Positions 1 to 64,000 of a stretch of DNA of 64,000 bases are shown piece by piece. The position numbers and the translations under genes were made by a program. Source of the DNA: Paraburkholderia aromaticivorans (GTDB lineage: Bacteria > Pseudomonadota > Gammaproteobacteria > Burkholderiales > Burkholderiaceae); the NCBI RefSeq assembly GCF_012689525.1, contig NZ_CP051516.1:496001-560000 (forward strand), in the 5' to 3' direction. The notes beneath the pieces are model-generated. The model did not search any database and was not told where the DNA came from. It saw only the letters and a list, made by a program, of their open reading frames with translations. Numbering within the stretch: the stretch's first letter is position 1; every line of letters begins with the position of its first letter.

Positions 1-1014
1 CCGGGTTACTTCGTCACGCCGAAGGTGCAATGGCACTTTGCGTCGTACAACCTGCGCAATATCAGCGGCGACGTGCCGGTCGGCACGCCGAAGAACTTCA
101 CCGAATCGATCCCGACGTTCACCTTCGATACGGGTTTGATCTTCGACCGTTCGGTACGAATCTTCGGCCAGGATTACATCCAGACGCTCGAGCCGCGCCT
201 GTACTACGTGTACACGCCGTATCGCAATCAGGAATCCGCGCCGCTGTTCGACACCGCCGACTCCGACTTCGGGCTGGCGGAAATCTTCACGCCGAACACC
301 TTCGTCGGCAACGACCGGATCGCCGACGCGAACCGCCTCACGGCCGCCCTCACCACGCGCTTCATCGACGCGGCCACGGGTGACGAACGGGCGCGTTTCG
401 TGATCGCGCAGCAGTATTACTTCCAGGACCAGCGCGTCACGCTGCAGCCGACCCAGACCAGCGCGCAGGCCACCCATTCGGACCTGATCGCGGGTGCGTC
501 GTTCAAGCTCGGCGCCGGTTTCGCTTCGGAAACGGCGTTCCAATATAATGCCGACAACAACCAGTTGGTGAAGACGAGCGTCGGCTTCGGGTTCAGCCCG
601 GCCACCGGCAAGGTGATCAACGTCGGGTACCGTTACACCCGCGCGAACACCACGCTGGACAACCAGCCGATCAATCAGGTGCTGATTTCGGGGCAATGGC
701 CGCTCACGCATCGGGTGTTTGGCGTGGGCCGTTTTAATTACGACCTGGGCGGCCATCGGATCGTCGACGGTCTGGTCGGCCTGCAGTACGACGCCGATTG
801 CTGGACGCTCGGCGCGGGGATCCAGCGCTACGCGAACGGTCTGAACACCTCGGGGCAGAATCAGTCGAGCACGCGGTTTCTCGCGCAGTTGACGTTCAAG
901 GGCTTGTCGAGCGTCGACAACGGGCTGATGAGCGCATTCCGCGCCAGCGTGGCGGGCTATACGCCGTTACCGCCACCGCCGCCGCCGGAATCGCGTTTCA
1001 CCAATTACGAATGA
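1..1014 (+). CDS. lptD: LPS-assembly protein LptD, C-terminal part (cut by window start)
   Basis: The open frame runs in from the window edge and ends at a TGA at 1012-1014. The 337 visible residues are a run of amphipathic beta strands rich in aromatic and Gly residues, as in the C-terminal outer-membrane barrel of LptD, which with LptE inserts LPS into the outer leaflet. The call rests on this barrel character and on the following surA-pdxA-rsmA, the classical lptD operon order. The chain ends in an unusual proline run ([10 protein letters not shown]) before SRFTNYE. The N-terminal LptA-like domain lies outside the window. SurA, encoded next, is the known periplasmic chaperone for LptD folding. 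Confidence 0.9.
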
Positions 1015-1081
1015 CGCTCGCCCGATCATTTATAAAGTGCGAAAAGACGGGCCAGGCGCGCCCGACATCATTGGAGTATCT

Positions 1082-2443
1082 GTGGCAATCATGAAAAAGC
1101 TTCGCTTGGCAACGCTTGCGGCCGGTCTGGCCGCCGCGGCGTCTTTCCTGTCGGTCGCGCCGGTGCAGGCGCAGGCGCTGGGCGGCAATAGCGGCCAGAC
1201 GGTCGACACCATTGCCGCAGTGGTCAACAACGGTGTCATCACGCGGCGCGAGCTCGACGAACGCATGGGCCTGATCACCCGCCGCCTGAACCAGCAGAAC
1301 GCGCCGGTCCCGCCGATGGACCAGTTGCGTCAGCAGGTGCTCAACCAGATGGTGCTGGAACGCATCCAGTTGCAGAAGGCAAAAGAAGACAACATCAACA
1401 TCGACGACGCCACCGTGCAGAAAACGCTCGAACGGCTGGCCGCGGCGAACAACCTGTCGCTCGACGTGTACCGCTCGCGCATCGAGGCGCAAGGCGTGCC
1501 CTGGAGCACGTTCACCGGCGACGCGCGTACCGAACTGACGCTCTCGCGTCTGCGCGAGAAGGAAGTGGACAGCAAGGTCACGGTGTCGGACGCCGAAGTC
1601 GCGAACTACATCGCCAGTCAGCGTGGCCCGAACGCCGGCGCGACGAGCGACCTGCATCTGCAGCACATTTTCCTGAAGGCGCCGCTGAACGCGTCGGAGA
1701 CGGATATCGAAGCGGCGCAGCAGAAGGCCCAGGCGTTGCTCGCCGAAGCCAAGGGCGGCGCCAATTTCGACAAGCTGGCGAAGTCCAGTTCGCAGGCGCC
1801 GGATGCATCGAAAGGCGGCGATATCGGCTTCGTTTCGCCGTCCAAGCTGCCGCCTGAAGTCGTCAAGGCTGTCTCGACGATGCGTCCCGGCGAAGTCAAT
1901 CCGGATCTGATCCGCACCACCGACGGTTTCGAAATCGTACGTCTGGTCGATCGCCGTGCGGGTCAGGGCGCCAGCTCGGATGCGCCGAAGCTCGTGCAAA
2001 CGCACGTGCGCCACATTCTGCTGCGCGTCGGCGACGGCATGTCGGAACCGCAAGCGCGTCAGAAACTGCTCGAAATCAAGAACGAAATCGCCACGGGCGG
2101 CGACTTCTCGAAATTCGCGCATACTTATTCGCAAGACGGTTCGTCGTCGCAAGGCGGCGACCTCGGCTGGATTAGTCCGGGCGAGACGGTGCCGGAATTC
2201 GAGCGCGCCATGAACAACCTGCAGGACGGCCAGATCAGCGATCCGGTTCGCAGCGAATACGGCTACCACCTGATTCAGGTGCTGGGCCGCCGCGAATCCG
2301 AAGGTTCGGTCTCGCAGCAAATGGATCTGGCGCGCCAGGCCATCGGTCAGCGCAAGGCGGAACAGGCTTACGCCGACTGGTTGCGCGAACTGCGCGATAC
2401 CGCGTATGTGGAAGTGAAGCCCACTCTGTCGAGCACGCAATAA
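1082..2443 (+). CDS. surA: Periplasmic peptidyl-prolyl isomerase/chaperone SurA
   Basis: SurA is a periplasmic chaperone that escorts unfolded outer-membrane proteins to the BAM complex. The product starts with a Sec signal peptide ([13 protein letters not shown]... ending near APVQAQA). It continues with the SurA N-terminal domain ([19 protein letters not shown]) and two parvulin domains, with LQHIFLKAP opening the first and VRHILLRVG the second. I chose the GTG at 1082 because GGAG at 1073-1076 sits 5 nt before it. The ATG at 1091 (MKKLR) is 14 nt from that site and is the alternative. The gene lies 67 nt after lptD and 5 nt before pdxA, so co-transcription is likely. Confidence 0.95.
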
Positions 2444-2448
2444 CCGTC

Positions 2449-3459
2449 ATGACAAGCACCGCCCAGTCTGCCCGCCCACCGTTGCAGATCGCGATCACGA
2501 CCGGCGAGCCCGCCGGCGTCGGTCCCGAATTGACGGTGCAGGCACTGGCGGGCGCGGCGGCGCATTGGCCCCACGCGCAGTTCACCGTGCTGGGCGACGC
2601 GGACCTGCTCGCTGAACGCGCGCGCGCCGTGGGTGTCGACTGGAGCGCGCTGGTGGCGGACGGCAAGCGCGTGCGCCTGCAGCACCGGCCGCTCGGAGCG
2701 CCTGCCGTCGCGGGCAAGCTCAACGCGGCCAACGGCCGCTACGTGCTCGACCTGCTCGACAGCGCGATCGACGGCGCGGTAGCCGGCACGTTCGACGCGA
2801 TCGTCACCGCGCCGCTGCAAAAGAGCACCATCAACGATGCCGGCGTGCCGTTCACCGGCCACACCGAATATCTGGCCGAGCGCACGCACACGCCGCGCGT
2901 GGTGATGATGCTGGCCGGCACTGGCAAGCGCCCGTTGCGCGTCGCACTGGCGACCACGCATCTGCCGCTCAAGGATGTCTCCGCTGCGCTGTCCATCGAA
3001 GGCATTGTCGAGACGCTGCGCATCATCGATCACGATTTGCGGCACCATTTCGGTTTGCCGGCGCCGCGTATTCTCGTGACGGGGCTGAACCCGCACGCGG
3101 GCGAAAACGGTTATCTGGGCCGCGAGGAAATCGAGGTCATCACGCCGGCGCTGGAGCTCGCGGACGCTCAAGGCATCGACGCGCGCGGTCCGTATCCGGC
3201 CGACACGCTGTTCCAGCCGCGTTATCTGGACGAGGCCGACTGCGTGCTGGCCATGTTCCACGACCAGGGCCTGCCGGTGTTGAAGTACGCCACGTTCGGC
3301 GAAGGCATCAATGTCACGCTTGGTTTGCCGATCATCCGCACCTCGGTCGATCACGGCACCGCGCTCGATCTGGCCGGCACCGGCCGCGCCGATGCGGGCA
3401 GCCTGATCGCCGCGATCGAGACGGCGGTGTCGATGGCGCAGCACCGCCGCGCGGGCTGA
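2449..3459 (+). CDS. pdxA: 4-hydroxythreonine-4-phosphate dehydrogenase PdxA
   Basis: PdxA oxidises 4-phosphohydroxy-L-threonine with NAD+ in the DXP-dependent pyridoxal 5'-phosphate pathway. The 336-aa length is normal. Visible family signatures are [13 protein letters not shown] at the N-terminus, [13 protein letters not shown], the metal-site segment [25 protein letters not shown], and [12 protein letters not shown] followed by [20 protein letters not shown]. The start lies 5 nt after surA with no strong ribosome binding site, suggesting translational coupling. The surA-pdxA-rsmA order matches that of E. coli. Confidence 0.96.
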
Positions 3460-3597
3460 TTCGGCGCCGCCGCGCGGCGTCTCGCGTGTATCCTGCCGCT
3501 AGCAGCAGCGTAGGCAGCATGGCGAGCGCGCCGAGCAAACACGCGCCGATCAGCCAGTTCCTTTTCTTAAGCAGTTCTCTTTCTTAGCGTTTCTTCG

Positions 3598-4428
3598 ATG
3601 TCCACCAGCAGACAGCAACAGGGCCGGCACCAAGGTCATATCGCGCGCAAGCGTTTCGGTCAGAACTTTCTGGTCGACATGGGCGTGATCGATTCGATCG
3701 TCGATGTCATCCGGCCGCAACGCGGCGAGCGTATGGTCGAGATCGGGCCGGGCTTGGGCGCGCTCACCGAACCGCTGATCGAGCGTCTGGCGACGCCGGA
3801 AGCGCCCTTGCACGCCGTGGAACTGGATCGCGATCTGATCGGCCGTCTGAAGACGAAATTCGGCGGCCTGCTCGAACTGCACGCCGGCGACGCGCTCGCG
3901 TTCGACTTCGGTTCGCTGGCCGCGCCCGGCGAGAAAGCGTCGCTGCGCATTGTCGGCAATTTGCCGTACAACATTTCGAGCCCGCTGCTGTTTCATCTGA
4001 CGTCGTTTGCGCATCGCGTGATCGATCAGCACTTCATGTTGCAGAACGAAGTGGTCGAGCGGATGGTGGCGGAGCCGGGCACCAAGGCGTTCAGCCGTCT
4101 CTCGGTGATGCTGCAATACCGCTACGTGATCGACAAGCAACTCGACGTGCCGCCCGAATCGTTCAACCCGCCGCCGAAAGTCGATTCGGCGATCGTGCGG
4201 ATGATCCCGTACGAACTGCATGAACTGGCGCCGGTGGACGAGCGCGTGCTCGGCGAAGTGGTGACGGCCGCGTTCTCGCAGCGTCGCAAGATGTTGCGCA
4301 ATACGCTCGCTGCGTATCGCGATTCGGTGGATTTCGAGGCGCTCGGCTTCGACCTGCAACGCCGCGCTGAAGACGTGTCGGTGGCGGAATACGTGCGCGT
4401 GGCGCAGATCGTGGCGGGCAAAGCCTAA
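3598..4428 (+). CDS. rsmA: 16S rRNA (adenine1518-N6/adenine1519-N6)-dimethyltransferase
   Basis: RsmA (KsgA) dimethylates two adjacent adenines in the 3'-terminal hairpin of 16S rRNA during late 30S maturation. The protein has 276 aa. It shows [11 protein letters not shown] near the N-terminus, the SAM-binding motif [14 protein letters not shown], and the catalytic motif [12 protein letters not shown]. The C-terminal part ([12 protein letters not shown]) is also typical. No good Shine-Dalgarno precedes the ATG at 3598, which is the first start consistent with family length. The 138 nt after pdxA contain no clear gene. Confidence 0.96.
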
Positions 4429-4462
4429 GCCTTTGGGCCTTTGGCCTTGACGGCCCGAGGCT

Positions 4463-5398
4463 CTAGGTCGTCACCCGCTTCGCCGGTGCGTTGACCAGCG
4501 CGATGCCGGTCAACACCAGCACCGCGGCCATCAGAAAGCGCAGACTGAACGACTCGCCGAGCAGCAGCACGCCGAAGGTCACGCCAAACAGCGGCGTGAG
4601 GAACGAGAACACCGACAGGCGCGACGCGATATAGCGCGTCAGCAACCAGAACCACACCAGATAGCTGACGAACGCCACGATCACCGCCTGATACGCGAGG
4701 CTCACCACGGCCAGCGGCGTGACGGTTTCCACGTGCGCCTGGCCGAGTCCGAGCGCAAGCGCGAGCAGCACCACCGCCGACACCATCAGTTGATAAAACA
4801 GCGTCTTGCTGGCACTCGATTGAGCGAGTCGCGTGGCGCGCACCACCACGGTTGTAGCGGCCCACGCGATGCCGCCCAGCACACCGAGCGCGTCGCCCGC
4901 AACACCCGCGAGCAACGAACCGCCGGCGGTGTGGCCGTGCAGGAAGCCGTCCGCGAAGGCGAGCGATATGCCCGCGAAGGCCACGACGATACCGACCCAC
5001 TGAATCCGCCGCATGCGCTCGCCGTCGACGAACCAGTGCAGGCCGAGCGCCGTGAAGCACGGCGCGGTGTACAGAAAGACCGCCATGCGCGACGCGCTGG
5101 TCAGCGTCAGGCCGAGAAAAATGCACACGAACTCGCCCGCGAATAGCACACCCGCGAGCAGGCCGGCGCCCAGGGTGCCGTCGTCGCGAAAGAGCGGCGT
5201 GCCGCGTGAGCGCGCCCAACCCCACACCAACACCGACGCAATCGCCGAACGCAGGCCCGCCTGGAAGACCGGCGGCACCGCCGCATTGGTGCTTTTGATC
5301 GCGACTTGCTGGAGACCCCAGATCGCGCACAGGCCGATCATCAACAGGATGGCGAAGCTATCCGGGGCGCGGCGTACGGGCAGGGCGGAGGTGCTCAT
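4463..5398 (-). CDS. DMT-superfamily (EamA) transporter
   Basis: This is an inner-membrane protein of 311 aa with about ten hydrophobic helices in two EamA repeats, typical of drug/metabolite exporters of the RhaT/YdcZ type. The first repeat starts at FAILLMIGLCAIWGLQQVAIK and the second near VLGGIAWAATTVVVRATR. I chose the ATG at 5398 (MSTSALPVRR) because the longer frame to 5467 adds only a non-hydrophobic stretch. The gene is convergent with rsmA and divergent from the porin. The substrate cannot be read from the sequence. Confidence 0.85.
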   Translation of the reverse strand: MSTSALPVRRAPDSFAILLMIGLCAIWGLQQVAIKSTNAAVPPVFQAGLRSAIASVLVWGWARSRGTPLFRDDGTLGAGLLAGVLFAGEFVCIFLGLTLTSASRMAVFLYTAPCFTALGLHWFVDGERMRRIQWVGIVVAFAGISLAFADGFLHGHTAGGSLLAGVAGDALGVLGGIAWAATTVVVRATRLAQSSASKTLFYQLMVSAVVLLALALGLGQAHVETVTPLAVVSLAYQAVIVAFVSYLVWFWLLTRYIASRLSVFSFLTPLFGVTFGVLLLGESFSLRFLMAAVLVLTGIALVNAPAKRVTT

Positions 5399-5656
5399 GG
5401 GCGGTGTCGAGTCGGAAATAGCTCGTACGATAGCAAACCTGCCCAAGCCGCCCGCCGATGACCCCACCGCCTACGCGTGCTTCTTATAGGCCGCAAGCAA
5501 CGCCGCAAGCGTTTTTGCCGACTTAACAACACCTGCTTCAGACTAATTTCGCGCGGGTGCCGTTTCGCGCTAAGGTTCTGCCACTAAGGTTTTGTCAGGA
5601 CATTCAAAGCAGACGAACTCCATCCGCGCGACGCGGAGCCTGTACGAGGAGAAGAT

Positions 5657-6778
5657 ATGAAGAACGTAGGCAGGTGGGCAGCGGCCGCGGTTCCCGCGGC
5701 ATTGGCGTCGTTGGGGTGTCAGATGGCGCACGCGCAATCCAGCGTGACGCTGTACGGCGTGGTCGACGAAAGCGTGCGCTACCTGACTCACGTCAACAAG
5801 GCAGGCGATTCGTCGATCGGACTCGGCACAGGCGGCATGACGCAAAGCCGCTGGGGGCTGAAGGGCGTCGAGGATCTCGGCGGCGGCTGGTCTACCTTCT
5901 TCAAACTCGAAAACCGCATTTACATCAACAGCGGCCAAAGCGATCCCACGCTGCCGTTCTTCAACGAAGCGCAGGTCGGCGTGCGATCGGATTCGTACGG
6001 CCAGATCATCCTCGGGCGTCAGTACAACGTCGTGATCGAAGGTGTGACGGTGGCCGGCTACGGCAGCAATTCGTGGATCCCGTACGACTTCAGTTTTCAA
6101 CCTGAAATCACCATGACGGGCGGCATCTGGACCAGCAACCAGGTGCAATATCAGGCGAGATATAACGGCTTCACGTTCGCGGCCGGCTACGCATTCGGCG
6201 GCAATGCGGGCAATGCCTATGGCAGCCAGATCGGCGCGGCCGCGGCTTATAAACCCGAAGGCGGTCCGTTGAGCGTCGGCGGCGCGTATGAAGTGTCGAA
6301 AGATTCGGTCAACGGCGCGGCCGCGAAGACATGGACGTTCGGCGGCTCGTACACGTGGAATCTGACGCGTTTTTCCGCCGGCTACATCGTCAATCAGAAC
6401 GACGCGGGCTTTTCGAATTTCGCCAACGGGCCGTTCACCGCGCCCGTGCTGGCAGCGCTCAAATACACGGACTTCGCGCGGCGTCGCATGATCATGGGCG
6501 GCATCACGCAACAGGTCAGCAATAAGTGGCACTTCGCCGCGAACGTCTGGCGCACGTTGCAGGACGGCAAGACCGCCGCGCAGGACGGCTCGGCGTGGCA
6601 GTACCAACTGGTCGCCGACTACAACCTGTCCCGGCGCACGGACGTCTATCTGGAAGGCGATTATTCGCTGTATCGCGGCGACCTGATCGGCGCGCAGTTG
6701 CAGGGCGTCAACAGCGTGGGGCTCGCGCAGAAGGGCTCGCAGATCGGTTTGATGGCCGGCGTGCGACATCAGTTCTGA
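5657..6778 (+). CDS. Gram-negative trimeric porin (OmpC/porin_4 family)
   Basis: The 373-aa product begins with a signal peptide (MKNVGRWAAAAVPAALASLG, cleavage probably after MAHA). The mature start SSVTLYGVVDESVRY is typical of Burkholderia general porins. Signatures include MTQSRWGLKGVEDLGGGWS, the L3-type region QVGVRSDSYGQIILGRQYN, and a C-terminal strand ending GVRHQF, whose terminal Phe is the BAM recognition signal. GAGGAG at 5646-5651 provides a strong ribosome binding site. It is monocistronic, with about 258 nt of noncoding DNA upstream that should hold its promoter. Confidence 0.94.
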   Translation: MKNVGRWAAAAVPAALASLGCQMAHAQSSVTLYGVVDESVRYLTHVNKAGDSSIGLGTGGMTQSRWGLKGVEDLGGGWSTFFKLENRIYINSGQSDPTLPFFNEAQVGVRSDSYGQIILGRQYNVVIEGVTVAGYGSNSWIPYDFSFQPEITMTGGIWTSNQVQYQARYNGFTFAAGYAFGGNAGNAYGSQIGAAAAYKPEGGPLSVGGAYEVSKDSVNGAAAKTWTFGGSYTWNLTRFSAGYIVNQNDAGFSNFANGPFTAPVLAALKYTDFARRRMIMGGITQQVSNKWHFAANVWRTLQDGKTAAQDGSAWQYQLVADYNLSRRTDVYLEGDYSLYRGDLIGAQLQGVNSVGLAQKGSQIGLMAGVRHQF

Positions 6779-6865
6779 GTACTGATTCACAGGTGGCACG
6801 CTCTGCAGCGCCGCGCGATTCCGGGTACATTGGCGGTCTCGTTACCACGCAACAGGGAGTGCATC

Positions 6866-7252
6866 ATGCGCCTGCTTCACACTATGCTCCGGGTCGGCGA
6901 CCTGGACCGTTCGATCGCCTTCTACACTGAACTGCTCGGCATGAAACTGCTGCGCCGCGACGACTATCCGGACGGCAAATTCACGCTGGCATTCGTCGGT
7001 TACGAAGATGAACGCGACGGCACCGTGCTCGAACTGACCCACAACTGGGACACGCCTTCGTACGACCTCGGCACCGGCTTCGGCCACCTCGCCGTCGAAG
7101 TGGAAGACGCCTACGCCTCGTGTGACAAGATCAAGGCACAGGGCGGGACGGTGGTGCGCGAAGCCGGTCCGATGAAACACGGCACGACCGTGATCGCTTT
7201 CGTCACGGACCCGGACGGCTACAAGATCGAGTTCATCCAGAAGAAGAAATAA
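6866..7252 (+). CDS. gloA: Lactoylglutathione lyase (glyoxalase I)
   Basis: The enzyme isomerises the hemithioacetal of methylglyoxal and glutathione to S-lactoylglutathione. The 128-aa chain carries all four metal ligands at the E. coli GlxI positions: His5, Glu56, His74 and Glu122. Other signatures are [20 protein letters not shown] and [19 protein letters not shown] at 6854-6858 selects the ATG at 6866 over an upstream in-frame start. The short length and spacing suggest a Ni/Co-type rather than a Zn-type enzyme, by analogy with E. coli. A small SnoaL-like gene follows 26 nt later, probably co-transcribed. Confidence 0.96.
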
Positions 7253-7278
7253 GGCTGGCGGCAGGGCGAGGTCAATCA

Positions 7279-7677
7279 ATGAATAACATCAATCCCTACT
7301 TCAAAGAACTCGACGAGATCCACGTCGAAATCGCGGCCCTGTTCGACGGTTCCGCTGACGCGGGCGCGCTGCAGCGAATCATGGCGCGCTTCGCACCGCA
7401 ATTCACGCTGGTCATGACATCGGGCATCGCACTGGATCACGCCGGTGTGCGCGAGATTTTCTCGAAGCTGCACGGCGCGCGTCCGGGCTCGCAAATCACG
7501 ATCCGCGACAAGGAGATCGTCGCCGACTATCCGTCAGGGGCGGTGGTGAAATATCGCGAGTATCAGCGCGACAACGCCGGCAACGCGAACGTGCGGCGCT
7601 CCACGGCGGTGATGGATCTCGACGCGCACGGCAAGGTGACGTGGCGTCATTTGCAGGAAACCTTGTGCTCGGAATGA
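7279..7677 (+). CDS. SnoaL-like/DUF4440-type hypothetical protein
   Basis: This 132-aa protein has no signal peptide or membrane segment. The pattern of an N-terminal helix (PYFKELDEIHVEIAALFDG), a short strand (FTLVMTSGIALDH) and alternating strands (VKYREYQRD, RRSTAVMDLD, TWRHLQETL) resembles the cone-like NTF2/SnoaL fold used by DUF4440 proteins. The specific function is unknown. The gene follows gloA closely on the same strand and ends just before a strong bidirectional terminator, so it is probably the last gene of a gloA transcript. Confidence 0.7.
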   Translation: MNNINPYFKELDEIHVEIAALFDGSADAGALQRIMARFAPQFTLVMTSGIALDHAGVREIFSKLHGARPGSQITIRDKEIVADYPSGAVVKYREYQRDNAGNANVRRSTAVMDLDAHGKVTWRHLQETLCSE

Positions 7678-7692
7678 GCGGCAGTGTGTGAC

Positions 7693-7729
7693 AAACCGGC
7701 GCTTCAGATTGAAATCGAAGCGCCGGTTT
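7693..7729. terminator. Bidirectional terminator hairpin between convergent genes
   Basis: The arms AAACCGGCGCTTC (7693-7705) and GAAGCGCCGGTTT (7717-7729) are perfect complements. A nested GATT/AATC pair lies in the loop. It sits between the plus-strand SnoaL-like gene and the minus-strand metallopeptidase. The U-tract is short on both strands. Confidence 0.75.
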
Positions 7730-7747
7730 CAAGGCACGAAAAAGGCG

Positions 7748-8650
7748 CTAAAGCGTCGGCAGCAATTCCGGCGGATGCGACTTCAGTGTCTGCCGCGCCT
7801 CGCGGAATTCCGGAAAAATCGATTCGACTGTTTGCCAGAAACGCGGGCTGTGATTCATTTCACGCAGATGCGCGAGTTCGTGCGCGACGACGTAATCGAT
7901 GATGGAAAGCGGGAAGTGAATCAGCCGCCAGTTCAGGCGAATCTTGCCGTCACTCGAACAACTGCCCCAACGCGTCGCCGCTGAAGAGAGCGCATACGCG
8001 CGATAGTTCACGCCCAGTTTCTCCGAGTAGATCGCAAGGCGCTCGCCGAACAGACGCTTCGCTTCACCCTGCAGCCAGCCTTGCACGCGATCCTTGATCT
8101 GCTGCGGATCCGCTTGCAATGGCAGCGGCACTTGCAGCGCCGCATCTTCCGCGCTGAACGCGAGCATGCCTTGCGGCGCGCCGAGTTTCACGCGCACGGG
8201 CTGACCGAGATACGGCACTTCGGCGCCATCTTTCCAGTCGACCTTCGGCAACGCGCGCTGCTCGACACGCGTTTGCCACTCGATCAGCTTCGTGAAAATC
8301 CAGCGCTGCTTTTCGGTGATCGCGGTTTCGATATCGGCGAGCGTGACCCAGCGCGGCGCGGTGATCGTCAGACCCGTGCTGTCGATCGCGAAGCCGATCG
8401 AGCGGCGCGCCGAACGCTTGAGCACGTAGTGGAGCGTGCGTGAGCCGATCGCGAGGCTGCGCAACTTGCTGCCATCCGGCGCGAGCAGCACGGCCGGCTG
8501 CTGGCCGCCTGGCGAGCTCTGCGAAGCGCCTGGCGTTGGTGCGGAAGGTGAAGGGGACGACGACGTCGACCCCGGCTCGGCGAAGAGCGGGAGATCGAGT
8601 TGCCGGTTATCGAGCGCCGCAGCGGGCTGTGGCGTAGGAGACTTCTGCAT
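7748..8650 (-). CDS. YgjP/M48-type zinc metallopeptidase (DUF45)
   Basis: The 300-aa protein ends with a DUF45 (YgjP-like) metalloprotease core. The zinc motif HELAHLREMNHSPRFW supplies two His in HELAH and a third at MNHS, and is preceded by TRWGSCSSDGKIRLNWRL, the other hallmark of the family. The first ~60 residues are Pro/Ser-rich and likely disordered (SSSPSPSAPTPGASQSS). No signal peptide is visible, so it is probably cytoplasmic. It follows plsC by 44 nt and is likely the last gene of the glyQ-glyS-gmhB-plsC operon. The substrate is unknown. Confidence 0.85.
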   Translation of the reverse strand: MQKSPTPQPAAALDNRQLDLPLFAEPGSTSSSPSPSAPTPGASQSSPGGQQPAVLLAPDGSKLRSLAIGSRTLHYVLKRSARRSIGFAIDSTGLTITAPRWVTLADIETAITEKQRWIFTKLIEWQTRVEQRALPKVDWKDGAEVPYLGQPVRVKLGAPQGMLAFSAEDAALQVPLPLQADPQQIKDRVQGWLQGEAKRLFGERLAIYSEKLGVNYRAYALSSAATRWGSCSSDGKIRLNWRLIHFPLSIIDYVVAHELAHLREMNHSPRFWQTVESIFPEFREARQTLKSHPPELLPTL

Positions 8651-8694
8651 CGGATTCGGCTTCGCGCAAATACGCCTTCGAGGGCGTGGGCGCG

Positions 8695-9453
8695 TCAGAT
8701 TGGTGCGGCGGCGGAACTGCTTTCCGCCGCGCGGTACGCGGTAGGATCGATGCGACGCATTTCAGCTTCGATCCACTGTTCGACGCGCGTGTTAACTTCA
8801 TCGGGCGTGAGCCCCGTCGTGTCGATCGGCTTGCCGATCGACACTGTGACTATACCCGCATATTTGAGAAACGAGTTGCGAGGCCACACACGTCCTGCGT
8901 TGTGCGCGATCGGCACGACCGGCGCGCCGGTGGCCGCCGCGAAACGCGCACCACCGGTTTTGTACTTGCCTTGCCTGCCGGTCGGCGTGCGTGTGCCTTC
9001 TGGAAACATGATGATCCAGGCGCCTTCCGCCATGCGTGCCTTGCCTTGCTTGATGACCGATTCGAACGCGTACTTGCCTTCCTTGCGATCGATATGAACC
9101 ATCTTCAGCATGCCGAGCGCCCAGCCGAAGAACGGCACGTACAGCAGTTCGCGCTTGAACACGTAGCACAGCGGTCGCGGCATCAGCGCCGGAAACGCCA
9201 GCGTTTCCCATGCCGATTGATGTTTGGAGAGCAGCACCGCGGGACCGTCAGGCAGGTTCTCGAAGCCTTCGATGTTGTAGCGGATACCGTTGAGCCAGCG
9301 CACCGTATGCAGCGTCGCGCGGCACCAGCCGGCAGCCATCCAGTAGCGGTTGTCGGCGCGCATGAACGGAAATGCAATGAAGCATGCAGTCGCGTACGGC
9401 ACGGTGAACAGAACGAAGTAGATCAGCAGAAGCAAAGAACGAATGAAGCGCAT
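8695..9453 (-). CDS. plsC: 1-acyl-sn-glycerol-3-phosphate acyltransferase
   Basis: PlsC acylates lysophosphatidic acid to phosphatidic acid at the inner membrane. The 252-aa product begins with a hydrophobic anchor (MRFIRSLLLLIYFVLFTVPY). It carries the acceptor motif SKHQSAWETLAF, with the HX4E form in place of HX4D, then YVKR-like FKRELLYVPFFGW and FPEGTRTPTG. The ATG at 9453 is preferred because the longer frame upstream encodes an Arg/Ser-rich non-conserved stretch overlapping the gmhB terminus. It lies 40 nt downstream of gmhB in a likely operon. Confidence 0.93.
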   Translation of the reverse strand: MRFIRSLLLLIYFVLFTVPYATACFIAFPFMRADNRYWMAAGWCRATLHTVRWLNGIRYNIEGFENLPDGPAVLLSKHQSAWETLAFPALMPRPLCYVFKRELLYVPFFGWALGMLKMVHIDRKEGKYAFESVIKQGKARMAEGAWIIMFPEGTRTPTGRQGKYKTGGARFAAATGAPVVPIAHNAGRVWPRNSFLKYAGIVTVSIGKPIDTTGLTPDEVNTRVEQWIEAEMRRIDPTAYRAAESSSAAAPI

Positions 9454-9493
9454 CGGCGTGGTCAGTGAGGGTTGGGGACGCGCGTGGCGCGCG

Positions 9494-10048
9494 TCACTCT
9501 TGAGCGTCGGCGAGGAAGTCGAGTGCGAAGGCGCGCAGATCGTCGTGGACGATCGTGCCTTCGGGCAAGCCGCCGGCATCGAGCGTTTTGCGGCCCTTGC
9601 CGGTCAGCACCAGATGAGCCGGATGGCCGAGCGACGCACCTGCTTGCAGATCACGCAGAGAGTCGCCGACCACCGGCGTATGTTCCGGGTCGACCTCGAA
9701 GCGCTCGGCGATCATCTTCAGCATGCCGGGCTTCGGCTTGCGGCACTCGCAATGATCTTCCGCCGTGTGCGGGCAAAAGAACACCGCGTCGATGCGCCCG
9801 CCCACCGTTGCCGCCATGCGATGCATCTTCAGATGCATCGCGTTGAGCGCGTTCATATCGAACAGGCCGCGGCCGATGCCCGACTGGTTGGTGGCGATCG
9901 CCACGCGATAGCCGGCCTGATTCAGACGCGCGATGGCTTCGAGCGAACCGGGCAGTGCCACCCACTCGTCCGGCGACTTGATGAACGCGTCGGAGTCGAC
10001 GTTGATCACGCCGTCGCGGTCGAGAATCACCACTTTTTTGGTCGGCAT
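9494..10048 (-). CDS. gmhB: D-glycero-beta-D-manno-heptose 1,7-bisphosphate 7-phosphatase
   Basis: GmhB removes the 7-phosphate in ADP-heptose synthesis for the LPS inner core. It is a HAD-superfamily enzyme of 184 aa. It has the nucleophile motif VVILDRDGVINVDS, motif II ATNQSGIGRG, the zinc-loop cysteines FFCPHTAEDHCECRKPKPGM, and motif IV PVVGDSLRDLQAG. The gene starts 10 nt after the glyS stop codon. The context with plsC suggests envelope biosynthesis genes riding on the glycyl-tRNA synthetase operon. Confidence 0.95.
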   Translation of the reverse strand: MPTKKVVILDRDGVINVDSDAFIKSPDEWVALPGSLEAIARLNQAGYRVAIATNQSGIGRGLFDMNALNAMHLKMHRMAATVGGRIDAVFFCPHTAEDHCECRKPKPGMLKMIAERFEVDPEHTPVVGDSLRDLQAGASLGHPAHLVLTGKGRKTLDAGGLPEGTIVHDDLRAFALDFLADAQE

Positions 10049-10058
10049 GGCGCGGGGC

Positions 10059-12158
10059 TCAGGCGGCGAGTCGGGAAATGTCGGCGACGCAGTTCATCTG
10101 CTGATGCAGTGCGCCGAGCAAGGCCAAACGGTTGGCGCGCAACGCCGGATCTTCGGCGTTGACCATCACGTCGTTGAAGAACGTGTCGACCGGTTCGCGC
10201 AACGCGGCGAGCGCGGTTAGCGCGCCCGTGTAGTCGCGTGCGGCCAGTTGCGATTGCACGCGCGGCGCGACCTGTTCGAGTTGCGCATGCAAGGCTTTTT
10301 CCGCCGCTTCGATGAGCAGGGTGACCTGCACGCCGCCGGTCGCCGCGCCTTCCGACTTCTTCAAAATGTTCGAGATGCGCTTGTTGGCCGCCGCGAGCGA
10401 TGCCGCTTCTGGCAACGCCGCGAATTCCCGCACGGCATCCAGACGCGCAACGATGTCGTCGAGACGCGTGGGGTTCAGCGCCAGCACCGCGTCGATTTCG
10501 CCCGGCGCGTAGCCTCGTTCGCGCAGCAGGCCGCGCAGACGGTCCATGCTGAATTCGTAAATGGCTTGCGTCGAATCGGCGACGTTCGGCACGGCGGCGA
10601 ATTGCGCGTGAGCCGTGCGCAGCAGTTCGACCAGGTCGATCGGCAATTGCTTCTCGACGAGAATGCGCAGCACGCCGAGCGCGTGACGGCGCAACGCGAA
10701 CGGGTCTTTCTCGCCGGTGGGTTGCAGGCCGATGCCCCAGATGCCGACCAGCGTTTCGAGCTTGTCGGCCAGCGCGACGACAGTACCGGTTGCAGTGGTG
10801 GGCAATGCATCGCCGGAGAAACGCGGCTGATAATGTTCCGAGCACGCGAGCGCGACTTCTTCCGGCTCGCCGTCGTGGCGCGCGTAGTAGGTGCCCATCG
10901 TGCCTTGCAGCTCGGGGAATTCGCCCACCATGTCGGTGATCAGGTCGGCCTTGGCCAGACGCGCGGCGCGCTTCGCGAGCGTCACGTCCGCGCCGATCAA
11001 TCCGGCGATCGCGCCGGCCAGCGCTTCGACGCGCTCCACGCGTTGCAGCGCCGAGCCCAGCTTGTTGTGATACACGACGTTCGCGAGCAGCGGCACGCGA
11101 TCGGCGAGCGGCTTCTTCTTGTCCTGCTCGAAGAAGAACTTCGCGTCAGCGAGACGCGGACGCACCACACGTTCATTGCCTTCGACGATATCGCCCGGCG
11201 TGGACGTCTCGATATTCGACACGATCAGGAAGCGCGAACGCAGCTTGCCGTTCGCATCGGTTAGCGCGAAGTATTTCTGGTTGGTCTGCATGGTGAGGAT
11301 CAGGCATTCCTGCGGCACTTGCAGAAATTCGTCCTCGAAACGGCACGCGTAGACCACCGGCCATTCGACCAGCGACGTGACTTCGTCCAGCAGCGATTCC
11401 GGCATCACCACCTGGTCGCCGTCGGCTTGCGCGAGCAGATGCGTGCGGATGGTTTCCTTGCGATCGACGAAACTCGCGACCACGTGCCCTTTATGCAGCA
11501 GCGTCTCGGCGTAAGTATCCGCGTGCTGGATCTGCACGAAACCTTCGGAGAGGAAGCGATGGCCGAGCGTGGTGTCGTCGGCGTCGATGCCGAGCGCGCT
11601 CACCGGCACGATCTGTTCGCCATGCAGCGCGGTCAGCCGATGCGCCGGACGCACGAACTGCACGTTGGTGCCGTCCGGGCGCTGATACGTCATGACTTTC
11701 GGGATCGGCAGTTTGGCGAGCGTTTCGTCGAGCGCGCTTTGCAGGCCGTCGGCGAGCGTGGCGCCGGGCGCGGCATAGCGCAGGAAGAAGGCTTCGGCCT
11801 TGCCGTCCTGCGCGCGCTCCAGGTCGTTCACCGAAAAATCGGGGAAGCCGAGCGCGGCGAGTTTCTTGGTGAGCGGCGCGGTGGGCTGGCCGTCTTTATC
11901 CAGCGCGACGGAAACCGGCAGCAGTTTTTCGCGCACGTGTTTTTCCGGCGCAACGGCGCGCACGTTCTTGATCATGACGGCGAGGCGGCGCGGCGTGGCA
12001 TAACGTTCGAACGACAGTTCGCCTTCGACCAGATCGCGCGCCGCGAGGCGCTGCGCAATGCCTTCCGCGAAGGCGTCGCCGAGACGCGCGAGCGCTTTCG
12101 GCGGCAGTTCTTCGGTCAGCAGCTCGACGAGCAGGGTAGCTTGATGGGGTTGAGTCAT
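10059..12158 (-). CDS. glyS: Glycine-tRNA ligase beta subunit
   Basis: GlyS is the 699-aa tRNA-binding subunit of the bacterial alpha2beta2 glycyl-tRNA synthetase. The N-terminus [17 protein letters not shown] and the internal [16 protein letters not shown] and [20 protein letters not shown] are characteristic. The HD-domain-like middle region ([15 protein letters not shown]) and the C-terminal anticodon-binding helical domain ([19 protein letters not shown]) are present. The gene follows glyQ by 15 nt. No T-box or glycine riboswitch was seen upstream. Confidence 0.97.
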
Positions 12159-12173
12159 GTGTTGATGTTCTCG

Positions 12174-13181
12174 TCAGTCCTGGTCGATCTTGCGTTCGAC
12201 TTTCAGCGGCGGCGCCCACGCGGGCATCGCGGCATCCTGTTCGTCGGTCGTGAGGCCGGGCACGCCGTGCACCGGATTGCCGAGCATCGGGAAGCCGAGC
12301 TTTTCGCGCGAATCGTAGTAGGCCTGCGCGACCAGCTTCGACAGCGCACGGATGCGGCCGATATACGCCGCGCGTTCCGTGACCGAAATGGCGCCGCGTG
12401 CGTCGAGCAGGTTGAACGTGTGGCCGGCCTTCAGTACCAGCTCATAGGAGGGCAGCGCGAGCTGCGCTTCGATCATGCGCCTGGCTTCGGCTTCGTAGCT
12501 GTTGAAGATCGAGAACAGCAACTCGACGTTTGCGTGCTCGAAGTTGTAGGTGGACTGTTCGACTTCGTTCTGGTGGTACACGTCGCCATAAGTCAGGCGA
12601 CGCAGTTCCGGGCCGTTCGGGCCTTGCTCTTCCCACTCGGTCCAGACGAGGTCGTAGACGTTTTCGACCTTCTGCAGATACATGGCGAGGCGTTCGAGCC
12701 CGTACGTGATTTCGCCGAGCACGGGTTTGCAATCCAGGCCGCCCACCTGTTGGAAGTACGTGAACTGGGTCACTTCCATGCCGTTCAGCCACACTTCCCA
12801 GCCCAGACCCCAGGCGCCGAGCGTGGGGTTTTCCCAGTCGTCTTCGACGAAGCGCACGTCGTTCTGCTTCAGGTCGAAGCCGAGGGCTTCGAGCGAGCCG
12901 AGGTACAGATCGAGGATATTTTCCGGCGCCGGCTTGAGCACCACCTGGTACTGGTAGTAGTGCTGCAGACGGTTCGGGTTCTCACCGTAGCGGCCGTCTT
13001 TCGGGCGGCGCGACGGTTGCACGTACGCCGCGCGCCACGGCTCGGGGCCGACCGCGCGCAGGAAGGTATGGACGTGGGACGTGCCCGCGCCGACTTCCAT
13101 GTCGATCGGCTGGAGCAACGCGCAACCCTGCTTGTCCCAGTAGGACTGCAAGGTCAGGATGATTTGCTGAAACGTGAGCAT
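12174..13181 (-). CDS. glyQ: Glycine-tRNA ligase alpha subunit
   Basis: GlyQ is the catalytic subunit that activates glycine and charges tRNA-Gly with GlyS. The 335-aa sequence opens with [20 protein letters not shown]. It contains [20 protein letters not shown] and [21 protein letters not shown], all standard class II GlyQ motifs. The start at 13181 is chosen over an in-frame ATG six codons upstream because it matches the family N-terminus. Burkholderia relatives usually have lnt upstream (recalled, not checked). Here the next gene is an FMN glutamate-synthase-like gene on the same strand. Confidence 0.97.
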
Positions 13182-13335
13182 GAAGTGCCTTTCGGGCATG
13201 AGGCCGCGCCGTGAGCGCCGAAGCGCGCCGGGTGGCCGTGGAGCGAAGTGCTAAACCGTAGATTTTAACGGAAAGGGAGGGGGGTGTCCGTTTTGCGGGG
13301 TCGGACGGGAGATTGAGTGTTCTTTAGACGACAAA

Positions 13336-13354
13336 GGGCCGCGTGTGGCGGCCC
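13336..13354 (-). terminator. Probable intrinsic terminator after the glutamate-synthase-like gene
   Basis: The 7-bp arms GGGCCGC and GCGGCCC flank a 5-nt loop. On the minus strand the hairpin is followed by TTT and lies 45 nt past the stop at 13399. The short U-tract lowers confidence. Confidence 0.55.
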
Positions 13355-13398
13355 TGCGTCGTTGGTCATGCGTCGTGCCGACTACGTCGGCCACTGGC

Positions 13399-15009
13399 TC
13401 AGGTCGCCGCCAGTTCCATCTTCGGCGAGAACGAATCGCTCTGCGCCACCGGCCAATACTTCTCGAACAGCGAGTAGCGATAGTTGTCGTTGAGCAGATC
13501 GTTCGGTTCGAGATACTTCAGCAGTTCCGACATCAACCGCACCTCATGCGACGACACGCGCCGCACGATGTGATGCGCGCGCAGTTCCGCCGGATGCTTC
13601 AGCCCCGCGGCCTGAATGATTTCCTTCAGCGCATGCAGCGTGTTGTGATGGAAATTGAACACGCGGTCGGCCTTGTCCGGAACCACCAAAGCGCGCTGGC
13701 GCACGGGGTCTTGCGTCGCGACGCCGGTCGGGCAGCGCCCCGTGTGGCAGGTCTGGGCCTGAATGCAGCCCACCGCGAACATGAAGCCGCGCGCAGCGTT
13801 GACCCAATCCGCGCCGATCGCGAGGGTCTTGGTGATGTCGAACGCGGTGATCATCTTGCCGCTCGCGCCGATGCGAATACGTTGCCGCAAGCCGATGCCG
13901 ACCAGCGTGTTGTGCACCAGCAGCAGGCCCTCTTGCAACGGCACACCGACGTGATCGGTGAATTCGAGCGGCGCCGCGCCCGTGCCGCCTTCCGCGCCGT
14001 CCACGACGATGAAGTCCGGCAGGATGCCGGTTTCCAGCATCGCCTTGGCAATGCCGAAGAATTCCCACGGATGTCCAATGCACAGCTTGAAGCCGGTCGG
14101 CTTGCCACCTGACAGCGTGCGCAGACGGTCGACGAATTCGAGCAGGCCGCGCGGCGTCGAGAACTCGGAGTGCGTAGCCGGCGAGATGCAGTCGCGGCCC
14201 ATCGGCACGCCGCGTGTCTCCGCGATTTCCGGTGTGATCTTGGCGGCCGGCAGCACGCCGCCGTGACCCGGCTTCGCGCCTTGCGAGAGCTTCACCTCGA
14301 TCATCTTCACTTGCGGCTCGGCGGCCTGCTTCGCAAACTTCTCCGCGCTGAACGTGCCGTCGTCGTTGCGGCAGCCGAAGTAGCCCGAAGCGATTTCCCA
14401 GATGATGTCGCCGCCATGCTCACGGTGATATTTCGACATCGAGCCTTCGCCGGTGTCGTGCGCGAAGTTGCCTTTCTTCGCGCCGAGGTTCAGCGCCATG
14501 ATCGCGTTCGCCGAGAGCGAGCCGAAGCTCATCGCCGAGACGTTGAAGATCGACATCGAATAAGGCTGCGCGCGATCCGGTCCGACGACGATGCGGAAGT
14601 CGTGATTCTCGAGCGTGGTCGGCGCGAGCGAGTGGCTGATCCATTCATGTGCCACCGCTTTGACGTCGAGTTCGGTCCCGTACGGGCGGCTGTCGACGTC
14701 GTTCTTCGCGCGCTGATAGACGATGCTGCGCTGGACGCGCGAGAACGGCTTTTCGTCCGTGTCGCCTTCGACGAAATACTGGCGGATTTCCGGACGGATG
14801 AATTCGAACAGGAAACGGAAATGGCCCCACAGTGGATAGTTGCGCAGGATCGCGTGGCGCTGCTGCGTCAGGTCGAACAGGCCGAGCGCGACCAGCGCGA
14901 GCGGCACGATGATCCAGAACCAGGCAATGTGATGCGTGTCGGCCAACGCCGCGCAGACGGCGAACAGCGCGGCTGCGCACCACATGGCCAGATAACGTCG
15001 AGAAAACAT
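13399..15009 (-). CDS. FMN-binding glutamate synthase family protein, membrane anchored
   Basis: The 536-aa protein has two N-terminal hydrophobic helices (about residues 5-45) and then a GltB-like FMN/TIM-barrel domain. Motifs include ISPATHSEFSTPRGLLEF, DFIVVDGAEGGTGAAP and GRCPTGVATQDP. The last carries Cys of the type that binds the Fe-S cluster in glutamate synthase. It lacks the glutaminase and GXGXG domains of GltB, so it cannot be a complete glutamate synthase, and its substrate is unknown. TGGAG stands just before the ATG at 15009. Confidence 0.85.
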   Translation of the reverse strand: MFSRRYLAMWCAAALFAVCAALADTHHIAWFWIIVPLALVALGLFDLTQQRHAILRNYPLWGHFRFLFEFIRPEIRQYFVEGDTDEKPFSRVQRSIVYQRAKNDVDSRPYGTELDVKAVAHEWISHSLAPTTLENHDFRIVVGPDRAQPYSMSIFNVSAMSFGSLSANAIMALNLGAKKGNFAHDTGEGSMSKYHREHGGDIIWEIASGYFGCRNDDGTFSAEKFAKQAAEPQVKMIEVKLSQGAKPGHGGVLPAAKITPEIAETRGVPMGRDCISPATHSEFSTPRGLLEFVDRLRTLSGGKPTGFKLCIGHPWEFFGIAKAMLETGILPDFIVVDGAEGGTGAAPLEFTDHVGVPLQEGLLLVHNTLVGIGLRQRIRIGASGKMITAFDITKTLAIGADWVNAARGFMFAVGCIQAQTCHTGRCPTGVATQDPVRQRALVVPDKADRVFNFHHNTLHALKEIIQAAGLKHPAELRAHHIVRRVSSHEVRLMSELLKYLEPNDLLNDNYRYSLFEKYWPVAQSDSFSPKMELAAT

Positions 15010-15227
15010 GGGGACTCCAGTGCAGTGAGGATCGTCACGGCGGGATCGCCAGCGCTGCCGGCACAGACGGAATCCGCCGCGAAGGAAAACGAACGGCTGC
15101 TTGTTATGGTGAAGCTAGCTGCGGCTTGAAGAGCGAGCGCATGGATGCCACGCGCAGCGCAGGTTGAAGCGTGAAAGTGAAGCGCGTGCGGCGATAGGCC
15201 GTGTTGCCGCACGATCAGACGCGTGGA

Positions 15228-16373
15228 TCAACGGGCGCTCAGCAGCGCCGCTTTTTGCGGCTCGCGCGCGACCGGCTGTCCGGTGACCGCGTGTTCGATG
15301 ATGCCGCCGCCGAGGCACACGTCGCCATCGTAGAGCACCGCAGATTGCCCCGGTGTGACAGCCCATTGCGCCGCGTCGAAATTCAGTTCGAAAAGGCCTT
15401 CGCCGCCGCCCGCCGCACTGAACGTGCACGGCGCATCCGCTTGCCGGTAACGGGTCTTCGCGCCGCACGCAAAGCCGTCCGCCGGCGGCTCGCCGGCCAC
15501 CCAGCTCGTATTGCCGGCGGACAGCGTATGGCTGAGCAGCCATGCGTGATCGTGGCCCTGCGCGACGTACAGCGTGTTCGACGGAATGTCCTTGCCGGCG
15601 ACGAACCACGGCTCGCCGCTGCCGTCCTTGCTGCCGCCGAGGCCGATGCCCTTGCGCTGGCCGAACGTGTAGAACGCGAGGCCGATGTGTTCGCCGACCA
15701 CTTTGCCGTCGGTGGTTTTCATCGGGCCCGGTTGGGTCGGCAGATAGCGGTTCAGGAAGTCGCGGAACGGCCGTTCGCCGATAAAGCAGATGCCGGTCGA
15801 GTCTTTCTTCTTCGCATTGGGCAGCGCGATCTGCTCGGCGATTTCACGTACCTTGGTTTTCGGAATCTCGCCGAGCGGAAACAGTGTCTTCGACAATTGC
15901 GCCTGATTCAACCGATGCAGAAAGTACGACTGGTCTTTCGTATGGTCGAACGCCTTCAGCAGTTCGAAGCGGCCGTTGTTCTCGCGCACGCGCGCATAGT
16001 GGCCGGTCGCGATGGTTTCCGCGCCGAGCGACATGGCGTGGTCGAGGAAAGCCTTGAACTTGATTTCGGCGTTGCAGAGCACGTCCGGATTCGGCGTGCG
16101 GCCGGCCGAGTATTCGCGCAGGAATTCGGCGAACACGCGGTCCTTGTATTCCGAGGCGAAGTTGACCGCTTCGACGTCGATGCCGATCAGGTCCGCCACC
16201 GAAACCACGTCGATCCAGTCCTGTCGCGTCGAGCAGTATTCGCTGTCGTCGTCGTCTTCCCAGTTTTTCATGAACAGGCCGACCACGTCGTAGCCCTGTT
16301 CCTTCAGCAGCCATGCGGTAACCGACGAATCGACGCCGCCCGACATGCCTACTACGACTTTCTGCTTGCTCAT
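15228..16373 (-). CDS. mnmA: tRNA-specific 2-thiouridylase MnmA
   Basis: MnmA thiolates U34 of Lys, Glu and Gln tRNAs using sulfur relayed by the Tus proteins. The 381-aa protein has the PP-loop [17 protein letters not shown] and [12 protein letters not shown] with its catalytic Cys. A second Cys lies in [14 protein letters not shown]. The QRKGIGLGG segment and a C-terminal beta-barrel domain follow. It lies 58 nt after a Nudix hydrolase gene on the same strand, so they are probably co-transcribed. Confidence 0.96.
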
Positions 16374-16431
16374 AAGATGCTCACTGGGTGCTGCGTGACT
16401 TCATGGATCGTGGGTGGGCCGCTGGTTGCGG

Positions 16432-16911
16432 CTATCTTTTTTGCCCGACCGAATGCGTGTGCACGAAGTCGAGCGGGAAACGCCGGCCCGCGAGGTAATC
16501 GTCGAGACATTGCATGACGAGCGGCGTGCGGTGCCGTTCGGGACAGGCGCGCAATTCGTCGGCGCTCATCCACAACGTGCGGACGATGTCGGGGTCGAGG
16601 GCGCGCTGCGGATCGGCTTCGCCGCCCGCGCCGCAATAGGTGAAGCGCAGGTAGGTGACGCCCTCACTGCCGGGCCGCTCGAAATGGGTCATGTACATGC
16701 CCACCAGCGCCTCGGGCGCGAACGGATGGGCGGTTTCCTCGAGCGTTTCGCGGATCACCGCTTCCAACAGCGTCTCGCCCGCCTCCAGATGGCCTGCGGG
16801 CTGGTTCAGGCGCAGCCCGTCGGCGGTATGTTCCTCGACCACGAGAAAGCGCCCGTCACGCTCGACGATGGCCGCGACGGTGACGTGCGGCAGCCAGGTT
16901 TCCGGTTTCAT
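16432..16911 (-). CDS. Nudix hydrolase (NudJ-like)
   Basis: The 159-aa protein has a complete Nudix box, GHLEAGETLLEAVIRETLEE, at about residues 39-58, binding Mg2+ for diphosphate hydrolysis. The N-terminus WLPHVTVAAIVERDGRFLVVEEHT and position beside mnmA match NudJ, a thiamine-diphosphate/nucleoside-triphosphate phosphatase. In E. coli nudJ also lies beside mnmA. Substrate assignment is by similarity and context only. Confidence 0.85.
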   Translation of the reverse strand: MKPETWLPHVTVAAIVERDGRFLVVEEHTADGLRLNQPAGHLEAGETLLEAVIRETLEETAHPFAPEALVGMYMTHFERPGSEGVTYLRFTYCGAGGEADPQRALDPDIVRTLWMSADELRACPERHRTPLVMQCLDDYLAGRRFPLDFVHTHSVGQKR

Positions 16912-17255
16912 GGGTGCGCATTTTACCGGTTATGGGCCTCGCCTGCCGGGAAGCGGGCGGCGGGCCGGGGCGACGGGCGGGCGGCGAGCTGCGGCCAGGC
17001 GGCGGCGCGCCGCCCGCAGTGGAGTGACCGGGGCGAGCGTGCGGCCGCGGAATGATGCCCTTTGAATCGGCCCGGGTTGCGGCCCGCGCTGCACGACCGG
17101 CAAGTCGACCGCGCCCGTTGGGCACCCCCGGATTGTCCCCGATTTTTGCGCACCCCCCGGTTTCGGTTAAAGTGAGGCGTTAGCCGTTGCACTGCAAGCC
17201 GGCGTGCCTCGTCGGCCGATCTGTCGTAAAACAGGAAGTCGAGGAGGAGAACAAG
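16912..17255. other. Intergenic region between the Nudix gene and pntA1
   Basis: These 344 nt separate two divergent genes and should contain both promoters. The part nearer the Nudix gene is extremely GC-rich, with self-complementary GGCGGCGCGCCGCC-type sequence. A weak sigma-70-like pair TTTTGC-N17-TTAAAG lies about 80 nt before pntA1. GAGGAGGA at 17241-17248 is the pntA1 ribosome binding site. No coding or RNA gene was recognised. Confidence 0.5.
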
Positions 17256-18398
17256 ATGCACATCGGAGTGCCAGCCGAGACGCGCGCGCACGAAACCCGC
17301 GTCGCCGCGACGCCCGAAACGGTCAAGAAGTATGTGACCCAGGGCCACCGGGTCACGATCCAGAGCGGCGCCGGGACCGGCGCCAGCTTTCCTGACGATG
17401 CCTTTACGGCCGCCGGCGCGGAGATCGTCGACGCGGCGACCGCGTTCGGCGCCGATCTCGTCCTGAAGGTCCAGTCGCCGACCGACGCCGAGTTGCCGCT
17501 TCTGAAGCGCGGCGCGACGCTCGTCGGCATGCTCGATCCCTTTAATACCGAAAACTCATCAAAGCTGGCGACTGCGGGCGTGACGGCGTTCGCGCTCGAA
17601 GCGGCGCCAAGAACCACGCGCGCGCAGAGTCTCGACGTTTTGAGCTCGCAGGCGAATATCGCCGGGTACAAAGCGGTGCTGCTGGCCGCCACGCTCTATC
17701 CGCGCTTCATGCCGATGCTGATGACCGCCGCCGGTACCGTCAAAGCGGCCCGCGTGCTGATTCTCGGCGCGGGCGTCGCCGGCTTGCAGGCGATTGCGAC
17801 CGCCAAGCGCCTGGGCGCGGTGATCGAAGCGTCCGACGTGCGGCCGGCGGTAAAAGAGCAGATCGAATCACTCGGCGCGAAGTTTCTCGACGTGCCCTAC
17901 GAAACCGACGAGGAGCGCGAAGCCGCGCAGGGCGTCGGCGGCTACGCGCGGCCGATGCCGCCTTCGTGGCTCACGCGCCAGTCCGGGCTGGTCCACGAGC
18001 GGGCGAAACAGGCGGATATCGTCATCTCCACCGCGTTGATTCCCGGCCGGGCGGCGCCAACGCTGATCTCCGTCGAAACCGTTCAGGCGATGAAACCCGG
18101 CTCCGTGCTGATCGACCTCGCTGCCGGCCGGGGCGCGGAGTATGAAGGCCAGCGCGGCGGCAACTGTCCGCTCACCGAGGCGGACAAGGTGGTCATCAAA
18201 TACGGCGTGACCCTCGTCGGCTATACGAATCTGGCCTCGATGGTGCCCGCCGATGCGTCCTCGCTTTACGCACGCAACCTGCTCGACTTCCTCAAGCTGA
18301 TCATCACGAAGGAAGCCACCCTGAACATCGATCTCACGGACGATATCGTCGCGGCCACGCTGTTGGCCCGTGATGGTGAAGTCACGCGCAAGTCATAA
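17256..18398 (+). CDS. pntA: NAD(P) transhydrogenase subunit alpha, part 1
   Basis: This 380-aa NAD(H)-binding domain I of the proton-translocating transhydrogenase starts MHIGVPAETRAHETRVA. It carries the Rossmann motif VLILGAGVAGLQAIATAKRLG, the RQD-loop-type region (about TDEEREAAQGVGGYA), and MKPGSVLIDLAAGRGAEYEG. In E. coli one PntA chain also contains the first membrane helices. Here those are the separate next gene, the three-subunit form found in many alpha- and betaproteobacteria. GAGGAGGA 7 nt upstream fixes the ATG at 17256. Confidence 0.95.
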   Translation: MHIGVPAETRAHETRVAATPETVKKYVTQGHRVTIQSGAGTGASFPDDAFTAAGAEIVDAATAFGADLVLKVQSPTDAELPLLKRGATLVGMLDPFNTENSSKLATAGVTAFALEAAPRTTRAQSLDVLSSQANIAGYKAVLLAATLYPRFMPMLMTAAGTVKAARVLILGAGVAGLQAIATAKRLGAVIEASDVRPAVKEQIESLGAKFLDVPYETDEEREAAQGVGGYARPMPPSWLTRQSGLVHERAKQADIVISTALIPGRAAPTLISVETVQAMKPGSVLIDLAAGRGAEYEGQRGGNCPLTEADKVVIKYGVTLVGYTNLASMVPADASSLYARNLLDFLKLIITKEATLNIDLTDDIVAATLLARDGEVTRKS

Positions 18399-18410
18399 AG
18401 GAGAGCGGCG

Positions 18411-18743
18411 ATGGAAGTCATCAACCACACCGTCATCAACCTGATCATCTTCGTGCTGGCGATCTACGTCGGCTACCACGTGGTCTGGAACGTCACGCCC
18501 GCGCTGCACACGCCGCTGATGGCGGTGACCAACGCGATTTCAGCGATCGTGATCGTCGGCGCGATGCTCGCCGCGGGTCTCACTTTAGGCACGCCGGGCA
18601 AGTTCTTCGGCACGCTCGCGGTTGCACTCGCGGCGGTCAACGTGTTCGGCGGCTTTCTCGTCACGCGACGAATGCTGGAGATGTTCCGCAAGAAAGAGCC
18701 GAAAAAGCTCATCGCTGACAAGACGGCCAAGGAGAACGCGTAA
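18411..18743 (+). CDS. NAD(P) transhydrogenase subunit alpha, part 2 (membrane)
   Basis: The 110-aa protein is the membrane portion of the alpha subunit (often PntA2 or PntAB). It has three hydrophobic helices ([59 protein letters not shown]) and a charged tail. It follows the soluble part by 12 nt, with AGGAGA before the ATG. Its stop codon overlaps the pntB start as TAATG at 18741-18745, so translation is coupled. Confidence 0.94.
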
Positions 18744-20197
18744 TGAGTCTGAACGTCGTCACGCTGCTTTATCTGGTCGCGTCGGTCTGCTTCATCCAGG
18801 CGCTTAAAGGGCTGTCGAATCCGAAGACGGCGCGCATCGGCAATACCTTCGGCATGGCCGGGATGGCGATTGCGATCCTCACGACCCTCGCGCTGATCGT
18901 CAAGCAGGCTAACGGGCTCGGTTCGAATCTTGGGTTGGGGCTCGGTCTGCTGCTGGTCGCGCTGGTGATCGGCGGCGCCGTTGGGGCGTTCGTCGCCGCG
19001 CGCGTCGAGATGACCAAGATGCCGGAACTCGTCGCGGCCATGCACTCGCTGATCGGTCTCGCCGCCGTGTGTATCGCGTATGCGGTGGTGTCGGAGCCGG
19101 CTGCGTTCGGTCTCGTCGACCCCGAGAACACGGCACCGGGTTTCCTGCCTTATGGCAATCGCGTCGAGCTGTTCATCGGCACGTTCGTTGGCGCAATCAC
19201 GTTCTCGGGTTCGGTGATCGCGTTCGGCAAGCTGTCGGGTAAGTACAAGTTCCGGCTCTTCCAGGGCGCGCCGGTCGTCTATGCCGGGCAGCATCTGATC
19301 AACCTGCTGCTTGCGCTCGCGATGCTCGGCTTCGGCGTGATCTTCTTCCTCACGCAGGCGTGGCTGCCGTTCATCATCATGACGCTGATTGCGTTCGTGC
19401 TCGGCGTGCTGATCATCATCCCGATCGGCGGCGCGGACATGCCGGTGGTGGTGTCGATGCTGAACTCGTACTCGGGCTGGGCGGCGGCGGGCATCGGCTT
19501 CTCGCTGAACAATCCGATGCTGATCATCGCGGGCTCGCTGGTCGGGTCGTCCGGTGCGATCCTGTCGTACATCATGTGCCGGGCAATGAACCGCTCGTTC
19601 TTCAACGTGATTCTGGGCGGCTTTGGCAATGAGCCGGGCGTGGCTGCGGCGGGCGGGTCGGCGGAGCAGCGTCCGGTGAAATCGGGTTCGGCCGATGATG
19701 CGTCGTTCATGCTCGGCAATGCTGAAACCGTGGTGATCGTGCCGGGTTATGGTCTGGCCGTCGCGCGTGCGCAGCATGCGTTGAAGGAGTTGACCGACAA
19801 GCTGGTCGAGAAGGGCATCGAGGTGAAGTACGCGATTCACCCTGTCGCTGGACGGATGCCGGGGCACATGAACGTGCTGCTCGCGGAAGCCGAGGTGCCG
19901 TACGAAATGGTCTACGAAATGGACGACATCAATGGCGAGTTCGGTCAGGTCGACGTGGTGCTGGTGCTCGGCGCGAACGACGTGGTGAACCCGGCGGCGA
20001 AGACCGACCCGAAGTCGCCGATCGCGGGCATGCCGATCATCGAGGCTTATAAGGCGCGCACGGTGATCGTGAACAAGCGCTCGATGGCCGCAGGTTACGC
20101 GGGGCTCGACAACGATCTGTTCTACATGGACAAGACGATGATGGTGTTCGGCGATGCGAAGAAGGTGATCGAAGATATGGTGAAGGCGGTGGAATAG
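18743..20197 (+). CDS. pntB: NAD(P) transhydrogenase subunit beta
   Basis: PntB carries the second membrane domain and NADP(H)-binding domain III, coupling hydride transfer from NADH to NADP+ with proton influx to make NADPH. The 484-aa chain has many helices in its first ~270 residues. Domain III then shows VVIVPGYGLAVARAQHAL, IHPVAGRMPGHMNVLLAEA, VVLVLGANDVVNPAAKTD and VNKRSMAAGYAGLDNDLFY. It is the last gene of the pntA1-pntA2-pntB operon and is followed by a long perfect hairpin. Confidence 0.97.
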   Translation: MSLNVVTLLYLVASVCFIQALKGLSNPKTARIGNTFGMAGMAIAILTTLALIVKQANGLGSNLGLGLGLLLVALVIGGAVGAFVAARVEMTKMPELVAAMHSLIGLAAVCIAYAVVSEPAAFGLVDPENTAPGFLPYGNRVELFIGTFVGAITFSGSVIAFGKLSGKYKFRLFQGAPVVYAGQHLINLLLALAMLGFGVIFFLTQAWLPFIIMTLIAFVLGVLIIIPIGGADMPVVVSMLNSYSGWAAAGIGFSLNNPMLIIAGSLVGSSGAILSYIMCRAMNRSFFNVILGGFGNEPGVAAAGGSAEQRPVKSGSADDASFMLGNAETVVIVPGYGLAVARAQHALKELTDKLVEKGIEVKYAIHPVAGRMPGHMNVLLAEAEVPYEMVYEMDDINGEFGQVDVVLVLGANDVVNPAAKTDPKSPIAGMPIIEAYKARTVIVNKRSMAAGYAGLDNDLFYMDKTMMVFGDAKKVIEDMVKAVE

Positions 20198-20210
20198 ACG
20201 CATGCCCGGC

Positions 20211-20242
20211 GTTCGCGGCCCGCTTCGAAGCGGGCCGCGAAC
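20211..20242 (+). terminator. 32-nt perfect palindrome after pntB
   Basis: GTTCGCGGCCCGCTTC is followed directly by its reverse complement, giving a hairpin of up to 14 bp with a small loop 13 nt after the pntB stop. There is no U-tract, so it may be a 3'-end protector or half-terminator instead of a full intrinsic terminator. Confidence 0.55.
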
Positions 20243-20312
20243 GGCTCCGTCGTCTGCCATCAATCTGCGCGAAAAGGATGTCTTCCGCCGCCGCCGTTTT
20301 CGCGTAGTGGCT

Positions 20313-20999
20313 CTATCGCGGCTTCGCATTCACATGCCGCAACAAATCCGCGAGCCGTCTGCCTTCCTGATCCGGATAGGGTTCGAGCACCTGAAGATTC
20401 TGGATCTTCTCCAGCCCGAAATTGCGGAAATCGCCGCGCAATTCACACCACGCCCCAAGCGTCCAGCGCGCGCCCCAATAAGCTAGGGCGAGCGGCCAGA
20501 CACGGCGCTCGGTCGCCGCGCCGTTGACATCGACGTAAGCGAAGCTCGCCACATGCCGCGTATCGATCGCGCGATGCAGCGCGTCCAGTTGCGCGGAAAA
20601 ATCCCCTTTGATGTGAAACGACGGCGCGAAGACCGCCAGCCTTTCCAGTGTCGCGCGCTTGTCGGCGGGCATGGCCGAGGCGATCTTGGCGAGCGCCCCG
20701 CGCGCGCCACCCGCAAAGCCTGCGCCGCCCCACGATTCGAGCATGCGCGCGCCCGCGGCGAGCGCGGCCAGTTCATCGGCGGTGAAGGTGAGCGGCGGCA
20801 AACTCGCCGTGCGGCTCAGCCGGTAACCGATGCCGGCCTCGCCTTCGATCGGCACCCCTGACAGTTGCAGATCGCGCACGTCGCGATAAACCGTGCGCAG
20901 CGAGATATGCAGCCAGTCGGCGAGTTGTTGCGCGGTGGTCAGTCGCCGTCCGCGCAGCAGTTCGGCGATCTGGAACAGGCGGTCGGCGCGGCGCGTCAT
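20313..20999 (-). CDS. YafY-type HTH/WYL-domain transcriptional regulator
   Basis: The 228-aa protein has an N-terminal HTH_11 domain (RADRLFQIAELLRGRRLTTAQQ, in two segments here). The recognition helix LHISLRTVYRDVRDLQLSG follows. A WYL domain includes RVWPLALAYWGARWTLGAWC and a C-terminal extension. The ATG at 20999 (MTRRADRLF) is chosen as the domain begins there. It lies downstream of a VOC gene on the same strand, a frequent pairing for this regulator family (recalled). The ligand is unknown. Confidence 0.9.
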   Translation of the reverse strand: MTRRADRLFQIAELLRGRRLTTAQQLADWLHISLRTVYRDVRDLQLSGVPIEGEAGIGYRLSRTASLPPLTFTADELAALAAGARMLESWGGAGFAGGARGALAKIASAMPADKRATLERLAVFAPSFHIKGDFSAQLDALHRAIDTRHVASFAYVDVNGAATERRVWPLALAYWGARWTLGAWCELRGDFRNFGLEKIQNLQVLEPYPDQEGRRLADLLRHVNAKPR

Positions 21000-21124
21000 C
21001 GTGGGCGTCTTGTAGAAGAGGACGGGGACAGTTCCGCGATGATAGCGCCGCATGCCGCGCTCCGGTCGGCGCTCGTGCGCGGCGCTCACCGGCCGCCGCG
21101 CACGAGCGCTGTGTTGCGTTGCGT

Positions 21125-21508
21125 TTAGCCGTTGGTCCGCGAGTGCAGGCCGAGGCGGTTGCCTTCCGTGTCGGTGAAGAACGCGATATAGCCAATGTCC
21201 TGCGGCAGTTTGATCACCGGGCCGTCGGTCTTGCCGCCGGCTTGCTCGACGCGCGCGAGGGCGGCGTCGACGGTCGGCTGCGCGTTCAGATAGACGAGCA
21301 CGCCGTCGCCGGTGGGCGTCATCGACGGGCTGTGGACGATCGCGCCGCCGGTCGCCGGTTCCTCGTAGCCGAACACGGCGATCGGCTGTCCGCCGATTTC
21401 CTGGACATTCAGTTTGACGTCGAGCGCCGCTTCATAGAAACGGACGGCGCGATCGAAATCGACGGACGGAATCTCGAACCATGCAACAACTTTGGATGAT
21501 GCGGACAT
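21125..21508 (-). CDS. VOC-family protein (glyoxalase/bleomycin-resistance fold)
   Basis: The 127-aa protein has the paired beta-alpha-beta-beta-beta pattern of the vicinal oxygen chelate fold. It shows VVAWFEIPSVDFDRAVRFYE, GGAIVHSPSMTPTGDGVLVY and YIAFFTDTEGNRLGLHS. It resembles the YdcJ/PhnB-like group frequently annotated only as VOC protein. The classical metal His at the start of the first motif is replaced (WFEIP), so enzymatic function is uncertain. A WYL regulator follows 125 nt later on the same strand. Confidence 0.85.
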   Translation of the reverse strand: MSASSKVVAWFEIPSVDFDRAVRFYEAALDVKLNVQEIGGQPIAVFGYEEPATGGAIVHSPSMTPTGDGVLVYLNAQPTVDAALARVEQAGGKTDGPVIKLPQDIGYIAFFTDTEGNRLGLHSRTNG

Positions 21509-21665
21509 GTCACTCTCCTGTGGATGGCGGTAAGCCGTGCAAAGCGCCGGATGGCGTGAGAAGGAGTGTGCGGGGGGGCTACTGACAGCGTGGTGTCAGT
21601 AGGAGGTGGCAGGAGCGATGAAAGCGGCGGCGAAAAAATACGGACCGGCCCGCAAGCCGCAGGCG

Positions 21666-21697
21666 AAAAAAAACCGCGGAGCCAGGTCTGCGGTTTT
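21666..21697 (-). terminator. Intrinsic terminator of the RlmL-type methyltransferase gene
   Basis: The 8-bp arms AAAACCGC (21670-21677) and GCGGTTTT (21690-21697) form the hairpin. On the minus strand the A-run at 21666-21673 becomes a run of eight U, 34 nt past the stop at 21731. Confidence 0.75.
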
Positions 21698-21730
21698 CGT
21701 TGCCATATTGCCTGTGAGACGCAGCGCCCC

Positions 21731-23023
21731 TCAGGCCGCCGGCGTATCGCTCTGCGGCCGCTGTCGCACGCTGCCCGCGATCAGATCGAAACGGAACAGA
21801 CGGCATTCGAGCGCGCCGTTGAAGAGCGGCGTCTTGGTCGATTCACGCAGGCGCAACTGGCCCGGTAGCTTGCGATCCGATGTCAGGATGAACGCGTGCC
21901 AACCGGTGAAACGCTGCTTGAGCGCATCGCCGAGCAACTGGAAGAATTCGCTGTCCGGCGCTTCTTCCTGAACGCGGCGAAAACCCTCGTCTTCGCGGCT
22001 GTCGCGATTGCCACGCCCTTCTCGTAGCTCGCCGCGAGCATTGCGGCCGCGCACTTCGATCCGTTCGCCATACGGCGGATTGGCGACGAGAATGCCCGCA
22101 GCGGATGTCGGCGGCGTCATGCCGCGCGCGTCGACCTGTTTAAGCGGAATCGACGGCAAGCCCGCGCGTTGGAAGTTGGCGCGTGCCTTGTCGAGCATGT
22201 CGCCGGAAATATCGCTGCCGAAGATTTGCAGATCGGCGCGCGAACTACGCGCGGCGTGCTTCGCGTCGAGCGCGGCGGCCTTGAGCGTTTGCCAGGTTTT
22301 GGCTTCGTATTGCTTGAGCTTCTCGAAGCCGAAGCGGCGTTCCGCGCCAGGCGCGATATTCAGCGCCACCTGCGCGGCTTCGGCGAGGAACGTGCCGCTG
22401 CCGCACATCGGGTCGTACAGGGGCGTGCCGGCGGTCCAGCCGGTCAGACGCAGAATGCCCGCGGCCAGATTCTCACGCAGCGGTGCCGCACCCTTGTCGA
22501 GACGCCAGCCGCGCTTGAAGAGCGGATCGCCTGAGGTGTCGAGATACAGCGTGCAGTCGGTGGCGGTGAGAAAGGCGAACACGCGCACATCGGGCATGGC
22601 CGTGTCAATGTTCGGACGCGCGCCGCTGACTTCGCGCAGACGATCGCAAATGGCGTCCTTGACGCGTAGCGTCGTGAATTCCAGGCTGCGCAGCGGCGAT
22701 TTGATTGCCGTGACGTCGACGCGCAGCGTTTCATTCGCCGAGAACCATTGTTCCCAACGCTGTTCGACCGCGAGGGCATAGATGTCCTGCTCGCTGCGAT
22801 ACGGACGATGCGCGATTTTCAGCAGCACGCGGCTCGCGAGACGCGAATACAGGTTGGCGGCCATGCCGGCGGCCCAGCCTCCGCGGAAATGCACACCGCC
22901 CGGCACTTGTGCGCCGGCTGTGAACGGCGCGCCGTTCAGGTGGCTGGCGGCAATTTCGGCGAGTTCAGCCGCGAGCGAGGCTTCAAGGCCGCGCGGGCAA
23001 GGGAGGAAGAAATCGAAGGACAT
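21731..23023 (-). CDS. THUMP-domain class I SAM-dependent RNA methyltransferase (RlmL-like)
   Basis: The 430-aa product has an N-terminal ferredoxin-like/THUMP region (FFLPCPRGLEASLAAELAEI to about residue 165). A methyltransferase domain follows with LYDPMCGSGTFLAEAA, IFGSDISGDMLDKARANFQ and the base-flipping motif VANPPYGERIEV. It matches the N-terminal methyltransferase of E. coli RlmL, which makes m2G2445 in 23S rRNA, without the RlmK half. A charged Arg/Glu/Gly-rich insert of about 30 residues follows NPPYGER. The exact target nucleotide is an inference. Confidence 0.88.
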   Translation of the reverse strand: MSFDFFLPCPRGLEASLAAELAEIAASHLNGAPFTAGAQVPGGVHFRGGWAAGMAANLYSRLASRVLLKIAHRPYRSEQDIYALAVEQRWEQWFSANETLRVDVTAIKSPLRSLEFTTLRVKDAICDRLREVSGARPNIDTAMPDVRVFAFLTATDCTLYLDTSGDPLFKRGWRLDKGAAPLRENLAAGILRLTGWTAGTPLYDPMCGSGTFLAEAAQVALNIAPGAERRFGFEKLKQYEAKTWQTLKAAALDAKHAARSSRADLQIFGSDISGDMLDKARANFQRAGLPSIPLKQVDARGMTPPTSAAGILVANPPYGERIEVRGRNARGELREGRGNRDSREDEGFRRVQEEAPDSEFFQLLGDALKQRFTGWHAFILTSDRKLPGQLRLRESTKTPLFNGALECRLFRFDLIAGSVRQRPQSDTPAA

Positions 23024-23200
23024 TGAGGTTGCCGGAAGGCGTTGGATAAGGCGCTATTGTACGCGGTCGGGGTGGGGGGTTATGCGCGATGTCCTGTGGG
23101 CGGCGATGCGCACGCAAACTCCCGTCAGGTACGGCGGGATTTGACGTGTAAGCGTAGGTCGCGGAGAAAAGGGCAACGGCGCCGCGCCGTGCCCGATCGA

Positions 23201-23932
23201 TCAGGCGCCGGCCGCCGTGCCACCCGTGCTCGACGGGCACGGCGGCACAGTCACCACCGCGGCCTTGCTGGTCGAATTGCCCTTGGTCAGCGGAGCTGAA
23301 GCCGCCATGGTCTGCACGGCCGACGCAATCTGCGTGGATATTGCCTGCAACGCCCGCCGATGCCCCTCGACCAGCGCATCGTATCCACCGCTAACCGGCT
23401 CACTCACCACACTCCGGCAAGTCATCACCGCCGTGCTGCGGACAGCCCGCACACTCCACACCGCGTCGATCAACGCATGCGATCCCGACCATGATTCAAA
23501 CCGCTGCACGTTCATATTGACCCGATACACCGACGCCGTATCCGGATAGGCCGTGCCGTACACATCGATTGTGCCTAATTGCTGCGTCAGACTCGTCGAC
23601 AACGCGCGCCGGATTTCATCGCCGGGCAAGGACGCCCAGCGCTCCTGTTCGAGTACCTGAACTTGCGTCGGTCCCGTCTGCACGACCAGCTGATTCTTCG
23701 ACACCTGCGGCGGCACGTCGATCGGCGCGACTTCGATCAGCCACGCCGGCGCGGCCGAGGTCCGGGCACTGACCGGCGCGACGGATCCGGCAGCACTATC
23801 GGCACCCAGCGTATAAAAACGGCTCGAAGGCGATGAGCACGCCGCCAGCGCCACGAGTCCGGCCAGGGCGCCGGCAACGACAGCGCCGCGCACGAGCCCG
23901 CGCGGCGGGCGGGGGAGCCGGGCAAACATCAT
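23201..23932 (-). CDS. pqiC: PqiC-family outer-membrane lipoprotein
   Basis: PqiC (YmbA, DUF330) is the outer-membrane lipoprotein partner of PqiB. The 243-aa sequence has a lipoprotein signal with lipobox LAAC at about residues 29-32. The family motif SSPSSRFYTLGADS follows. VAPIDVPPQVSKNQLVVQTGP and WASLPGDEIRRALSTSL are also typical. Two tandem ATGs occur, at 23932 and 23929. The first overlaps the pqiB stop (ATGA) and has AGGAGA 7 nt upstream, indicating coupled translation. The last ~25 residues are Ser/Thr/Gly-rich. Confidence 0.9.
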   Translation of the reverse strand: MMFARLPRPPRGLVRGAVVAGALAGLVALAACSSPSSRFYTLGADSAAGSVAPVSARTSAAPAWLIEVAPIDVPPQVSKNQLVVQTGPTQVQVLEQERWASLPGDEIRRALSTSLTQQLGTIDVYGTAYPDTASVYRVNMNVQRFESWSGSHALIDAVWSVRAVRSTAVMTCRSVVSEPVSGGYDALVEGHRRALQAISTQIASAVQTMAASAPLTKGNSTSKAAVVTVPPCPSSTGGTAAGA

Positions 23933-25587
23933 GGTTTATCTCCTGATTTACCGCGCAACAGCGATTCGGGGTGACGCTCCAGATAATCCGACAGCGCATT
24001 CAACGACTGCAACGTGCGCGTCAATTCCTGCAGCGCCTGATGAACATCCGACTGCAACGGCGAGTCCTGCTGCAAAGTCGCCTCGGCCGAACCGAAGGTT
24101 TGCTTTGCCGCCGCGAGGGTATCGCGAGCCTGCGGCACGACTTCCTTGTCGAGTCGCGTGAAGAGCTGATCGGCGTTCTTCAGTGCGCTGTTCAGGTTGT
24201 TGCCGATCTGGTCGAACGGCACAGCGTCGAGCTTCTTCGCAATGTCGGCGACCTGAAGCTGCAGTTCGTCGAGCGTGTTCGGGATCGTCGGCAGTTCGAG
24301 CGGATCGCTCGCCACGTCGACGGTCGCCGGTGGCGCCTTCGGGAAGATATCCAGCGCGACGTACAACTGGCTCGTGATCAGATTGCCGGTGCGCAACTGG
24401 CCGCGCAAACCATGCTTGACGAGCTGTTGCAGCAGCGTTTGACCGGCGAGCGTGCCCGGCACCGGCGCGGTCTCGCGGAAGCGCTTGCCGAGTCGGTCGG
24501 GGTACAGGTTCATGGTCACCGGCATCGTGAAGCTGCGCGTTTTCGGATCGTAGTCGATGCTGATGTTGGTCACCTGGCCCAGCACGATGCCGCGGAAATC
24601 GACCGGCGCGCCGACCGACAGCCCACGCAGCGACTGGTTGAAGTTCATCACCACGCGCAGCGGCACGCCGTCCGGTTCGCGCATCGCATCCGCTTCGTCC
24701 GAGCCGAGGCGGAACGTCATGTTGTTCGGCGCCTGCGCGCCCACGCCCTGACCCGGCGGCGACTGGAACGACAAGCCGCCTACGATCACCGTGGCAAGCG
24801 ACTGCGTATTCAGCTTGAAGCCGCTGGAATCGAGCCGCAGATCGACGCCGCTCGCATGCCACCAGCGCGAATTGGTGCCGACGTACTGGTCGAACGGCGC
24901 GGACACGAAGACCTGCATGGTCACGCCGGTGCCGTCCTTGTCGAGCGAGAAGCCGACCACCTGGCCGACCTGCACGCGCCGATAAAAGATCGGCGAGCCG
25001 ATGTCGATCGAGCCGAGCGAATCGCCGTGCAGGACGAACTGGTGGCCCTTCTGGTCGCCGGTAATGGGCGGCGGCGTTTCGAGGCCGACGAAATTCTTCT
25101 CGCTATCCGGCGAGTGTCCGGCGTCCGCACCGATGTACGCACCCGAGAGCAGCGTGGTAAGACCCGACACGCCGCTCGCGCCGACGCGCGGCCGCACCAC
25201 CCAGAAGCGCGAATCCTTGACCGCGAAGTCTTCGCCTTCCTTGGTCAATTGCACCTGCACCAGCACGTGAGACAGATCTTTCGACAACGTGATGGTCTTC
25301 ACCGAGCCGACATCGACGTCTTTGTACTTCACCTTGGTCTTGCCGGGTTCGAGGCCTTCGGCGCTGATGAAGCTCAGCGTGATGGTCGGGCCTCTCCCAG
25401 TCACCGACTTGATCACGAGCGCGATGCCGATCAGCGCGGCGATCAGCGGAATCACCCAGACGAGCGAAGGCAGCCAGCGGCTGCGCGGTTCAATTTCAGG
25501 TTCCGGGAGTTGGGGCGGCAGCTTCGGTCCGTTCGAATCGTTGCGCGGCGCATCGGAGGCGGGCGTCGGTTCTTGCGGGCTAGTCAT
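23929..25587 (-). CDS. pqiB: Intermembrane transport protein PqiB (MCE family)
   Basis: PqiB forms stacked MCE rings and a coiled-coil needle spanning the periplasm for lipid transport. The 552-aa chain has one N-terminal membrane anchor (WLPSLVWVIPLIAALIGIALV). Three MCE domains follow, starting near ITLSFISAEGLEPGKTKVKY, DSLGSIDIGSPIFYRRVQVG and GLSVGAPVDFRGIVLGQV. A C-terminal helical region from about residue 425 forms the predicted coiled coil. It overlaps pqiA by 8 nt and pqiC by 4 nt, giving a tight pqiA-pqiA-pqiB-pqiC operon. Confidence 0.95.
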   Translation of the reverse strand: MTSPQEPTPASDAPRNDSNGPKLPPQLPEPEIEPRSRWLPSLVWVIPLIAALIGIALVIKSVTGRGPTITLSFISAEGLEPGKTKVKYKDVDVGSVKTITLSKDLSHVLVQVQLTKEGEDFAVKDSRFWVVRPRVGASGVSGLTTLLSGAYIGADAGHSPDSEKNFVGLETPPPITGDQKGHQFVLHGDSLGSIDIGSPIFYRRVQVGQVVGFSLDKDGTGVTMQVFVSAPFDQYVGTNSRWWHASGVDLRLDSSGFKLNTQSLATVIVGGLSFQSPPGQGVGAQAPNNMTFRLGSDEADAMREPDGVPLRVVMNFNQSLRGLSVGAPVDFRGIVLGQVTNISIDYDPKTRSFTMPVTMNLYPDRLGKRFRETAPVPGTLAGQTLLQQLVKHGLRGQLRTGNLITSQLYVALDIFPKAPPATVDVASDPLELPTIPNTLDELQLQVADIAKKLDAVPFDQIGNNLNSALKNADQLFTRLDKEVVPQARDTLAAAKQTFGSAEATLQQDSPLQSDVHQALQELTRTLQSLNALSDYLERHPESLLRGKSGDKP

Positions 25588-26242
25588 GTTTGAGATCCTG
25601 AGGTTTTTGGGTACTGCCGTTCACGCTGCCTTCCACGTTATCCCAGATGAGCCGTGGATCGAATTGCATGGAGGCCATCATGGTCAGAATCACCACGCAG
25701 CCGAAGGCGATCGCCCCGGGGCCGGCGGTGATGACGGCAAGCGATTTGAAGCGCACCAGCGCGACCGTCAACGTGACGACGAACACGTCGAGCATCGACC
25801 AGCGCCCGATCCGTTCGACCATCCGGTAAAGCGTGGTGCGCTGCTCGGGCCGCCAGCGCGACCGGCGCTGCGCCGTGACGGTGAGCAGCACGAGCACGCT
25901 CAGCTTCAGCATCGGCACCATGATGCTGGCAATGAACACGATCACCGCCAGCGGCCAGTCGCCCGAGGTCCAGAAATAGACGACGCCGCTCATGATGGTG
26001 TCGTCTTCGGAACCGAGCAGCGATGAGGTGTGCATCACCGGCAGCAGATTCGCGGGAATATACAGGAGCGCCGCGGCGATCAGCAGCGCCCAGGTGCGCA
26101 TCAGGCTGTCGGGGTTACGCGAGTGCAGGCGCGAGCCGCACCGTCCGCAGTGCTGCGGCGTGACGGAGCGGATGCGCGGCTCGACGCGTCCGCACGCATG
26201 GCAATTGAGCAGGCCTGCGCGTTTCGCAGTGACGTATTTCAT
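25580..26242 (-). CDS. pqiA: PqiA-domain protein, second half
   Basis: The 220-aa inner-membrane protein has a zinc-ribbon start (CHACGRVEPR and HCGRCGSRLHSR) followed by about four membrane helices of the PqiA domain. SLMRTWALLIAAALLYIPANL and SMLDVFVVTLTVALVRFKSL are typical. E. coli PqiA is one protein with two such domains. Here the second domain is a separate gene starting 7 nt after the first. It overlaps pqiB by 8 nt. Its partner is the PqiB MCE protein. Confidence 0.92.
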   Translation of the reverse strand: MKYVTAKRAGLLNCHACGRVEPRIRSVTPQHCGRCGSRLHSRNPDSLMRTWALLIAAALLYIPANLLPVMHTSSLLGSEDDTIMSGVVYFWTSGDWPLAVIVFIASIMVPMLKLSVLVLLTVTAQRRSRWRPEQRTTLYRMVERIGRWSMLDVFVVTLTVALVRFKSLAVITAGPGAIAFGCVVILTMMASMQFDPRLIWDNVEGSVNGSTQKPQDLKHD

Positions 26243-26249
26243 GGCGTGC

Positions 26250-27035
26250 TCATCCTCGTCGTGGCACCGGCGGCGTCGGCGGCGCGCCTGGCGGCAACGC
26301 GGACGGCGCGGTGTGGACGTCGGGCGCCGTCGCGGTGCGCACCTCGGGCGGCGCGGGCGGTCCGGCGACCGAACTAACGGCGGCCGCCGCGCTATCGGCG
26401 GAGGTGCGCGGCAGCGGCCGCTGGCTGCGGGCGCCGAGTTCGTCGGCGAGATCCCACAGAATGCGCGGATCGAACGTGACCACCACCGCGAACATCAGCG
26501 TGAGCACGCCGAACGCGAACAGCGCCGCTTCGGGAATCACGCGCGCGAGACTCACCATCTTCACGATCGTGATCAGCACGCCGAGCATGAACACTTCGAT
26601 CATGCCCCACGGGCGCACGAACTGAATGGCGCGCAGCACCTGGTTGAAGGCAGGCGGCACATAACCCGCGCGCAGTGGAATCAGCACGTAGAGCAGCGCG
26701 ACGAGTTCAGTCAGCGGAAACAGAATGGTCGAGCAGAACACCATGACCGCGACGATCTGCATGTCCTCGCCCCACAGCGCGACGAGCGCGCCGAACAGCG
26801 TGGTCTGCGAGGTGATGCCGTTGGTTTCCAGTTCGACGATCGGAAAGCCCTGCGCGATCAGGAAGGTGATCAGCGCGCCCAGCGTCATCGCGCTGATGGC
26901 GTCGAGCTTGCGCGACACGCCGCGATAGAGCGTCGCCCCGCAACGCGGACAGCGCGCGACCGTGCGTCCGACAAGCCGCGGCTTGCGGAACAGCGTATCG
27001 CATTCATGGCACGCGATCAGATTGTCATGGTCCAT
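26250..27035 (-). CDS. pqiA: PqiA-domain protein, first half
   Basis: The 261-aa product begins with a Cys4 zinc ribbon (CHECDTLFRKPRLVGRTVA, then RCPRCGATLYRG). The first PqiA membrane domain follows (ISAMTLGALITFLIAQGFPI, WGMIEVFMLGVLITIVKMV). The C-terminal ~55 residues are Pro/Ala-rich and ordinary PqiA proteins lack them, so this tail is probably a disordered remnant of the linker between domains. MDHDNLIACHECD at 27035 is taken as the start because the extension upstream is not PqiA-like. Confidence 0.9.
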   Translation of the reverse strand: MDHDNLIACHECDTLFRKPRLVGRTVARCPRCGATLYRGVSRKLDAISAMTLGALITFLIAQGFPIVELETNGITSQTTLFGALVALWGEDMQIVAVMVFCSTILFPLTELVALLYVLIPLRAGYVPPAFNQVLRAIQFVRPWGMIEVFMLGVLITIVKMVSLARVIPEAALFAFGVLTLMFAVVVTFDPRILWDLADELGARSQRPLPRTSADSAAAAVSSVAGPPAPPEVRTATAPDVHTAPSALPPGAPPTPPVPRRG

Positions 27036-27414
27036 AGGGCGAAGGGCCGACGGTGTAGGGGAGGCGTGCAATGCCCGTTCTATGGCGGGTCTGATAAAGG
27101 GTGGAGCAATAGTACCAAAACGCGTCCCGCCGTCGCACTGGCCGCAGGCGGGTGGTTGATCCTACACGGAATCGGTATAACTCTGACACCCTCCGTCCCC
27201 AATTGTTCAATGCGGACACCGTGCGCGCTGGAGCGCCGGTCCGCGCCATATCAGTGGGTTGCAGCCAGTTTTTTCCGATTGGGGTAGCATGGCCGCCTTG
27301 GCGCGTGCCGCAGCAGGCAGGGTCCAATCGTACGCGCCAATGCGGTGCGCATCGGTACCTGGAATAGCAGTGCGGGCTGCGCCGTTAACCTCACTTAGCT
27401 TGCGTTGACCTGTC
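27036..27414. other. Intergenic region between pqiA and the cytochrome b561 gene
   Basis: These 379 nt lie between divergent operons. No gene was recognised; short ORFs on both strands are random open frames. A -10-like TATAAC occurs at about 27177-27182 with TGGTTG 17 nt upstream, which is a weak promoter candidate for the plus-strand operon. An intrinsic terminator or riboswitch-like structure was not seen. Confidence 0.4.
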
Positions 27415-27975
27415 ATGGCACTCAATCCTTCATTCGGCAGCCGGGAGTCGTACACGCGGACTGCCATCGCCTTACATTGGCTGATCGCGCTGCTGATCGT
27501 GTGCGGCTTCGCGCTCGGCTGGGTGATGACCGATATCCCGGGCTTCACGCCCACCAAGCTGAAGTACTTCTCGTGGCACAAATGGATCGGCGTGACGGTG
27601 TTCGCGCTCGCCGTCCTGCGCATTCTGTGGCGCGCCACGCACGCGGCCCCCGTGATGCCGCGCCGCATGCCGGTCTGGCAGCGCGGCGCCGCGCATCTCG
27701 TGCACGTGCTGCTGTACGTGCTGATGATCGCGATTCCCGTCTCGGGCTATCTGTACAGCTCGGCGGCCAACATCCCGGTGGTGTACCTCGGGCTGATTCC
27801 GTTGCCGCGCCTGATCGCGCCGGACCCGCATCTCAAGGAACTTCTGAAGAACGTGCATATCACGCTGAATTACACCTTGCTCGTGCTGGTCGCGTTGCAC
27901 GTCGCGGCCGCGCTCAAGCATCAATGGCTGGACCGCGACGGCCTGCTCTCGCGCATGCTCCCTTTCCTCAAATAA
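27415..27975 (+). CDS. Cytochrome b561 (CybB family)
   Basis: This is a di-haem inner-membrane cytochrome of 186 aa with four helices. Candidate haem-ligand His residues lie in TAIALHWLIALLIVCGFALG, SWHKWIGVTVFALAVLRILW, HLVHVLLYVLMIAIP and LVALHVAAALKHQWLDRDG. The family oxidises ubiquinol and can hand electrons to oxygen, giving superoxide-quinone oxidoreductase activity in E. coli CybB. It is followed 8 nt later by a YceI gene, an arrangement also known as yceJ-yceI in E. coli, so joint function in isoprenoid-quinone handling is plausible. Confidence 0.93.
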   Translation: MALNPSFGSRESYTRTAIALHWLIALLIVCGFALGWVMTDIPGFTPTKLKYFSWHKWIGVTVFALAVLRILWRATHAAPVMPRRMPVWQRGAAHLVHVLLYVLMIAIPVSGYLYSSAANIPVVYLGLIPLPRLIAPDPHLKELLKNVHITLNYTLLVLVALHVAAALKHQWLDRDGLLSRMLPFLK

Positions 27976-27983
27976 GGACAACC

Positions 27984-28547
27984 ATGAAGGTCTCGTTTTA
28001 TCGCTACATGCTCGCCGCCTTCGCCGCGGCCTCGCTGACGGTGGCCGGCAGCGCTCTCGCGCAGGTCGACGTCGCGAAGAGTTCGGTGACGGCCACGTCG
28101 AAGCAGATGAACGTGCCGGTGGAAGGCAAGTTCGGCAAGTTCACCGCGCAGCTCAAGTTCGATCCGGCAAAACCGGCCGACGGCACCGCGCAGCTCAGCA
28201 TCGACGTGGCCAGCTACGATCTCGGCGACGAAAGCTACAACGAGCAGGTGCGCGGCAAGGACTGGTTCGACGCGAAGACGTATCCGAGCGCCACCTTCGT
28301 TTCGAGCGCGATCGCGCCGGCCGGCGGCAACCAGTTCAAGGTGACCGGCAAGCTGACCATCAAGGGCAAATCGCAGACGGTGGTGGTGCCGGTCACGGTG
28401 TCCCAGCAGGGCGCCGTGCAAACCTTCGACGGTTCACTGCCGATCAAGCGCTCGCAATTCGACATCGGCACCGGCGAATGGAAAGACACCTCGGTGGTCG
28501 CCGACGAGGTGGTCATCAAGTTTCATATCGTTGCAGCCCATAAGTGA
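27984..28547 (+). CDS. YceI-family periplasmic lipid-binding protein 1
   Basis: The 187-aa protein has a Sec signal peptide (MKVSFYRYMLAAFAAASLTV, cleavage after ALAQ or nearby). A YceI lipocalin-like barrel follows, with KFGKFTAQLKFDPAKPADGT, DWFDAKTYPSATFVSSAI and GKLTIKGKSQTVVVPVTV. YceI proteins bind long polyprenyl compounds. It is translationally close to cytochrome b561 (8 nt gap) and ends before a strong terminator that separates it from a second YceI gene. Confidence 0.92.
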   Translation: MKVSFYRYMLAAFAAASLTVAGSALAQVDVAKSSVTATSKQMNVPVEGKFGKFTAQLKFDPAKPADGTAQLSIDVASYDLGDESYNEQVRGKDWFDAKTYPSATFVSSAIAPAGGNQFKVTGKLTIKGKSQTVVVPVTVSQQGAVQTFDGSLPIKRSQFDIGTGEWKDTSVVADEVVIKFHIVAAHK

Positions 28548-28560
28548 CATTAGTGACGTT

Positions 28561-28591
28561 TGCCGCGCCGTTCGGGCGCGGCAGCTTTTTT
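28561..28591 (+). terminator. Intrinsic terminator between the two yceI genes
   Basis: TGCCGCGCC (28561-28569) pairs with GGCGCGGCA (28575-28583) across a 5-nt loop. T6 at 28586-28591 gives the U-tract. It lies only 9 nt before the ribosome binding site of the next gene. Confidence 0.85.
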
Positions 28592-28611
28592 CAAGAACCT
28601 AGGAGCGTGAA

Positions 28612-29193
28612 TTGAAAACATCCATGTTGATCGCCGTCGGCGCGCTGGCTTCTTCTTTCTCGTTCGGCGCGTTCGCGGCCGCCGATACCTATCAGCTCGA
28701 CCCGACCCACACGTATCCGAGCTTCGAGGCGGATCACCTCGGCGGCCTCTCGGTGTGGCGCGGCAAGTTCACCAAGAGCTCCGGCACGGTCACGCTCGAC
28801 CGCGCGGCCAAAACCGGTACGGTCGACGTGACGGTCGATCCGGCGTCGATCGAGACGGGCAACGGCAAGCTCGACGAGCATCTGAAGTCGGACGCGTTCT
28901 TCGACGTCGCCAAGTATCCGGCGGCGACCTATAAGGGCACCGACATCAAGTTCGACGGCGACAAGCCGGTCGAAGTAGTCGGCAATCTGACGATGCACGG
29001 CGTCACCAAGCCGCTGAATCTGAAGATCGACTCGTTCAAGTGCATGCAGCATCCGGTGCTCAAGCGCGAAGTGTGCGGCGTGGAAGCGAGCGCGCATTTC
29101 AGCCGCGCCGATTACGGCATGGATTTCGGCGCCAAGTACGGCTTCAGCATGGATACCAAGCTGCATATTCAATCCGAAGGCATCAAGCAATAA
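28612..29193 (+). CDS. YceI-family periplasmic lipid-binding protein 2 (TTG start)
   Basis: The 193-aa protein has a signal peptide ([20 protein letters not shown], cleavage after FAAA or FA). The YceI barrel follows: [40 protein letters not shown] and [16 protein letters not shown]. Two Cys (KCMQHP, REVCGVE) may form a disulfide. The start is TTG, supported by AGGAG at 28601-28605 with a 6-nt spacer. The nearest ATG is only four codons in and has a worse spacing. It differs clearly in sequence from YceI protein 1, so it is not a recent duplicate. Confidence 0.92.
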
Positions 29194-29252
29194 AGCGCCC
29201 AACGCTTCTTCGAGTTCGGGTATTGAATCGCGTGGCGCATTGCGCCGCAACA

Positions 29253-29296
29253 AAAAAACCGCTTCGTTCGCTTTTGCGACGAAGCGGTTTTTTATT
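29253..29296. terminator. Strong intrinsic terminator after yceI 2
   Basis: AACCGCTTCGT (29257-29267) pairs with ACGAAGCGGTT (29279-29289). A nested CGC-TTTT-GCG tip caps the stem and a T-run follows. An A-run upstream would allow termination on the minus strand as well. Confidence 0.9.
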
Positions 29297-29471
29297 GACC
29301 GTTTGAACCCCGGAAGCCTTATGCAGCGGCACGGCGCAATTTCGCACTCGCGTCGGTTTAATTTTTCGGGTACATAGAGCGCAGGCACCGTATTGGTTGT
29401 GCGCGCATCCAGTCGGGCATTTCAGGCATCAAGCCAACATGAATAATATGTCGCGCGACTTGGAGATCTGC

Positions 29472-30749
29472 ATGAACGCAACGACGGCAACAAGCCTGGC
29501 GGGGAGCCGGCAAAATTCGTGGCGCGCGGTGATCGCGGCCTCGATCGGCAACGCGCTGGAATGGTTCGATCTGGTGGTGTACGGTTTTTTCGCGGTGATC
29601 ATCGCGAAGCTGTTTTTCCCGGCTGGTAACGACACGGTCTCGCTGCTCCTCACGCTCGGCACGTTCGGCGTGTCGTTCTTCATGCGACCGCTCGGCGCGA
29701 TCGTGATCGGCGCGTACGCCGACCGCGCCGGCCGCAAGGCGGCGCTTACGCTCTCGATCCTGCTGATGATGGCCGGCACGTTGATCATCGCGATCCTGCC
29801 GACCTATCAAAGCATCGGCCTCGCCGCGCCGGTGATTCTCGTGTTGGCGCGCTTGATGCAAGGCTTTTCGGCGGGCGGCGAGTTTGGCAGCGCCACCGCG
29901 TTTCTCGCGGAACACGTGCCGGGGCGGCGCGGCTTTTTCGCGAGCTGGCAGGTGGCGAGCCAAGGTCTCACCACGCTGCTCGCCGCTGGTTTCGGCGTGC
30001 TGCTCACCGGCAAGCTCTCGCCGGAACAGATGGGTTCCTGGGGTTGGCGCGTGCCGTTCTTCTTTGGTCTCCTGATCGGGCCGGTCGCGTGGTACATCCG
30101 CACGAAGCTCGACGAGACACCCGAGTTCCTCGCGGCCGAAACCACCGAGACGCCGCTGCGCGACACCTTCGCCAGCCAGAAACTGCGCCTCCTGATCGCG
30201 ATCGGCGTGGTCGTGCTCGGCACGGTGTCGACGTATCTGGTGCTGTTCATGCCGACGTTCGGCGTGAAGCAGTTGGGACTGGCGCCCTCGGTCGCGTTTT
30301 CGGCGATCGCGTTGACCGGCCTGATCCAGATGGTGTTCTCGCCGCTGATCGGCCATTTGTCGGACCGGCACGGACGCACCACGATCATGCTGACCTCGGC
30401 GCTACTGCTGCTCGTCCTGATCAACCCGGCCTTCGTGTATCTGGTCGCGCATCCGACCTTCGGCACTCTCATCGCCATGCAGATCGTGTTCGGCTTTCTG
30501 ATGACCGGGTATTTCGCGGCGCTGCCGGGTCTGCTTTCAGAGATGTTCCCGGTGCAAACGCGTACGACCGGCATGTCGCTGGCTTATAACATCGCCGTGA
30601 CGATCTTCGGCGGCTTCGGGCCGTTCATCATCGCGTGGCTGATCAGCTTTACAGGCTCGAAGGCCGCGCCGAGCTACTACTTGATTTTCGCCGCGATCGT
30701 GAGCCTCGTCGCGTTGATGGCAGCGCGTCGCAAACTCGGCTTTCGTTAA
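29472..30749 (+). CDS. MFS transporter, metabolite:H+ symporter (MHS) family
   Basis: The 425-aa protein has twelve predicted helices. MHS-family signatures include IAASIGNALEWFDLVVYGFF, the loop 2-3 motif GAYADRAGRKAALTLSILLM, and RLMQGFSAGGEFGSATAFLA. Relatives import citrate, alpha-ketoglutarate or similar organic acids with protons. GGAG at 29462-29465, 6 nt before, supports the ATG at 29472. Upstream in-frame ATGs at 29439 and 29448 are alternatives. The substrate is not determined. A terminator hairpin follows 66 nt after the stop. Confidence 0.9.
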   Translation: MNATTATSLAGSRQNSWRAVIAASIGNALEWFDLVVYGFFAVIIAKLFFPAGNDTVSLLLTLGTFGVSFFMRPLGAIVIGAYADRAGRKAALTLSILLMMAGTLIIAILPTYQSIGLAAPVILVLARLMQGFSAGGEFGSATAFLAEHVPGRRGFFASWQVASQGLTTLLAAGFGVLLTGKLSPEQMGSWGWRVPFFFGLLIGPVAWYIRTKLDETPEFLAAETTETPLRDTFASQKLRLLIAIGVVVLGTVSTYLVLFMPTFGVKQLGLAPSVAFSAIALTGLIQMVFSPLIGHLSDRHGRTTIMLTSALLLLVLINPAFVYLVAHPTFGTLIAMQIVFGFLMTGYFAALPGLLSEMFPVQTRTTGMSLAYNIAVTIFGGFGPFIIAWLISFTGSKAAPSYYLIFAAIVSLVALMAARRKLGFR

Positions 30750-30815
30750 AGCGGGCGCTGCGTTGTCCCGCTTCGGTATAGCGCGGCGAGACGGCGGAGA
30801 AGGGCGGCGGTAAAC

Positions 30816-30849
30816 GCAAAAGGCCGGTTCGTGAGAACCGGCCTTTTGC
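30816..30849. terminator. Bidirectional terminator between the MHS transporter and secF
   Basis: A perfect 15-bp stem with a GTGA tetraloop has arms at 30816-30830 and 30835-30849. The ends are AAAA/TTTT, giving a U-rich 3' side on both strands. It serves two convergent genes. Confidence 0.9.
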
Positions 30850-30876
30850 ATTGCGAGGTCTGACGCTACAACAGAA

Positions 30877-31827
30877 TCAGACTTGCGCACCCGCGTTCGG
30901 ATCGTCCGCGTCGGAGCGATCCTTCTTGTCCTTGATCAGATCTTCGCGCTTCACGCCGAACCACATGGCGAGCGCCGCGGCGACGAACACCGACGAGTAG
31001 ATACCGAACAGAATACCGACCGTCAGCGCCAAGGCGAAGTAGTGCAACGTGGGGCCGCCGAACAGGAACATCGACAGCACCATCATCTGCGTACAGCCGT
31101 GGGTGATGATGGTTCGCGACATCGTGCTGGTGATCGCGTGGTTGATCACTTCGATCACGGTCAGCTTGCGCTCGCGGCGGAAGGTCTCACGAATCCGGTC
31201 GAAGATAACGACCGATTCGTTCACCGAGTAGCCGAGCACCGCGAGCACCGCGGCCAGCACCGACAGCGAGAACTCCCACTGGAAGAACGCGAAGAAGCCG
31301 AGAATGATGATCACGTCGTGCAAGTTCGCGATCACGCCGGCCACCGCGTACTTCCATTCGAAGCGGAACGACAGGTAGATCACGATGCCGACCACCACAC
31401 AGGCCAACGCGAGCAGGCCGTCGGTGGCGAGCTCCTTGCCGACCTGCGGGCCGACGAACTCGACGCGTTGCAGTTGCACCTGCGGCGTCTCGGCCTTCAG
31501 CGCGGTCATCACCTGATCGCTCTGTTGCGCGGACGTAAAGCCCTGCTTGAGCGGCAGACGGATCAGCACGTCGCGCGAGGTGCCGAAGTTCTGCACCTGG
31601 GCGTCGGCGTAACCGAGCTTGCCCAGCGTGCCGCGCACCGGTTCGAGCGGCGCGGCGCCCGGATACTGCACTTCGACGACGGTACCGCCGGTGAACTCCA
31701 CCGACAGATGCAGCCCGCGATGCAGCAGGAAGAACACAGCAGCAAGGAACGTCAGCAGCGAGATCGCGTTGAAAATCAACGCGCGCTGCATGAACGGAAT
31801 GTCTTTGCGAAAACGGAAAAATTCCAT
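30877..31827 (-). CDS. secF: Protein translocase subunit SecF
   Basis: SecF acts with SecD and YajC to use the proton gradient for late steps of Sec export. The 316-aa protein has the standard six membrane helices and a periplasmic domain (VEFTGGTVVEVQYPGAAPLE). The helix-4 region VIANLHDVIIILGFFAFF, then VNESVVIFDRIRETFRRE and TSMSRTIIT-type sequences, identify it. It follows secD by 18 nt as the last gene of the queA-tgt-yajC-secD-secF operon. Confidence 0.97.
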   Translation of the reverse strand: MEFFRFRKDIPFMQRALIFNAISLLTFLAAVFFLLHRGLHLSVEFTGGTVVEVQYPGAAPLEPVRGTLGKLGYADAQVQNFGTSRDVLIRLPLKQGFTSAQQSDQVMTALKAETPQVQLQRVEFVGPQVGKELATDGLLALACVVVGIVIYLSFRFEWKYAVAGVIANLHDVIIILGFFAFFQWEFSLSVLAAVLAVLGYSVNESVVIFDRIRETFRRERKLTVIEVINHAITSTMSRTIITHGCTQMMVLSMFLFGGPTLHYFALALTVGILFGIYSSVFVAAALAMWFGVKREDLIKDKKDRSDADDPNAGAQV

Positions 31828-31845
31828 GGTCTTGTTCTCCGGGAC

Positions 31846-33909
31846 TCAGCGGGATGAACCCGGTTTCTGCGGCGTGTTCGACGTAGCGGACGAATCCGCC
31901 GCATTGCGGCGACGCACGGTCGGCTTGCCGGCGCGTGCTTGCGCGACCGCGGCCTTGGCCTTCGACGGCTTGGCCGTGACCGCGGCGATGGCTTGCGCCG
32001 TGTCGGTCGCGGCGTCTTCGCTACCGAGGTAAGCGGCCGAGCCTGCCGGCACCGTATCCGGACGCCACACCTGACCGATGGCCAGCGACTTCAGCTTCTT
32101 CTTGCCGCCGTACCAGAAGTTGACGATGCCGCGCGAGAAGAACACGGCCGAGAACATCGACGTCAGAATGCCGATACAGTGCACGATCGCAAAGCCGCGC
32201 ACCGGGCCTGAGCCGAACGCGAGCAGCGCGATACCGGCGATCAGCGTGGTGACGTTCGAGTCGAGAATCGTTGCCCAGGCGTGTGCGTAGCCGTTCTGGA
32301 TGGCCAGTTGCGGCGGCGCGCCGTGGCGCAATTCTTCACGCACCCGTTCGTTGATCAGCACGTTGGCGTCGATCGCCATACCGAGTGCGAGCGCAATAGC
32401 GGCGATACCCGGCAAGGTGAGCGTGGCTTGCAGCATGGACAGCACGGCGATCAACAGCAGCAGGTTGACCGACAGGCCGATCATGGAGATCACGCCGAAC
32501 AACATGTAGTACGCGATCATGAAGACGGCGATCGCCGCGAAGCCCCACACCACTGAGTGGAAGCCCTTCTTGATGTTGTCCGCGCCGAGGCTCGGGCCGA
32601 TGGTGCGTTCCTCGATGATGTCCATCGGCGCGGCCAGCGAACCGGCGCGCAGCAGCAGCGCGAGGTCGGCGGCGCCTTGCGGCGTGGCCTGGCCGGTGAT
32701 CTGGAAGCGGTCGCCCAGTTCCGACTGGATGGTCGCCACCGTCAGCACTTCGCCCTTGCCCTTTTCGAACAGCACCATGGCCATCGGCTTGCCGATGTTG
32801 TCGCGCGATATGCTGGCCACCGCGCGGCCACCGGCCGAATCCAGACGGATGTTGACGGAAGGACGTTGATGTTCGTCGAAGCCTGCCGACGCGTCGATGA
32901 TCCGGTCGCCGGTGAAGATGATCTGCTTGCGCAGCAGCACCGGCGTCTGGTTGCCTTGCGTGAACAGTTCGTCGCCCGGCGGCACCGGATCGGACGGATT
33001 CGGATGCGTGTTGACCGGATCGGCGAGGCGCGCTTCGAGCGTTGCCGTGCGGCCGATGATGTCCTTCGCCTTCGCCGTATCCTGCACGCCCGGCAGTTCG
33101 ACCACGATGCGGTCCGAGCCTTGCTGCTGGATCACCGGCTCGGCCACGCCGAGTTCGTTCACGCGGTTATGCAGCGTGGTGATGTTCTGCTTGAGCGCGG
33201 CGTCCTGCACGGCTTTCTGCACCGCCGGCGTGAACGTGCCGACCAGTTGCACGCCGCCATCAGAACCCGATTGAGAGGCCCACTGGAGTTCGCCGATGCC
33301 GCGGCTCAGCAGCTTCGACGCGGCGTCGGCGGTGGCCTGGTCGGCGAAATTGATCACCACCGACTGGTTGACGCGGTTCACGCCGCCGTCGCGGACGTTC
33401 TTGTCACGCAGCAGCGTGCGCGCGTCCGAAGCGTCCGAATCGAGCTTCTTGTTCAGCGCGCCGGCCATGTCGACCTGCAGCAGGAAATGGACGCCGCCGC
33501 GCAGATCGAGACCGAGGTACATCGGCAGCGCGTGCAAGGCGGTCAGCCAGCGCGGCGACGCGCTTTGCAGATTCAGCGCCACGATGAACTGCGGGTCGGT
33601 CGGGTCGCTGTTCAGCGACTTCTGCAGCAGGTCCTTCACGCGCAATTGCGTGTCGGTGTCCGGCAGACGCACGCGGATGTTCGCGTTGGTCGCCGAGTTG
33701 TCGAACGTGACGTCGTCCGGCTTGATCTGATTCGCGGCGAGCGCGGCTTCGACAGCCGACAGCGTGGTCGAGTCGAGCTTGACCGTTGCCTTGCCGCTCG
33801 ACACCTGCACCGCCGGCGCTTCGCCGAACAGGTTGGGCAGCGTGTACACGAGGCCGATGACCAGAGCCACCAGCATCACGGCGTATTTCCAGAGGGGGTA
33901 GCGATTCAT
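31846..33909 (-). CDS. secD: Protein translocase subunit SecD
   Basis: The 687-aa protein begins MNRYPLWKYAVMLVALVIG. A large periplasmic P1 domain follows, with LGLDLRGGVHFLLQVDMAGA near its start and VVELPGVQDTAKAKDIIGRT in its middle. Helices 2-6 include ALGMAIDANVLINERVREEL. The chain is longer than E. coli SecD (615 aa), mainly through a charged Ala/Lys-rich tail of about 70 residues (TAKPSKAKAAVAQARAGK). Such long tails are common in betaproteobacterial SecD (recalled). It lies between yajC and secF. Confidence 0.97.
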   Translation of the reverse strand: MNRYPLWKYAVMLVALVIGLVYTLPNLFGEAPAVQVSSGKATVKLDSTTLSAVEAALAANQIKPDDVTFDNSATNANIRVRLPDTDTQLRVKDLLQKSLNSDPTDPQFIVALNLQSASPRWLTALHALPMYLGLDLRGGVHFLLQVDMAGALNKKLDSDASDARTLLRDKNVRDGGVNRVNQSVVINFADQATADAASKLLSRGIGELQWASQSGSDGGVQLVGTFTPAVQKAVQDAALKQNITTLHNRVNELGVAEPVIQQQGSDRIVVELPGVQDTAKAKDIIGRTATLEARLADPVNTHPNPSDPVPPGDELFTQGNQTPVLLRKQIIFTGDRIIDASAGFDEHQRPSVNIRLDSAGGRAVASISRDNIGKPMAMVLFEKGKGEVLTVATIQSELGDRFQITGQATPQGAADLALLLRAGSLAAPMDIIEERTIGPSLGADNIKKGFHSVVWGFAAIAVFMIAYYMLFGVISMIGLSVNLLLLIAVLSMLQATLTLPGIAAIALALGMAIDANVLINERVREELRHGAPPQLAIQNGYAHAWATILDSNVTTLIAGIALLAFGSGPVRGFAIVHCIGILTSMFSAVFFSRGIVNFWYGGKKKLKSLAIGQVWRPDTVPAGSAAYLGSEDAATDTAQAIAAVTAKPSKAKAAVAQARAGKPTVRRRNAADSSATSNTPQKPGSSR

Positions 33910-34027
33910 GAGTGGTCCAACGGGAAGGTTGGCTTGGAAGCGATGCGTCCGGCGATGAGCGCGGGCGATTCAGCGATGTTCCGCAAGAACCGCCGGCGAG
34001 GCCGCGCCGGACGCGAGAGAGCAGGCC

Positions 34028-34357
34028 TTACAGCGACTTGATCGTGCCCTTCGGGAGAATCGTCGTGACCGACGCTTTTTGCACGGTGATTTCCGTGCCT
34101 TCCGAGATTTCGACGCCGACGTAAGCTTCGCCCACCTTGGTCACCTTGCCGACGATGCCGCCATTCGTCACCACTTCGTCGCCCTTGGCCATGGCCGAGA
34201 GCATGTTGCGATGTTCCTTCTGGCGCTTCATTTGCGGGCGAATCATGATGAAGTACAGCACGCCGAACATCAGGATCAGCGGCAGGAAGCTCATCAGGTT
34301 CGATTCAATGCCACCTGTTGCTGTGCCTTGGGCGAAGGCATTGGAAATGAACGACAC
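34028..34357 (-). CDS. yajC: Preprotein translocase accessory subunit YajC (GTG start)
   Basis: The 109-aa protein has one membrane helix (LPLILMFGVLYFIMIRPQMK) and a small cytoplasmic domain (EVVTNGGIVGKVTKVGE). It starts at GTG (34355-34357), encoding VSFISNAFAQ. GGAGAG lies 6 nt upstream, and the in-frame ATG eleven codons earlier has no ribosome binding site. YajC binds the SecDF complex. It follows tgt by about 197 nt, so an internal promoter is possible. Confidence 0.93.
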   Translation of the reverse strand: MSFISNAFAQGTATGGIESNLMSFLPLILMFGVLYFIMIRPQMKRQKEHRNMLSAMAKGDEVVTNGGIVGKVTKVGEAYVGVEISEGTEITVQKASVTTILPKGTIKSL

Positions 34358-34554
34358 GTTGGTCTCTCCGTTATAAGTCAAAACGATCAAAAAAATCAGC
34401 CGGTTATTCTACCACCGGCCTGACGCGCGTCGGCGCGGCGAATCGGCTTTGCGATCAACCGTTTAAAGCCTTTTTCGCCGTCAACGAAAGTTAATTGTAA
34501 GGTTTTCCTCGCGAGACGGACGGATTCTTCGGCTGAATCCGTTGCCCCGCGCCG

Positions 34555-36946
<2,392 letters not shown>

Positions 36947-37094
36947 GCGAACGACTGGAAGCGAAATGAAACTGAATTGAGCCGAAGCCGGAGCCGGGCG
37001 GCTATGATTGCGGGACGCCAGAGCGGCCCGCGAGCCCGCGCGCTGTATGGCGCCGAACCCTTTGACAGCCGATATTGTACTTGCGAAGCAGCCC

Positions 37095-39545
37095 ATGCCT
37101 TTGTCCGACCGCCGATTGCCCTCCGCTACCGATGAAGTGAGCGCCGAACCCAAGCGCCGCGTCTCGCGCGGCAAGGCGGCGGCGGAGGTGAGCGACGCGG
37201 GCTTGGATGTAGGCGCGGACGTCGAGTTGAGCGCTGAAAAAGCCGCGCGACAAAGCGGCGAATCTGATGGCAAGCCCGTCGACGAAATTGGCGGCAAACG
37301 CGCCGGCAAGTCCGCTGACGCATCGGGCGGCGAGCACGCCGACGGCCTCGCGGATCCATCCGGTGACAAACCCGCCGGAAAGCCTGCCGACATATTCGGC
37401 GACAGGCCCGCCGGCAAGCCCGGACCCAAGGTTGCCGACAAATCCGCAGCGAAGTCCGGCGCAAAATCCGCCCCCAAGCCCGCGGAAAAAACCGCCGACA
37501 AGCTCGCCAAACTCGGCCTCACCCGCGACATCGACCTCGTGCTGCATCTGCCCATGCGCTACGAGGACGAAACCTCGCTGACGCCGATCGGACATCTGCT
37601 ACCGGGCGGCATTTCGCAAACCGAGGGCGTCGTGTTCGACAACGAGATCGCTTATCGTCCGCGCCGTCAGTTGCTGGTGAAACTGCGCGACGACGCCGGC
37701 GACGAACTCGTCCTGCGCTTTCTGAATTTCTACGGCTCACAGGTCAAGCAGATGGCGATCGGCGCGCGGCTGCGGGTGCGCGGCGACGTGCGCGGCGGTT
37801 TCTTCGGCATGGAGATGGTGCATCCGGCCGTGCGCGTGGTCGACGAAGACACGCCGCTGCCGCAGGCGCTGACGCCGGTGTATCCGAGCACCGCGGGCGT
37901 GACACAGGCGTATCTGCGCAAATCGATCGACAACGCGCTGTCGCGCACGTCGCTGCCGGAGCTGCTGCCCGAGGCGGTCGCGCGGACATTCATGGCGCCG
38001 CTCGGCGTGCCGTCGCTGATGGACGCCGTGCGCACGCTGCATCATCCGGGCGTGCAGTCGGACGAGACCGCGTTGATCGACGGCACGCATCCGGCCTGGG
38101 TGCGTATCAAGTTCGAGGAATTGCTGGCGCAGCAGATGTCGCTCAAGCGCGCGCATGACGAGCGCCGCACGCGCGCCGCGCCGGCCATGCCGCGTCGCAA
38201 GCTGGGCGACGAAGACGCGCTGGTGGCGCGCCTGCTGAAGGCGCTGCCGTTTTCGCTGACGGCGGCGCAGGAGCGCGTGGGCGGCGAGATCGCGCTCGAT
38301 CTGACCCAGCCTCATCCGATGCAGCGGCTCTTGCAGGGCGACGTCGGCAGCGGCAAGACGATCGTCGCTGCGCTCGCTGCGGCGCAGGCCATCGACGCCG
38401 GCTACCAGGCCGCGCTCATGGCGCCGACCGAAATCCTCGCCGAACAGCACGCGCGCAAGTTGCGCGGCTGGCTGGAGCCGCTCGGCGTGAGCGTCGCGTG
38501 GCTCGCCGGCAGCCTGAAAACCAAGGAGAAGCGCGCCGCGATCGAAGCCGCCGCGCTCGGCACCGCGCAACTCGTGATCGGCACGCACGCGATCATCCAG
38601 GACGCGGTCGAGTTCGCGCGCCTCGGGCTCGTGATCGTCGACGAACAGCACCGCTTCGGCGTGGCGCAACGGCTTGCGCTGCGCGCCAAGGCGCGGAACG
38701 CCGCGGACGGCGCGCGCGACTTCCAGCCGCATCAATTGATGATGTCGGCGACGCCGATTCCGCGCACGCTCGCGATGACGTATTACGCCGACCTCGACGT
38801 CTCGACTATCGACGAATTGCCGCCTGGGCGCACGCCGATCCTGACCAAGCTGGTGTCCGACGCGCGGCGTGAAGAGGTGATCGGACGCGTGCGCGAGGCC
38901 GCGTTGACCGGGCGCCAGGTGTACTGGGTGTGTCCGTTGATCGAGGAAAGCGAGACGTTGCAGCTTCAGACCGCGGTCGAGACGTATGAGACGCTGGTGG
39001 CCACGTTGCCCGAACTGAATGTCGGTCTCGTGCATGGACGTCTTGCGCCGGCTGAAAAGGCGGCCGTGATGGATGCGTTCACGCGCAACGAGGTGCAGCT
39101 TCTGGTGGCGACGACGGTGATCGAAGTGGGCGTCGATGTGCCGAATGCGTCGTTGATGGTGATCGAGCATGCGGAGCGGTTTGGGCTTGCGCAGTTGCAT
39201 CAGTTGCGGGGGCGGGTGGGGCGTGGGAGCGCCGCTTCGGTTTGCGTGCTGCTCTATACCGGGCCTTTGTCGATGACGGCGCGGGCGCGGCTTCAGACTA
39301 TGCGGGAGACGACCGATGGGTTTGAGATCGCCAGACGGGATCTTGAGATTCGTGGGCCGGGGGAGTTTTTGGGGGCGCGGCAGTCAGGGGCGGCGATGTT
39401 GAGGTTTGCTGATCTTCAGAATGACCAGTGGTTGATTGAGCCTGCGCGGGAGGCTGCGGCGGTTCTGCTCGAGAAGTATCCCGAGGTCGTGTTGCAGCAT
39501 CTGGCGCGCTGGCTCGGCGCGCGGGAGCAGTATTTGAAGGCTTGA
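37095..39545 (+). CDS. recG: ATP-dependent DNA helicase RecG with long N-terminal extension
   Basis: RecG regresses stalled replication forks and branch-migrates Holliday junctions. The 816-aa product has about 135 N-terminal residues of Lys/Ala/Gly/Asp/Pro-rich repeats ([20 protein letters not shown] and related). The wedge domain follows, starting near [20 protein letters not shown]. Helicase motifs are [19 protein letters not shown] (I), VDEQHRFGV (II, DEQH), [12 protein letters not shown] (III) and [10 protein letters not shown] (VI). E. coli RecG has 693 aa. The start is uncertain: [10 protein letters not shown] at 37095 lacks a ribosome binding site, and upstream in-frame starts exist at 37008 and 37047. 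Confidence 0.93.
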
Positions 39546-39600
39546 AGCGGGATGTTTGCCGGCGCTGTGTGCAAGAAGACCAAAAGGTTGGCGAACCGAC

Positions 39601-39626
39601 CCTATAGGTGTATAACTAGAACCTAT
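39601..39626 (+). promoter_or_regulatory. Candidate OxyR autoregulatory operator
   Basis: ATAGGT (39604-39609) and ACCTAT (39621-39626) form a perfect 6-bp dyad with an 11-nt centre, about 30 nt before oxyR. The half-sites resemble the ATAG/CTAT elements recognised by OxyR. Autoregulation is usual for LysR-type genes; binding here is inferred. Confidence 0.55.
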
Positions 39627-39654
39627 CAAACTCATCGCACTGATTGGTCCCCTA

Positions 39655-40614
39655 ATGACGCTCACCGAATTGAAATACATCGTCGCGGTCGCCCGCGAGC
39701 GGCACTTCGGCCGGGCCGCCGAAGCGTGTTTCGTCAGCCAGCCGACGCTGTCGGTGGCGATCAAAAAGCTCGAAGACGAGCTCAACGTCCAGATCTTCGA
39801 GCGCGGCACTAGCGAAGTGAGCGTCACGCCGATCGGCGAACAGATCGTCACGCAAGCTCAACGCGTTCTCGAGCAGACGCTCGCCATCAAGGAAATCGCG
39901 AAACAGGGCAAAGACCCGCTGGTCGGGCCGCTGCGCCTTGGCGTCATCTACACGATCGGGCCGTACCTGCTGCCCACGCTCGTCAAGCAGATGATCAAGC
40001 GCGTCCCGCAAATGCCCTTGATGCTGCAGGAAAATTACACGCTCAAGCTGATCGAACTGCTCAAGCAAGGCGAAATCGACGTCGCCATCATGGCGCTGCC
40101 GTTTCCGGAAACCGGCCTGATGCTGCGCCCGCTGTACGACGAGCCTTTTGTGGTCGCCTTGCCGTCCGGTCACGCCTGGGAAAACCGTCTGAAAATCGAC
40201 GCCGACGATCTGAAGCAGGAAACCATGCTGCTGCTCGGCAGCGGTCACTGCTTCCGCGACCACGTGCTGGGCGTCTGCCCGGAACTGATGCGCTTTTCGC
40301 AAAACGCGGACGGCATCCAGAAGACCTTTGAAGGGTCGTCGCTGGAAACCATCCGTCACATGGTGGCGAGCGGTGTCGGCATTACGGTGCTGCCGCGCAT
40401 GTCGGTGCATGAAGTCAAACCGCACGCCGGCGGCATCGATTCGGGGCTGCTCAGCTACGTCGCTTTCGACGAACCCGTGCCGGATCGTCGCGTCGTGCTG
40501 GCCTGGCGCAAGAGCTTCACGCGCATGCCCGCGATCGAGGCCATTTGCGACGCCATCAGTTCCTGCGATCTGGCGGGCGTCAAGAAGCTCGATTTGCCGG
40601 TCGCCGTCAACTAG
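39655..40614 (+). CDS. oxyR: Peroxide-sensing LysR-type regulator OxyR
   Basis: OxyR is a thiol-switch activator of peroxide defence genes. The 319-aa protein has an N-terminal winged HTH (MTLTELKYIVAVARERHFGR, SQPTLSVAIKKLEDEL). The regulatory domain keeps both redox cysteines at E. coli numbering, Cys199 and Cys208, in GSGHCFRDHVLGVC. It lies 109 nt after recG and upstream of the catalase and dps genes, its expected targets. It therefore should form the disulfide switch like the enterobacterial protein. Confidence 0.96.
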   Translation: MTLTELKYIVAVARERHFGRAAEACFVSQPTLSVAIKKLEDELNVQIFERGTSEVSVTPIGEQIVTQAQRVLEQTLAIKEIAKQGKDPLVGPLRLGVIYTIGPYLLPTLVKQMIKRVPQMPLMLQENYTLKLIELLKQGEIDVAIMALPFPETGLMLRPLYDEPFVVALPSGHAWENRLKIDADDLKQETMLLLGSGHCFRDHVLGVCPELMRFSQNADGIQKTFEGSSLETIRHMVASGVGITVLPRMSVHEVKPHAGGIDSGLLSYVAFDEPVPDRRVVLAWRKSFTRMPAIEAICDAISSCDLAGVKKLDLPVAVN

Positions 40615-40697
40615 ACAAACGCACCACGAAGGCCGGCTCGCTGTGCACGTCCAGCGACCGGCCCGGCGTCCGCCCAAGGCGCCGATAGCGGCAAAGC

Positions 40698-40751
40698 CTA
40701 TCGAATAGATAAAATTAATCAAAGACAGTATTTCGATAGTGTTGTTATAGT
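40698..40751 (+). promoter_or_regulatory. Candidate OxyR-controlled promoter of the catalase transcript
   Basis: CTATCGAA (40698-40705) and TTCGATAG (40732-40739) are a perfect 8-bp dyad 26 nt apart in an otherwise AT-rich stretch. A -10-like TATAGT follows at 40746-40751. The position expected for -35 (about 40723-40728, AGACAG) is poor, as is usual for OxyR-activated promoters. The half-sites resemble those before oxyR. Confidence 0.6.
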
Positions 40752-40793
40752 TTCCTCCACGGATCGCCCGATCCCAAAGACCCGGAGGAAATC

Positions 40794-40931
40794 ATGACGC
40801 AATCCAAGCCGCAACAAGTCTACGTCCTCGTCGCTCAAGCGGCCGTTGCGCCGCGCGGTTTTATCGCGTCGATGCTCGACGTGCGCACCGTCGCGTTATC
40901 CCTGCTGGTCGATCGGGCCTTGTCCGCATGA
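40794..40931 (+). CDS. Unannotated 45-aa ORF leading the catalase transcript
   Basis: ATG at 40794 is preceded by GGAGGAA at 40784-40790, one of the best ribosome binding sites in the window. The ORF encodes 45 residues starting MTQSKPQQVYVLV and ending [10 protein letters not shown]. It is moderately hydrophobic (VYVLVAQAAVA, VALSLLVDRAL) without a clear signal peptide. It begins about 40 nt after the candidate -10 box, so it should be the first ORF of a peroxide-induced mRNA. I do not recognise the family. It could be a small protein or a translated leader. Confidence 0.6.
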   Translation: MTQSKPQQVYVLVAQAAVAPRGFIASMLDVRTVALSLLVDRALSA

Positions 40932-40987
40932 CGCATGAGCCTCTGGCATCAGTGTGCCGCGCCGCTCCCCACAATCTGTTTCGATAA
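40928..40987 (+). CDS. 19-aa micro-ORF overlapping the leader ORF by ATGA
   Basis: Its ATG (40928-40930) overlaps the stop of the 45-aa ORF (TGA, 40929-40931). It encodes [19 protein letters not shown] and stops 20 nt before the catalase ATG. The overlap would allow reinitiation and delivery of ribosomes close to the catalase start. Coding is uncertain because such short ORFs occur by chance. Confidence 0.3.
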
Positions 40988-41007
40988 AAGCCAACCAGGA
41001 GTCACGC

Positions 41008-42462
41008 ATGTCCGAACGTAAGCTCACCAGTGCCGCCGGCGCACCCGTCGCCGACAACCAGAATTCGATGACCGCCGGCGCGCGCGGTCCGGTTGTTTTG
41101 CAAGATGTCTGGCTGCTTGAAAAACTCGCCCACTTCGATCGTGAAGTGATTCCGGAACGCCGTGTTCACGCCAAAGGTTCGGGCGCGTTCGGCACGCTGA
41201 AGGTCACGCACGATATCTCGCGCTACACGAAGGCAAAGGTGTTCGCGCAAGTCGGCAAGGAAGCGCCGCTTTTCATGCGCTTTTCGACGGTCGCCGGCGA
41301 GCGCGGCGCAGCCGACGCCGAACGCGACGTGCGTGGTTTCTCGATCAAGTTCTACACGGAAGAAGGCAACTGGGACGTGGTCGGCAACAACACGCCGGTG
41401 TTCTTTATCCGCGATCCGCTGAAGTTTCCGGACTTCATCCACACGCAAAAGCGTGACCCGTACACCAACATGCGCAGCAATGTCGCCGCGTGGGATTTCT
41501 GGTCACGTCACCCGGAATCGCTGCATCAGGTGACGATTCTGATGAGCGACCGCGGCATTCCGCAGAATTACCGTCATATGCACGGCTTCGGCTCGCACAC
41601 GTATTCGTTCATCAACGCCGACAACGAGCGTTTCTGGGTGAAGTTCCATTTCAAGTCGATGCAAGGCATTGAGAACTTCACCGATGCCGAAGCGGCACAA
41701 GTGGTCGCGCAAGACCGCGAAAGCGCGCAACGCGATCTGGTCGGCAGCATCGACGCGGGCAACTTCCCGAAGTGGCGCTTCGCCATTCAGGTGATGCCGG
41801 AAGTGGAGGCGGCCACGTATCGCTTCAATCCGTTCGACATCACGAAAGTGTGGTCGCAGAAGGACTATCCGTTGATCGACGTCGGCACGATCGAGTTGAA
41901 TCGCAACGCACAGAACTACTTTGCCGACGTGGAGCAGGCCGCGTTCACGCCCGCCAACGTGGTGCCGGGTATCGGCTTCTCGCCGGATCGTCTGCTGCAG
42001 GGCCGTCTGTTCTCGTATGGCGACACGCAGCGCTATCGACTCGGCATCAACCACCACCAGATTCCGGTGAATGCAGCGCGCGTGCCGAGCCCGCATTCGT
42101 TCCATCGCGACGGCGCGATGCGCACGGACGGCAACCTCGGCGGCAACGTGAATTACGAGCCGAACCGCTTCGGCGACTTCGCGCAGGACGCCAACGCGTC
42201 CGAACCGCCGCTCGCGGCGGGCGCGGTGGATCGCTACGAGCATCGCCTGGACGACGACTACTACACGCAGCCAGGTATGTTGTTTGCGCTGTTCGATGCG
42301 GCTCAGCGCGAGCGTTTGTTCGGCAACATCGCACGCCATATCAACGGTGTGCCGCAGGAAATCGTTGCGCGTCAGATGGAGCATTTCCGTCGTGCCGATC
42401 CCGCTTACGCGGAAGGCGTGGTCGCCGCGATGGCCGACCTCGCGGAACGCAACCAGAAGTAA
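41008..42462 (+). CDS. katA: Monofunctional haem catalase (small-subunit, clade 3 type)
   Basis: The 484-aa enzyme dismutates hydrogen peroxide. The active-site His54 lies in [12 protein letters not shown]. The distal Asn lies in [20 protein letters not shown], and the proximal haem Tyr337 in [14 protein letters not shown]. The length suits the small-subunit NADPH-binding group. AGGAG at 40997-41001 fixes the ATG at 41008. Location between oxyR and dps implies OxyR control. B. pseudomallei has katG at this place (recalled), so the catalase type differs here. The symbol katA is by family only. Confidence 0.93.
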
Positions 42463-42547
42463 GCGGCAATTGAGCAGTTGAAGTCATGCAGCAAAGCGGG
42501 CGCATTTGCGTCCCGCTGGTACCGATGCGAACCGAAGGAGCACGATC

Positions 42548-42706
42548 ATGATGCAGATGATGATGGCCACGTTGGGCGGCACGTCACGCGCACGTAGCGC
42601 GCAGCAGTACGCATTGATGGCGCGCAAGGCAGTGGGCTTGGCGATCGTCGCGAGCGGGCTTGCGGTGATCGTCGCGCAGGCGCTGCAACACACGTTAGGC
42701 GGCTGA
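42548..42706 (+). CDS. 52-aa single-helix membrane protein between catalase and dps
   Basis: ATG at 42548 follows AAGGAG (42535-42540) with a 7-nt spacer. The product is Met-rich at its start ([11 protein letters not shown]). It then has a basic stretch ([15 protein letters not shown]) and one hydrophobic helix ([19 protein letters not shown]) ending QHTLGG. It lies 85 nt after the catalase gene on the same strand, probably on the same transcript. Function is unknown. The good ribosome binding site and helix argue that it is real. Confidence 0.6.
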
Positions 42707-42860
42707 TCGAAGCCCACTCCGTGGATGCGGCAAGTGGCCACGCGTCATACGAACGCAGCAGTTTTCCAGGCTAAACTGTCGAGCGTTCGAGCTGTCGAGT
42801 TTGCTATCCGCAGACCGTCACTTTGCCGACCGGTTCGTATCACTCTTCAAAGGAGTCATC

Positions 42861-43358
42861 ATGGCCAAAAAAGAAGTCGCAGCAGCCGTACAGCACGTCA
42901 ATATCGGGATCAGCGACAAGGATCGCAAGAAGATTGCAGAGGGTCTGTCGCGCTTGCTCGCCGACACCTACACGCTGTATTTGAAGACCCACAACTTCCA
43001 CTGGAACGTGACGGGTCCAATGTTCAATACGCTGCACCTCATGTTCGAAACGCAGTACAACGAGCTGGCGCTGGCGGTCGATTCGATCGCTGAACGGATT
43101 CGCGCGCTGGGCGTGCATGCGCCGGGCAGCTACAAGGAATTCGCCAAACTGTCGTCGATTCCGGAAGCGGACGGCGTGCCGGCCGCGGAAGAAATGATCC
43201 GCCAACTGGTCGAAGGTCAGGAAGCTGTCGTGCGTACCGCGCGCGCGATTTTCCCGTCGACGGAAGCCGCCAACGACGAGCCGACCGCCGACCTGCTGAC
43301 GCAACGCATGCAAACGCATGAAAAGACCGCGTGGATGCTGCGTTCGATGCTGGCTTAA
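42861..43358 (+). CDS. dps: DNA-protecting ferritin-like protein Dps
   Basis: Dps is a dodecameric mini-ferritin that binds DNA and uses peroxide to oxidise Fe(II). The 165-aa chain has the interface ferroxidase motif in [20 protein letters not shown] and [21 protein letters not shown] Lys-rich N-terminus ([19 protein letters not shown]) may contact DNA. AGGAG at 42851-42855 precedes the ATG. In B. pseudomallei dpsA is co-regulated with the catalase by OxyR (recalled), and the layout here suggests the same. Confidence 0.95.
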
Positions 43359-43434
43359 GTATCTGCGCGCACGGCGTCTCGTTTCGGCGCCGGCGTTGAA
43401 GTTGACGCTGACGCTGACGTTGAGTGCGACACCA

Positions 43435-43468
43435 ACAAAGCCTCCCTGCACGGGAGGCTTTGTTTTTT
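43435..43468 (+). terminator. Intrinsic terminator after dps
   Basis: ACAAAGCCTCCC (43435-43446) pairs with GGGAGGCTTTGT (43452-43463), followed by a T-run through 43468. It should end the catalase-dps transcript before ubiA. Confidence 0.9.
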
Positions 43469-43567
43469 GCGGCGCCGGCTTGGGCTGCCCTGCCAGCCCG
43501 GAAGCGGCCCGCCGTCCGCATCCCGTAAAATAGCCGTACCGCCTTCGCACTTTCACCGACTCCGCCC

Positions 43568-44431
43568 ATGTTCGCCCGACTTCCCCTGTATCTGCGCCTC
43601 GTGCGCATGGACAAGCCGATCGGCAGCCTGCTGCTGCTTTGGCCGACGCTCAACGCGCTGTGGATCGCCTCCGACGGTCATCCGACGTGGCCGCTGCTGG
43701 TGATTTTCACAGTGGGCACGGTGCTGATGCGCTCGGCGGGCTGCGCGATCAACGATTACGCGGATCGCGACTTCGATCGCTACGTGAAGCGCACGGAGAA
43801 TCGTCCGATCACGTCGGGCAAGATCAAGGCGTGGGAAGCGGTGGCGCTGGCGGTCGCGTTGTCGTTGCTGGCGTTTCTGTTGATTCTGCCGCTGAATACG
43901 CTGACCAAGGAACTGTCGGTGGCGGCGCTTTTCGTCGCCGGTTCGTATCCGTTCACCAAGCGGTTTTTCGCGATTCCGCAGGCGTATTTAGGAATCGCGT
44001 TCGGCTTCGGCATTCCGATGGCGTTCGCCGCGATTCAGGGCCACGTGCCGCTGCTCGCGTGGGTGATGCTGCTGGCCAACGTGTTCTGGTCGGTGGCGTA
44101 CGACACCGAATACGCGATGGTCGACCGCGACGACGACATCAAGATCGGCATCCGCACGTCGGCGCTCACGTTCGGCCGCTTCGACGTGGCCGCGATCATG
44201 CTCTGCTACGCGGCGACGCTGGGGATTTACGTCGGTATCGGCGTGATGCTCGGCTTCGGCGTGCTGTACTGGCTGGGATGGGCGGCGGCCGCAGGCTGCG
44301 CGATCTATCACTACGCGCTGATTCGCAACCGCGAACGGATGGCGTGCTTCGCCGCGTTCCGGCATAACAACTGGTTGGGCGGCGCGCTGTTTGTCGGTAT
44401 TGCCGCGCATTACGCGGCGAGCTCGTTTTAA
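43568..44431 (+). CDS. ubiA: 4-hydroxybenzoate octaprenyltransferase
   Basis: UbiA prenylates 4-hydroxybenzoate in the inner membrane, the first committed step of ubiquinone synthesis. The 287-aa chain has about eight helices. Both Mg2+-diphosphate Asp motifs are present: [20 protein letters not shown] and [18 protein letters not shown]. The N-terminus [20 protein letters not shown] is typical. The gene has its own upstream terminator from dps and is convergent with proC. Confidence 0.96.
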
Positions 44432-44455
44432 GTTTTCGGGCGCCGCCGAACGCGC

Positions 44456-45271
44456 TCACTGCTTGCCGAACTCGTCGCCCATTTCTTTCGCGCGGGCATC
44501 CGCGGCAAGCGCGCCACGCACGATCGCATCCTTGATGCCGCTCGCGTCGAACGACGCCAGAGCCGCCGCCGTCGTGCCGCCTTTGGACGTCACGCGTTCG
44601 CGCAGCAAGCTCGGCGGCTCGTCGGAATTCGCCGCCAGTTGCGCCGCGCCGGTGAAGGTCGCCACTGCGAGCGCGCGGCCTTGCGCCTCATCCATGCCGA
44701 GCTGGCGCGCGGCTTCCTGCAACGCCTCGATGAAATAGAACACGTAGGCCGGCCCGCTGCCCGAGATCGCGGTGACGGCGTCGATCTTCGCTTCGTCGTC
44801 GAACCAGACCGTTTCGCCGACCGCGCCCAGCACTTGCGACGCGAGCGCGCGGCCCGCTTCGTCGACGCTGCCAGTTGCCACGAGGCCCGTCACGCCCATG
44901 CCGATCAGCGCCGGCGTATTCGGCATGACACGCACGATACGGTTGTGCCCATTCAACCAGCGCGACATATCGCCCATGCGAATGCCGGCGACGATGCTCA
45001 CGGCCAGCTGCGACGCGTTCAGATGCGGCGCCACCGCCTCGGCGACGCTCTTCAGGATCTGCGGCTTCACCGCCAGCACGACGGCGTCGTACGCGGCGAG
45101 CGCGGCATCCGCGGCGGCGCCGGTCTTGATGCCGAATTGCTGCTCATTGCGCTTGCGCGCGTCTTCGTTGGGATCGATTGCGTAGAGGTCAGCGGGCGCG
45201 ACGCCACGCTTGATGAGGCCGCCGATCAACGCGGCGGCCATGTTGCCACCGCCGATAAAAGCAATTTTCAT
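44456..45271 (-). CDS. proC: Pyrroline-5-carboxylate reductase
   Basis: ProC reduces pyrroline-5-carboxylate to proline. The 271-aa protein starts with a Rossmann motif (MKIAFIGGGNMAAALIGGLI). It contains VVLAVKPQILKSVAEAVAP, RVMPNTPALIGMGVTGLVA and the signature around ISGSGPAYVFYFIEALQEAA. The ATG at 45271 matches the family start; the longer frame is not conserved. It follows yggS by 57 nt on the same strand, a widely conserved pair. Confidence 0.96.
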   Translation of the reverse strand: MKIAFIGGGNMAAALIGGLIKRGVAPADLYAIDPNEDARKRNEQQFGIKTGAAADAALAAYDAVVLAVKPQILKSVAEAVAPHLNASQLAVSIVAGIRMGDMSRWLNGHNRIVRVMPNTPALIGMGVTGLVATGSVDEAGRALASQVLGAVGETVWFDDEAKIDAVTAISGSGPAYVFYFIEALQEAARQLGMDEAQGRALAVATFTGAAQLAANSDEPPSLLRERVTSKGGTTAAALASFDASGIKDAIVRGALAADARAKEMGDEFGKQ

Positions 45272-45328
45272 GATGTTCCGAATGAAGTGCCGTGAAGAGC
45301 CTAAGGAGCCTGAAAAGGCCCGCAAGGG

Positions 45329-46027
45329 TCAGTTAGAGTAATCTCGCGCGCCGAAGATGGCGGTGCCGACGCGCACGATCGTCGCGCCTTCCAGCACGGC
45401 GGCCTCGAGGTCGCTCGACATGCCCATGGACAGCGTGTCGAGTTCGAGTCCGTCGTTACACAGACGCTCGAACAACTCGCGCAAGTGCCGATGCGGCACG
45501 CGTTGCTCGTCGATGCCGCCGGCCGGCTCTGGAATCGCCATCAGGCCGCGCAAGTTCAGCTTCGGCAGCGCGGCGATCGCTTGCGCGACTTCCACCGCCT
45601 CGGGAATGCTCACGCCGCTCTTCGACGCCTCGCCGCTGATGTTGACCTGCAGACAGACGTTGAGCGGCGGCAAATTATCGGGACGCTGCTCCGAGAGTCG
45701 CTGCGCGATCTTCAACCGATTGACCGAATGCACCCAATCGAACTGTTCGGCGACCAGCCGCGTCTTGTTCGATTGCAACGGGCCGATGAAATGCCATTCG
45801 AGCGTGGCGCGCAGATCGGCGAGCGCCTCGATCTTGGTGAGGGCTTCCTGCACATAGTTTTCACCGAACGCGCGCTGGCCGGCGTGGTAGGCGGCGCGCA
45901 CGTCTTCGGCGGGGAAGGTTTTGGAGACCGCGAGCAGATGGACCGAACGCGTATCGCGTCCGGCCACGTGCGCGGCCATGGCGATGCGCTGCTGCACCGC
46001 CTCGAGGTTGTGAATCAGATCGGGCAT
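45329..46027 (-). CDS. YggS/PLPBP-family pyridoxal phosphate homeostasis protein
   Basis: The 232-aa protein is a PLP-binding TIM barrel like the N-terminal domain of alanine racemase. It shows VHLLAVSKTFPAEDVRAAY with the PLP-bound Lys, FGENYVQEAL, WHFIGPLQSNKTRLV, and LSMGMSSDLEAAV. It is thought to buffer free PLP and affects amino-acid pools. Adjacency with proC is conserved in many bacteria. ATG at 46027 (MPDLIHNLEAV) is the family-consistent start. Confidence 0.95.
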   Translation of the reverse strand: MPDLIHNLEAVQQRIAMAAHVAGRDTRSVHLLAVSKTFPAEDVRAAYHAGQRAFGENYVQEALTKIEALADLRATLEWHFIGPLQSNKTRLVAEQFDWVHSVNRLKIAQRLSEQRPDNLPPLNVCLQVNISGEASKSGVSIPEAVEVAQAIAALPKLNLRGLMAIPEPAGGIDEQRVPHRHLRELFERLCNDGLELDTLSMGMSSDLEAAVLEGATIVRVGTAIFGARDYSN

Positions 46028-46064
46028 GACGGAACCGGAAGTCCAGCGAAAGTCGATTACCGGA

Positions 46065-47291
46065 TTATACGGACAGCATGTGCTCGACCAGTTCGATCCA
46101 GTGCGCGACCGGTGTCGATGTGCCGCTTTGCAGATGCGCAATGCAGCCGACGTTCGCCGACACGATCACCTGCGGCTCCTGCGCCTGCAGCCGATCGAGC
46201 TTCTGATCGCGCAGCGCGTACGAGAGCTTGGGCTGCGTCAGCGAGTAGGTGCCGGCCGAGCCGCAGCACAGATGACTGTCGGCGGGCAGACGCACTTCGA
46301 CGCCCAGCGCGGTCAGCAGATGCTCGACCTTGCCGCGAATCTGCTGGCCATGCTGCAACGTACAGGGCGGATGAAACGCCACCGTGTGAACCGAGCGGCG
46401 GCGCGTGACCGAGACCAATGCTTCTTCGAACTCCGGCAGGATCTCCGCGACGTCGCGCGTCAGTTCCACCACGCGCCGCGCCTTCTCCGCATACGCCGGA
46501 TCGTGGCGCAACAGGTGCGCGTATTCCTTGACCGTCGCGCCGCAGCCGGACGCGTTCATCACGATCGCCTCCACGCCTTGTTCGATGTACGGCCACCATG
46601 CGTCGATGTTGGCGCGCAGGTCGTCGAGCGCGTCGTCGTTGTAGCCCAGATGCAGACGGATCGCGCCGCAGCAGCCGGCATCCGGCGCGATCAGCGTTTC
46701 CATGCCGAGCGCGTCGAATACGCGCGCGGTGGCGATGTTGACGTTCGGCATCATCGACGGTTGCACGCAACCCGCCAACATCAGCATCTTGCGCGGATGT
46801 TTCGCCGTTGGCCATTCGAGCGGACGTTGCCGCGCGGGTACTTTGTCGCGCAGTTTCTTGGGCAGCAACGGACGAAAATGCTGGCCGATGCGCATGGTCG
46901 GCGTGAACAGCGCGCTGTTCGGCACAAAGCTCGCGAGCACCCGGCGCACCAGCCGTTGACTGAACGGGCGCGTGACTTTTTCTTCGGTGAGCTTGCGGCC
47001 GATTTCCACCAGCCGGCCATATTGCACGCCGGATGGGCAGGTCGATTCGCAACTGCGGCAGGTCAGGCACCGGTCGAGATGGACCTGCGTGCTGCGCGTG
47101 ACCGGCGCGCCTTCGACCATCTGCTTGATCAGATAGATCCGTCCGCGTGGGCCGTCGAGTTCGTCGCCGAGTATCTGATAGGTCGGGCAGGTGGCCGTGC
47201 AGAAACCGCAATGCACGCAATTACGCAGGATGCCGTCGGCTTCGTCGCCATCGGGCGTGTTGCGAATGAAGTCCGCGAGGTTGGTTTGCAT
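46065..47291 (-). CDS. glcF: Glycolate oxidase iron-sulfur subunit GlcF
   Basis: GlcF passes electrons from the GlcD/GlcE flavoprotein to the respiratory chain. The 408-aa protein has two 4Fe-4S motifs (CVHCGFCTATCPTYQ and CLTCRSCESTCPSGV). Two CCG domains follow, with LIAPDAGCCGAIRLHLG and LPADSHLCCGSAGTYSL. The start MQTNLADFIRN is at 47291, 8 nt after the glcE stop, while the longer frame reaching 47807 is antisense or off-frame to glcE. Together with glcE and glcD it forms the three-subunit oxidase converting glycolate to glyoxylate. Confidence 0.95.
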   Translation of the reverse strand: MQTNLADFIRNTPDGDEADGILRNCVHCGFCTATCPTYQILGDELDGPRGRIYLIKQMVEGAPVTRSTQVHLDRCLTCRSCESTCPSGVQYGRLVEIGRKLTEEKVTRPFSQRLVRRVLASFVPNSALFTPTMRIGQHFRPLLPKKLRDKVPARQRPLEWPTAKHPRKMLMLAGCVQPSMMPNVNIATARVFDALGMETLIAPDAGCCGAIRLHLGYNDDALDDLRANIDAWWPYIEQGVEAIVMNASGCGATVKEYAHLLRHDPAYAEKARRVVELTRDVAEILPEFEEALVSVTRRRSVHTVAFHPPCTLQHGQQIRGKVEHLLTALGVEVRLPADSHLCCGSAGTYSLTQPKLSYALRDQKLDRLQAQEPQVIVSANVGCIAHLQSGTSTPVAHWIELVEHMLSV

Positions 47292-47299
47292 CGCGTCGC

Positions 47300-48388
47300 T
47301 CAGAAGTCGGGGTAGAGACGGCCGCGATTGAAGATGCGGGCCGGGTCGAAGGCGGTTTTCAGGCCGCGATGGATTTTCATCAGCGGCGCGGGAAGCGGCG
47401 TGAACACGCCGGCTCCGCGGTCGTAGCCGTGACCGGTGCGGAAGATCGTGGCGTGGCCGCCGGCCTGCTTGGCGCTGATGCGCACGGTCTGCGCATCGGT
47501 GTCGGTGATCCACCAGCGCTGGCCGCCGCCCCATTCCATGAGCTGCGCGCCGGGCAGTTGCAGCGGCTCCGTAATCGATGGCAATGCGAGGCGCCACAGT
47601 GCGGCCCGCGGCGGAATGGCCGCGAAGAACGAGTCGGTCTGTTCGCGCACGCCGCCCCAGAAGCGCTCGGCTTCGACCGCATCGACTACTTCGCCGCCGA
47701 GCGCCGTCTTTGCCGACTTGACCGCCGCCTCGGCGCCGGCAAGGCGCAAGACCAGCGTGCCGTGACGCCACGCACTCGCGGTAATCGGCAACGGCCGGCC
47801 GCCCCATTCGTTGAGCTTACGGACCGCGTCGGTGCCGTTCATATCGAACTTGAGCGTGGCTTCGGCCTGCGGCAACGGCAGCACCTTGATCGACAGTTCC
47901 AGGATCAGTCCTAGCGTGCCGAGCGAGCCTGCCATCAGGCGCGAGACGTCATAGCCGGCGACGTTCTTCACCACCTGGCCGCCGAAATGCAGCTTCTGGC
48001 CCTGGCCGTTCATGATCACGGCGCCGAGCACGAAGTCGCGCGCCGCGCCGGCCGACGGGCGGCGCGGACCGGCGATGCCCGCCGCGATGCAGCCGCCGAA
48101 GGTGGCCTGCGGCCCGAAGTGCGGCGGCTCGAAAGCGAGCATCTGATGATGGTCTGCGAGCACGGCCTCGATCTCCAGCAGGGGCGTGCCCGCGCGCGCG
48201 GTGATGACCAGCTCCGCCGGATCGTACGCGATGATGCCGCGATAAGCGCGCGTGTCGAGGATGTCACCTTCCAGCGTCTGACCGTACCAGTCTTTGGTCC
48301 CGCCGCCACGGATGCGCAACGTGCGCCCCTCGGCGCTGGCCGAACGCACATGTTCCGACCACACGGCGACGATGTCGTCCTCTTCCAT
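47300..48388 (-). CDS. glcE: Glycolate oxidase FAD-binding subunit GlcE
   Basis: The 362-aa protein has a truncated VAO-type FAD domain: LRIRGGGTKDWYG, ELVITARAGTPLLEIEAVL, PHFGPQATFGGCIAAGIAGP and GQVVKNVAGYDVSRLMAGSL. This is typical for GlcE, which is shorter than GlcD and needed with it for activity. AGGA lies 6-7 nt before the ATG at 48388. Its stop is 8 nt before glcF. A likely promoter lies in the 149-nt gap after glcD. Confidence 0.95.
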   Translation of the reverse strand: MEEDDIVAVWSEHVRSASAEGRTLRIRGGGTKDWYGQTLEGDILDTRAYRGIIAYDPAELVITARAGTPLLEIEAVLADHHQMLAFEPPHFGPQATFGGCIAAGIAGPRRPSAGAARDFVLGAVIMNGQGQKLHFGGQVVKNVAGYDVSRLMAGSLGTLGLILELSIKVLPLPQAEATLKFDMNGTDAVRKLNEWGGRPLPITASAWRHGTLVLRLAGAEAAVKSAKTALGGEVVDAVEAERFWGGVREQTDSFFAAIPPRAALWRLALPSITEPLQLPGAQLMEWGGGQRWWITDTDAQTVRISAKQAGGHATIFRTGHGYDRGAGVFTPLPAPLMKIHRGLKTAFDPARIFNRGRLYPDF

Positions 48389-48416
48389 GGTGTCCTGCTT
48401 CGTTATGTTTCGTTTG

Positions 48417-48444
48417 ATTGTACCGGGCGGGGGCCCGCTGGCAA
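48417..48444 (-). promoter_or_regulatory. Candidate internal promoter for glcE-glcF
   Basis: On the minus strand TTGCCA (48439-48444) and TACAAT (48417-48422) are separated by 16 nt, close to the sigma-70 consensus. The spacer is a GC-rich near-palindrome. It lies about 28 nt before the glcE start, inside the glcD-glcE gap. Confidence 0.5.
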
Positions 48445-48537
48445 CCAGGAGCGGACCCGCATCGGGTAATCAGGGTGAGAGCAGGAAAAACGGCGCCCAC
48501 GCAGGCTATGCGCGATGCGTCGGCGGGCAGCACAGTG

Positions 48538-50031
48538 TTAAAAACGCGGCAGGTCCGGATGCGGCAGCAAGCCGCCGCGTACGTGCATCTTGCCGTATTC
48601 GGCGCAGCGCGCTCGCGTGGGAATTCCTTTGTCGGGGTTGAGGAGGCCAGGTGCGTCGAAAGCCCGCTTGACCGCGTGGAACGTATCGCGTTCTTCCGGC
48701 GAAAACTGCACGCACATCGAATTGATCTTCTCGATGCCGACGCCATGCTCACCGGTCACCGTGCCGCCCAGTTCGACGCACGCTTCGAGAATGTCGCAAC
48801 CGAACGCTTCGGCCCGGTGCCACTCGTCCTGGTCGTTGCCGTTGAACAGGATCAGCGGATGCATGTTGCCGTCGCCCGCATGGAAGACGTTGATGCAGCG
48901 CAGGTTGTAGGTCTTCTCCATCACCTCGATGCGCGCCAGCAGAGGCCCGATACTGCGGCGTGGCACCGTGCCGTCCATGCAGTAATAGTCGGGTGAAATG
49001 CGCCCGGCGGCCGGGAACGCATTCTTGCGCCCCGACCAGAAGCGCAGCCGTTCGTTCTCCGAGCGGGAAATCTGGATGCGGGTGGCGCCCTGTTCGCGCA
49101 GCACCGCGGTCATGCGCACGATTTCATCCGCGACTTCTTCGGGCGTGCCGTCCGATTCGCACAGCAGGATCGCCGCCGCGTCGAGATCGTAGCCCGCGTG
49201 GACGAATTCCTCGACGGCGCGCGTGGCCGGCTTGTCCATCATCTCCAGGCCCGCCGGAATGATGCCCGCCGCAATGATGCCGGCGACCGCGTCGCCGCCT
49301 TTCACGACGTCGTCGAAACTGGCCATGATGACCTGCGCCGTTTGCGGTTTCGGGATCAGCTTGACCGTGACTTCGGTGACGATCGCGAACATGCCTTCGC
49401 TGCCGATCAGCACGGCCAGCAGATCGAGGCCGGGCGCGTCGGGGGCGAGCGAGCCGAACTCGACGATGTCGCCTTCCATGGTGACAGCGCGCACGCGCAA
49501 CACGTTATGCACCGTGAGCCCGTATTTGAGGCAGTGGACGCCGCCGGAATTCTCCGACACATTGCCGCCGATCGTGCAGGCGATCTGCGACGACGGGTCC
49601 GGCGCGTAATACAACCCGTAAGGTGCGGCGGCTTCGGAGATCGACAGATTGCGCACACCCGGTTGCACCGTCGCGGTCCGCGCGTACGAATCGACTTCGA
49701 CGATCTTGCGGAAGCGCGCGAGCGAAACCACCACGCCGTGACGGATCGGCATGGCGCCGCCGGACAGCCCGGTGCCCGCGCCGCGCGGCACGATCGGCAC
49801 GTCGAGGCGGTGGCAGATCTGCACGATGCGCTGCACCTGCGATTCCGTCTCCGGCAACGCGACCGCAAGCGGCAGACGCCGGTAGGCCGCGAGCCCGTCG
49901 CATTCATAGGCGACGGTGTCTTCTTCGCGAAACAGCAAACAATGGGTCGGCAATACGGCCATCAACGCCTGCACGACTTCGCGCTGGCGCTGGGCGAGTA
50001 CTTCGGCCGTCAGTTCAGCGGGTGCGTTCAT
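48538..50031 (-). CDS. glcD: Glycolate oxidase FAD-linked subunit GlcD
   Basis: The 497-aa flavoprotein has a VAO-type FAD-binding domain: VPIVPRGAGTGLSGGAMPI, LYYAPDPSSQIACTIGGNVS and VLIGSEGMFAIVTEVTVKL. The C-terminal substrate domain includes INVFHAGDGNMHPLILFNG and GGTVTGEHGVGIEKI. MNAPAELTAEV at 50031 is preceded by GAGGAG. It is the catalytic subunit of glycolate oxidase. A paralogous dehydrogenase gene lies 71 nt upstream on the same strand. Confidence 0.95.
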   Translation of the reverse strand: MNAPAELTAEVLAQRQREVVQALMAVLPTHCLLFREEDTVAYECDGLAAYRRLPLAVALPETESQVQRIVQICHRLDVPIVPRGAGTGLSGGAMPIRHGVVVSLARFRKIVEVDSYARTATVQPGVRNLSISEAAAPYGLYYAPDPSSQIACTIGGNVSENSGGVHCLKYGLTVHNVLRVRAVTMEGDIVEFGSLAPDAPGLDLLAVLIGSEGMFAIVTEVTVKLIPKPQTAQVIMASFDDVVKGGDAVAGIIAAGIIPAGLEMMDKPATRAVEEFVHAGYDLDAAAILLCESDGTPEEVADEIVRMTAVLREQGATRIQISRSENERLRFWSGRKNAFPAAGRISPDYYCMDGTVPRRSIGPLLARIEVMEKTYNLRCINVFHAGDGNMHPLILFNGNDQDEWHRAEAFGCDILEACVELGGTVTGEHGVGIEKINSMCVQFSPEERDTFHAVKRAFDAPGLLNPDKGIPTRARCAEYGKMHVRGGLLPHPDLPRF

Positions 50032-50102
50032 GTGACTTGTCTCCTCGTGCCTTTCAAGTCCAACGCGGCTGGCTCTCTCATGCAGCCGCGCCTGAATACG
50101 CC

Positions 50103-51518
50103 TCATGCTGCCCAGGTGAAAATTTTTCCCGGGTTCATCAGATTGTGCGGATCGAGCGCGTGCTTGATGGAGCGCATGGTGTCGACCGCGACTTCACCGT
50201 GCTCTTCGAGCAGGAAGCCCATCTTGTGCAGGCCGACGCCATGCTCGCCCGTGCAGGTGCCGTCCATGCGCAGCGCGCGTTGCACGATGCGATGGTTCAG
50301 ACGCTCGGCTTCGACGAGTTCTTCCGGCTTGTCGGGATCGATCAGGATCGCGACGTGGAAGTTGCCGTCGCCCACATGGCCGACGATCGGGCAGGGCAGC
50401 GGCGACGCTTTCAGATCCTGTTCCGTTTCCTCCACGCATTCCGCGAGACGCGAGATCGGCACGCAGACATCGGTCGTAACCGCGCGGCAGCCTGGCTTCA
50501 GTTGCAGCATCGCGAAGTAGGCGTTGTGACGCGCGTTCCACAGCCGGCTGCGGTCTTCCGGACGGGTTGCCCATTCGAAGCCTTCGCCGGCGTTCTGCGC
50601 GGCGATGTCCTGGACCAGTTCGGCTTGCTCTTTCACGCCGGCCTCGGTGCCGTGGAATTCGAAGAACAGCGTGGGCGCTTCACGCAGCGTCAGATTCGAA
50701 TGCCGATTGATCGAGCGGATGGCGAGCGAGTCGACGAACTCGACGCGCGCGATCGGCACGCCGATCTGGATCGTTTCGATGACCGCGCGCACCGCATCGC
50801 CCATGGACGGGAACGCGCACACCGCCGCGGACACCGCTTCGGGTTGCGGATACAGGCGCACGGTGATTTCCGTGATCACGCCGAGCGTGCCTTCCGAGCC
50901 GACGAACAGGCGCGTGAGGTCGTAACCCGCGGACGATTTGCGAGCGCGCGTACCGGTTTTGGTCACGCGGCCGTCGGCCAGCACCACGGTCAGCCCAAGC
51001 ACGTTCTCGCGCATCGTGCCGTAGCGCACGGCGTTGGTGCCCGAGGCGCGCGTGGCCGACATGCCGCCGATGCTCGCGTCCGCGCCCGGGTCGATCGGGA
51101 AGAACAGGCCTGTGTCGCGCAATGCCTCGTTCAACTGCTTGCGCGAGATGCCGGGCTCGACGGTGACAGTCAAGTCCTCGGCGTTGATCGACAACACCCG
51201 GTTCATTCCCGACAGATCGATCGAGACGCCGCCCTGCACCGCGAGCAGATGCCCTTCAAGCGACGAGCCGTTGCCGTAAGGGATGATCGGCACGTTGTAC
51301 TGGCCGCACAGTTTGATGACGGTTTGCACGTCTTCGGTTGTGTGCGCGAACACAACGGCGTCAGGCAGCTGCGGGTCGAACGGCGATTCGTCGCGGCCAT
51401 GATGGGTGCGCACGGCTTCGGATACGGACACGCGATCGGCAAAGACGGCTTTGAGCGCGTTCAGCAACTCGGCGGGAAACGGTCGGCGCAGCGGGGCCGG
51501 CGGCACGGGATGATTCAC
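50103..51518 (-). CDS. FAD-linked 2-hydroxyacid (D-lactate type) dehydrogenase (GTG start)
   Basis: The 471-aa protein belongs to the same VAO/GlcD superfamily as the next gene but resembles the cytochrome D-lactate dehydrogenase (LDHD) group. Motifs are VPIIPYGNGSSLEGHLLAVQ, DPGADASIGGMSATRASGTN, LFVGSEGTLGVITEITVRL, and GHVGDGNFHVAILIDPDKPE, with CTGEHGVGLHKMGFL near the end. The start is GTG at 51516-51518 with AGGAGA upstream. It likely oxidises D-lactate or a related 2-hydroxyacid and heads the glcDEF cluster; the substrate is inferred. Confidence 0.88.
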   Translation of the reverse strand: MNHPVPPAPLRRPFPAELLNALKAVFADRVSVSEAVRTHHGRDESPFDPQLPDAVVFAHTTEDVQTVIKLCGQYNVPIIPYGNGSSLEGHLLAVQGGVSIDLSGMNRVLSINAEDLTVTVEPGISRKQLNEALRDTGLFFPIDPGADASIGGMSATRASGTNAVRYGTMRENVLGLTVVLADGRVTKTGTRARKSSAGYDLTRLFVGSEGTLGVITEITVRLYPQPEAVSAAVCAFPSMGDAVRAVIETIQIGVPIARVEFVDSLAIRSINRHSNLTLREAPTLFFEFHGTEAGVKEQAELVQDIAAQNAGEGFEWATRPEDRSRLWNARHNAYFAMLQLKPGCRAVTTDVCVPISRLAECVEETEQDLKASPLPCPIVGHVGDGNFHVAILIDPDKPEELVEAERLNHRIVQRALRMDGTCTGEHGVGLHKMGFLLEEHGEVAVDTMRSIKHALDPHNLMNPGKIFTWAA

Positions 51519-51615
51519 GCATGTCTCCTGGTATTTGGGGCGGTGCTGGTTTGCAGTATGTGTTTCATTTTACGCCGATCGCCCGTGGGCCGGCGTTGCA
51601 GCCGGCCAGCGCTTC

Positions 51616-51621
51616 TATAAT
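51616..51621 (+). promoter_or_regulatory. Candidate -10 box for the cobalamin adenosyltransferase gene
   Basis: A perfect TATAAT lies 115 nt before the ATG at 51737. The best -35-like match (GCGTTG, 17 nt upstream) is weak. No cobalamin riboswitch was recognised in the leader. Confidence 0.4.
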
Positions 51622-51736
51622 GGCGGCGACTTCACGATGCGCGCAATATGGATAAACGCGGTGCTTTGATAGACCGCTTCGGGCCATGGCGGACTGCGCG
51701 GCGCGGCGCATCGTCACTGAATGCATGGGAGACATG

Positions 51737-52291
51737 ATGGGCAACCGCTTGAGCAAGATCGCCACCCGCACGGGCGACGACGGCACCACCGGTCTCGGTG
51801 ATGGTAGCCGTGTGCGCAAAGACAGCGCGCGCGTAGCCGCGATCGGCGACGTGGACGAACTCAACTCGAGCCTCGGCGTGCTGCTGAGTGAAACTTTGCC
51901 GGACAAGGTGCGAGTAGCGCTTGTAGCGATCCAGCATGATCTGTTCGACCTTGGCGGCGAGCTGTGCATTCCCGGCCACACGATGATTACCGACCGGCAT
52001 CTCGCCCAACTCGACGACTGGCTTGCTGACTACAACGCGGCTTTGCCGCCGCTGAAGGAGTTCATTCTGCCCGGCGGCTCGCGCGCGGCCTCGCTCGCGC
52101 ATGTGTGCCGCACCGTGTGCCGCCGGGCGGAACGGGCGATTGTTGCGTTGGGTGAGCACGAGACCATCAACGCCGCGCCGCGTCAGTATGTGAACCGGCT
52201 TTCCGATCTGCTGTTCGTACTCGCGCGCGTGCTCAATCGTGCGGACGGCGGCACCGACGTGCTGTGGCAACACGAGCGCAACGGTGGCTAA
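51737..52291 (+). CDS. Cob(I)alamin adenosyltransferase, PduO type
   Basis: The 184-aa enzyme transfers adenosyl from ATP to cob(I)alamin, giving the coenzyme form. It begins MGNRLSKIATRTGDDGTTGL with the ATP-binding signature. It continues DVDELNSSLGVLLSE, then CRRAERAIVAL and YVNRLSDLLFVLARVLN, all typical of PduO/CobA2 proteins. GGGAG at 51727-51731 favours ATG 51737 over the ATG three nucleotides earlier. No other cobalamin gene is in the window. Confidence 0.94.
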   Translation: MGNRLSKIATRTGDDGTTGLGDGSRVRKDSARVAAIGDVDELNSSLGVLLSETLPDKVRVALVAIQHDLFDLGGELCIPGHTMITDRHLAQLDDWLADYNAALPPLKEFILPGGSRAASLAHVCRTVCRRAERAIVALGEHETINAAPRQYVNRLSDLLFVLARVLNRADGGTDVLWQHERNGG

Positions 52292-52366
52292 AGACCTGCC
52301 GTGGCAATACGCGTATGACCGCGTGATGACGCATGCAGCGTCACGCGCATTGACGAGCCCGGCACG

Positions 52367-52699
52367 TTAGCCGACCGCCAGCGTGACCGGCTTGCCGATC
52401 CGGCTCATCATTTCCACCAGCGTGTCGATGGTGAACTTGGTCGTCTTCTTGTTGACCACGTCGGACACGCGCGGGCGCGACACCATCAGAATCTCGGCTG
52501 CCTCGGCCTGCTTCAGATCATGCTGTTCGATCCACGTGGACAGTTCCGTCATGAGCTGTTCCTTGAGCAGCCGCGTGTCGTTGATCTGCTTTTGCGACGC
52601 GGCGTGCAGGCGTTTCGCCTCTTCAGCGGAAAAGCCGAGTTCGAGGAACAGATTGGCGCCAGGCCTGGTTACGTGACGAATTTTGGTGTCGGTCGTCAT
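52367..52699 (-). CDS. HigA-type antitoxin (XRE family)
   Basis: The 110-aa protein has an HTH_3/HTH_37 domain in its C-terminal half (LKQAEAAEILMVSRPRVSDV). NKKTTKFTIDTLVEMMSRIG follows, a pattern of HigA-like antitoxins that also repress their own operon. It follows the toxin gene by 19 nt in the reversed toxin-first order usual for higBA. It should bind both toxin and promoter; neither can be proved from sequence. Confidence 0.85.
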   Translation of the reverse strand: MTTDTKIRHVTRPGANLFLELGFSAEEAKRLHAASQKQINDTRLLKEQLMTELSTWIEQHDLKQAEAAEILMVSRPRVSDVVNKKTTKFTIDTLVEMMSRIGKPVTLAVG

Positions 52700-52718
52700 T
52701 TGTTAAGTTTTCCTATCG

Positions 52719-53066
52719 TTAATGGTGGCGCGGCCGATGGTGCAACCCGATGGCGCGATACCGCGTTTCGGCAATCTTCCTGTCGTGCGGACTCAGTTTT
52801 TGCGTTTTCTTCTGGAAGCAATGCAGCACATACAGTGCTTCCACGAACTTGGTCACATACATAACGCGAAAAATGCCGTCTGCTTCCTTGATGCGAATCT
52901 CGCGGGTTCCAGGGCCGATCGAGTCAAACGGTTTCCAGTCGTCAGGGTCGAGACCTGCCTGAATCTTGCCGAGTTGAAACCCCGCTCGACGACGCATCTC
53001 TTCGGGAAAGGCGAGTAAATCGTGATAGCTGGAGCCTAGCCAGCGAATTCCTTTTTCCTGCTCCAT
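52719..53066 (-). CDS. HigB/Gp49-like toxin (RelE superfamily)
   Basis: The 115-aa protein resembles the phage Gp49-like family: WLGSSYHDLLAFPEEMRRRA, QLGKIQAGLDPDDWKPFDSI, GTREIRIKEADGIFRVMYVT and LHCFQKKTQKLSPHDRKIAE. The last contains Lys and Arg typical of ribosome-dependent mRNA interferases. ATG at 53066 has AAAGG 5 nt upstream; a GTG two codons earlier is possible. With the next gene it makes a complete toxin-antitoxin pair. Confidence 0.85.
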   Translation of the reverse strand: MEQEKGIRWLGSSYHDLLAFPEEMRRRAGFQLGKIQAGLDPDDWKPFDSIGPGTREIRIKEADGIFRVMYVTKFVEALYVLHCFQKKTQKLSPHDRKIAETRYRAIGLHHRPRHH

Positions 53067-53086
53067 AATCACCTTTCATGTACAAA

Positions 53087-53115
53087 ATCTTATACGCAAC
53101 ATTCATCCCGGTCAA
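53087..53115 (-). promoter_or_regulatory. Candidate promoter of the higBA-like pair
   Basis: On the minus strand TTGACC (53110-53115) and TAAGAT (53087-53092) are 17 nt apart, about 20 nt before the toxin start. An overlapping TATAAG is an alternative -10. Overlap with a repressor site would fit autoregulation, but no clear operator was resolved. Confidence 0.55.
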
Positions 53116-53191
53116 GTCGCATTCGACCCGGCCATGAGTTGTTACGGTACAGAGGCGGTTAAAGGAGCACCATTCGTCCGTTCGGCTAACA

Positions 53192-53220
53192 AAAAGCCCG
53201 GCTCATCGAGCCGGGCTTTT
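53192..53220. terminator. Bidirectional-looking terminator after aroG
   Basis: A perfect 13-bp stem AAAAGCCCGGCTC/GAGCCGGGCTTTT with an ATC loop ends in T4/A4 on both sides. It lies 31 nt past the aroG stop and should terminate aroG; plus-strand use is possible. Confidence 0.88.
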
Positions 53221-53251
53221 CCGTGCATCCGCTGCTGCAATCAGCGTGGCT

Positions 53252-54325
53252 TCAGTTGCCGCTGCCGCGCGCCACACGGCGTTGCTTGACCGCGTCGGCG
53301 AGGCCTTCGAGCACGGCGATGCTCTCATCCCAACCGATGCACGCGTCGGTGATGCTCTGGCCGTACGTCAGCTCGCAGCCTTCCTGCAGATCCTGGCGGC
53401 CGGCCACCAGATGCGATTCCACCATCACGCCGACAATCCGTTCGTCGCCCGAAGCAATCTGGCGGCCGATATCCGCGCACACCGGAATCTGATTCTCGTG
53501 CTTCTTCGAGCTGTTCGCATGGCTCGCGTCGATCATCAGACGCGCGGCGAGACCCGCCTTGCCGATGTCCGCGCACGCGGCATTGACGCTGTCCGCGTCG
53601 TAGTTCGGCGTCTTGCCGCCACGCAGGATGATGTGGCAGTCCTCATTGCCCGCGGTCGAGACGATCGCCGAGTGGCCGCCCTTGGTGACCGACAGGAAAT
53701 GGTGCGGCTGCGAAGCGGCCTTGATCGCGTCGACGGCGATCTTGACGTTGCCGTCCGTGCCGTTCTTGAAGCCGACCGGGCACGACAGGCCCGAAGCCAG
53801 TTCGCGGTGCACCTGCGATTCGGTGGTCCGCGCGCCGATCGCACCCCACGAGATCAGATCGGCGATGTACTGCGGGCTGATCATGTCGAGGTATTCGGTG
53901 CCGGCCGGCAGGCCGAGTTCGTTGATGCGCAACAGCAGTTCGCGCGCGGTGCGCAGGCCGTCGTTGATCTTGAAGCTGTTGTCCATGTGCGGGTCATTGA
54001 TGAGACCCTTCCAGCCGACCGTCGTGCGCGGCTTTTCGAAGTACACGCGCATCACGATTTCGAGTTCGCCGGCGAAGCGCTTGCGCTGCTCGATCAGACG
54101 CCCCGCGTATTCCATCGCCGCCTTCGTGTCGTGAATCGAGCACGGTCCGATGATCACGATCAAGCGGTCTTCCATGCCGTGCAGAATGCGATGCATCGCG
54201 GTGCGCGAGTTGTAGATCACGTCGGACACCCTTTCGTCGCAAGCGAATTCGCGGATCAGGTGAGCGGGCGGCGTGAGTTCTTTCAATTCGCGGATGCGGA
54301 CATCGTCGGTGTTGTGCGGGGGCAT
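53252..54325 (-). CDS. aroG: 3-deoxy-7-phosphoheptulonate (DAHP) synthase, class I AroG type
   Basis: The enzyme condenses phosphoenolpyruvate and erythrose 4-phosphate, the first step of aromatic amino acid synthesis. The 357-aa chain has VIIGPCSIHDTKAAMEYAGR, VYFEKPRTTVGWKGL, GAIGARTTESQVHRELASGL and SCPVGFKNGTDGNVKIAVDA. HFLSVTKGGHSAIVSTAGN and LMIDASHANSSKKHE follow. MPPHNTDDVR at 54325 has GGAGA 6 nt upstream; an in-frame TTG four codons earlier is unlikely. Upstream lies an aromatic-codon leader peptide and terminator, so expression is probably attenuated. Which amino acid inhibits the enzyme cannot be told. Confidence 0.96.
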   Translation of the reverse strand: MPPHNTDDVRIRELKELTPPAHLIREFACDERVSDVIYNSRTAMHRILHGMEDRLIVIIGPCSIHDTKAAMEYAGRLIEQRKRFAGELEIVMRVYFEKPRTTVGWKGLINDPHMDNSFKINDGLRTARELLLRINELGLPAGTEYLDMISPQYIADLISWGAIGARTTESQVHRELASGLSCPVGFKNGTDGNVKIAVDAIKAASQPHHFLSVTKGGHSAIVSTAGNEDCHIILRGGKTPNYDADSVNAACADIGKAGLAARLMIDASHANSSKKHENQIPVCADIGRQIASGDERIVGVMVESHLVAGRQDLQEGCELTYGQSITDACIGWDESIAVLEGLADAVKQRRVARGSGN

Positions 54326-54436
54326 GTTGTTCTCCAATCGGTTCGTAGCGTGTTCGCGCGGGCAATCAGGGTTGCGATGAAGCAGCGATGCCGGAGCGGA
54401 CGACCATCAAAAGTAAAGTTTCAAAGGCATGAGGCG

Positions 54437-54468
54437 AAAAAAAACCGCCAGGCTAGCTGGCGGTTTTT
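54437..54468 (-). terminator. Attenuator terminator in the aroG leader
   Basis: Minus-strand RNA arms are AAAAACCGCCAG (from 54468 to 54457) and CTGGCGGTTTTT (54451 to 54440), with a CUAGC loop. The run of eight U (54444 to 54437) overlaps the 3' arm end. It lies about 112 nt before the aroG ATG and 27 nt after the leader stop codon, so it controls readthrough into aroG and does not end an upstream gene. Confidence 0.88.
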
Positions 54469-54560
54469 CGGGAATTCTCGGTGTCCTGCGTGCACTAACA
54501 CCCCTCTCGATCCGCCAGCGGTCTGAGATGCCAAAAAAAGTAAAAATAAAACTTGGCGGA
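54456..54560 (-). promoter_or_regulatory. Ribosome-mediated attenuator segments 1, 2 and 3 of aroG
   Basis: On the minus-strand RNA, segment 1 (UCCGCCA, 54560-54554, leader codons 2-4) is complementary to segment 2 (UGGCGGA, 54517-54511). Segment 2 (GCUGGCGG, 54519-54512) is also complementary over 8 nt to segment 3 (CCGCCAGC, 54463-54456), which is part of the 5' arm of the terminator. A 2:3 antiterminator and 3:4 terminator are therefore mutually exclusive, with 1:2 as a pause or protector hairpin. Stalling in the FYFYFFW codons would mask segment 1 and allow 2:3. Normal translation to the stop would cover segment 2 and allow termination. Confidence 0.8.
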
Positions 54561-54563
54561 CAT
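54495..54563 (-). CDS. aroG leader peptide with aromatic run FYFYFFW
   Basis: ATG at 54563-54561 opens a 22-codon ORF starting MSAKFYFYFFW and ending at TAG (54497-54495). Codons 5-11 are Phe-Tyr-Phe-Tyr-Phe-Phe-Trp, which is very improbable by chance, especially in a GC-rich genome where these codons are T-rich. The ribosome binding site is weak. The start lies about 30 nt after a predicted transcription start. The peptide should act in cis by ribosome stalling and not as a functional product. Confidence 0.85.
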   Translation of the reverse strand: MSAKFYFYFFWHLRPLADREGC

Positions 54564-54599
54564 GACGAATAAGGTCGCAGGTCAAAAAGGGTGAGTGAC

Positions 54600-54628
54600 T
54601 TTATAACCCGGGCAGGCGGCGCTTGCAA
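54600..54628 (-). promoter_or_regulatory. Promoter of the aroG leader transcript
   Basis: Minus-strand TTGCAA (54623-54628) and TATAAA (54600-54605) are exactly 17 nt apart, near sigma-70 consensus. It places transcription start around 54592 and the leader ATG about 30 nt downstream. No TyrR-like operator was resolved. Confidence 0.75.
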
Positions 54629-54640
54629 GCTGCGGGGTGC

Positions 54641-54691
54641 AAAAATGCGGAAAATCCGCATACTTCGCGCGATGTATGCACGAAGTATGCG
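54641..54691 (-). terminator. Overlapping hairpins after tldD
   Basis: An 11-bp dyad (CGCATACTTCG at 54657-54667, CGAAGTATGCG at 54681-54691) follows the tldD stop. A second hairpin, TGCGGA-TTT-TCCGCA on the minus strand (54660 to 54646), is followed by TTTTT and shares bases with the first, so only one forms at a time. The second is the likely terminator. Confidence 0.65.
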
Positions 54692-54703
54692 TTTGCTGCC
54701 CAA

Positions 54704-56170
54704 TCAGGCCGTACCGCCGACCGTCATCTTCTCGATGCGCAACGTAGGTTGACCGACGCCCACCGGCACGCTCTGGCCTTCCTTGCCGCACACGCCGACG
54801 CCCGAATCGAGCTTCATGTCGTTGCCGATCATGGTGACGTACTTGAGCGATTCCGGGCCGCTGCCGATCAGCGTCGCGCCCTTCACCGGGTACGTGACCT
54901 TGCCGTTTTCGATCATGTACGCCTCGGAAGCCGAGAACACGAACTTACCGTTGGTGATGTCGACCTGGCCGCCGCCGAAGTTCACGGCATACAGCCCGTT
55001 CTTCACGGAGGCGAGGATTTCCTGCGGGTCCTTGTCGCCATTGAGCATGTACGTATTGGTCATGCGCGGCATGGGCAGCGCCGCGTACGACTCACGGCGT
55101 GCATTGCCCGTGACCGGCATCTTCATCAGACGCGCGTTCAGCGTGTCCTGAATATAGCCCTTCAGAATGCCGTCTTCGATCAGCGTGGTGCACTGGGTCG
55201 GATTGCCTTCGTCGTCGATATTGAGCGACCCGCGGCGATTCGGCAGCGTGCCGTCGTCCACTACGGTGACGCCCTTGGCGGCGACCTGCTCGCCGATGCG
55301 CCCCGCGAATGCCGACGAACCCTTGCGGTTGAAGTCGCCTTCCAGACCGTGGCCGATCGCTTCGTGCAGCAGCACGCCGGGCCAGCCCGGTCCGAGCACG
55401 ACGGTCATCGCGCCGGCCGGTGCCGGACGAGCGTCGAGGTTGACCAGTGCCGCATGCACGGCGTCGTCGACATAGCCTGACAGTATGTCGTCAGTGAAAT
55501 AGCCGTAGTCGAAGCGGCCACCGCCGCCGCCGCTACCGATTTCGCGGCGGCCGTTCTGCTCGGCGATCACCGTGACCGACACGCGCACCAGCGGGCGAAT
55601 ATCGGCCGCGAAGCCGCCGTCGCTGCGCGCGACCAGCACCACGTCGTATTCACCGGCGAGGCCTGCCATGACTTGCTGGATACGCGGATCGCGACCACGC
55701 GCCATCTTTTCGATGCGCTCGAGCAGCTTGACCTTGGCAGTCGCGTCGAGCGAATGCAGCGGATCGGACGGCAGATACAGATCACGCCCGGCGATGCCGG
55801 TCAGCGACGACGCCACCTTGATCTTCTGCTTGCCGCCACCAGCCTTGCCGATGGCGCGCGTGGCGATGGCCGCCTGGCGGATGGCTTCGGGCGATAGATC
55901 GTCCGAGTAGGCGAAAGCCGTGCGGTCGCCCGACACGGCGCGCACGCCGACGCCCTGATCGATACTGAAGCTGCCCGATTTCACGATCCCTTCTTCGAGA
56001 CTCCATGCTTCGCTGCGCGTGTACTGAAAATACAGGTCCGCGTAATCGATCTTGTGCGTGAAGATTTCGGCGAGCGTGCGGGTGAGCAGGGCTTCGTCGA
56101 GACCGTAGGGCGTCAGGAGGATGTCCTTGGCGGTGGCGAGATTACGGATACCGGGTTCGATGATGTTCAT
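54704..56170 (-). CDS. tldD: Metalloprotease TldD
   Basis: TldD pairs with TldE/PmbA to form a zinc protease that degrades peptides and matures some ribosomal peptides. The 488-aa chain has the motif [11 protein letters not shown] at residues 269-279, where HEAIGH supplies zinc ligands. Other signatures are [20 protein letters not shown] and a glycine-rich segment ([18 protein letters not shown]). [11 protein letters not shown] at 56170 is taken as the start. No tldE is in the window. It lies after a nitrilase-family gene and yhdP, as in other proteobacteria. Confidence 0.96.
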
Positions 56171-56272
56171 GCGAAGTATGTTCTGCTCGATACGAAGGAT
56201 TCGGTTAGCGCCTCTGTCACACACTATATGAGTCGGAAGCGCCGCAGTTTCAATGTCACGCGACGGGGTTGA

Positions 56273-57124
56273 TCAACTGAGCACACGATGACGCCAGGCG
56301 GGCAGACTCTGTCGCACTTCGTCGATGCGCGCACGCTCGAGATTGCCGGCGACCACGCCTGCGCCTTCGTCGCGCACCGCGACGATTTCGCCCCACGGGT
56401 CGATCAGCATGCTGTGGCCCCACGTCCGGCGGCCGTTTTCATGTTTGCCGCCTTGCGCCGCGGCCAGCACGTAACACTGGTTTTCGACCGCCCGGGCGCG
56501 CAGCAGCATTTCCCAATGCGCGCGGCCGGTCGTGTAAGTGAACGCCGACGGCACCACGATCAGCGCGCAGTCGCCCATGCGCCGGTACAGCTCCGGAAAG
56601 CGCAGATCGTAGCAGACGGACAACCCGACGCGGCCGAACGGCGCCTCGAAGGTGCGGACCTCGCCGCCGGGGCAGATGGTGCGCGCCTCGTCGAACGATT
56701 CCTCGCCTTTTTCGAAGTTGAACAGATGGATCTTGTCGTAGCGCGCGGCCTCGTTGCCCTGCGGGTCGAACACCAGCGTCGTGTTCAGCACGCGCGAGGC
56801 TTCGGGCGACATCAACGGCAGCGTGCCGCCGATTATCCAGACTTGGTGGCGGCGCGCGGCGTCGGCGAGAAAGCGCTGGATCGGACCGTCCCGATAGGGT
56901 TCGCGCACGGCAAGCTTGTCCGTGTCCTTGAAGCCCATGAAGCAGAAGTACTCAGGCAGCAGGACGAGTTGCGCGCCGTCGGAGGCGGCTTTGGCGATCA
57001 GGCGCCCGGCCTCGGCCAGATTGCGCTCGCGATCCGGTGTGCTCACCATTTGCAGCGCGGCGACACGGAAGGCACTTTCCAGAGAACCGCTGGAGACGGT
57101 TAAAGAGACGTGTGTTTCGCTCAT
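56273..57124 (-). CDS. Nitrilase-superfamily (Nit1-like) carbon-nitrogen hydrolase
   Basis: The 283-aa enzyme has the complete catalytic triad: Glu in LVLLPEYFCFMG, Lys in ARYDKIHLFNFE and Cys in GLSVCYDLRFPELYRRMGD. This subgroup resembles Nit1/NitA deaminated-glutathione amidase, a metabolite-repair enzyme, although that substrate is inferred. MSETHVSLTV at 57124 is chosen as start. It lies between yhdP (128 nt upstream) and tldD (102 nt downstream) on one strand, a likely operon. Confidence 0.9.
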   Translation of the reverse strand: MSETHVSLTVSSGSLESAFRVAALQMVSTPDRERNLAEAGRLIAKAASDGAQLVLLPEYFCFMGFKDTDKLAVREPYRDGPIQRFLADAARRHQVWIIGGTLPLMSPEASRVLNTTLVFDPQGNEAARYDKIHLFNFEKGEESFDEARTICPGGEVRTFEAPFGRVGLSVCYDLRFPELYRRMGDCALIVVPSAFTYTTGRAHWEMLLRARAVENQCYVLAAAQGGKHENGRRTWGHSMLIDPWGEIVAVRDEGAGVVAGNLERARIDEVRQSLPAWRHRVLS

Positions 57125-57252
57125 GAGCGTTTCGAAAAACTCCCGGCAAGGCGGCGGCGCGAACCGCTGGCGCCGCATACGTCATTCAAGGCTGGCTAGG
57201 GCCGCCGGCGCGCCACGGCGCCTGTCCGACTAAACAAAGGGCCGATACAGGC

Positions 57253-60200
57253 TCAGTTCGCTTCCACGGTCGAAGCCGGAGCGTCCATCTTACCGCGATC
57301 GCTGTGCACCCGCTCAACGTGCGGTTTCGACCACGAACCGGTGATCGCGTAGTCCCGCGCAAACGCGTGCGAGACTGTCTGGCTAAAGGCCACATCGGCC
57401 ACCAGCGCACCCAGCCCGAGCAGCGGATTGATGACCGTCGCGGCAATCACGCCGGCACCTGCGCTGATCGTGGGCACGACTCGCACGCGCAGATCCTGGG
57501 TTTCCTGCGCGAGGTCGACCGAGCCCTTCATCTCGGCGCGCGCCGGCGCGGTAACCATTTCGAAGTTCTCGGTGCGCCCAATGCCGTTGTGAATCTGCGC
57601 GGTGCCGGTGACGTGTTCGAACGGCAGGCCCTCGCCGATCACGTCGCGGAAGTTCAGCGTGGCGAAGCGCGCGAGGCTTTGCAGGCTGAGCACGCCCAGC
57701 AGCTTGGCGACGCCTGGATCGACCTTGAGAATCTGGCCGTGACGCAGATCGACGGCCAGATTGCCGTTGAAGGTCGGATAGTCGATCTTGGTCGGACCGC
57801 CTTGCCACACCACCTTGCCCGACAGCGAGCCGGCGCCCGCCTTGAGCGTGCGCGGCTGACCGAAGCGCTCCAGCAGCGCGCCGGCGTCCTTGATGTCGAG
57901 CTTGAAATCGAACACGGTGCGGCGCGGCGTGGCTTCGTCGGCGCTGTTGCCGAGTTCGGTGGAGGTGCGCCAGTTGGCGGTGGCCGTCAGCGTGGCGGCG
58001 GGGTTGGTGATGTCGAGCTTGTCGAGTTGCCAGACCGGCACGCCGTCTTCGTCGAAATTGTGCGCGTCGACTTCGAGCCGGCCGACGTTGCGGTCGCGGA
58101 AGATCAGTTCGTTGACCACCAGATCGATGGACGGCATGTTCTGCGCCGGCGCCGACATCGCCTGGCCAAGCAGATCCTTGTCGGTGGCCGACGGAATCAC
58201 CACGCGGGCAAAGCGCGCCTGCAGCGTGCCGGGCGACCCTTTCGTCGCGCCCGGCAGCCACGACACGTGGCCCGACACCTGGTTCGAGGCGATGTTCGCC
58301 TGCCACGTGCGGTCCGCATGCGACGCGCCGACGATCACGCTGTCCCAGTGGCGCTTGAGCAGCGTCAGCGTGCCGATGTGCAGCGCGAAGCGGCTCGGCA
58401 GGAATTGTGTGACGGTCGGGTTCGGCGGGACCGGCGTCGCCGCGGCGGGGGCGGGCGCTTCTTTACTGCGCATCTGTGTGATCAGCGCGCGCCACGCGTC
58501 CGCATCGAATGTGTCTAGATCGACGGCGGCGATCACGCCTTCGGACGGCAGGTCGGCGGGCTTGTTCACGCCGACCGCGCCGCGCACAACAGCCGGCGCC
58601 GTTTTCGGCCGGTAGCGCAGCAGATAGGTGGCGGCGATCGGGCCCAAGGTGAGATCGGCGCGTTCTAGTCCGGTTTCGCCCGACGCGGCGGCCGGGCTGA
58701 CGGCGAAGCGCAACGGCATCGGCGTGCCGACTGGCTTGTTGAACGGCGCGGGGAAGTCGAGCGCGAGGCCGGTCAGATCGGAGTTCGCCGTCACTTCGGG
58801 CAGCCGTCCCTTGGCGCCGTGCACGTTGAGCGCGTAGGGCGCGCTGCCGCTCATGCGCGTCAGCACCTGCGCGGCCGGGCCGTGCAGGTTGAGACCGCGC
58901 GCCGCATCGACGGCGATATGGCCGCCGAGGTCGAGCGCATAGGTGCCGTCCTGCCTCAATCCGCCGTTCGCATGCACGTCGCCGCCGAGGAATTGCCCGG
59001 AGAGCCGGTCCACCTGCGCCGTGTGCTCGGTAAAGTGCACTTTGCCCTTCAGTTGCGACAGCGGCGGCACGTTCTCGACGCTCAAGCGGTCGTTCTGGAA
59101 GCCGACCGCGCCTTCCACGGCGATGTGCGGCTTCGGCGTACGCGGCACTGTCAGCTGGAGCGCGAGCGACGCGGGCCCTTCGGCGTGCACCTTCTCCGTT
59201 TTATGTTTCGCCATGATGCCGAGCGAGCTGGCGTTCACATAGTCGAGCATGTCGGCGAGCGGCCCGTGGCCATCGCCCTTGATGACGAGGCTCGACGCCT
59301 TGGTGCCGAGGTCCTCGATCCTGCCGTTGACGCCGATCAGCGCGACCTGCTTGTAATGCGCCCGGTCGATGTCGAAGTGCAGCACGTTCTGCTTGAGCTC
59401 GAACACGCCGTCGATGCCGTCGAGCGCCGGCCACAGGTTCGGCGTGCCGTTCCTCATCTTGCGCGGCGGGAAGGGCGTCGGATCGAACTTGCCGCCCTTG
59501 AACGGCGCAACGATATGGAACAGCCCGGCGCTCGGATCGCGCGAGTAGGGGAATTTGGTCAGATCGCCGTGAATTTCGATGCTCGCGCCGTGCGACATGC
59601 CGGCCTGCAAGCCGTGGCCCAGATAGATGCGCAACTTCTCGCTGATGCTGGTCGGCAGATAACGGACGATGCGCGTCACCTGCGCGCGCTGGAAGTCGGC
59701 TTTCAGGTCGAGCGAGCCGCGTCCGTGGCCCGGGTTGCTGTAGTCGGCGGAGGCGGTGGCCGCGACGTCGGCGTTCGAGACGCTGAAATCGGCCAGCTTC
59801 ACGGTGAAGGCGGGGCGGTTCTCGCCCGGCGCCTTCGGCGTGATGGTCCAGTCGGCGCGGCCATGCAGATGGTCGAGCTTCAGGCGCGGATCGTCGAACA
59901 CGCCCGGCAGCGTAATGGCGACATTGGAGGTGTTGAGCAGGGCGGTGCCGTGGGTCTCGTCGGCATCCACATTGCCCCACAGATTCTCGATGCCGGGAAT
60001 GCCCGCGCGCGGGTGGTTCAGTGGCGTGAGCCCCGGCGGCGGTTCCTGCGCGGCGACGCTGATGCCCTGCAGATCGCCCTTGAAACGATAATGTTCGATC
60101 GGTTCGGCGCCGCTCGGGTGACGGTCGCTGCCTGCTTCACCGGACTCCGGCTTGCCGCGCTCGACTTCGATCACATAGTTGGCGACCAGACCGCGCGGAT

Positions 60201-61443
60201 TGAAACGGACGAGATTGTTCAGGAGGCGTCGCGGCAGCGGCAACGCACGGCTGAATTCGGCGAGGATGCCCAGATCGACACGGTCGCCGCTCACGCTGAC
60301 GAGTTGTCCGCGTTGCTGAGAGGCGGTCCGGTAACGTCCGTTCAGCGTGGTGAGCGCGAGCGTGCGGGTGAGCGGTGTGCCGTCGTCGAGCGGCGGCTGG
60401 CCGAGCTCGGCGTGCAGTTGGCTTAGTTGCAGCTTGTAGTCGCCCTCGTCGGCTTCGAGGCGCCACGAAAAATGGGCGACTGGCACGAGCAGCTTCGGCT
60501 GGGTCGGACGCACCCGCAGGGCGACGTCGGTGCCGGCCAATTGCCCGCCCGCCGACTTCATGCGGCCTTCGGCGAAGTCGATCCAGATGGCGTTATCGAT
60601 ACGGCCGGCAAACGTCTCGATCGGGAAATTGACGTAGCGCGCGAGCGTCGGCAGATCGACCGGGCCGGTCGAGACGTACACCTGGCCGGTCCAGTTGATC
60701 GGCTTGCCGATCGCGGAGAGCGGCGCGTGTTTGAAGTAGGTGCGGAAATCGAGCGGGCCGTGCAGGACCTGGCCGTCGGCGGGCGCCTGCAGCGCGAGGC
60801 GGTGATCGTAGCCGTCGTTGAGAATCGCGATCCGGATGTCGCGCAGGGCCAGCTCCGGCGCGTCATGCTGCGCATCGCGCCAGCGCAGCGCGCCGCCGCG
60901 CACCACGATCGCCTGCTGACGCAGCAGCCAGGTGGACAAGGTGTCGTTGCCGCTGTGGCGAGTCGGCACCGGCACGCCCGCCACCGAGAGCACGCCGTCG
61001 CTGCTGCGCGACACCAGCACGTCCGGCTGATCGACGATCAGGCTGGAGAGCGCGGGATGAAACTGCCAGAGCGACCGCCACGAGAGCGTGGCGGTGGCGT
61101 GCGGGATCGTCAGCGCGGCTTTGCCGTCGTGATCGCGGATCACGAGGTCGGTGACGTCGAGGCCCGGCTGGAAGCCGCTCCAATGCGGCGCGAGCTTGCC
61201 GATGGTGAACTGCGTGTGCAGCTTTTCGGAAATGGTGGCTTCGATGCGCGGCCGGAACGAGTCCGCGCGCGGCAGCACCACGTAGCGCAAGCCGAGAAAC
61301 AGGCCCGTCGCAATGAAGTACAGGACGAGCGCGAGCGCGAGGACCACGTGCAAGATCCGACGCAGCACGATGTGGTCGCTTCCGCTCACAGGCCGGACCT
61401 GCACAGTTTCGTGCGGGTCGGCGGATTCGTTTCGCTCGGACAT
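57253..61443 (-). CDS. yhdP: YhdP-family AsmA-like intermembrane lipid transporter
   Basis: At 1396 aa this is the largest protein of the window. It has one N-terminal membrane anchor (ILHVVLALALVLYFIATGLF) and a very long periplasmic stretch of repeated beta-strand segments (DUF3971/AsmA-like). This fits the bridge-like groove that moves phospholipid to the outer membrane in E. coli. MSERNESADPHE at 61443 is taken as the start. The C-terminal region includes DLRVRVVPTISAGAGVIA. It is divergent from glnE, as in several betaproteobacteria (recalled). Confidence 0.93.
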   Translation of the reverse strand: MSERNESADPHETVQVRPVSGSDHIVLRRILHVVLALALVLYFIATGLFLGLRYVVLPRADSFRPRIEATISEKLHTQFTIGKLAPHWSGFQPGLDVTDLVIRDHDGKAALTIPHATATLSWRSLWQFHPALSSLIVDQPDVLVSRSSDGVLSVAGVPVPTRHSGNDTLSTWLLRQQAIVVRGGALRWRDAQHDAPELALRDIRIAILNDGYDHRLALQAPADGQVLHGPLDFRTYFKHAPLSAIGKPINWTGQVYVSTGPVDLPTLARYVNFPIETFAGRIDNAIWIDFAEGRMKSAGGQLAGTDVALRVRPTQPKLLVPVAHFSWRLEADEGDYKLQLSQLHAELGQPPLDDGTPLTRTLALTTLNGRYRTASQQRGQLVSVSGDRVDLGILAEFSRALPLPRRLLNNLVRFNPRGLVANYVIEVERGKPESGEAGSDRHPSGAEPIEHYRFKGDLQGISVAAQEPPPGLTPLNHPRAGIPGIENLWGNVDADETHGTALLNTSNVAITLPGVFDDPRLKLDHLHGRADWTITPKAPGENRPAFTVKLADFSVSNADVAATASADYSNPGHGRGSLDLKADFQRAQVTRIVRYLPTSISEKLRIYLGHGLQAGMSHGASIEIHGDLTKFPYSRDPSAGLFHIVAPFKGGKFDPTPFPPRKMRNGTPNLWPALDGIDGVFELKQNVLHFDIDRAHYKQVALIGVNGRIEDLGTKASSLVIKGDGHGPLADMLDYVNASSLGIMAKHKTEKVHAEGPASLALQLTVPRTPKPHIAVEGAVGFQNDRLSVENVPPLSQLKGKVHFTEHTAQVDRLSGQFLGGDVHANGGLRQDGTYALDLGGHIAVDAARGLNLHGPAAQVLTRMSGSAPYALNVHGAKGRLPEVTANSDLTGLALDFPAPFNKPVGTPMPLRFAVSPAAASGETGLERADLTLGPIAATYLLRYRPKTAPAVVRGAVGVNKPADLPSEGVIAAVDLDTFDADAWRALITQMRSKEAPAPAAATPVPPNPTVTQFLPSRFALHIGTLTLLKRHWDSVIVGASHADRTWQANIASNQVSGHVSWLPGATKGSPGTLQARFARVVIPSATDKDLLGQAMSAPAQNMPSIDLVVNELIFRDRNVGRLEVDAHNFDEDGVPVWQLDKLDITNPAATLTATANWRTSTELGNSADEATPRRTVFDFKLDIKDAGALLERFGQPRTLKAGAGSLSGKVVWQGGPTKIDYPTFNGNLAVDLRHGQILKVDPGVAKLLGVLSLQSLARFATLNFRDVIGEGLPFEHVTGTAQIHNGIGRTENFEMVTAPARAEMKGSVDLAQETQDLRVRVVPTISAGAGVIAATVINPLLGLGALVADVAFSQTVSHAFARDYAITGSWSKPHVERVHSDRGKMDAPASTVEAN

Positions 61444-61629
61444 GCTGCGGCGGGTGGGCGTATGGTAGTTTTGCGAATTAACGACGAAATGTAACACACG
61501 GGAAAGCGTCGGCGGACCTCCTGCAAACCCTGTCTGCATGCCGTCTCGCGACTTGCGGGAGGCGGCGGCACCCCTGTGCTACTGCGAACTGAACCATGCT
61601 GATCAAGCAACGAGCGAGCCAGACCCTTG

Positions 61630-64000
61630 ATGACTGACGCCACTCTCCTGAGTTCCAACTATTCACACTACGCGGCGCGCGCTGCGGCTGCCCGTCCGCA
61701 ACTCGTGGCGCGCGTGGCGACGCTCGCGTCCGGGCCGCTCACGCGCGAGCGTATCGACGCCCGTTTCGACGCCTTGTGCGCCGAGGCGGCCGGCGTGGCC
61801 GGTGCGCCATTGAATGAAGATGCACTCAAACGGGCCTTGCGCCAATTGCGCACCGAGGTCTTTTGCGCCGTGATGGAGCGTGATCTGGCGGGCGAGGCGG
61901 ATGTTGCCGAAGTCACCGGCGCGATGACCGACCTGGCGGAGACGACAATCCAGCGCTCGCTCGCCGTCCTGTCCACCGAACTCGAAACGTTGTACGGCGA
62001 GCCGCGCGGGCCGCAAGGCGAACGGCTCTCGCTTGGCGTGGTGGGCATGGGCAAGCTCGGCGGGCGCGAACTGAACGTGTCGTCGGATATCGACTTGATC
62101 TTCATTTATGAAGAGGACGGCGAGACCGCGGGCGGCCAGCGTTCGCCGATCGCCACGCAGGACTTTTTTACGCGCCTCGGCAAGCGCCTGATCGGCGCGC
62201 TCGCCGAAGTGACCGCCGACGGCTACGTGTTTCGGGTCGATATGCGGCTGCGGCCGAACGGCGACTCGGGGCCGCTCGTGTGCAGTCTCGGCATGCTCGA
62301 AGAGTATTTCTATGTGCAAGGCCGCGAGTGGGAGCGCTATGCGTGGATCAAGGGGCGCCTCGTGTCCGAAGGCGCTAGCGATGCGGCGCAACGGCTGCAG
62401 AAGCAGCTCGATGCGATCGTCACGCCGTTCGTCTATCGCCGCTATCTCGACTTCGGCGTGATCAGCGCGATTCGCGCGCTGCATCTGCAGATTCGCCAGG
62501 AGGCGCAGCGGCGCGCGTCGATGCGGCCCGACAAGGCCGATGACATCAAGCTTGGGCGGGGCGGCATCCGCGAAATCGAATTTAGCGCGCAGGTGTTCCA
62601 GTTGATCCGTGGCGGCCAGGACGCGGGCTTCCGCGTGAGGCCGACACTTGCGGTGCTGCGTCACGCGGCAACGCATGGGCTGATCGACACGTCGGTCTGC
62701 GTGAAGCTCTCGCAGGCGTATCGCTTCCTGCGCGAACTCGAGCATCGTCTGCAATACCGCAACGACGCGCAGACCCATGCGATGCCGGTCGATCCCGAGG
62801 AACGTTCGGCGCTCGCCCATGCGATGGGCTGCGACGACTACGCCGCGCTGATGGCCAAGCTCGACGCGCATCGCGAATTCGTCGAACAGCAGTTCGACCA
62901 GATTTTCGCTGACAAAGTGAACGGCCGCGACGGCTGTGGCGCACCGGAAGACGGCGCCGCCGCATGGGTCTGGAGCAGCGCGCTCGCCGACGACAGCGCC
63001 GACGAAGCCTTGCAGGCGCGCCTCGTCGAACTCGGCGTGGCCGAGCCGGGTGAACTGCTCGCGCGGCTGCGCGCGGTGTGGCAGTCGTCGCGTTATGCAG
63101 GGCTGGCCGAGCGCAGCCGGCAACGTTTCGACATCGTCGCGCAACGGGCGCTCGAAGCCGCCCGCACGTTGGAACCTGCCGAGCGCCGCGGCGATACAGT
63201 GGCGCGCTTCTTCGACCTGCTCGAAGCGGTGAGCCGGCGCGGCGCCTATCTCGCGCTGCTGACCGAATATCCGCAAGCGCTGCATCGTGTGCTATCGGTG
63301 CTCGGTGGTTCGCGTTGGGCGGCGGGCTATCTGATCCGCCATCCGCAATTGCTCGACGAATTGCTGGACGATGAAGCGATCAATAGCCCGTTCGACTGGC
63401 CCGAGTTCAAGCGCACGCTGCGCCTGCGTCTGGCCGCGGCGGACGGCGTCGAGCAGCAGATGGATCTACTGCGGCATGCCCACCAGGCCGAGGTGTTTCG
63501 CATTCTGCTGATCGATCTGGCCGGCAAGCTGAGCGTCGAACATGTAAGCGACCGGCTGTCCGAACTGGCCGATGCCGTGCTCGACGTCACGCTTCAGGCC
63601 GTCTGGAACCAGTTGCCGAAACGCCATCGCGACGTGCCGCGTTTCGCAGTGATCGCGTACGGCAAGCTGGGCGGCAAGGAACTGGGTTACGCGTCCGACC
63701 TCGACGTGATCTTCCTCTACGACGACCCCGACGATGCCGCAGCCGACGTCTACTCCACTTACACCCGCCGCCTGATCACCTGGCTTACGACCGCAACCGG
63801 CGCCGGCACCCTGTTCGACGTCGACTTGCGTCTGCGGCCGAACGGCGAGTCGGGCCTGCTCGTCACCGATCTGGACGCGTTCCGCCGTTACCAGTTGCGC
63901 GAGGGCGACGCGGCCAATACGGCGTGGGTATGGGAGCACCAGGCATTGAGCCGCGCTCGCTACTGCGCGGGCGACGCCGAGATCGGCGCGAAGTTCGAGG
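61630..64000 (+). CDS. glnE: Bifunctional glutamine synthetase adenylyltransferase/adenylyl-removing enzyme GlnE (cut by window end)
   Basis: GlnE reversibly adenylylates glutamine synthetase in response to the PII protein and glutamine. The 790 visible codons, with no stop before the window edge, include the first nucleotidyltransferase domain (MGKLGGRELNVSSDIDLIFI, about residues 140-160). A helical linker region follows (KLGRGGIREIEFSAQVFQLI). The second domain starts near GKLGGKELGYASDLDVIFLY. The C-terminus is outside the window. The ATG at 61630 has a weak ribosome binding site. Confidence 0.95.
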   Translation, partial: MTDATLLSSNYSHYAARAAAARPQLVARVATLASGPLTRERIDARFDALCAEAAGVAGAPLNEDALKRALRQLRTEVFCAVMERDLAGEADVAEVTGAMTDLAETTIQRSLAVLSTELETLYGEPRGPQGERLSLGVVGMGKLGGRELNVSSDIDLIFIYEEDGETAGGQRSPIATQDFFTRLGKRLIGALAEVTADGYVFRVDMRLRPNGDSGPLVCSLGMLEEYFYVQGREWERYAWIKGRLVSEGASDAAQRLQKQLDAIVTPFVYRRYLDFGVISAIRALHLQIRQEAQRRASMRPDKADDIKLGRGGIREIEFSAQVFQLIRGGQDAGFRVRPTLAVLRHAATHGLIDTSVCVKLSQAYRFLRELEHRLQYRNDAQTHAMPVDPEERSALAHAMGCDDYAALMAKLDAHREFVEQQFDQIFADKVNGRDGCGAPEDGAAAWVWSSALADDSADEALQARLVELGVAEPGELLARLRAVWQSSRYAGLAERSRQRFDIVAQRALEAARTLEPAERRGDTVARFFDLLEAVSRRGAYLALLTEYPQALHRVLSVLGGSRWAAGYLIRHPQLLDELLDDEAINSPFDWPEFKRTLRLRLAAADGVEQQMDLLRHAHQAEVFRILLIDLAGKLSVEHVSDRLSELADAVLDVTLQAVWNQLPKRHRDVPRFAVIAYGKLGGKELGYASDLDVIFLYDDPDDAAADVYSTYTRRLITWLTTATGAGTLFDVDLRLRPNGESGLLVTDLDAFRRYQLREGDAANTAWVWEHQALSRARYCAGDAEIGAKFE

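Follow-up and report, generated by a model that had tools for sequence, protein, structure and literature searches.

A short open reading frame (ORF) just upstream of aroG, encoding a peptide with seven consecutive aromatic residues, is very probably part of a ribosome-mediated transcription attenuator of aroG, which encodes the entry enzyme of the shikimate pathway; this reading is drawn from the sequence and its comparison with relatives. The window, meaning the whole stretch of DNA that was analysed, comprises 64,000 nucleotides of the Paraburkholderia aromaticivorans genome, and all features given here lie on its minus strand. The leader ORF, MSAKFYFYFFWHLRPLADREGC, occupies positions 54563-54495 and has 22 codons, opening with an ATG at 54563 and closing with a TAG stop codon that ends at 54495. 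Its putative regulatory codons, 5 to 11 (54531..54551; delimited by codon-position analysis), read TTT TAT TTT TAC TTT TTT TGG and specify F Y F Y F F W. Given how often aromatic codons occur in coding ORFs of the window itself, the chance of seven in a row is about 1e-8 per position. A first-pass annotation had described the ORF and its aromatic run exactly, both in sequence and in coordinates, and had rightly named the gene directly downstream as a DAHP synthase: aroG (53252..54325) encodes a type I enzyme that scores 595 bits against the NF006723 equivalog model, above the cut-off of 568. The same annotation claimed a near-consensus promoter. A promoter-like sequence, TTGCAA-17-TATAAA, is indeed present between the leader and the preceding gene, tldD (54600..54628; boxes at 54628-54623 and 54605-54600), but with 9 of 12 matches it is weaker than claimed. 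The TATAAA box is seen in most rows of alignment A1, and the promoter scan of the window reported nothing at this site because its rule requires T at the last -10 position. No Rfam family reached its gathering score in a search of the window; at a lax threshold, RF01859 (Phe_leader) gave 16.6 bits (E 2.9), below its gathering score of 55 bits.

The leader is strongly conserved among near relatives. The best 80 loci of a single scan of genome contigs, with AroG proteins 83-99% identical, came from Paraburkholderia, Burkholderia, Caballeronia, Trinickia, Mycetohabitans, Pararobbsia, Pandoraea, Ralstonia, Cupriavidus, Collimonas and others. A short aromatic ORF is conserved upstream of aroG orthologs: it is present in 79 of these best 80 named loci and shortened in the remaining one, L065. 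The order FYFYF is found in 71 of 81 leaders, window included, and within these 71 the bases of codons F5-F10 are other than the commonest one in 3 of 852 first- and second-position cells versus 82 of 426 third-position cells. Since the core codons vary almost solely at third positions, the leader peptide is probably translated and selected, and change of this kind keeps Phe distinct from Tyr. Three loci (L012, L033 and L054) have a frameshift near the end of the run that removes Trp and the peptide tail while the RNA is retained; these could be sequencing errors in T-runs. The plasmid records searched held no near copies of the leader. L065 (positions 1302-1331) comes from Ca. Vallotia cooleyia, a reduced symbiont; its aroG leader is shortened to MLAKFYFIF and its terminator stem appears weakened, as in decay of regulation.

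An intrinsic terminator follows the leader at 54437..54464, as had been claimed, and is legible as ACCGCCAG-CTAGC-CTGGCGGT, in which ACCGCCAG is arm F and CTGGCGGT is arm G, with eight T in all including the T-run. The terminator scan of the window did not report 54464-54437, probably because the stem continues into the T-run. Pairing of F with G is upheld in every cell of 34 aligned rows, and 8 cells are changed on both sides, a count reached by 0 of 500 shuffles; the compensatory changes are confined to 2 pairs, which 78 of 500 shuffles matched. In a swap test, in which native pairings were compared with swapped ones, F:G gave 0/2000. Two further arms lie inside the ORF. Segment B, the protector arm (TCCGCCAAG; 54552..54560, codons 2-4), can pair with segment C, the antiterminator arm (CTGGCGGA; 54511..54518, codons 16-18), whose core is identical to the 3' arm of the terminator. 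The helices B:C, C:F and F:G are mutually exclusive, the classical attenuator pattern. CTGGCGGA shows no variation in the rows of A1 (50) or A2 (34); two loci outside both alignments, L065 and L081, differ. B:C is paired in 89-93% of cells (34 rows) with zero compensatory pairs and is hardly more stable than swapped pairs (126/2000, and 2001/5000 on 22 hand-chosen representatives). For C:F the swap test gave 99/2000, the repeat on 22 representatives being without power, and covariation cannot test this helix because C is nearly invariant.

From these arms a mechanism can be proposed. Transcription would start near 54592, and the ribosome would enter the leader without a Shine-Dalgarno sequence. 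With charged tRNAs for Phe and Tyr (and for Trp where that codon is kept) plentiful, the ribosome would reach the stop codon and cover arm C (CTGGCGG), leaving F to pair with G, and RNA polymerase would halt before aroG. If one aromatic tRNA were uncharged, the ribosome would instead stall in codons 5-11 and cover or isolate arm B; with B out of play, C would be free to pair with F, and readthrough into aroG would follow. Ribosome stalls were modelled with the RNA covered to 15 nt past the first P-site base and pairing across the ribosome barred. In this masked model the predicted probability of C:F in the window is 1.00 while the A site is at codons 2-12 and falls to 0 at codon 13 and beyond, and the mean over 80 leaders is 0.97-1.00 and then at most 0.26. 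Under these assumptions, stalling in the run would leave the antiterminator arm free, and a ribosome close to the stop codon would cover it. With pairing across the ribosome allowed, the predicted probability of C:F in the window is 0.30 at codon 10 (the last Phe) and 0.13 at codon 11 (Trp), the means at these codons being 0.32 and 0.23, so that the effect of a Trp stall depends on which of the two models is used. In ribosome-free predictions the window's leader favours C:F (0.946), whereas its relatives mostly do not (median 0.06 of 80, with 65% below 0.5).

A feature that the first-pass annotation does not mention is the absence of a Shine-Dalgarno sequence at the leader: across 81 leaders the mean anti-Shine-Dalgarno duplex energy is -0.16 kcal/mol, versus -6.92 kcal/mol for aroG, and a duplex of -4 kcal/mol is reached by 1 of 81 leaders versus 80 of 81 aroG genes. 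The available part of PMC4046766 cites, by title, work reporting that a leader peptide is formed at ilvBNC of Corynebacterium glutamicum in the absence of a ribosome binding site. The leader RNA also has a better predicted fold than any of 200 shuffles (z -4.1). Segment A of the 5' untranslated region (CACCCTTTTT; 54584..54593), located where the transcript presumably begins, is able to pair with segment D (GAGAGGGGTG; 54499..54508) at the ORF's 3' end; this pairing appears in the minimum free energy (MFE) structure and has the support of swap tests. Native A:D pairs beat swapped ones with 0/2000, and with 12/5000 on 22 hand-chosen representatives; the unplanned pair A:E also reached 91/2000, and swap tests of this kind leave shared ancestry in. 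Helix A:D may fold the leader when it is untranslated. These same features, the missing Shine-Dalgarno sequence, the strong fold and the helix backed by swap tests, could be taken to mean that the ORF is never translated, the aromatic run being a by-product of a U-rich loop in a structured terminator/leader RNA that senses something else. Against this stand the three-base periodicity of substitutions, the fixed order of Phe and Tyr, and the retention of aromatic residues in differing orders across divergent families, and we consider an untranslated ORF very improbable. A post-ORF helix, D:E, which by eye varied in step with the 5' untranslated region, was dropped after swap tests gave 626/2000 and 1883/5000.

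A sample of 160 genomes of the order Burkholderiales contained an AroG relative at 1e-60 in 122, and 100 stretches upstream of AroG relatives were taken from 98 genomes, three of them (L146, L169 and L182) from second copies. An ORF with at least five F/Y/W in seven residues occurs in 34 of the 100 stretches versus 2 of 1000 mononucleotide shuffles. A pair among the 34, from family f27, looks like chance; the other 32 leaders belong to families f1, f3, f4, f7, f9, f10, f11, f12, f19, f22, f38, f42 and f48. A run of five aromatics is absent from 66 of the 100 stretches, and many families show none. The second aroG copies L169 and L182 are without a leader, and the first copies in those genomes have one. 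Outside the order, 97 genomes had a match; 40 stretches were taken from the places that scored better, and the run is absent from 39; the sole exception (L191) compares as 1 of 40 with 2 of 400 shuffles. The ORF before aroG in L191 ends ARFYRWYYFPKPPAEEGVRAF, similar to Burkholderiales leaders. When 200 genomes of the family were searched with a covariance model built from 34 near-relative sequences, 160 matched, 156 of them at E < 1e-8; the model matched the window's genome once. It also matched 32 of the 160 order genomes, in 29 directly upstream of the AroG place when coordinates were compared, five of these scoring below 38 bits; G012, G053 and G118 are the exceptions. Second, weak matches in six genomes (34-37 bits) are by appearance ordinary terminators without an aromatic ORF, and matches near 1e-4 are for that reason no proof by themselves.

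The RNA arms recur with the divergent leaders. A terminator with a CCGCC/GGCGG core follows the leader in 30 of 33, and in 24 of these 30 the 3' part of the leader has 6-8 nt in common with the 3' arm of the terminator, an identity matched by at most 10 of 200 shuffles in 16 of the 30. As a control, the 225 nt preceding aroG were examined for a CCGCC-core terminator, which is present in 32 of the 35 stretches that have a leader versus 3 of the 65 that lack one; terminators with this core are also found elsewhere in these genomes. The last aromatic codon starts 10-20 nt (median 14) 5' of GGCGG in 29 leaders, and the Trp codon starts 14-29 nt 5' of it in 15. The earlier proposal that this is an attenuator leader of aroG is thus upheld by conservation across the order, codon-level selection, the terminator, the antiterminator arm and the spacing.

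Which amino acids the leader would read is a separate matter. The first-pass annotation suggested that it reports the pooled charging of Phe, Tyr and Trp tRNAs. That suggestion is only partly supported. Its Phe and Tyr parts find support in codon conservation only, and Trp is labile: residue 11 is W in 56 of the 71 FYFYF leaders, S in 6, A in 5, G in 3 and L in 1, with Trp replaced in all four Pandoraea loci and some Cupriavidus. The Trp codon might be kept for RNA pairing and not for sensing, with UGGC pairing to GCCA in codons 3-4 around the aromatic run. This small hairpin is present in the MFE structure, and in L069, L070, L072 and L080, which have AGC in place of the Trp codon, codon 3 is GCU and the pair is restored; L082, with GGC in place of the Trp codon, likewise has GCU. 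Yet, judged by eye, in L073 and L077 AGC faces GCC and the pair is broken, the Pandoraea leaders carry GCG at the Trp place, and in other families Trp sits at other positions of the run, so that a pairing role seems to us an unlikely explanation. In the 32 divergent leaders Trp nonetheless exceeds background, making up 22 of 508 residues other than F, Y and M in the whole peptides versus 6.5 expected, kinship uncorrected; for this count the peptides were chosen by F and Y alone, and all 32 qualify. Counted inside the runs, Trp makes up 21 of 56 non-F/Y residues, a biased figure given that the runs were themselves defined partly by W.

Among the same 32 divergent leaders Phe occurs anywhere in the peptide in 32, Tyr in 29 and Trp in 18; Tyr falls inside the densest stretch in 27, and of the 12 families all have Tyr and 9 have Trp. 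Phe predominates over Tyr and Trp in 31 of 32. TTT accounts for 248 of 281 leader Phe codons versus a fraction of 0.178 in window ORFs, whereas TAT is not enriched (58 of 144 leader Tyr codons versus 0.36); the available part of PMC1183508 regards rare codons as too simple an explanation for attenuator codon bias. The universal presence and predominance of Phe and the enrichment of TTT without that of TAT would fit a leader that responds to Phe only, its Tyr and Trp codons having little effect. A precedent is the C. glutamicum aroF leader, with a Phe-Tyr-Phe run (given as a prediction in the available part of PMC4046766, and also in that of PMC11802643), whose operon is reported in the latter, with reference to Neshat 2014, to respond when Phe is limiting and not to Tyr availability; codon content by itself is for that reason no proof of pooled sensing. 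The enzyme points partly the same way, since the best solved chains for AroG are labelled Phe-sensitive (520 bits) or Phe-regulated, versus 351 bits for Tyr-sensitive ones. AroG also scores above threshold against NF009396, the Trp-sensitive AroH subfamily model, however (516 bits, cut-off 463), and the labels are accordingly a tentative guide to its own inhibitor. Further evidence against a Phe-only leader is that both core Tyr codons encode Tyr in 71 of 71 FYFYF leaders, despite the single base change that would give Phe, together with the presence of Tyr in every divergent family and of Trp above background. We regard a response to Phe only as possible but somewhat doubtful.

Most likely, then, Phe is the main signal, Tyr the second, and Trp a lineage-dependent, optional third; the reading of Phe and Tyr is supported by codon conservation, and pooled sensing of all three aromatics is possible. 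The fullest version of this reading, which strikes us as quite possible though short of probable, is that the leader would integrate the charging levels of the Phe, Tyr and Trp tRNAs at the point where the shared pathway begins, with lineages swapping codons while keeping their spacing to the antiterminator arm, and with the covarying helix A:D perhaps folding the start region when the leader is untranslated.

The first-pass annotation's remark that leader peptides, as in pheA and trp operons, usually sense a single amino acid does not apply to all known leaders: in Escherichia coli the thr leader reads two amino acids and the ilvGMEDA leader three, and the C. glutamicum aroF run mixes Phe and Tyr. 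The two E. coli leaders resemble the present one in that each has codons for more than one end product (two or three) of related pathways, but the amino acids are others and the likeness is one of codon logic. The E. coli pheA (pheL) and pheST attenuators share with it a Phe-rich leader peptide, exclusive hairpins and a terminator; unlike it, they control the Phe branch or Phe-tRNA synthetase and not the common entry, and the low RF01859 score sets the present leader apart from them. Closer in function is the aroR-aroF system of C. glutamicum, which according to the available text of the above sources likewise has a leader peptide before a DAHP synthase gene and stalling attenuation, but belongs to another phylum and has three named aromatic codons with no Trp. 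The Acholeplasma uORFC-13-1 motif, as described in the available part of PMC8632094, is similar in placing an upstream ORF with Phe codon(s) beside a terminator, only upstream of the DAHP synthase gene aroF; it differs in phylum, has 24 representatives and names only Phe, and we liken it by description. The available part of PMC5343134 deals with attenuation of trp and pheA in gammaproteobacteria, and that of PMC5688073 with 82 short 5' untranslated region transcripts in Burkholderia cenocepacia (Table S3). No report of an aroG leader in Burkholderiales was found by title or abstract opening among the matches listed, and none appears in the available parts of PMC2965389, PMC4603805, PMC5688073, PMC5343134, PMC1262725, PMC12125101 and PMC1183508; Panina 2001, Vitreschak 2004 and Neshat 2014 could bear on the question. 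This kind of attenuator is already known, and its instance at aroG of Burkholderiales appears undescribed in the literature searched. If the proposed mechanism is right, the first step of aromatic synthesis would be under RNA-level control in many Burkholderiales, among them soil, plant-associated and clinical bacteria, and the natural series of leaders with varied mixtures of Phe, Tyr and Trp would lend itself to testing how an attenuator balances more than one amino acid. Annotation would then also be able to pick up a peptide gene covered by no Rfam family at threshold.

Several smaller observations concern the neighbourhood of the leader and other aromatic genes. In 52 of 80 leaders (L003-L082), window included (54501-54421), a GTG or TTG at most 6 nt from the leader stop codon opens an ORF that reaches the terminator T-run, compared with 126 of 1397 control positions; such an ORF may be translation-coupled or reflect mere shared ancestry. 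After aroG, two small neighbouring ORFs of 117 and 110 amino acids (53072-52367) resemble by eye a HigB/HigA-type toxin-antitoxin pair, with zero NCBIfam matches at E 1e-10. The window's genome encodes two type I DAHP synthase relatives, and no type II enzyme was found in it. No ORF with at least four aromatics in seven residues was found upstream of pheA, trpE, pheS or the second aroG, at a threshold that would miss a short trp leader. In L236 the ORF MFLNKKRSLISIDRGAWPWRRWSR, at position 1072, has three Trp in six codons and ends 358 nt before the trpE domain match, and is a possible trp leader.
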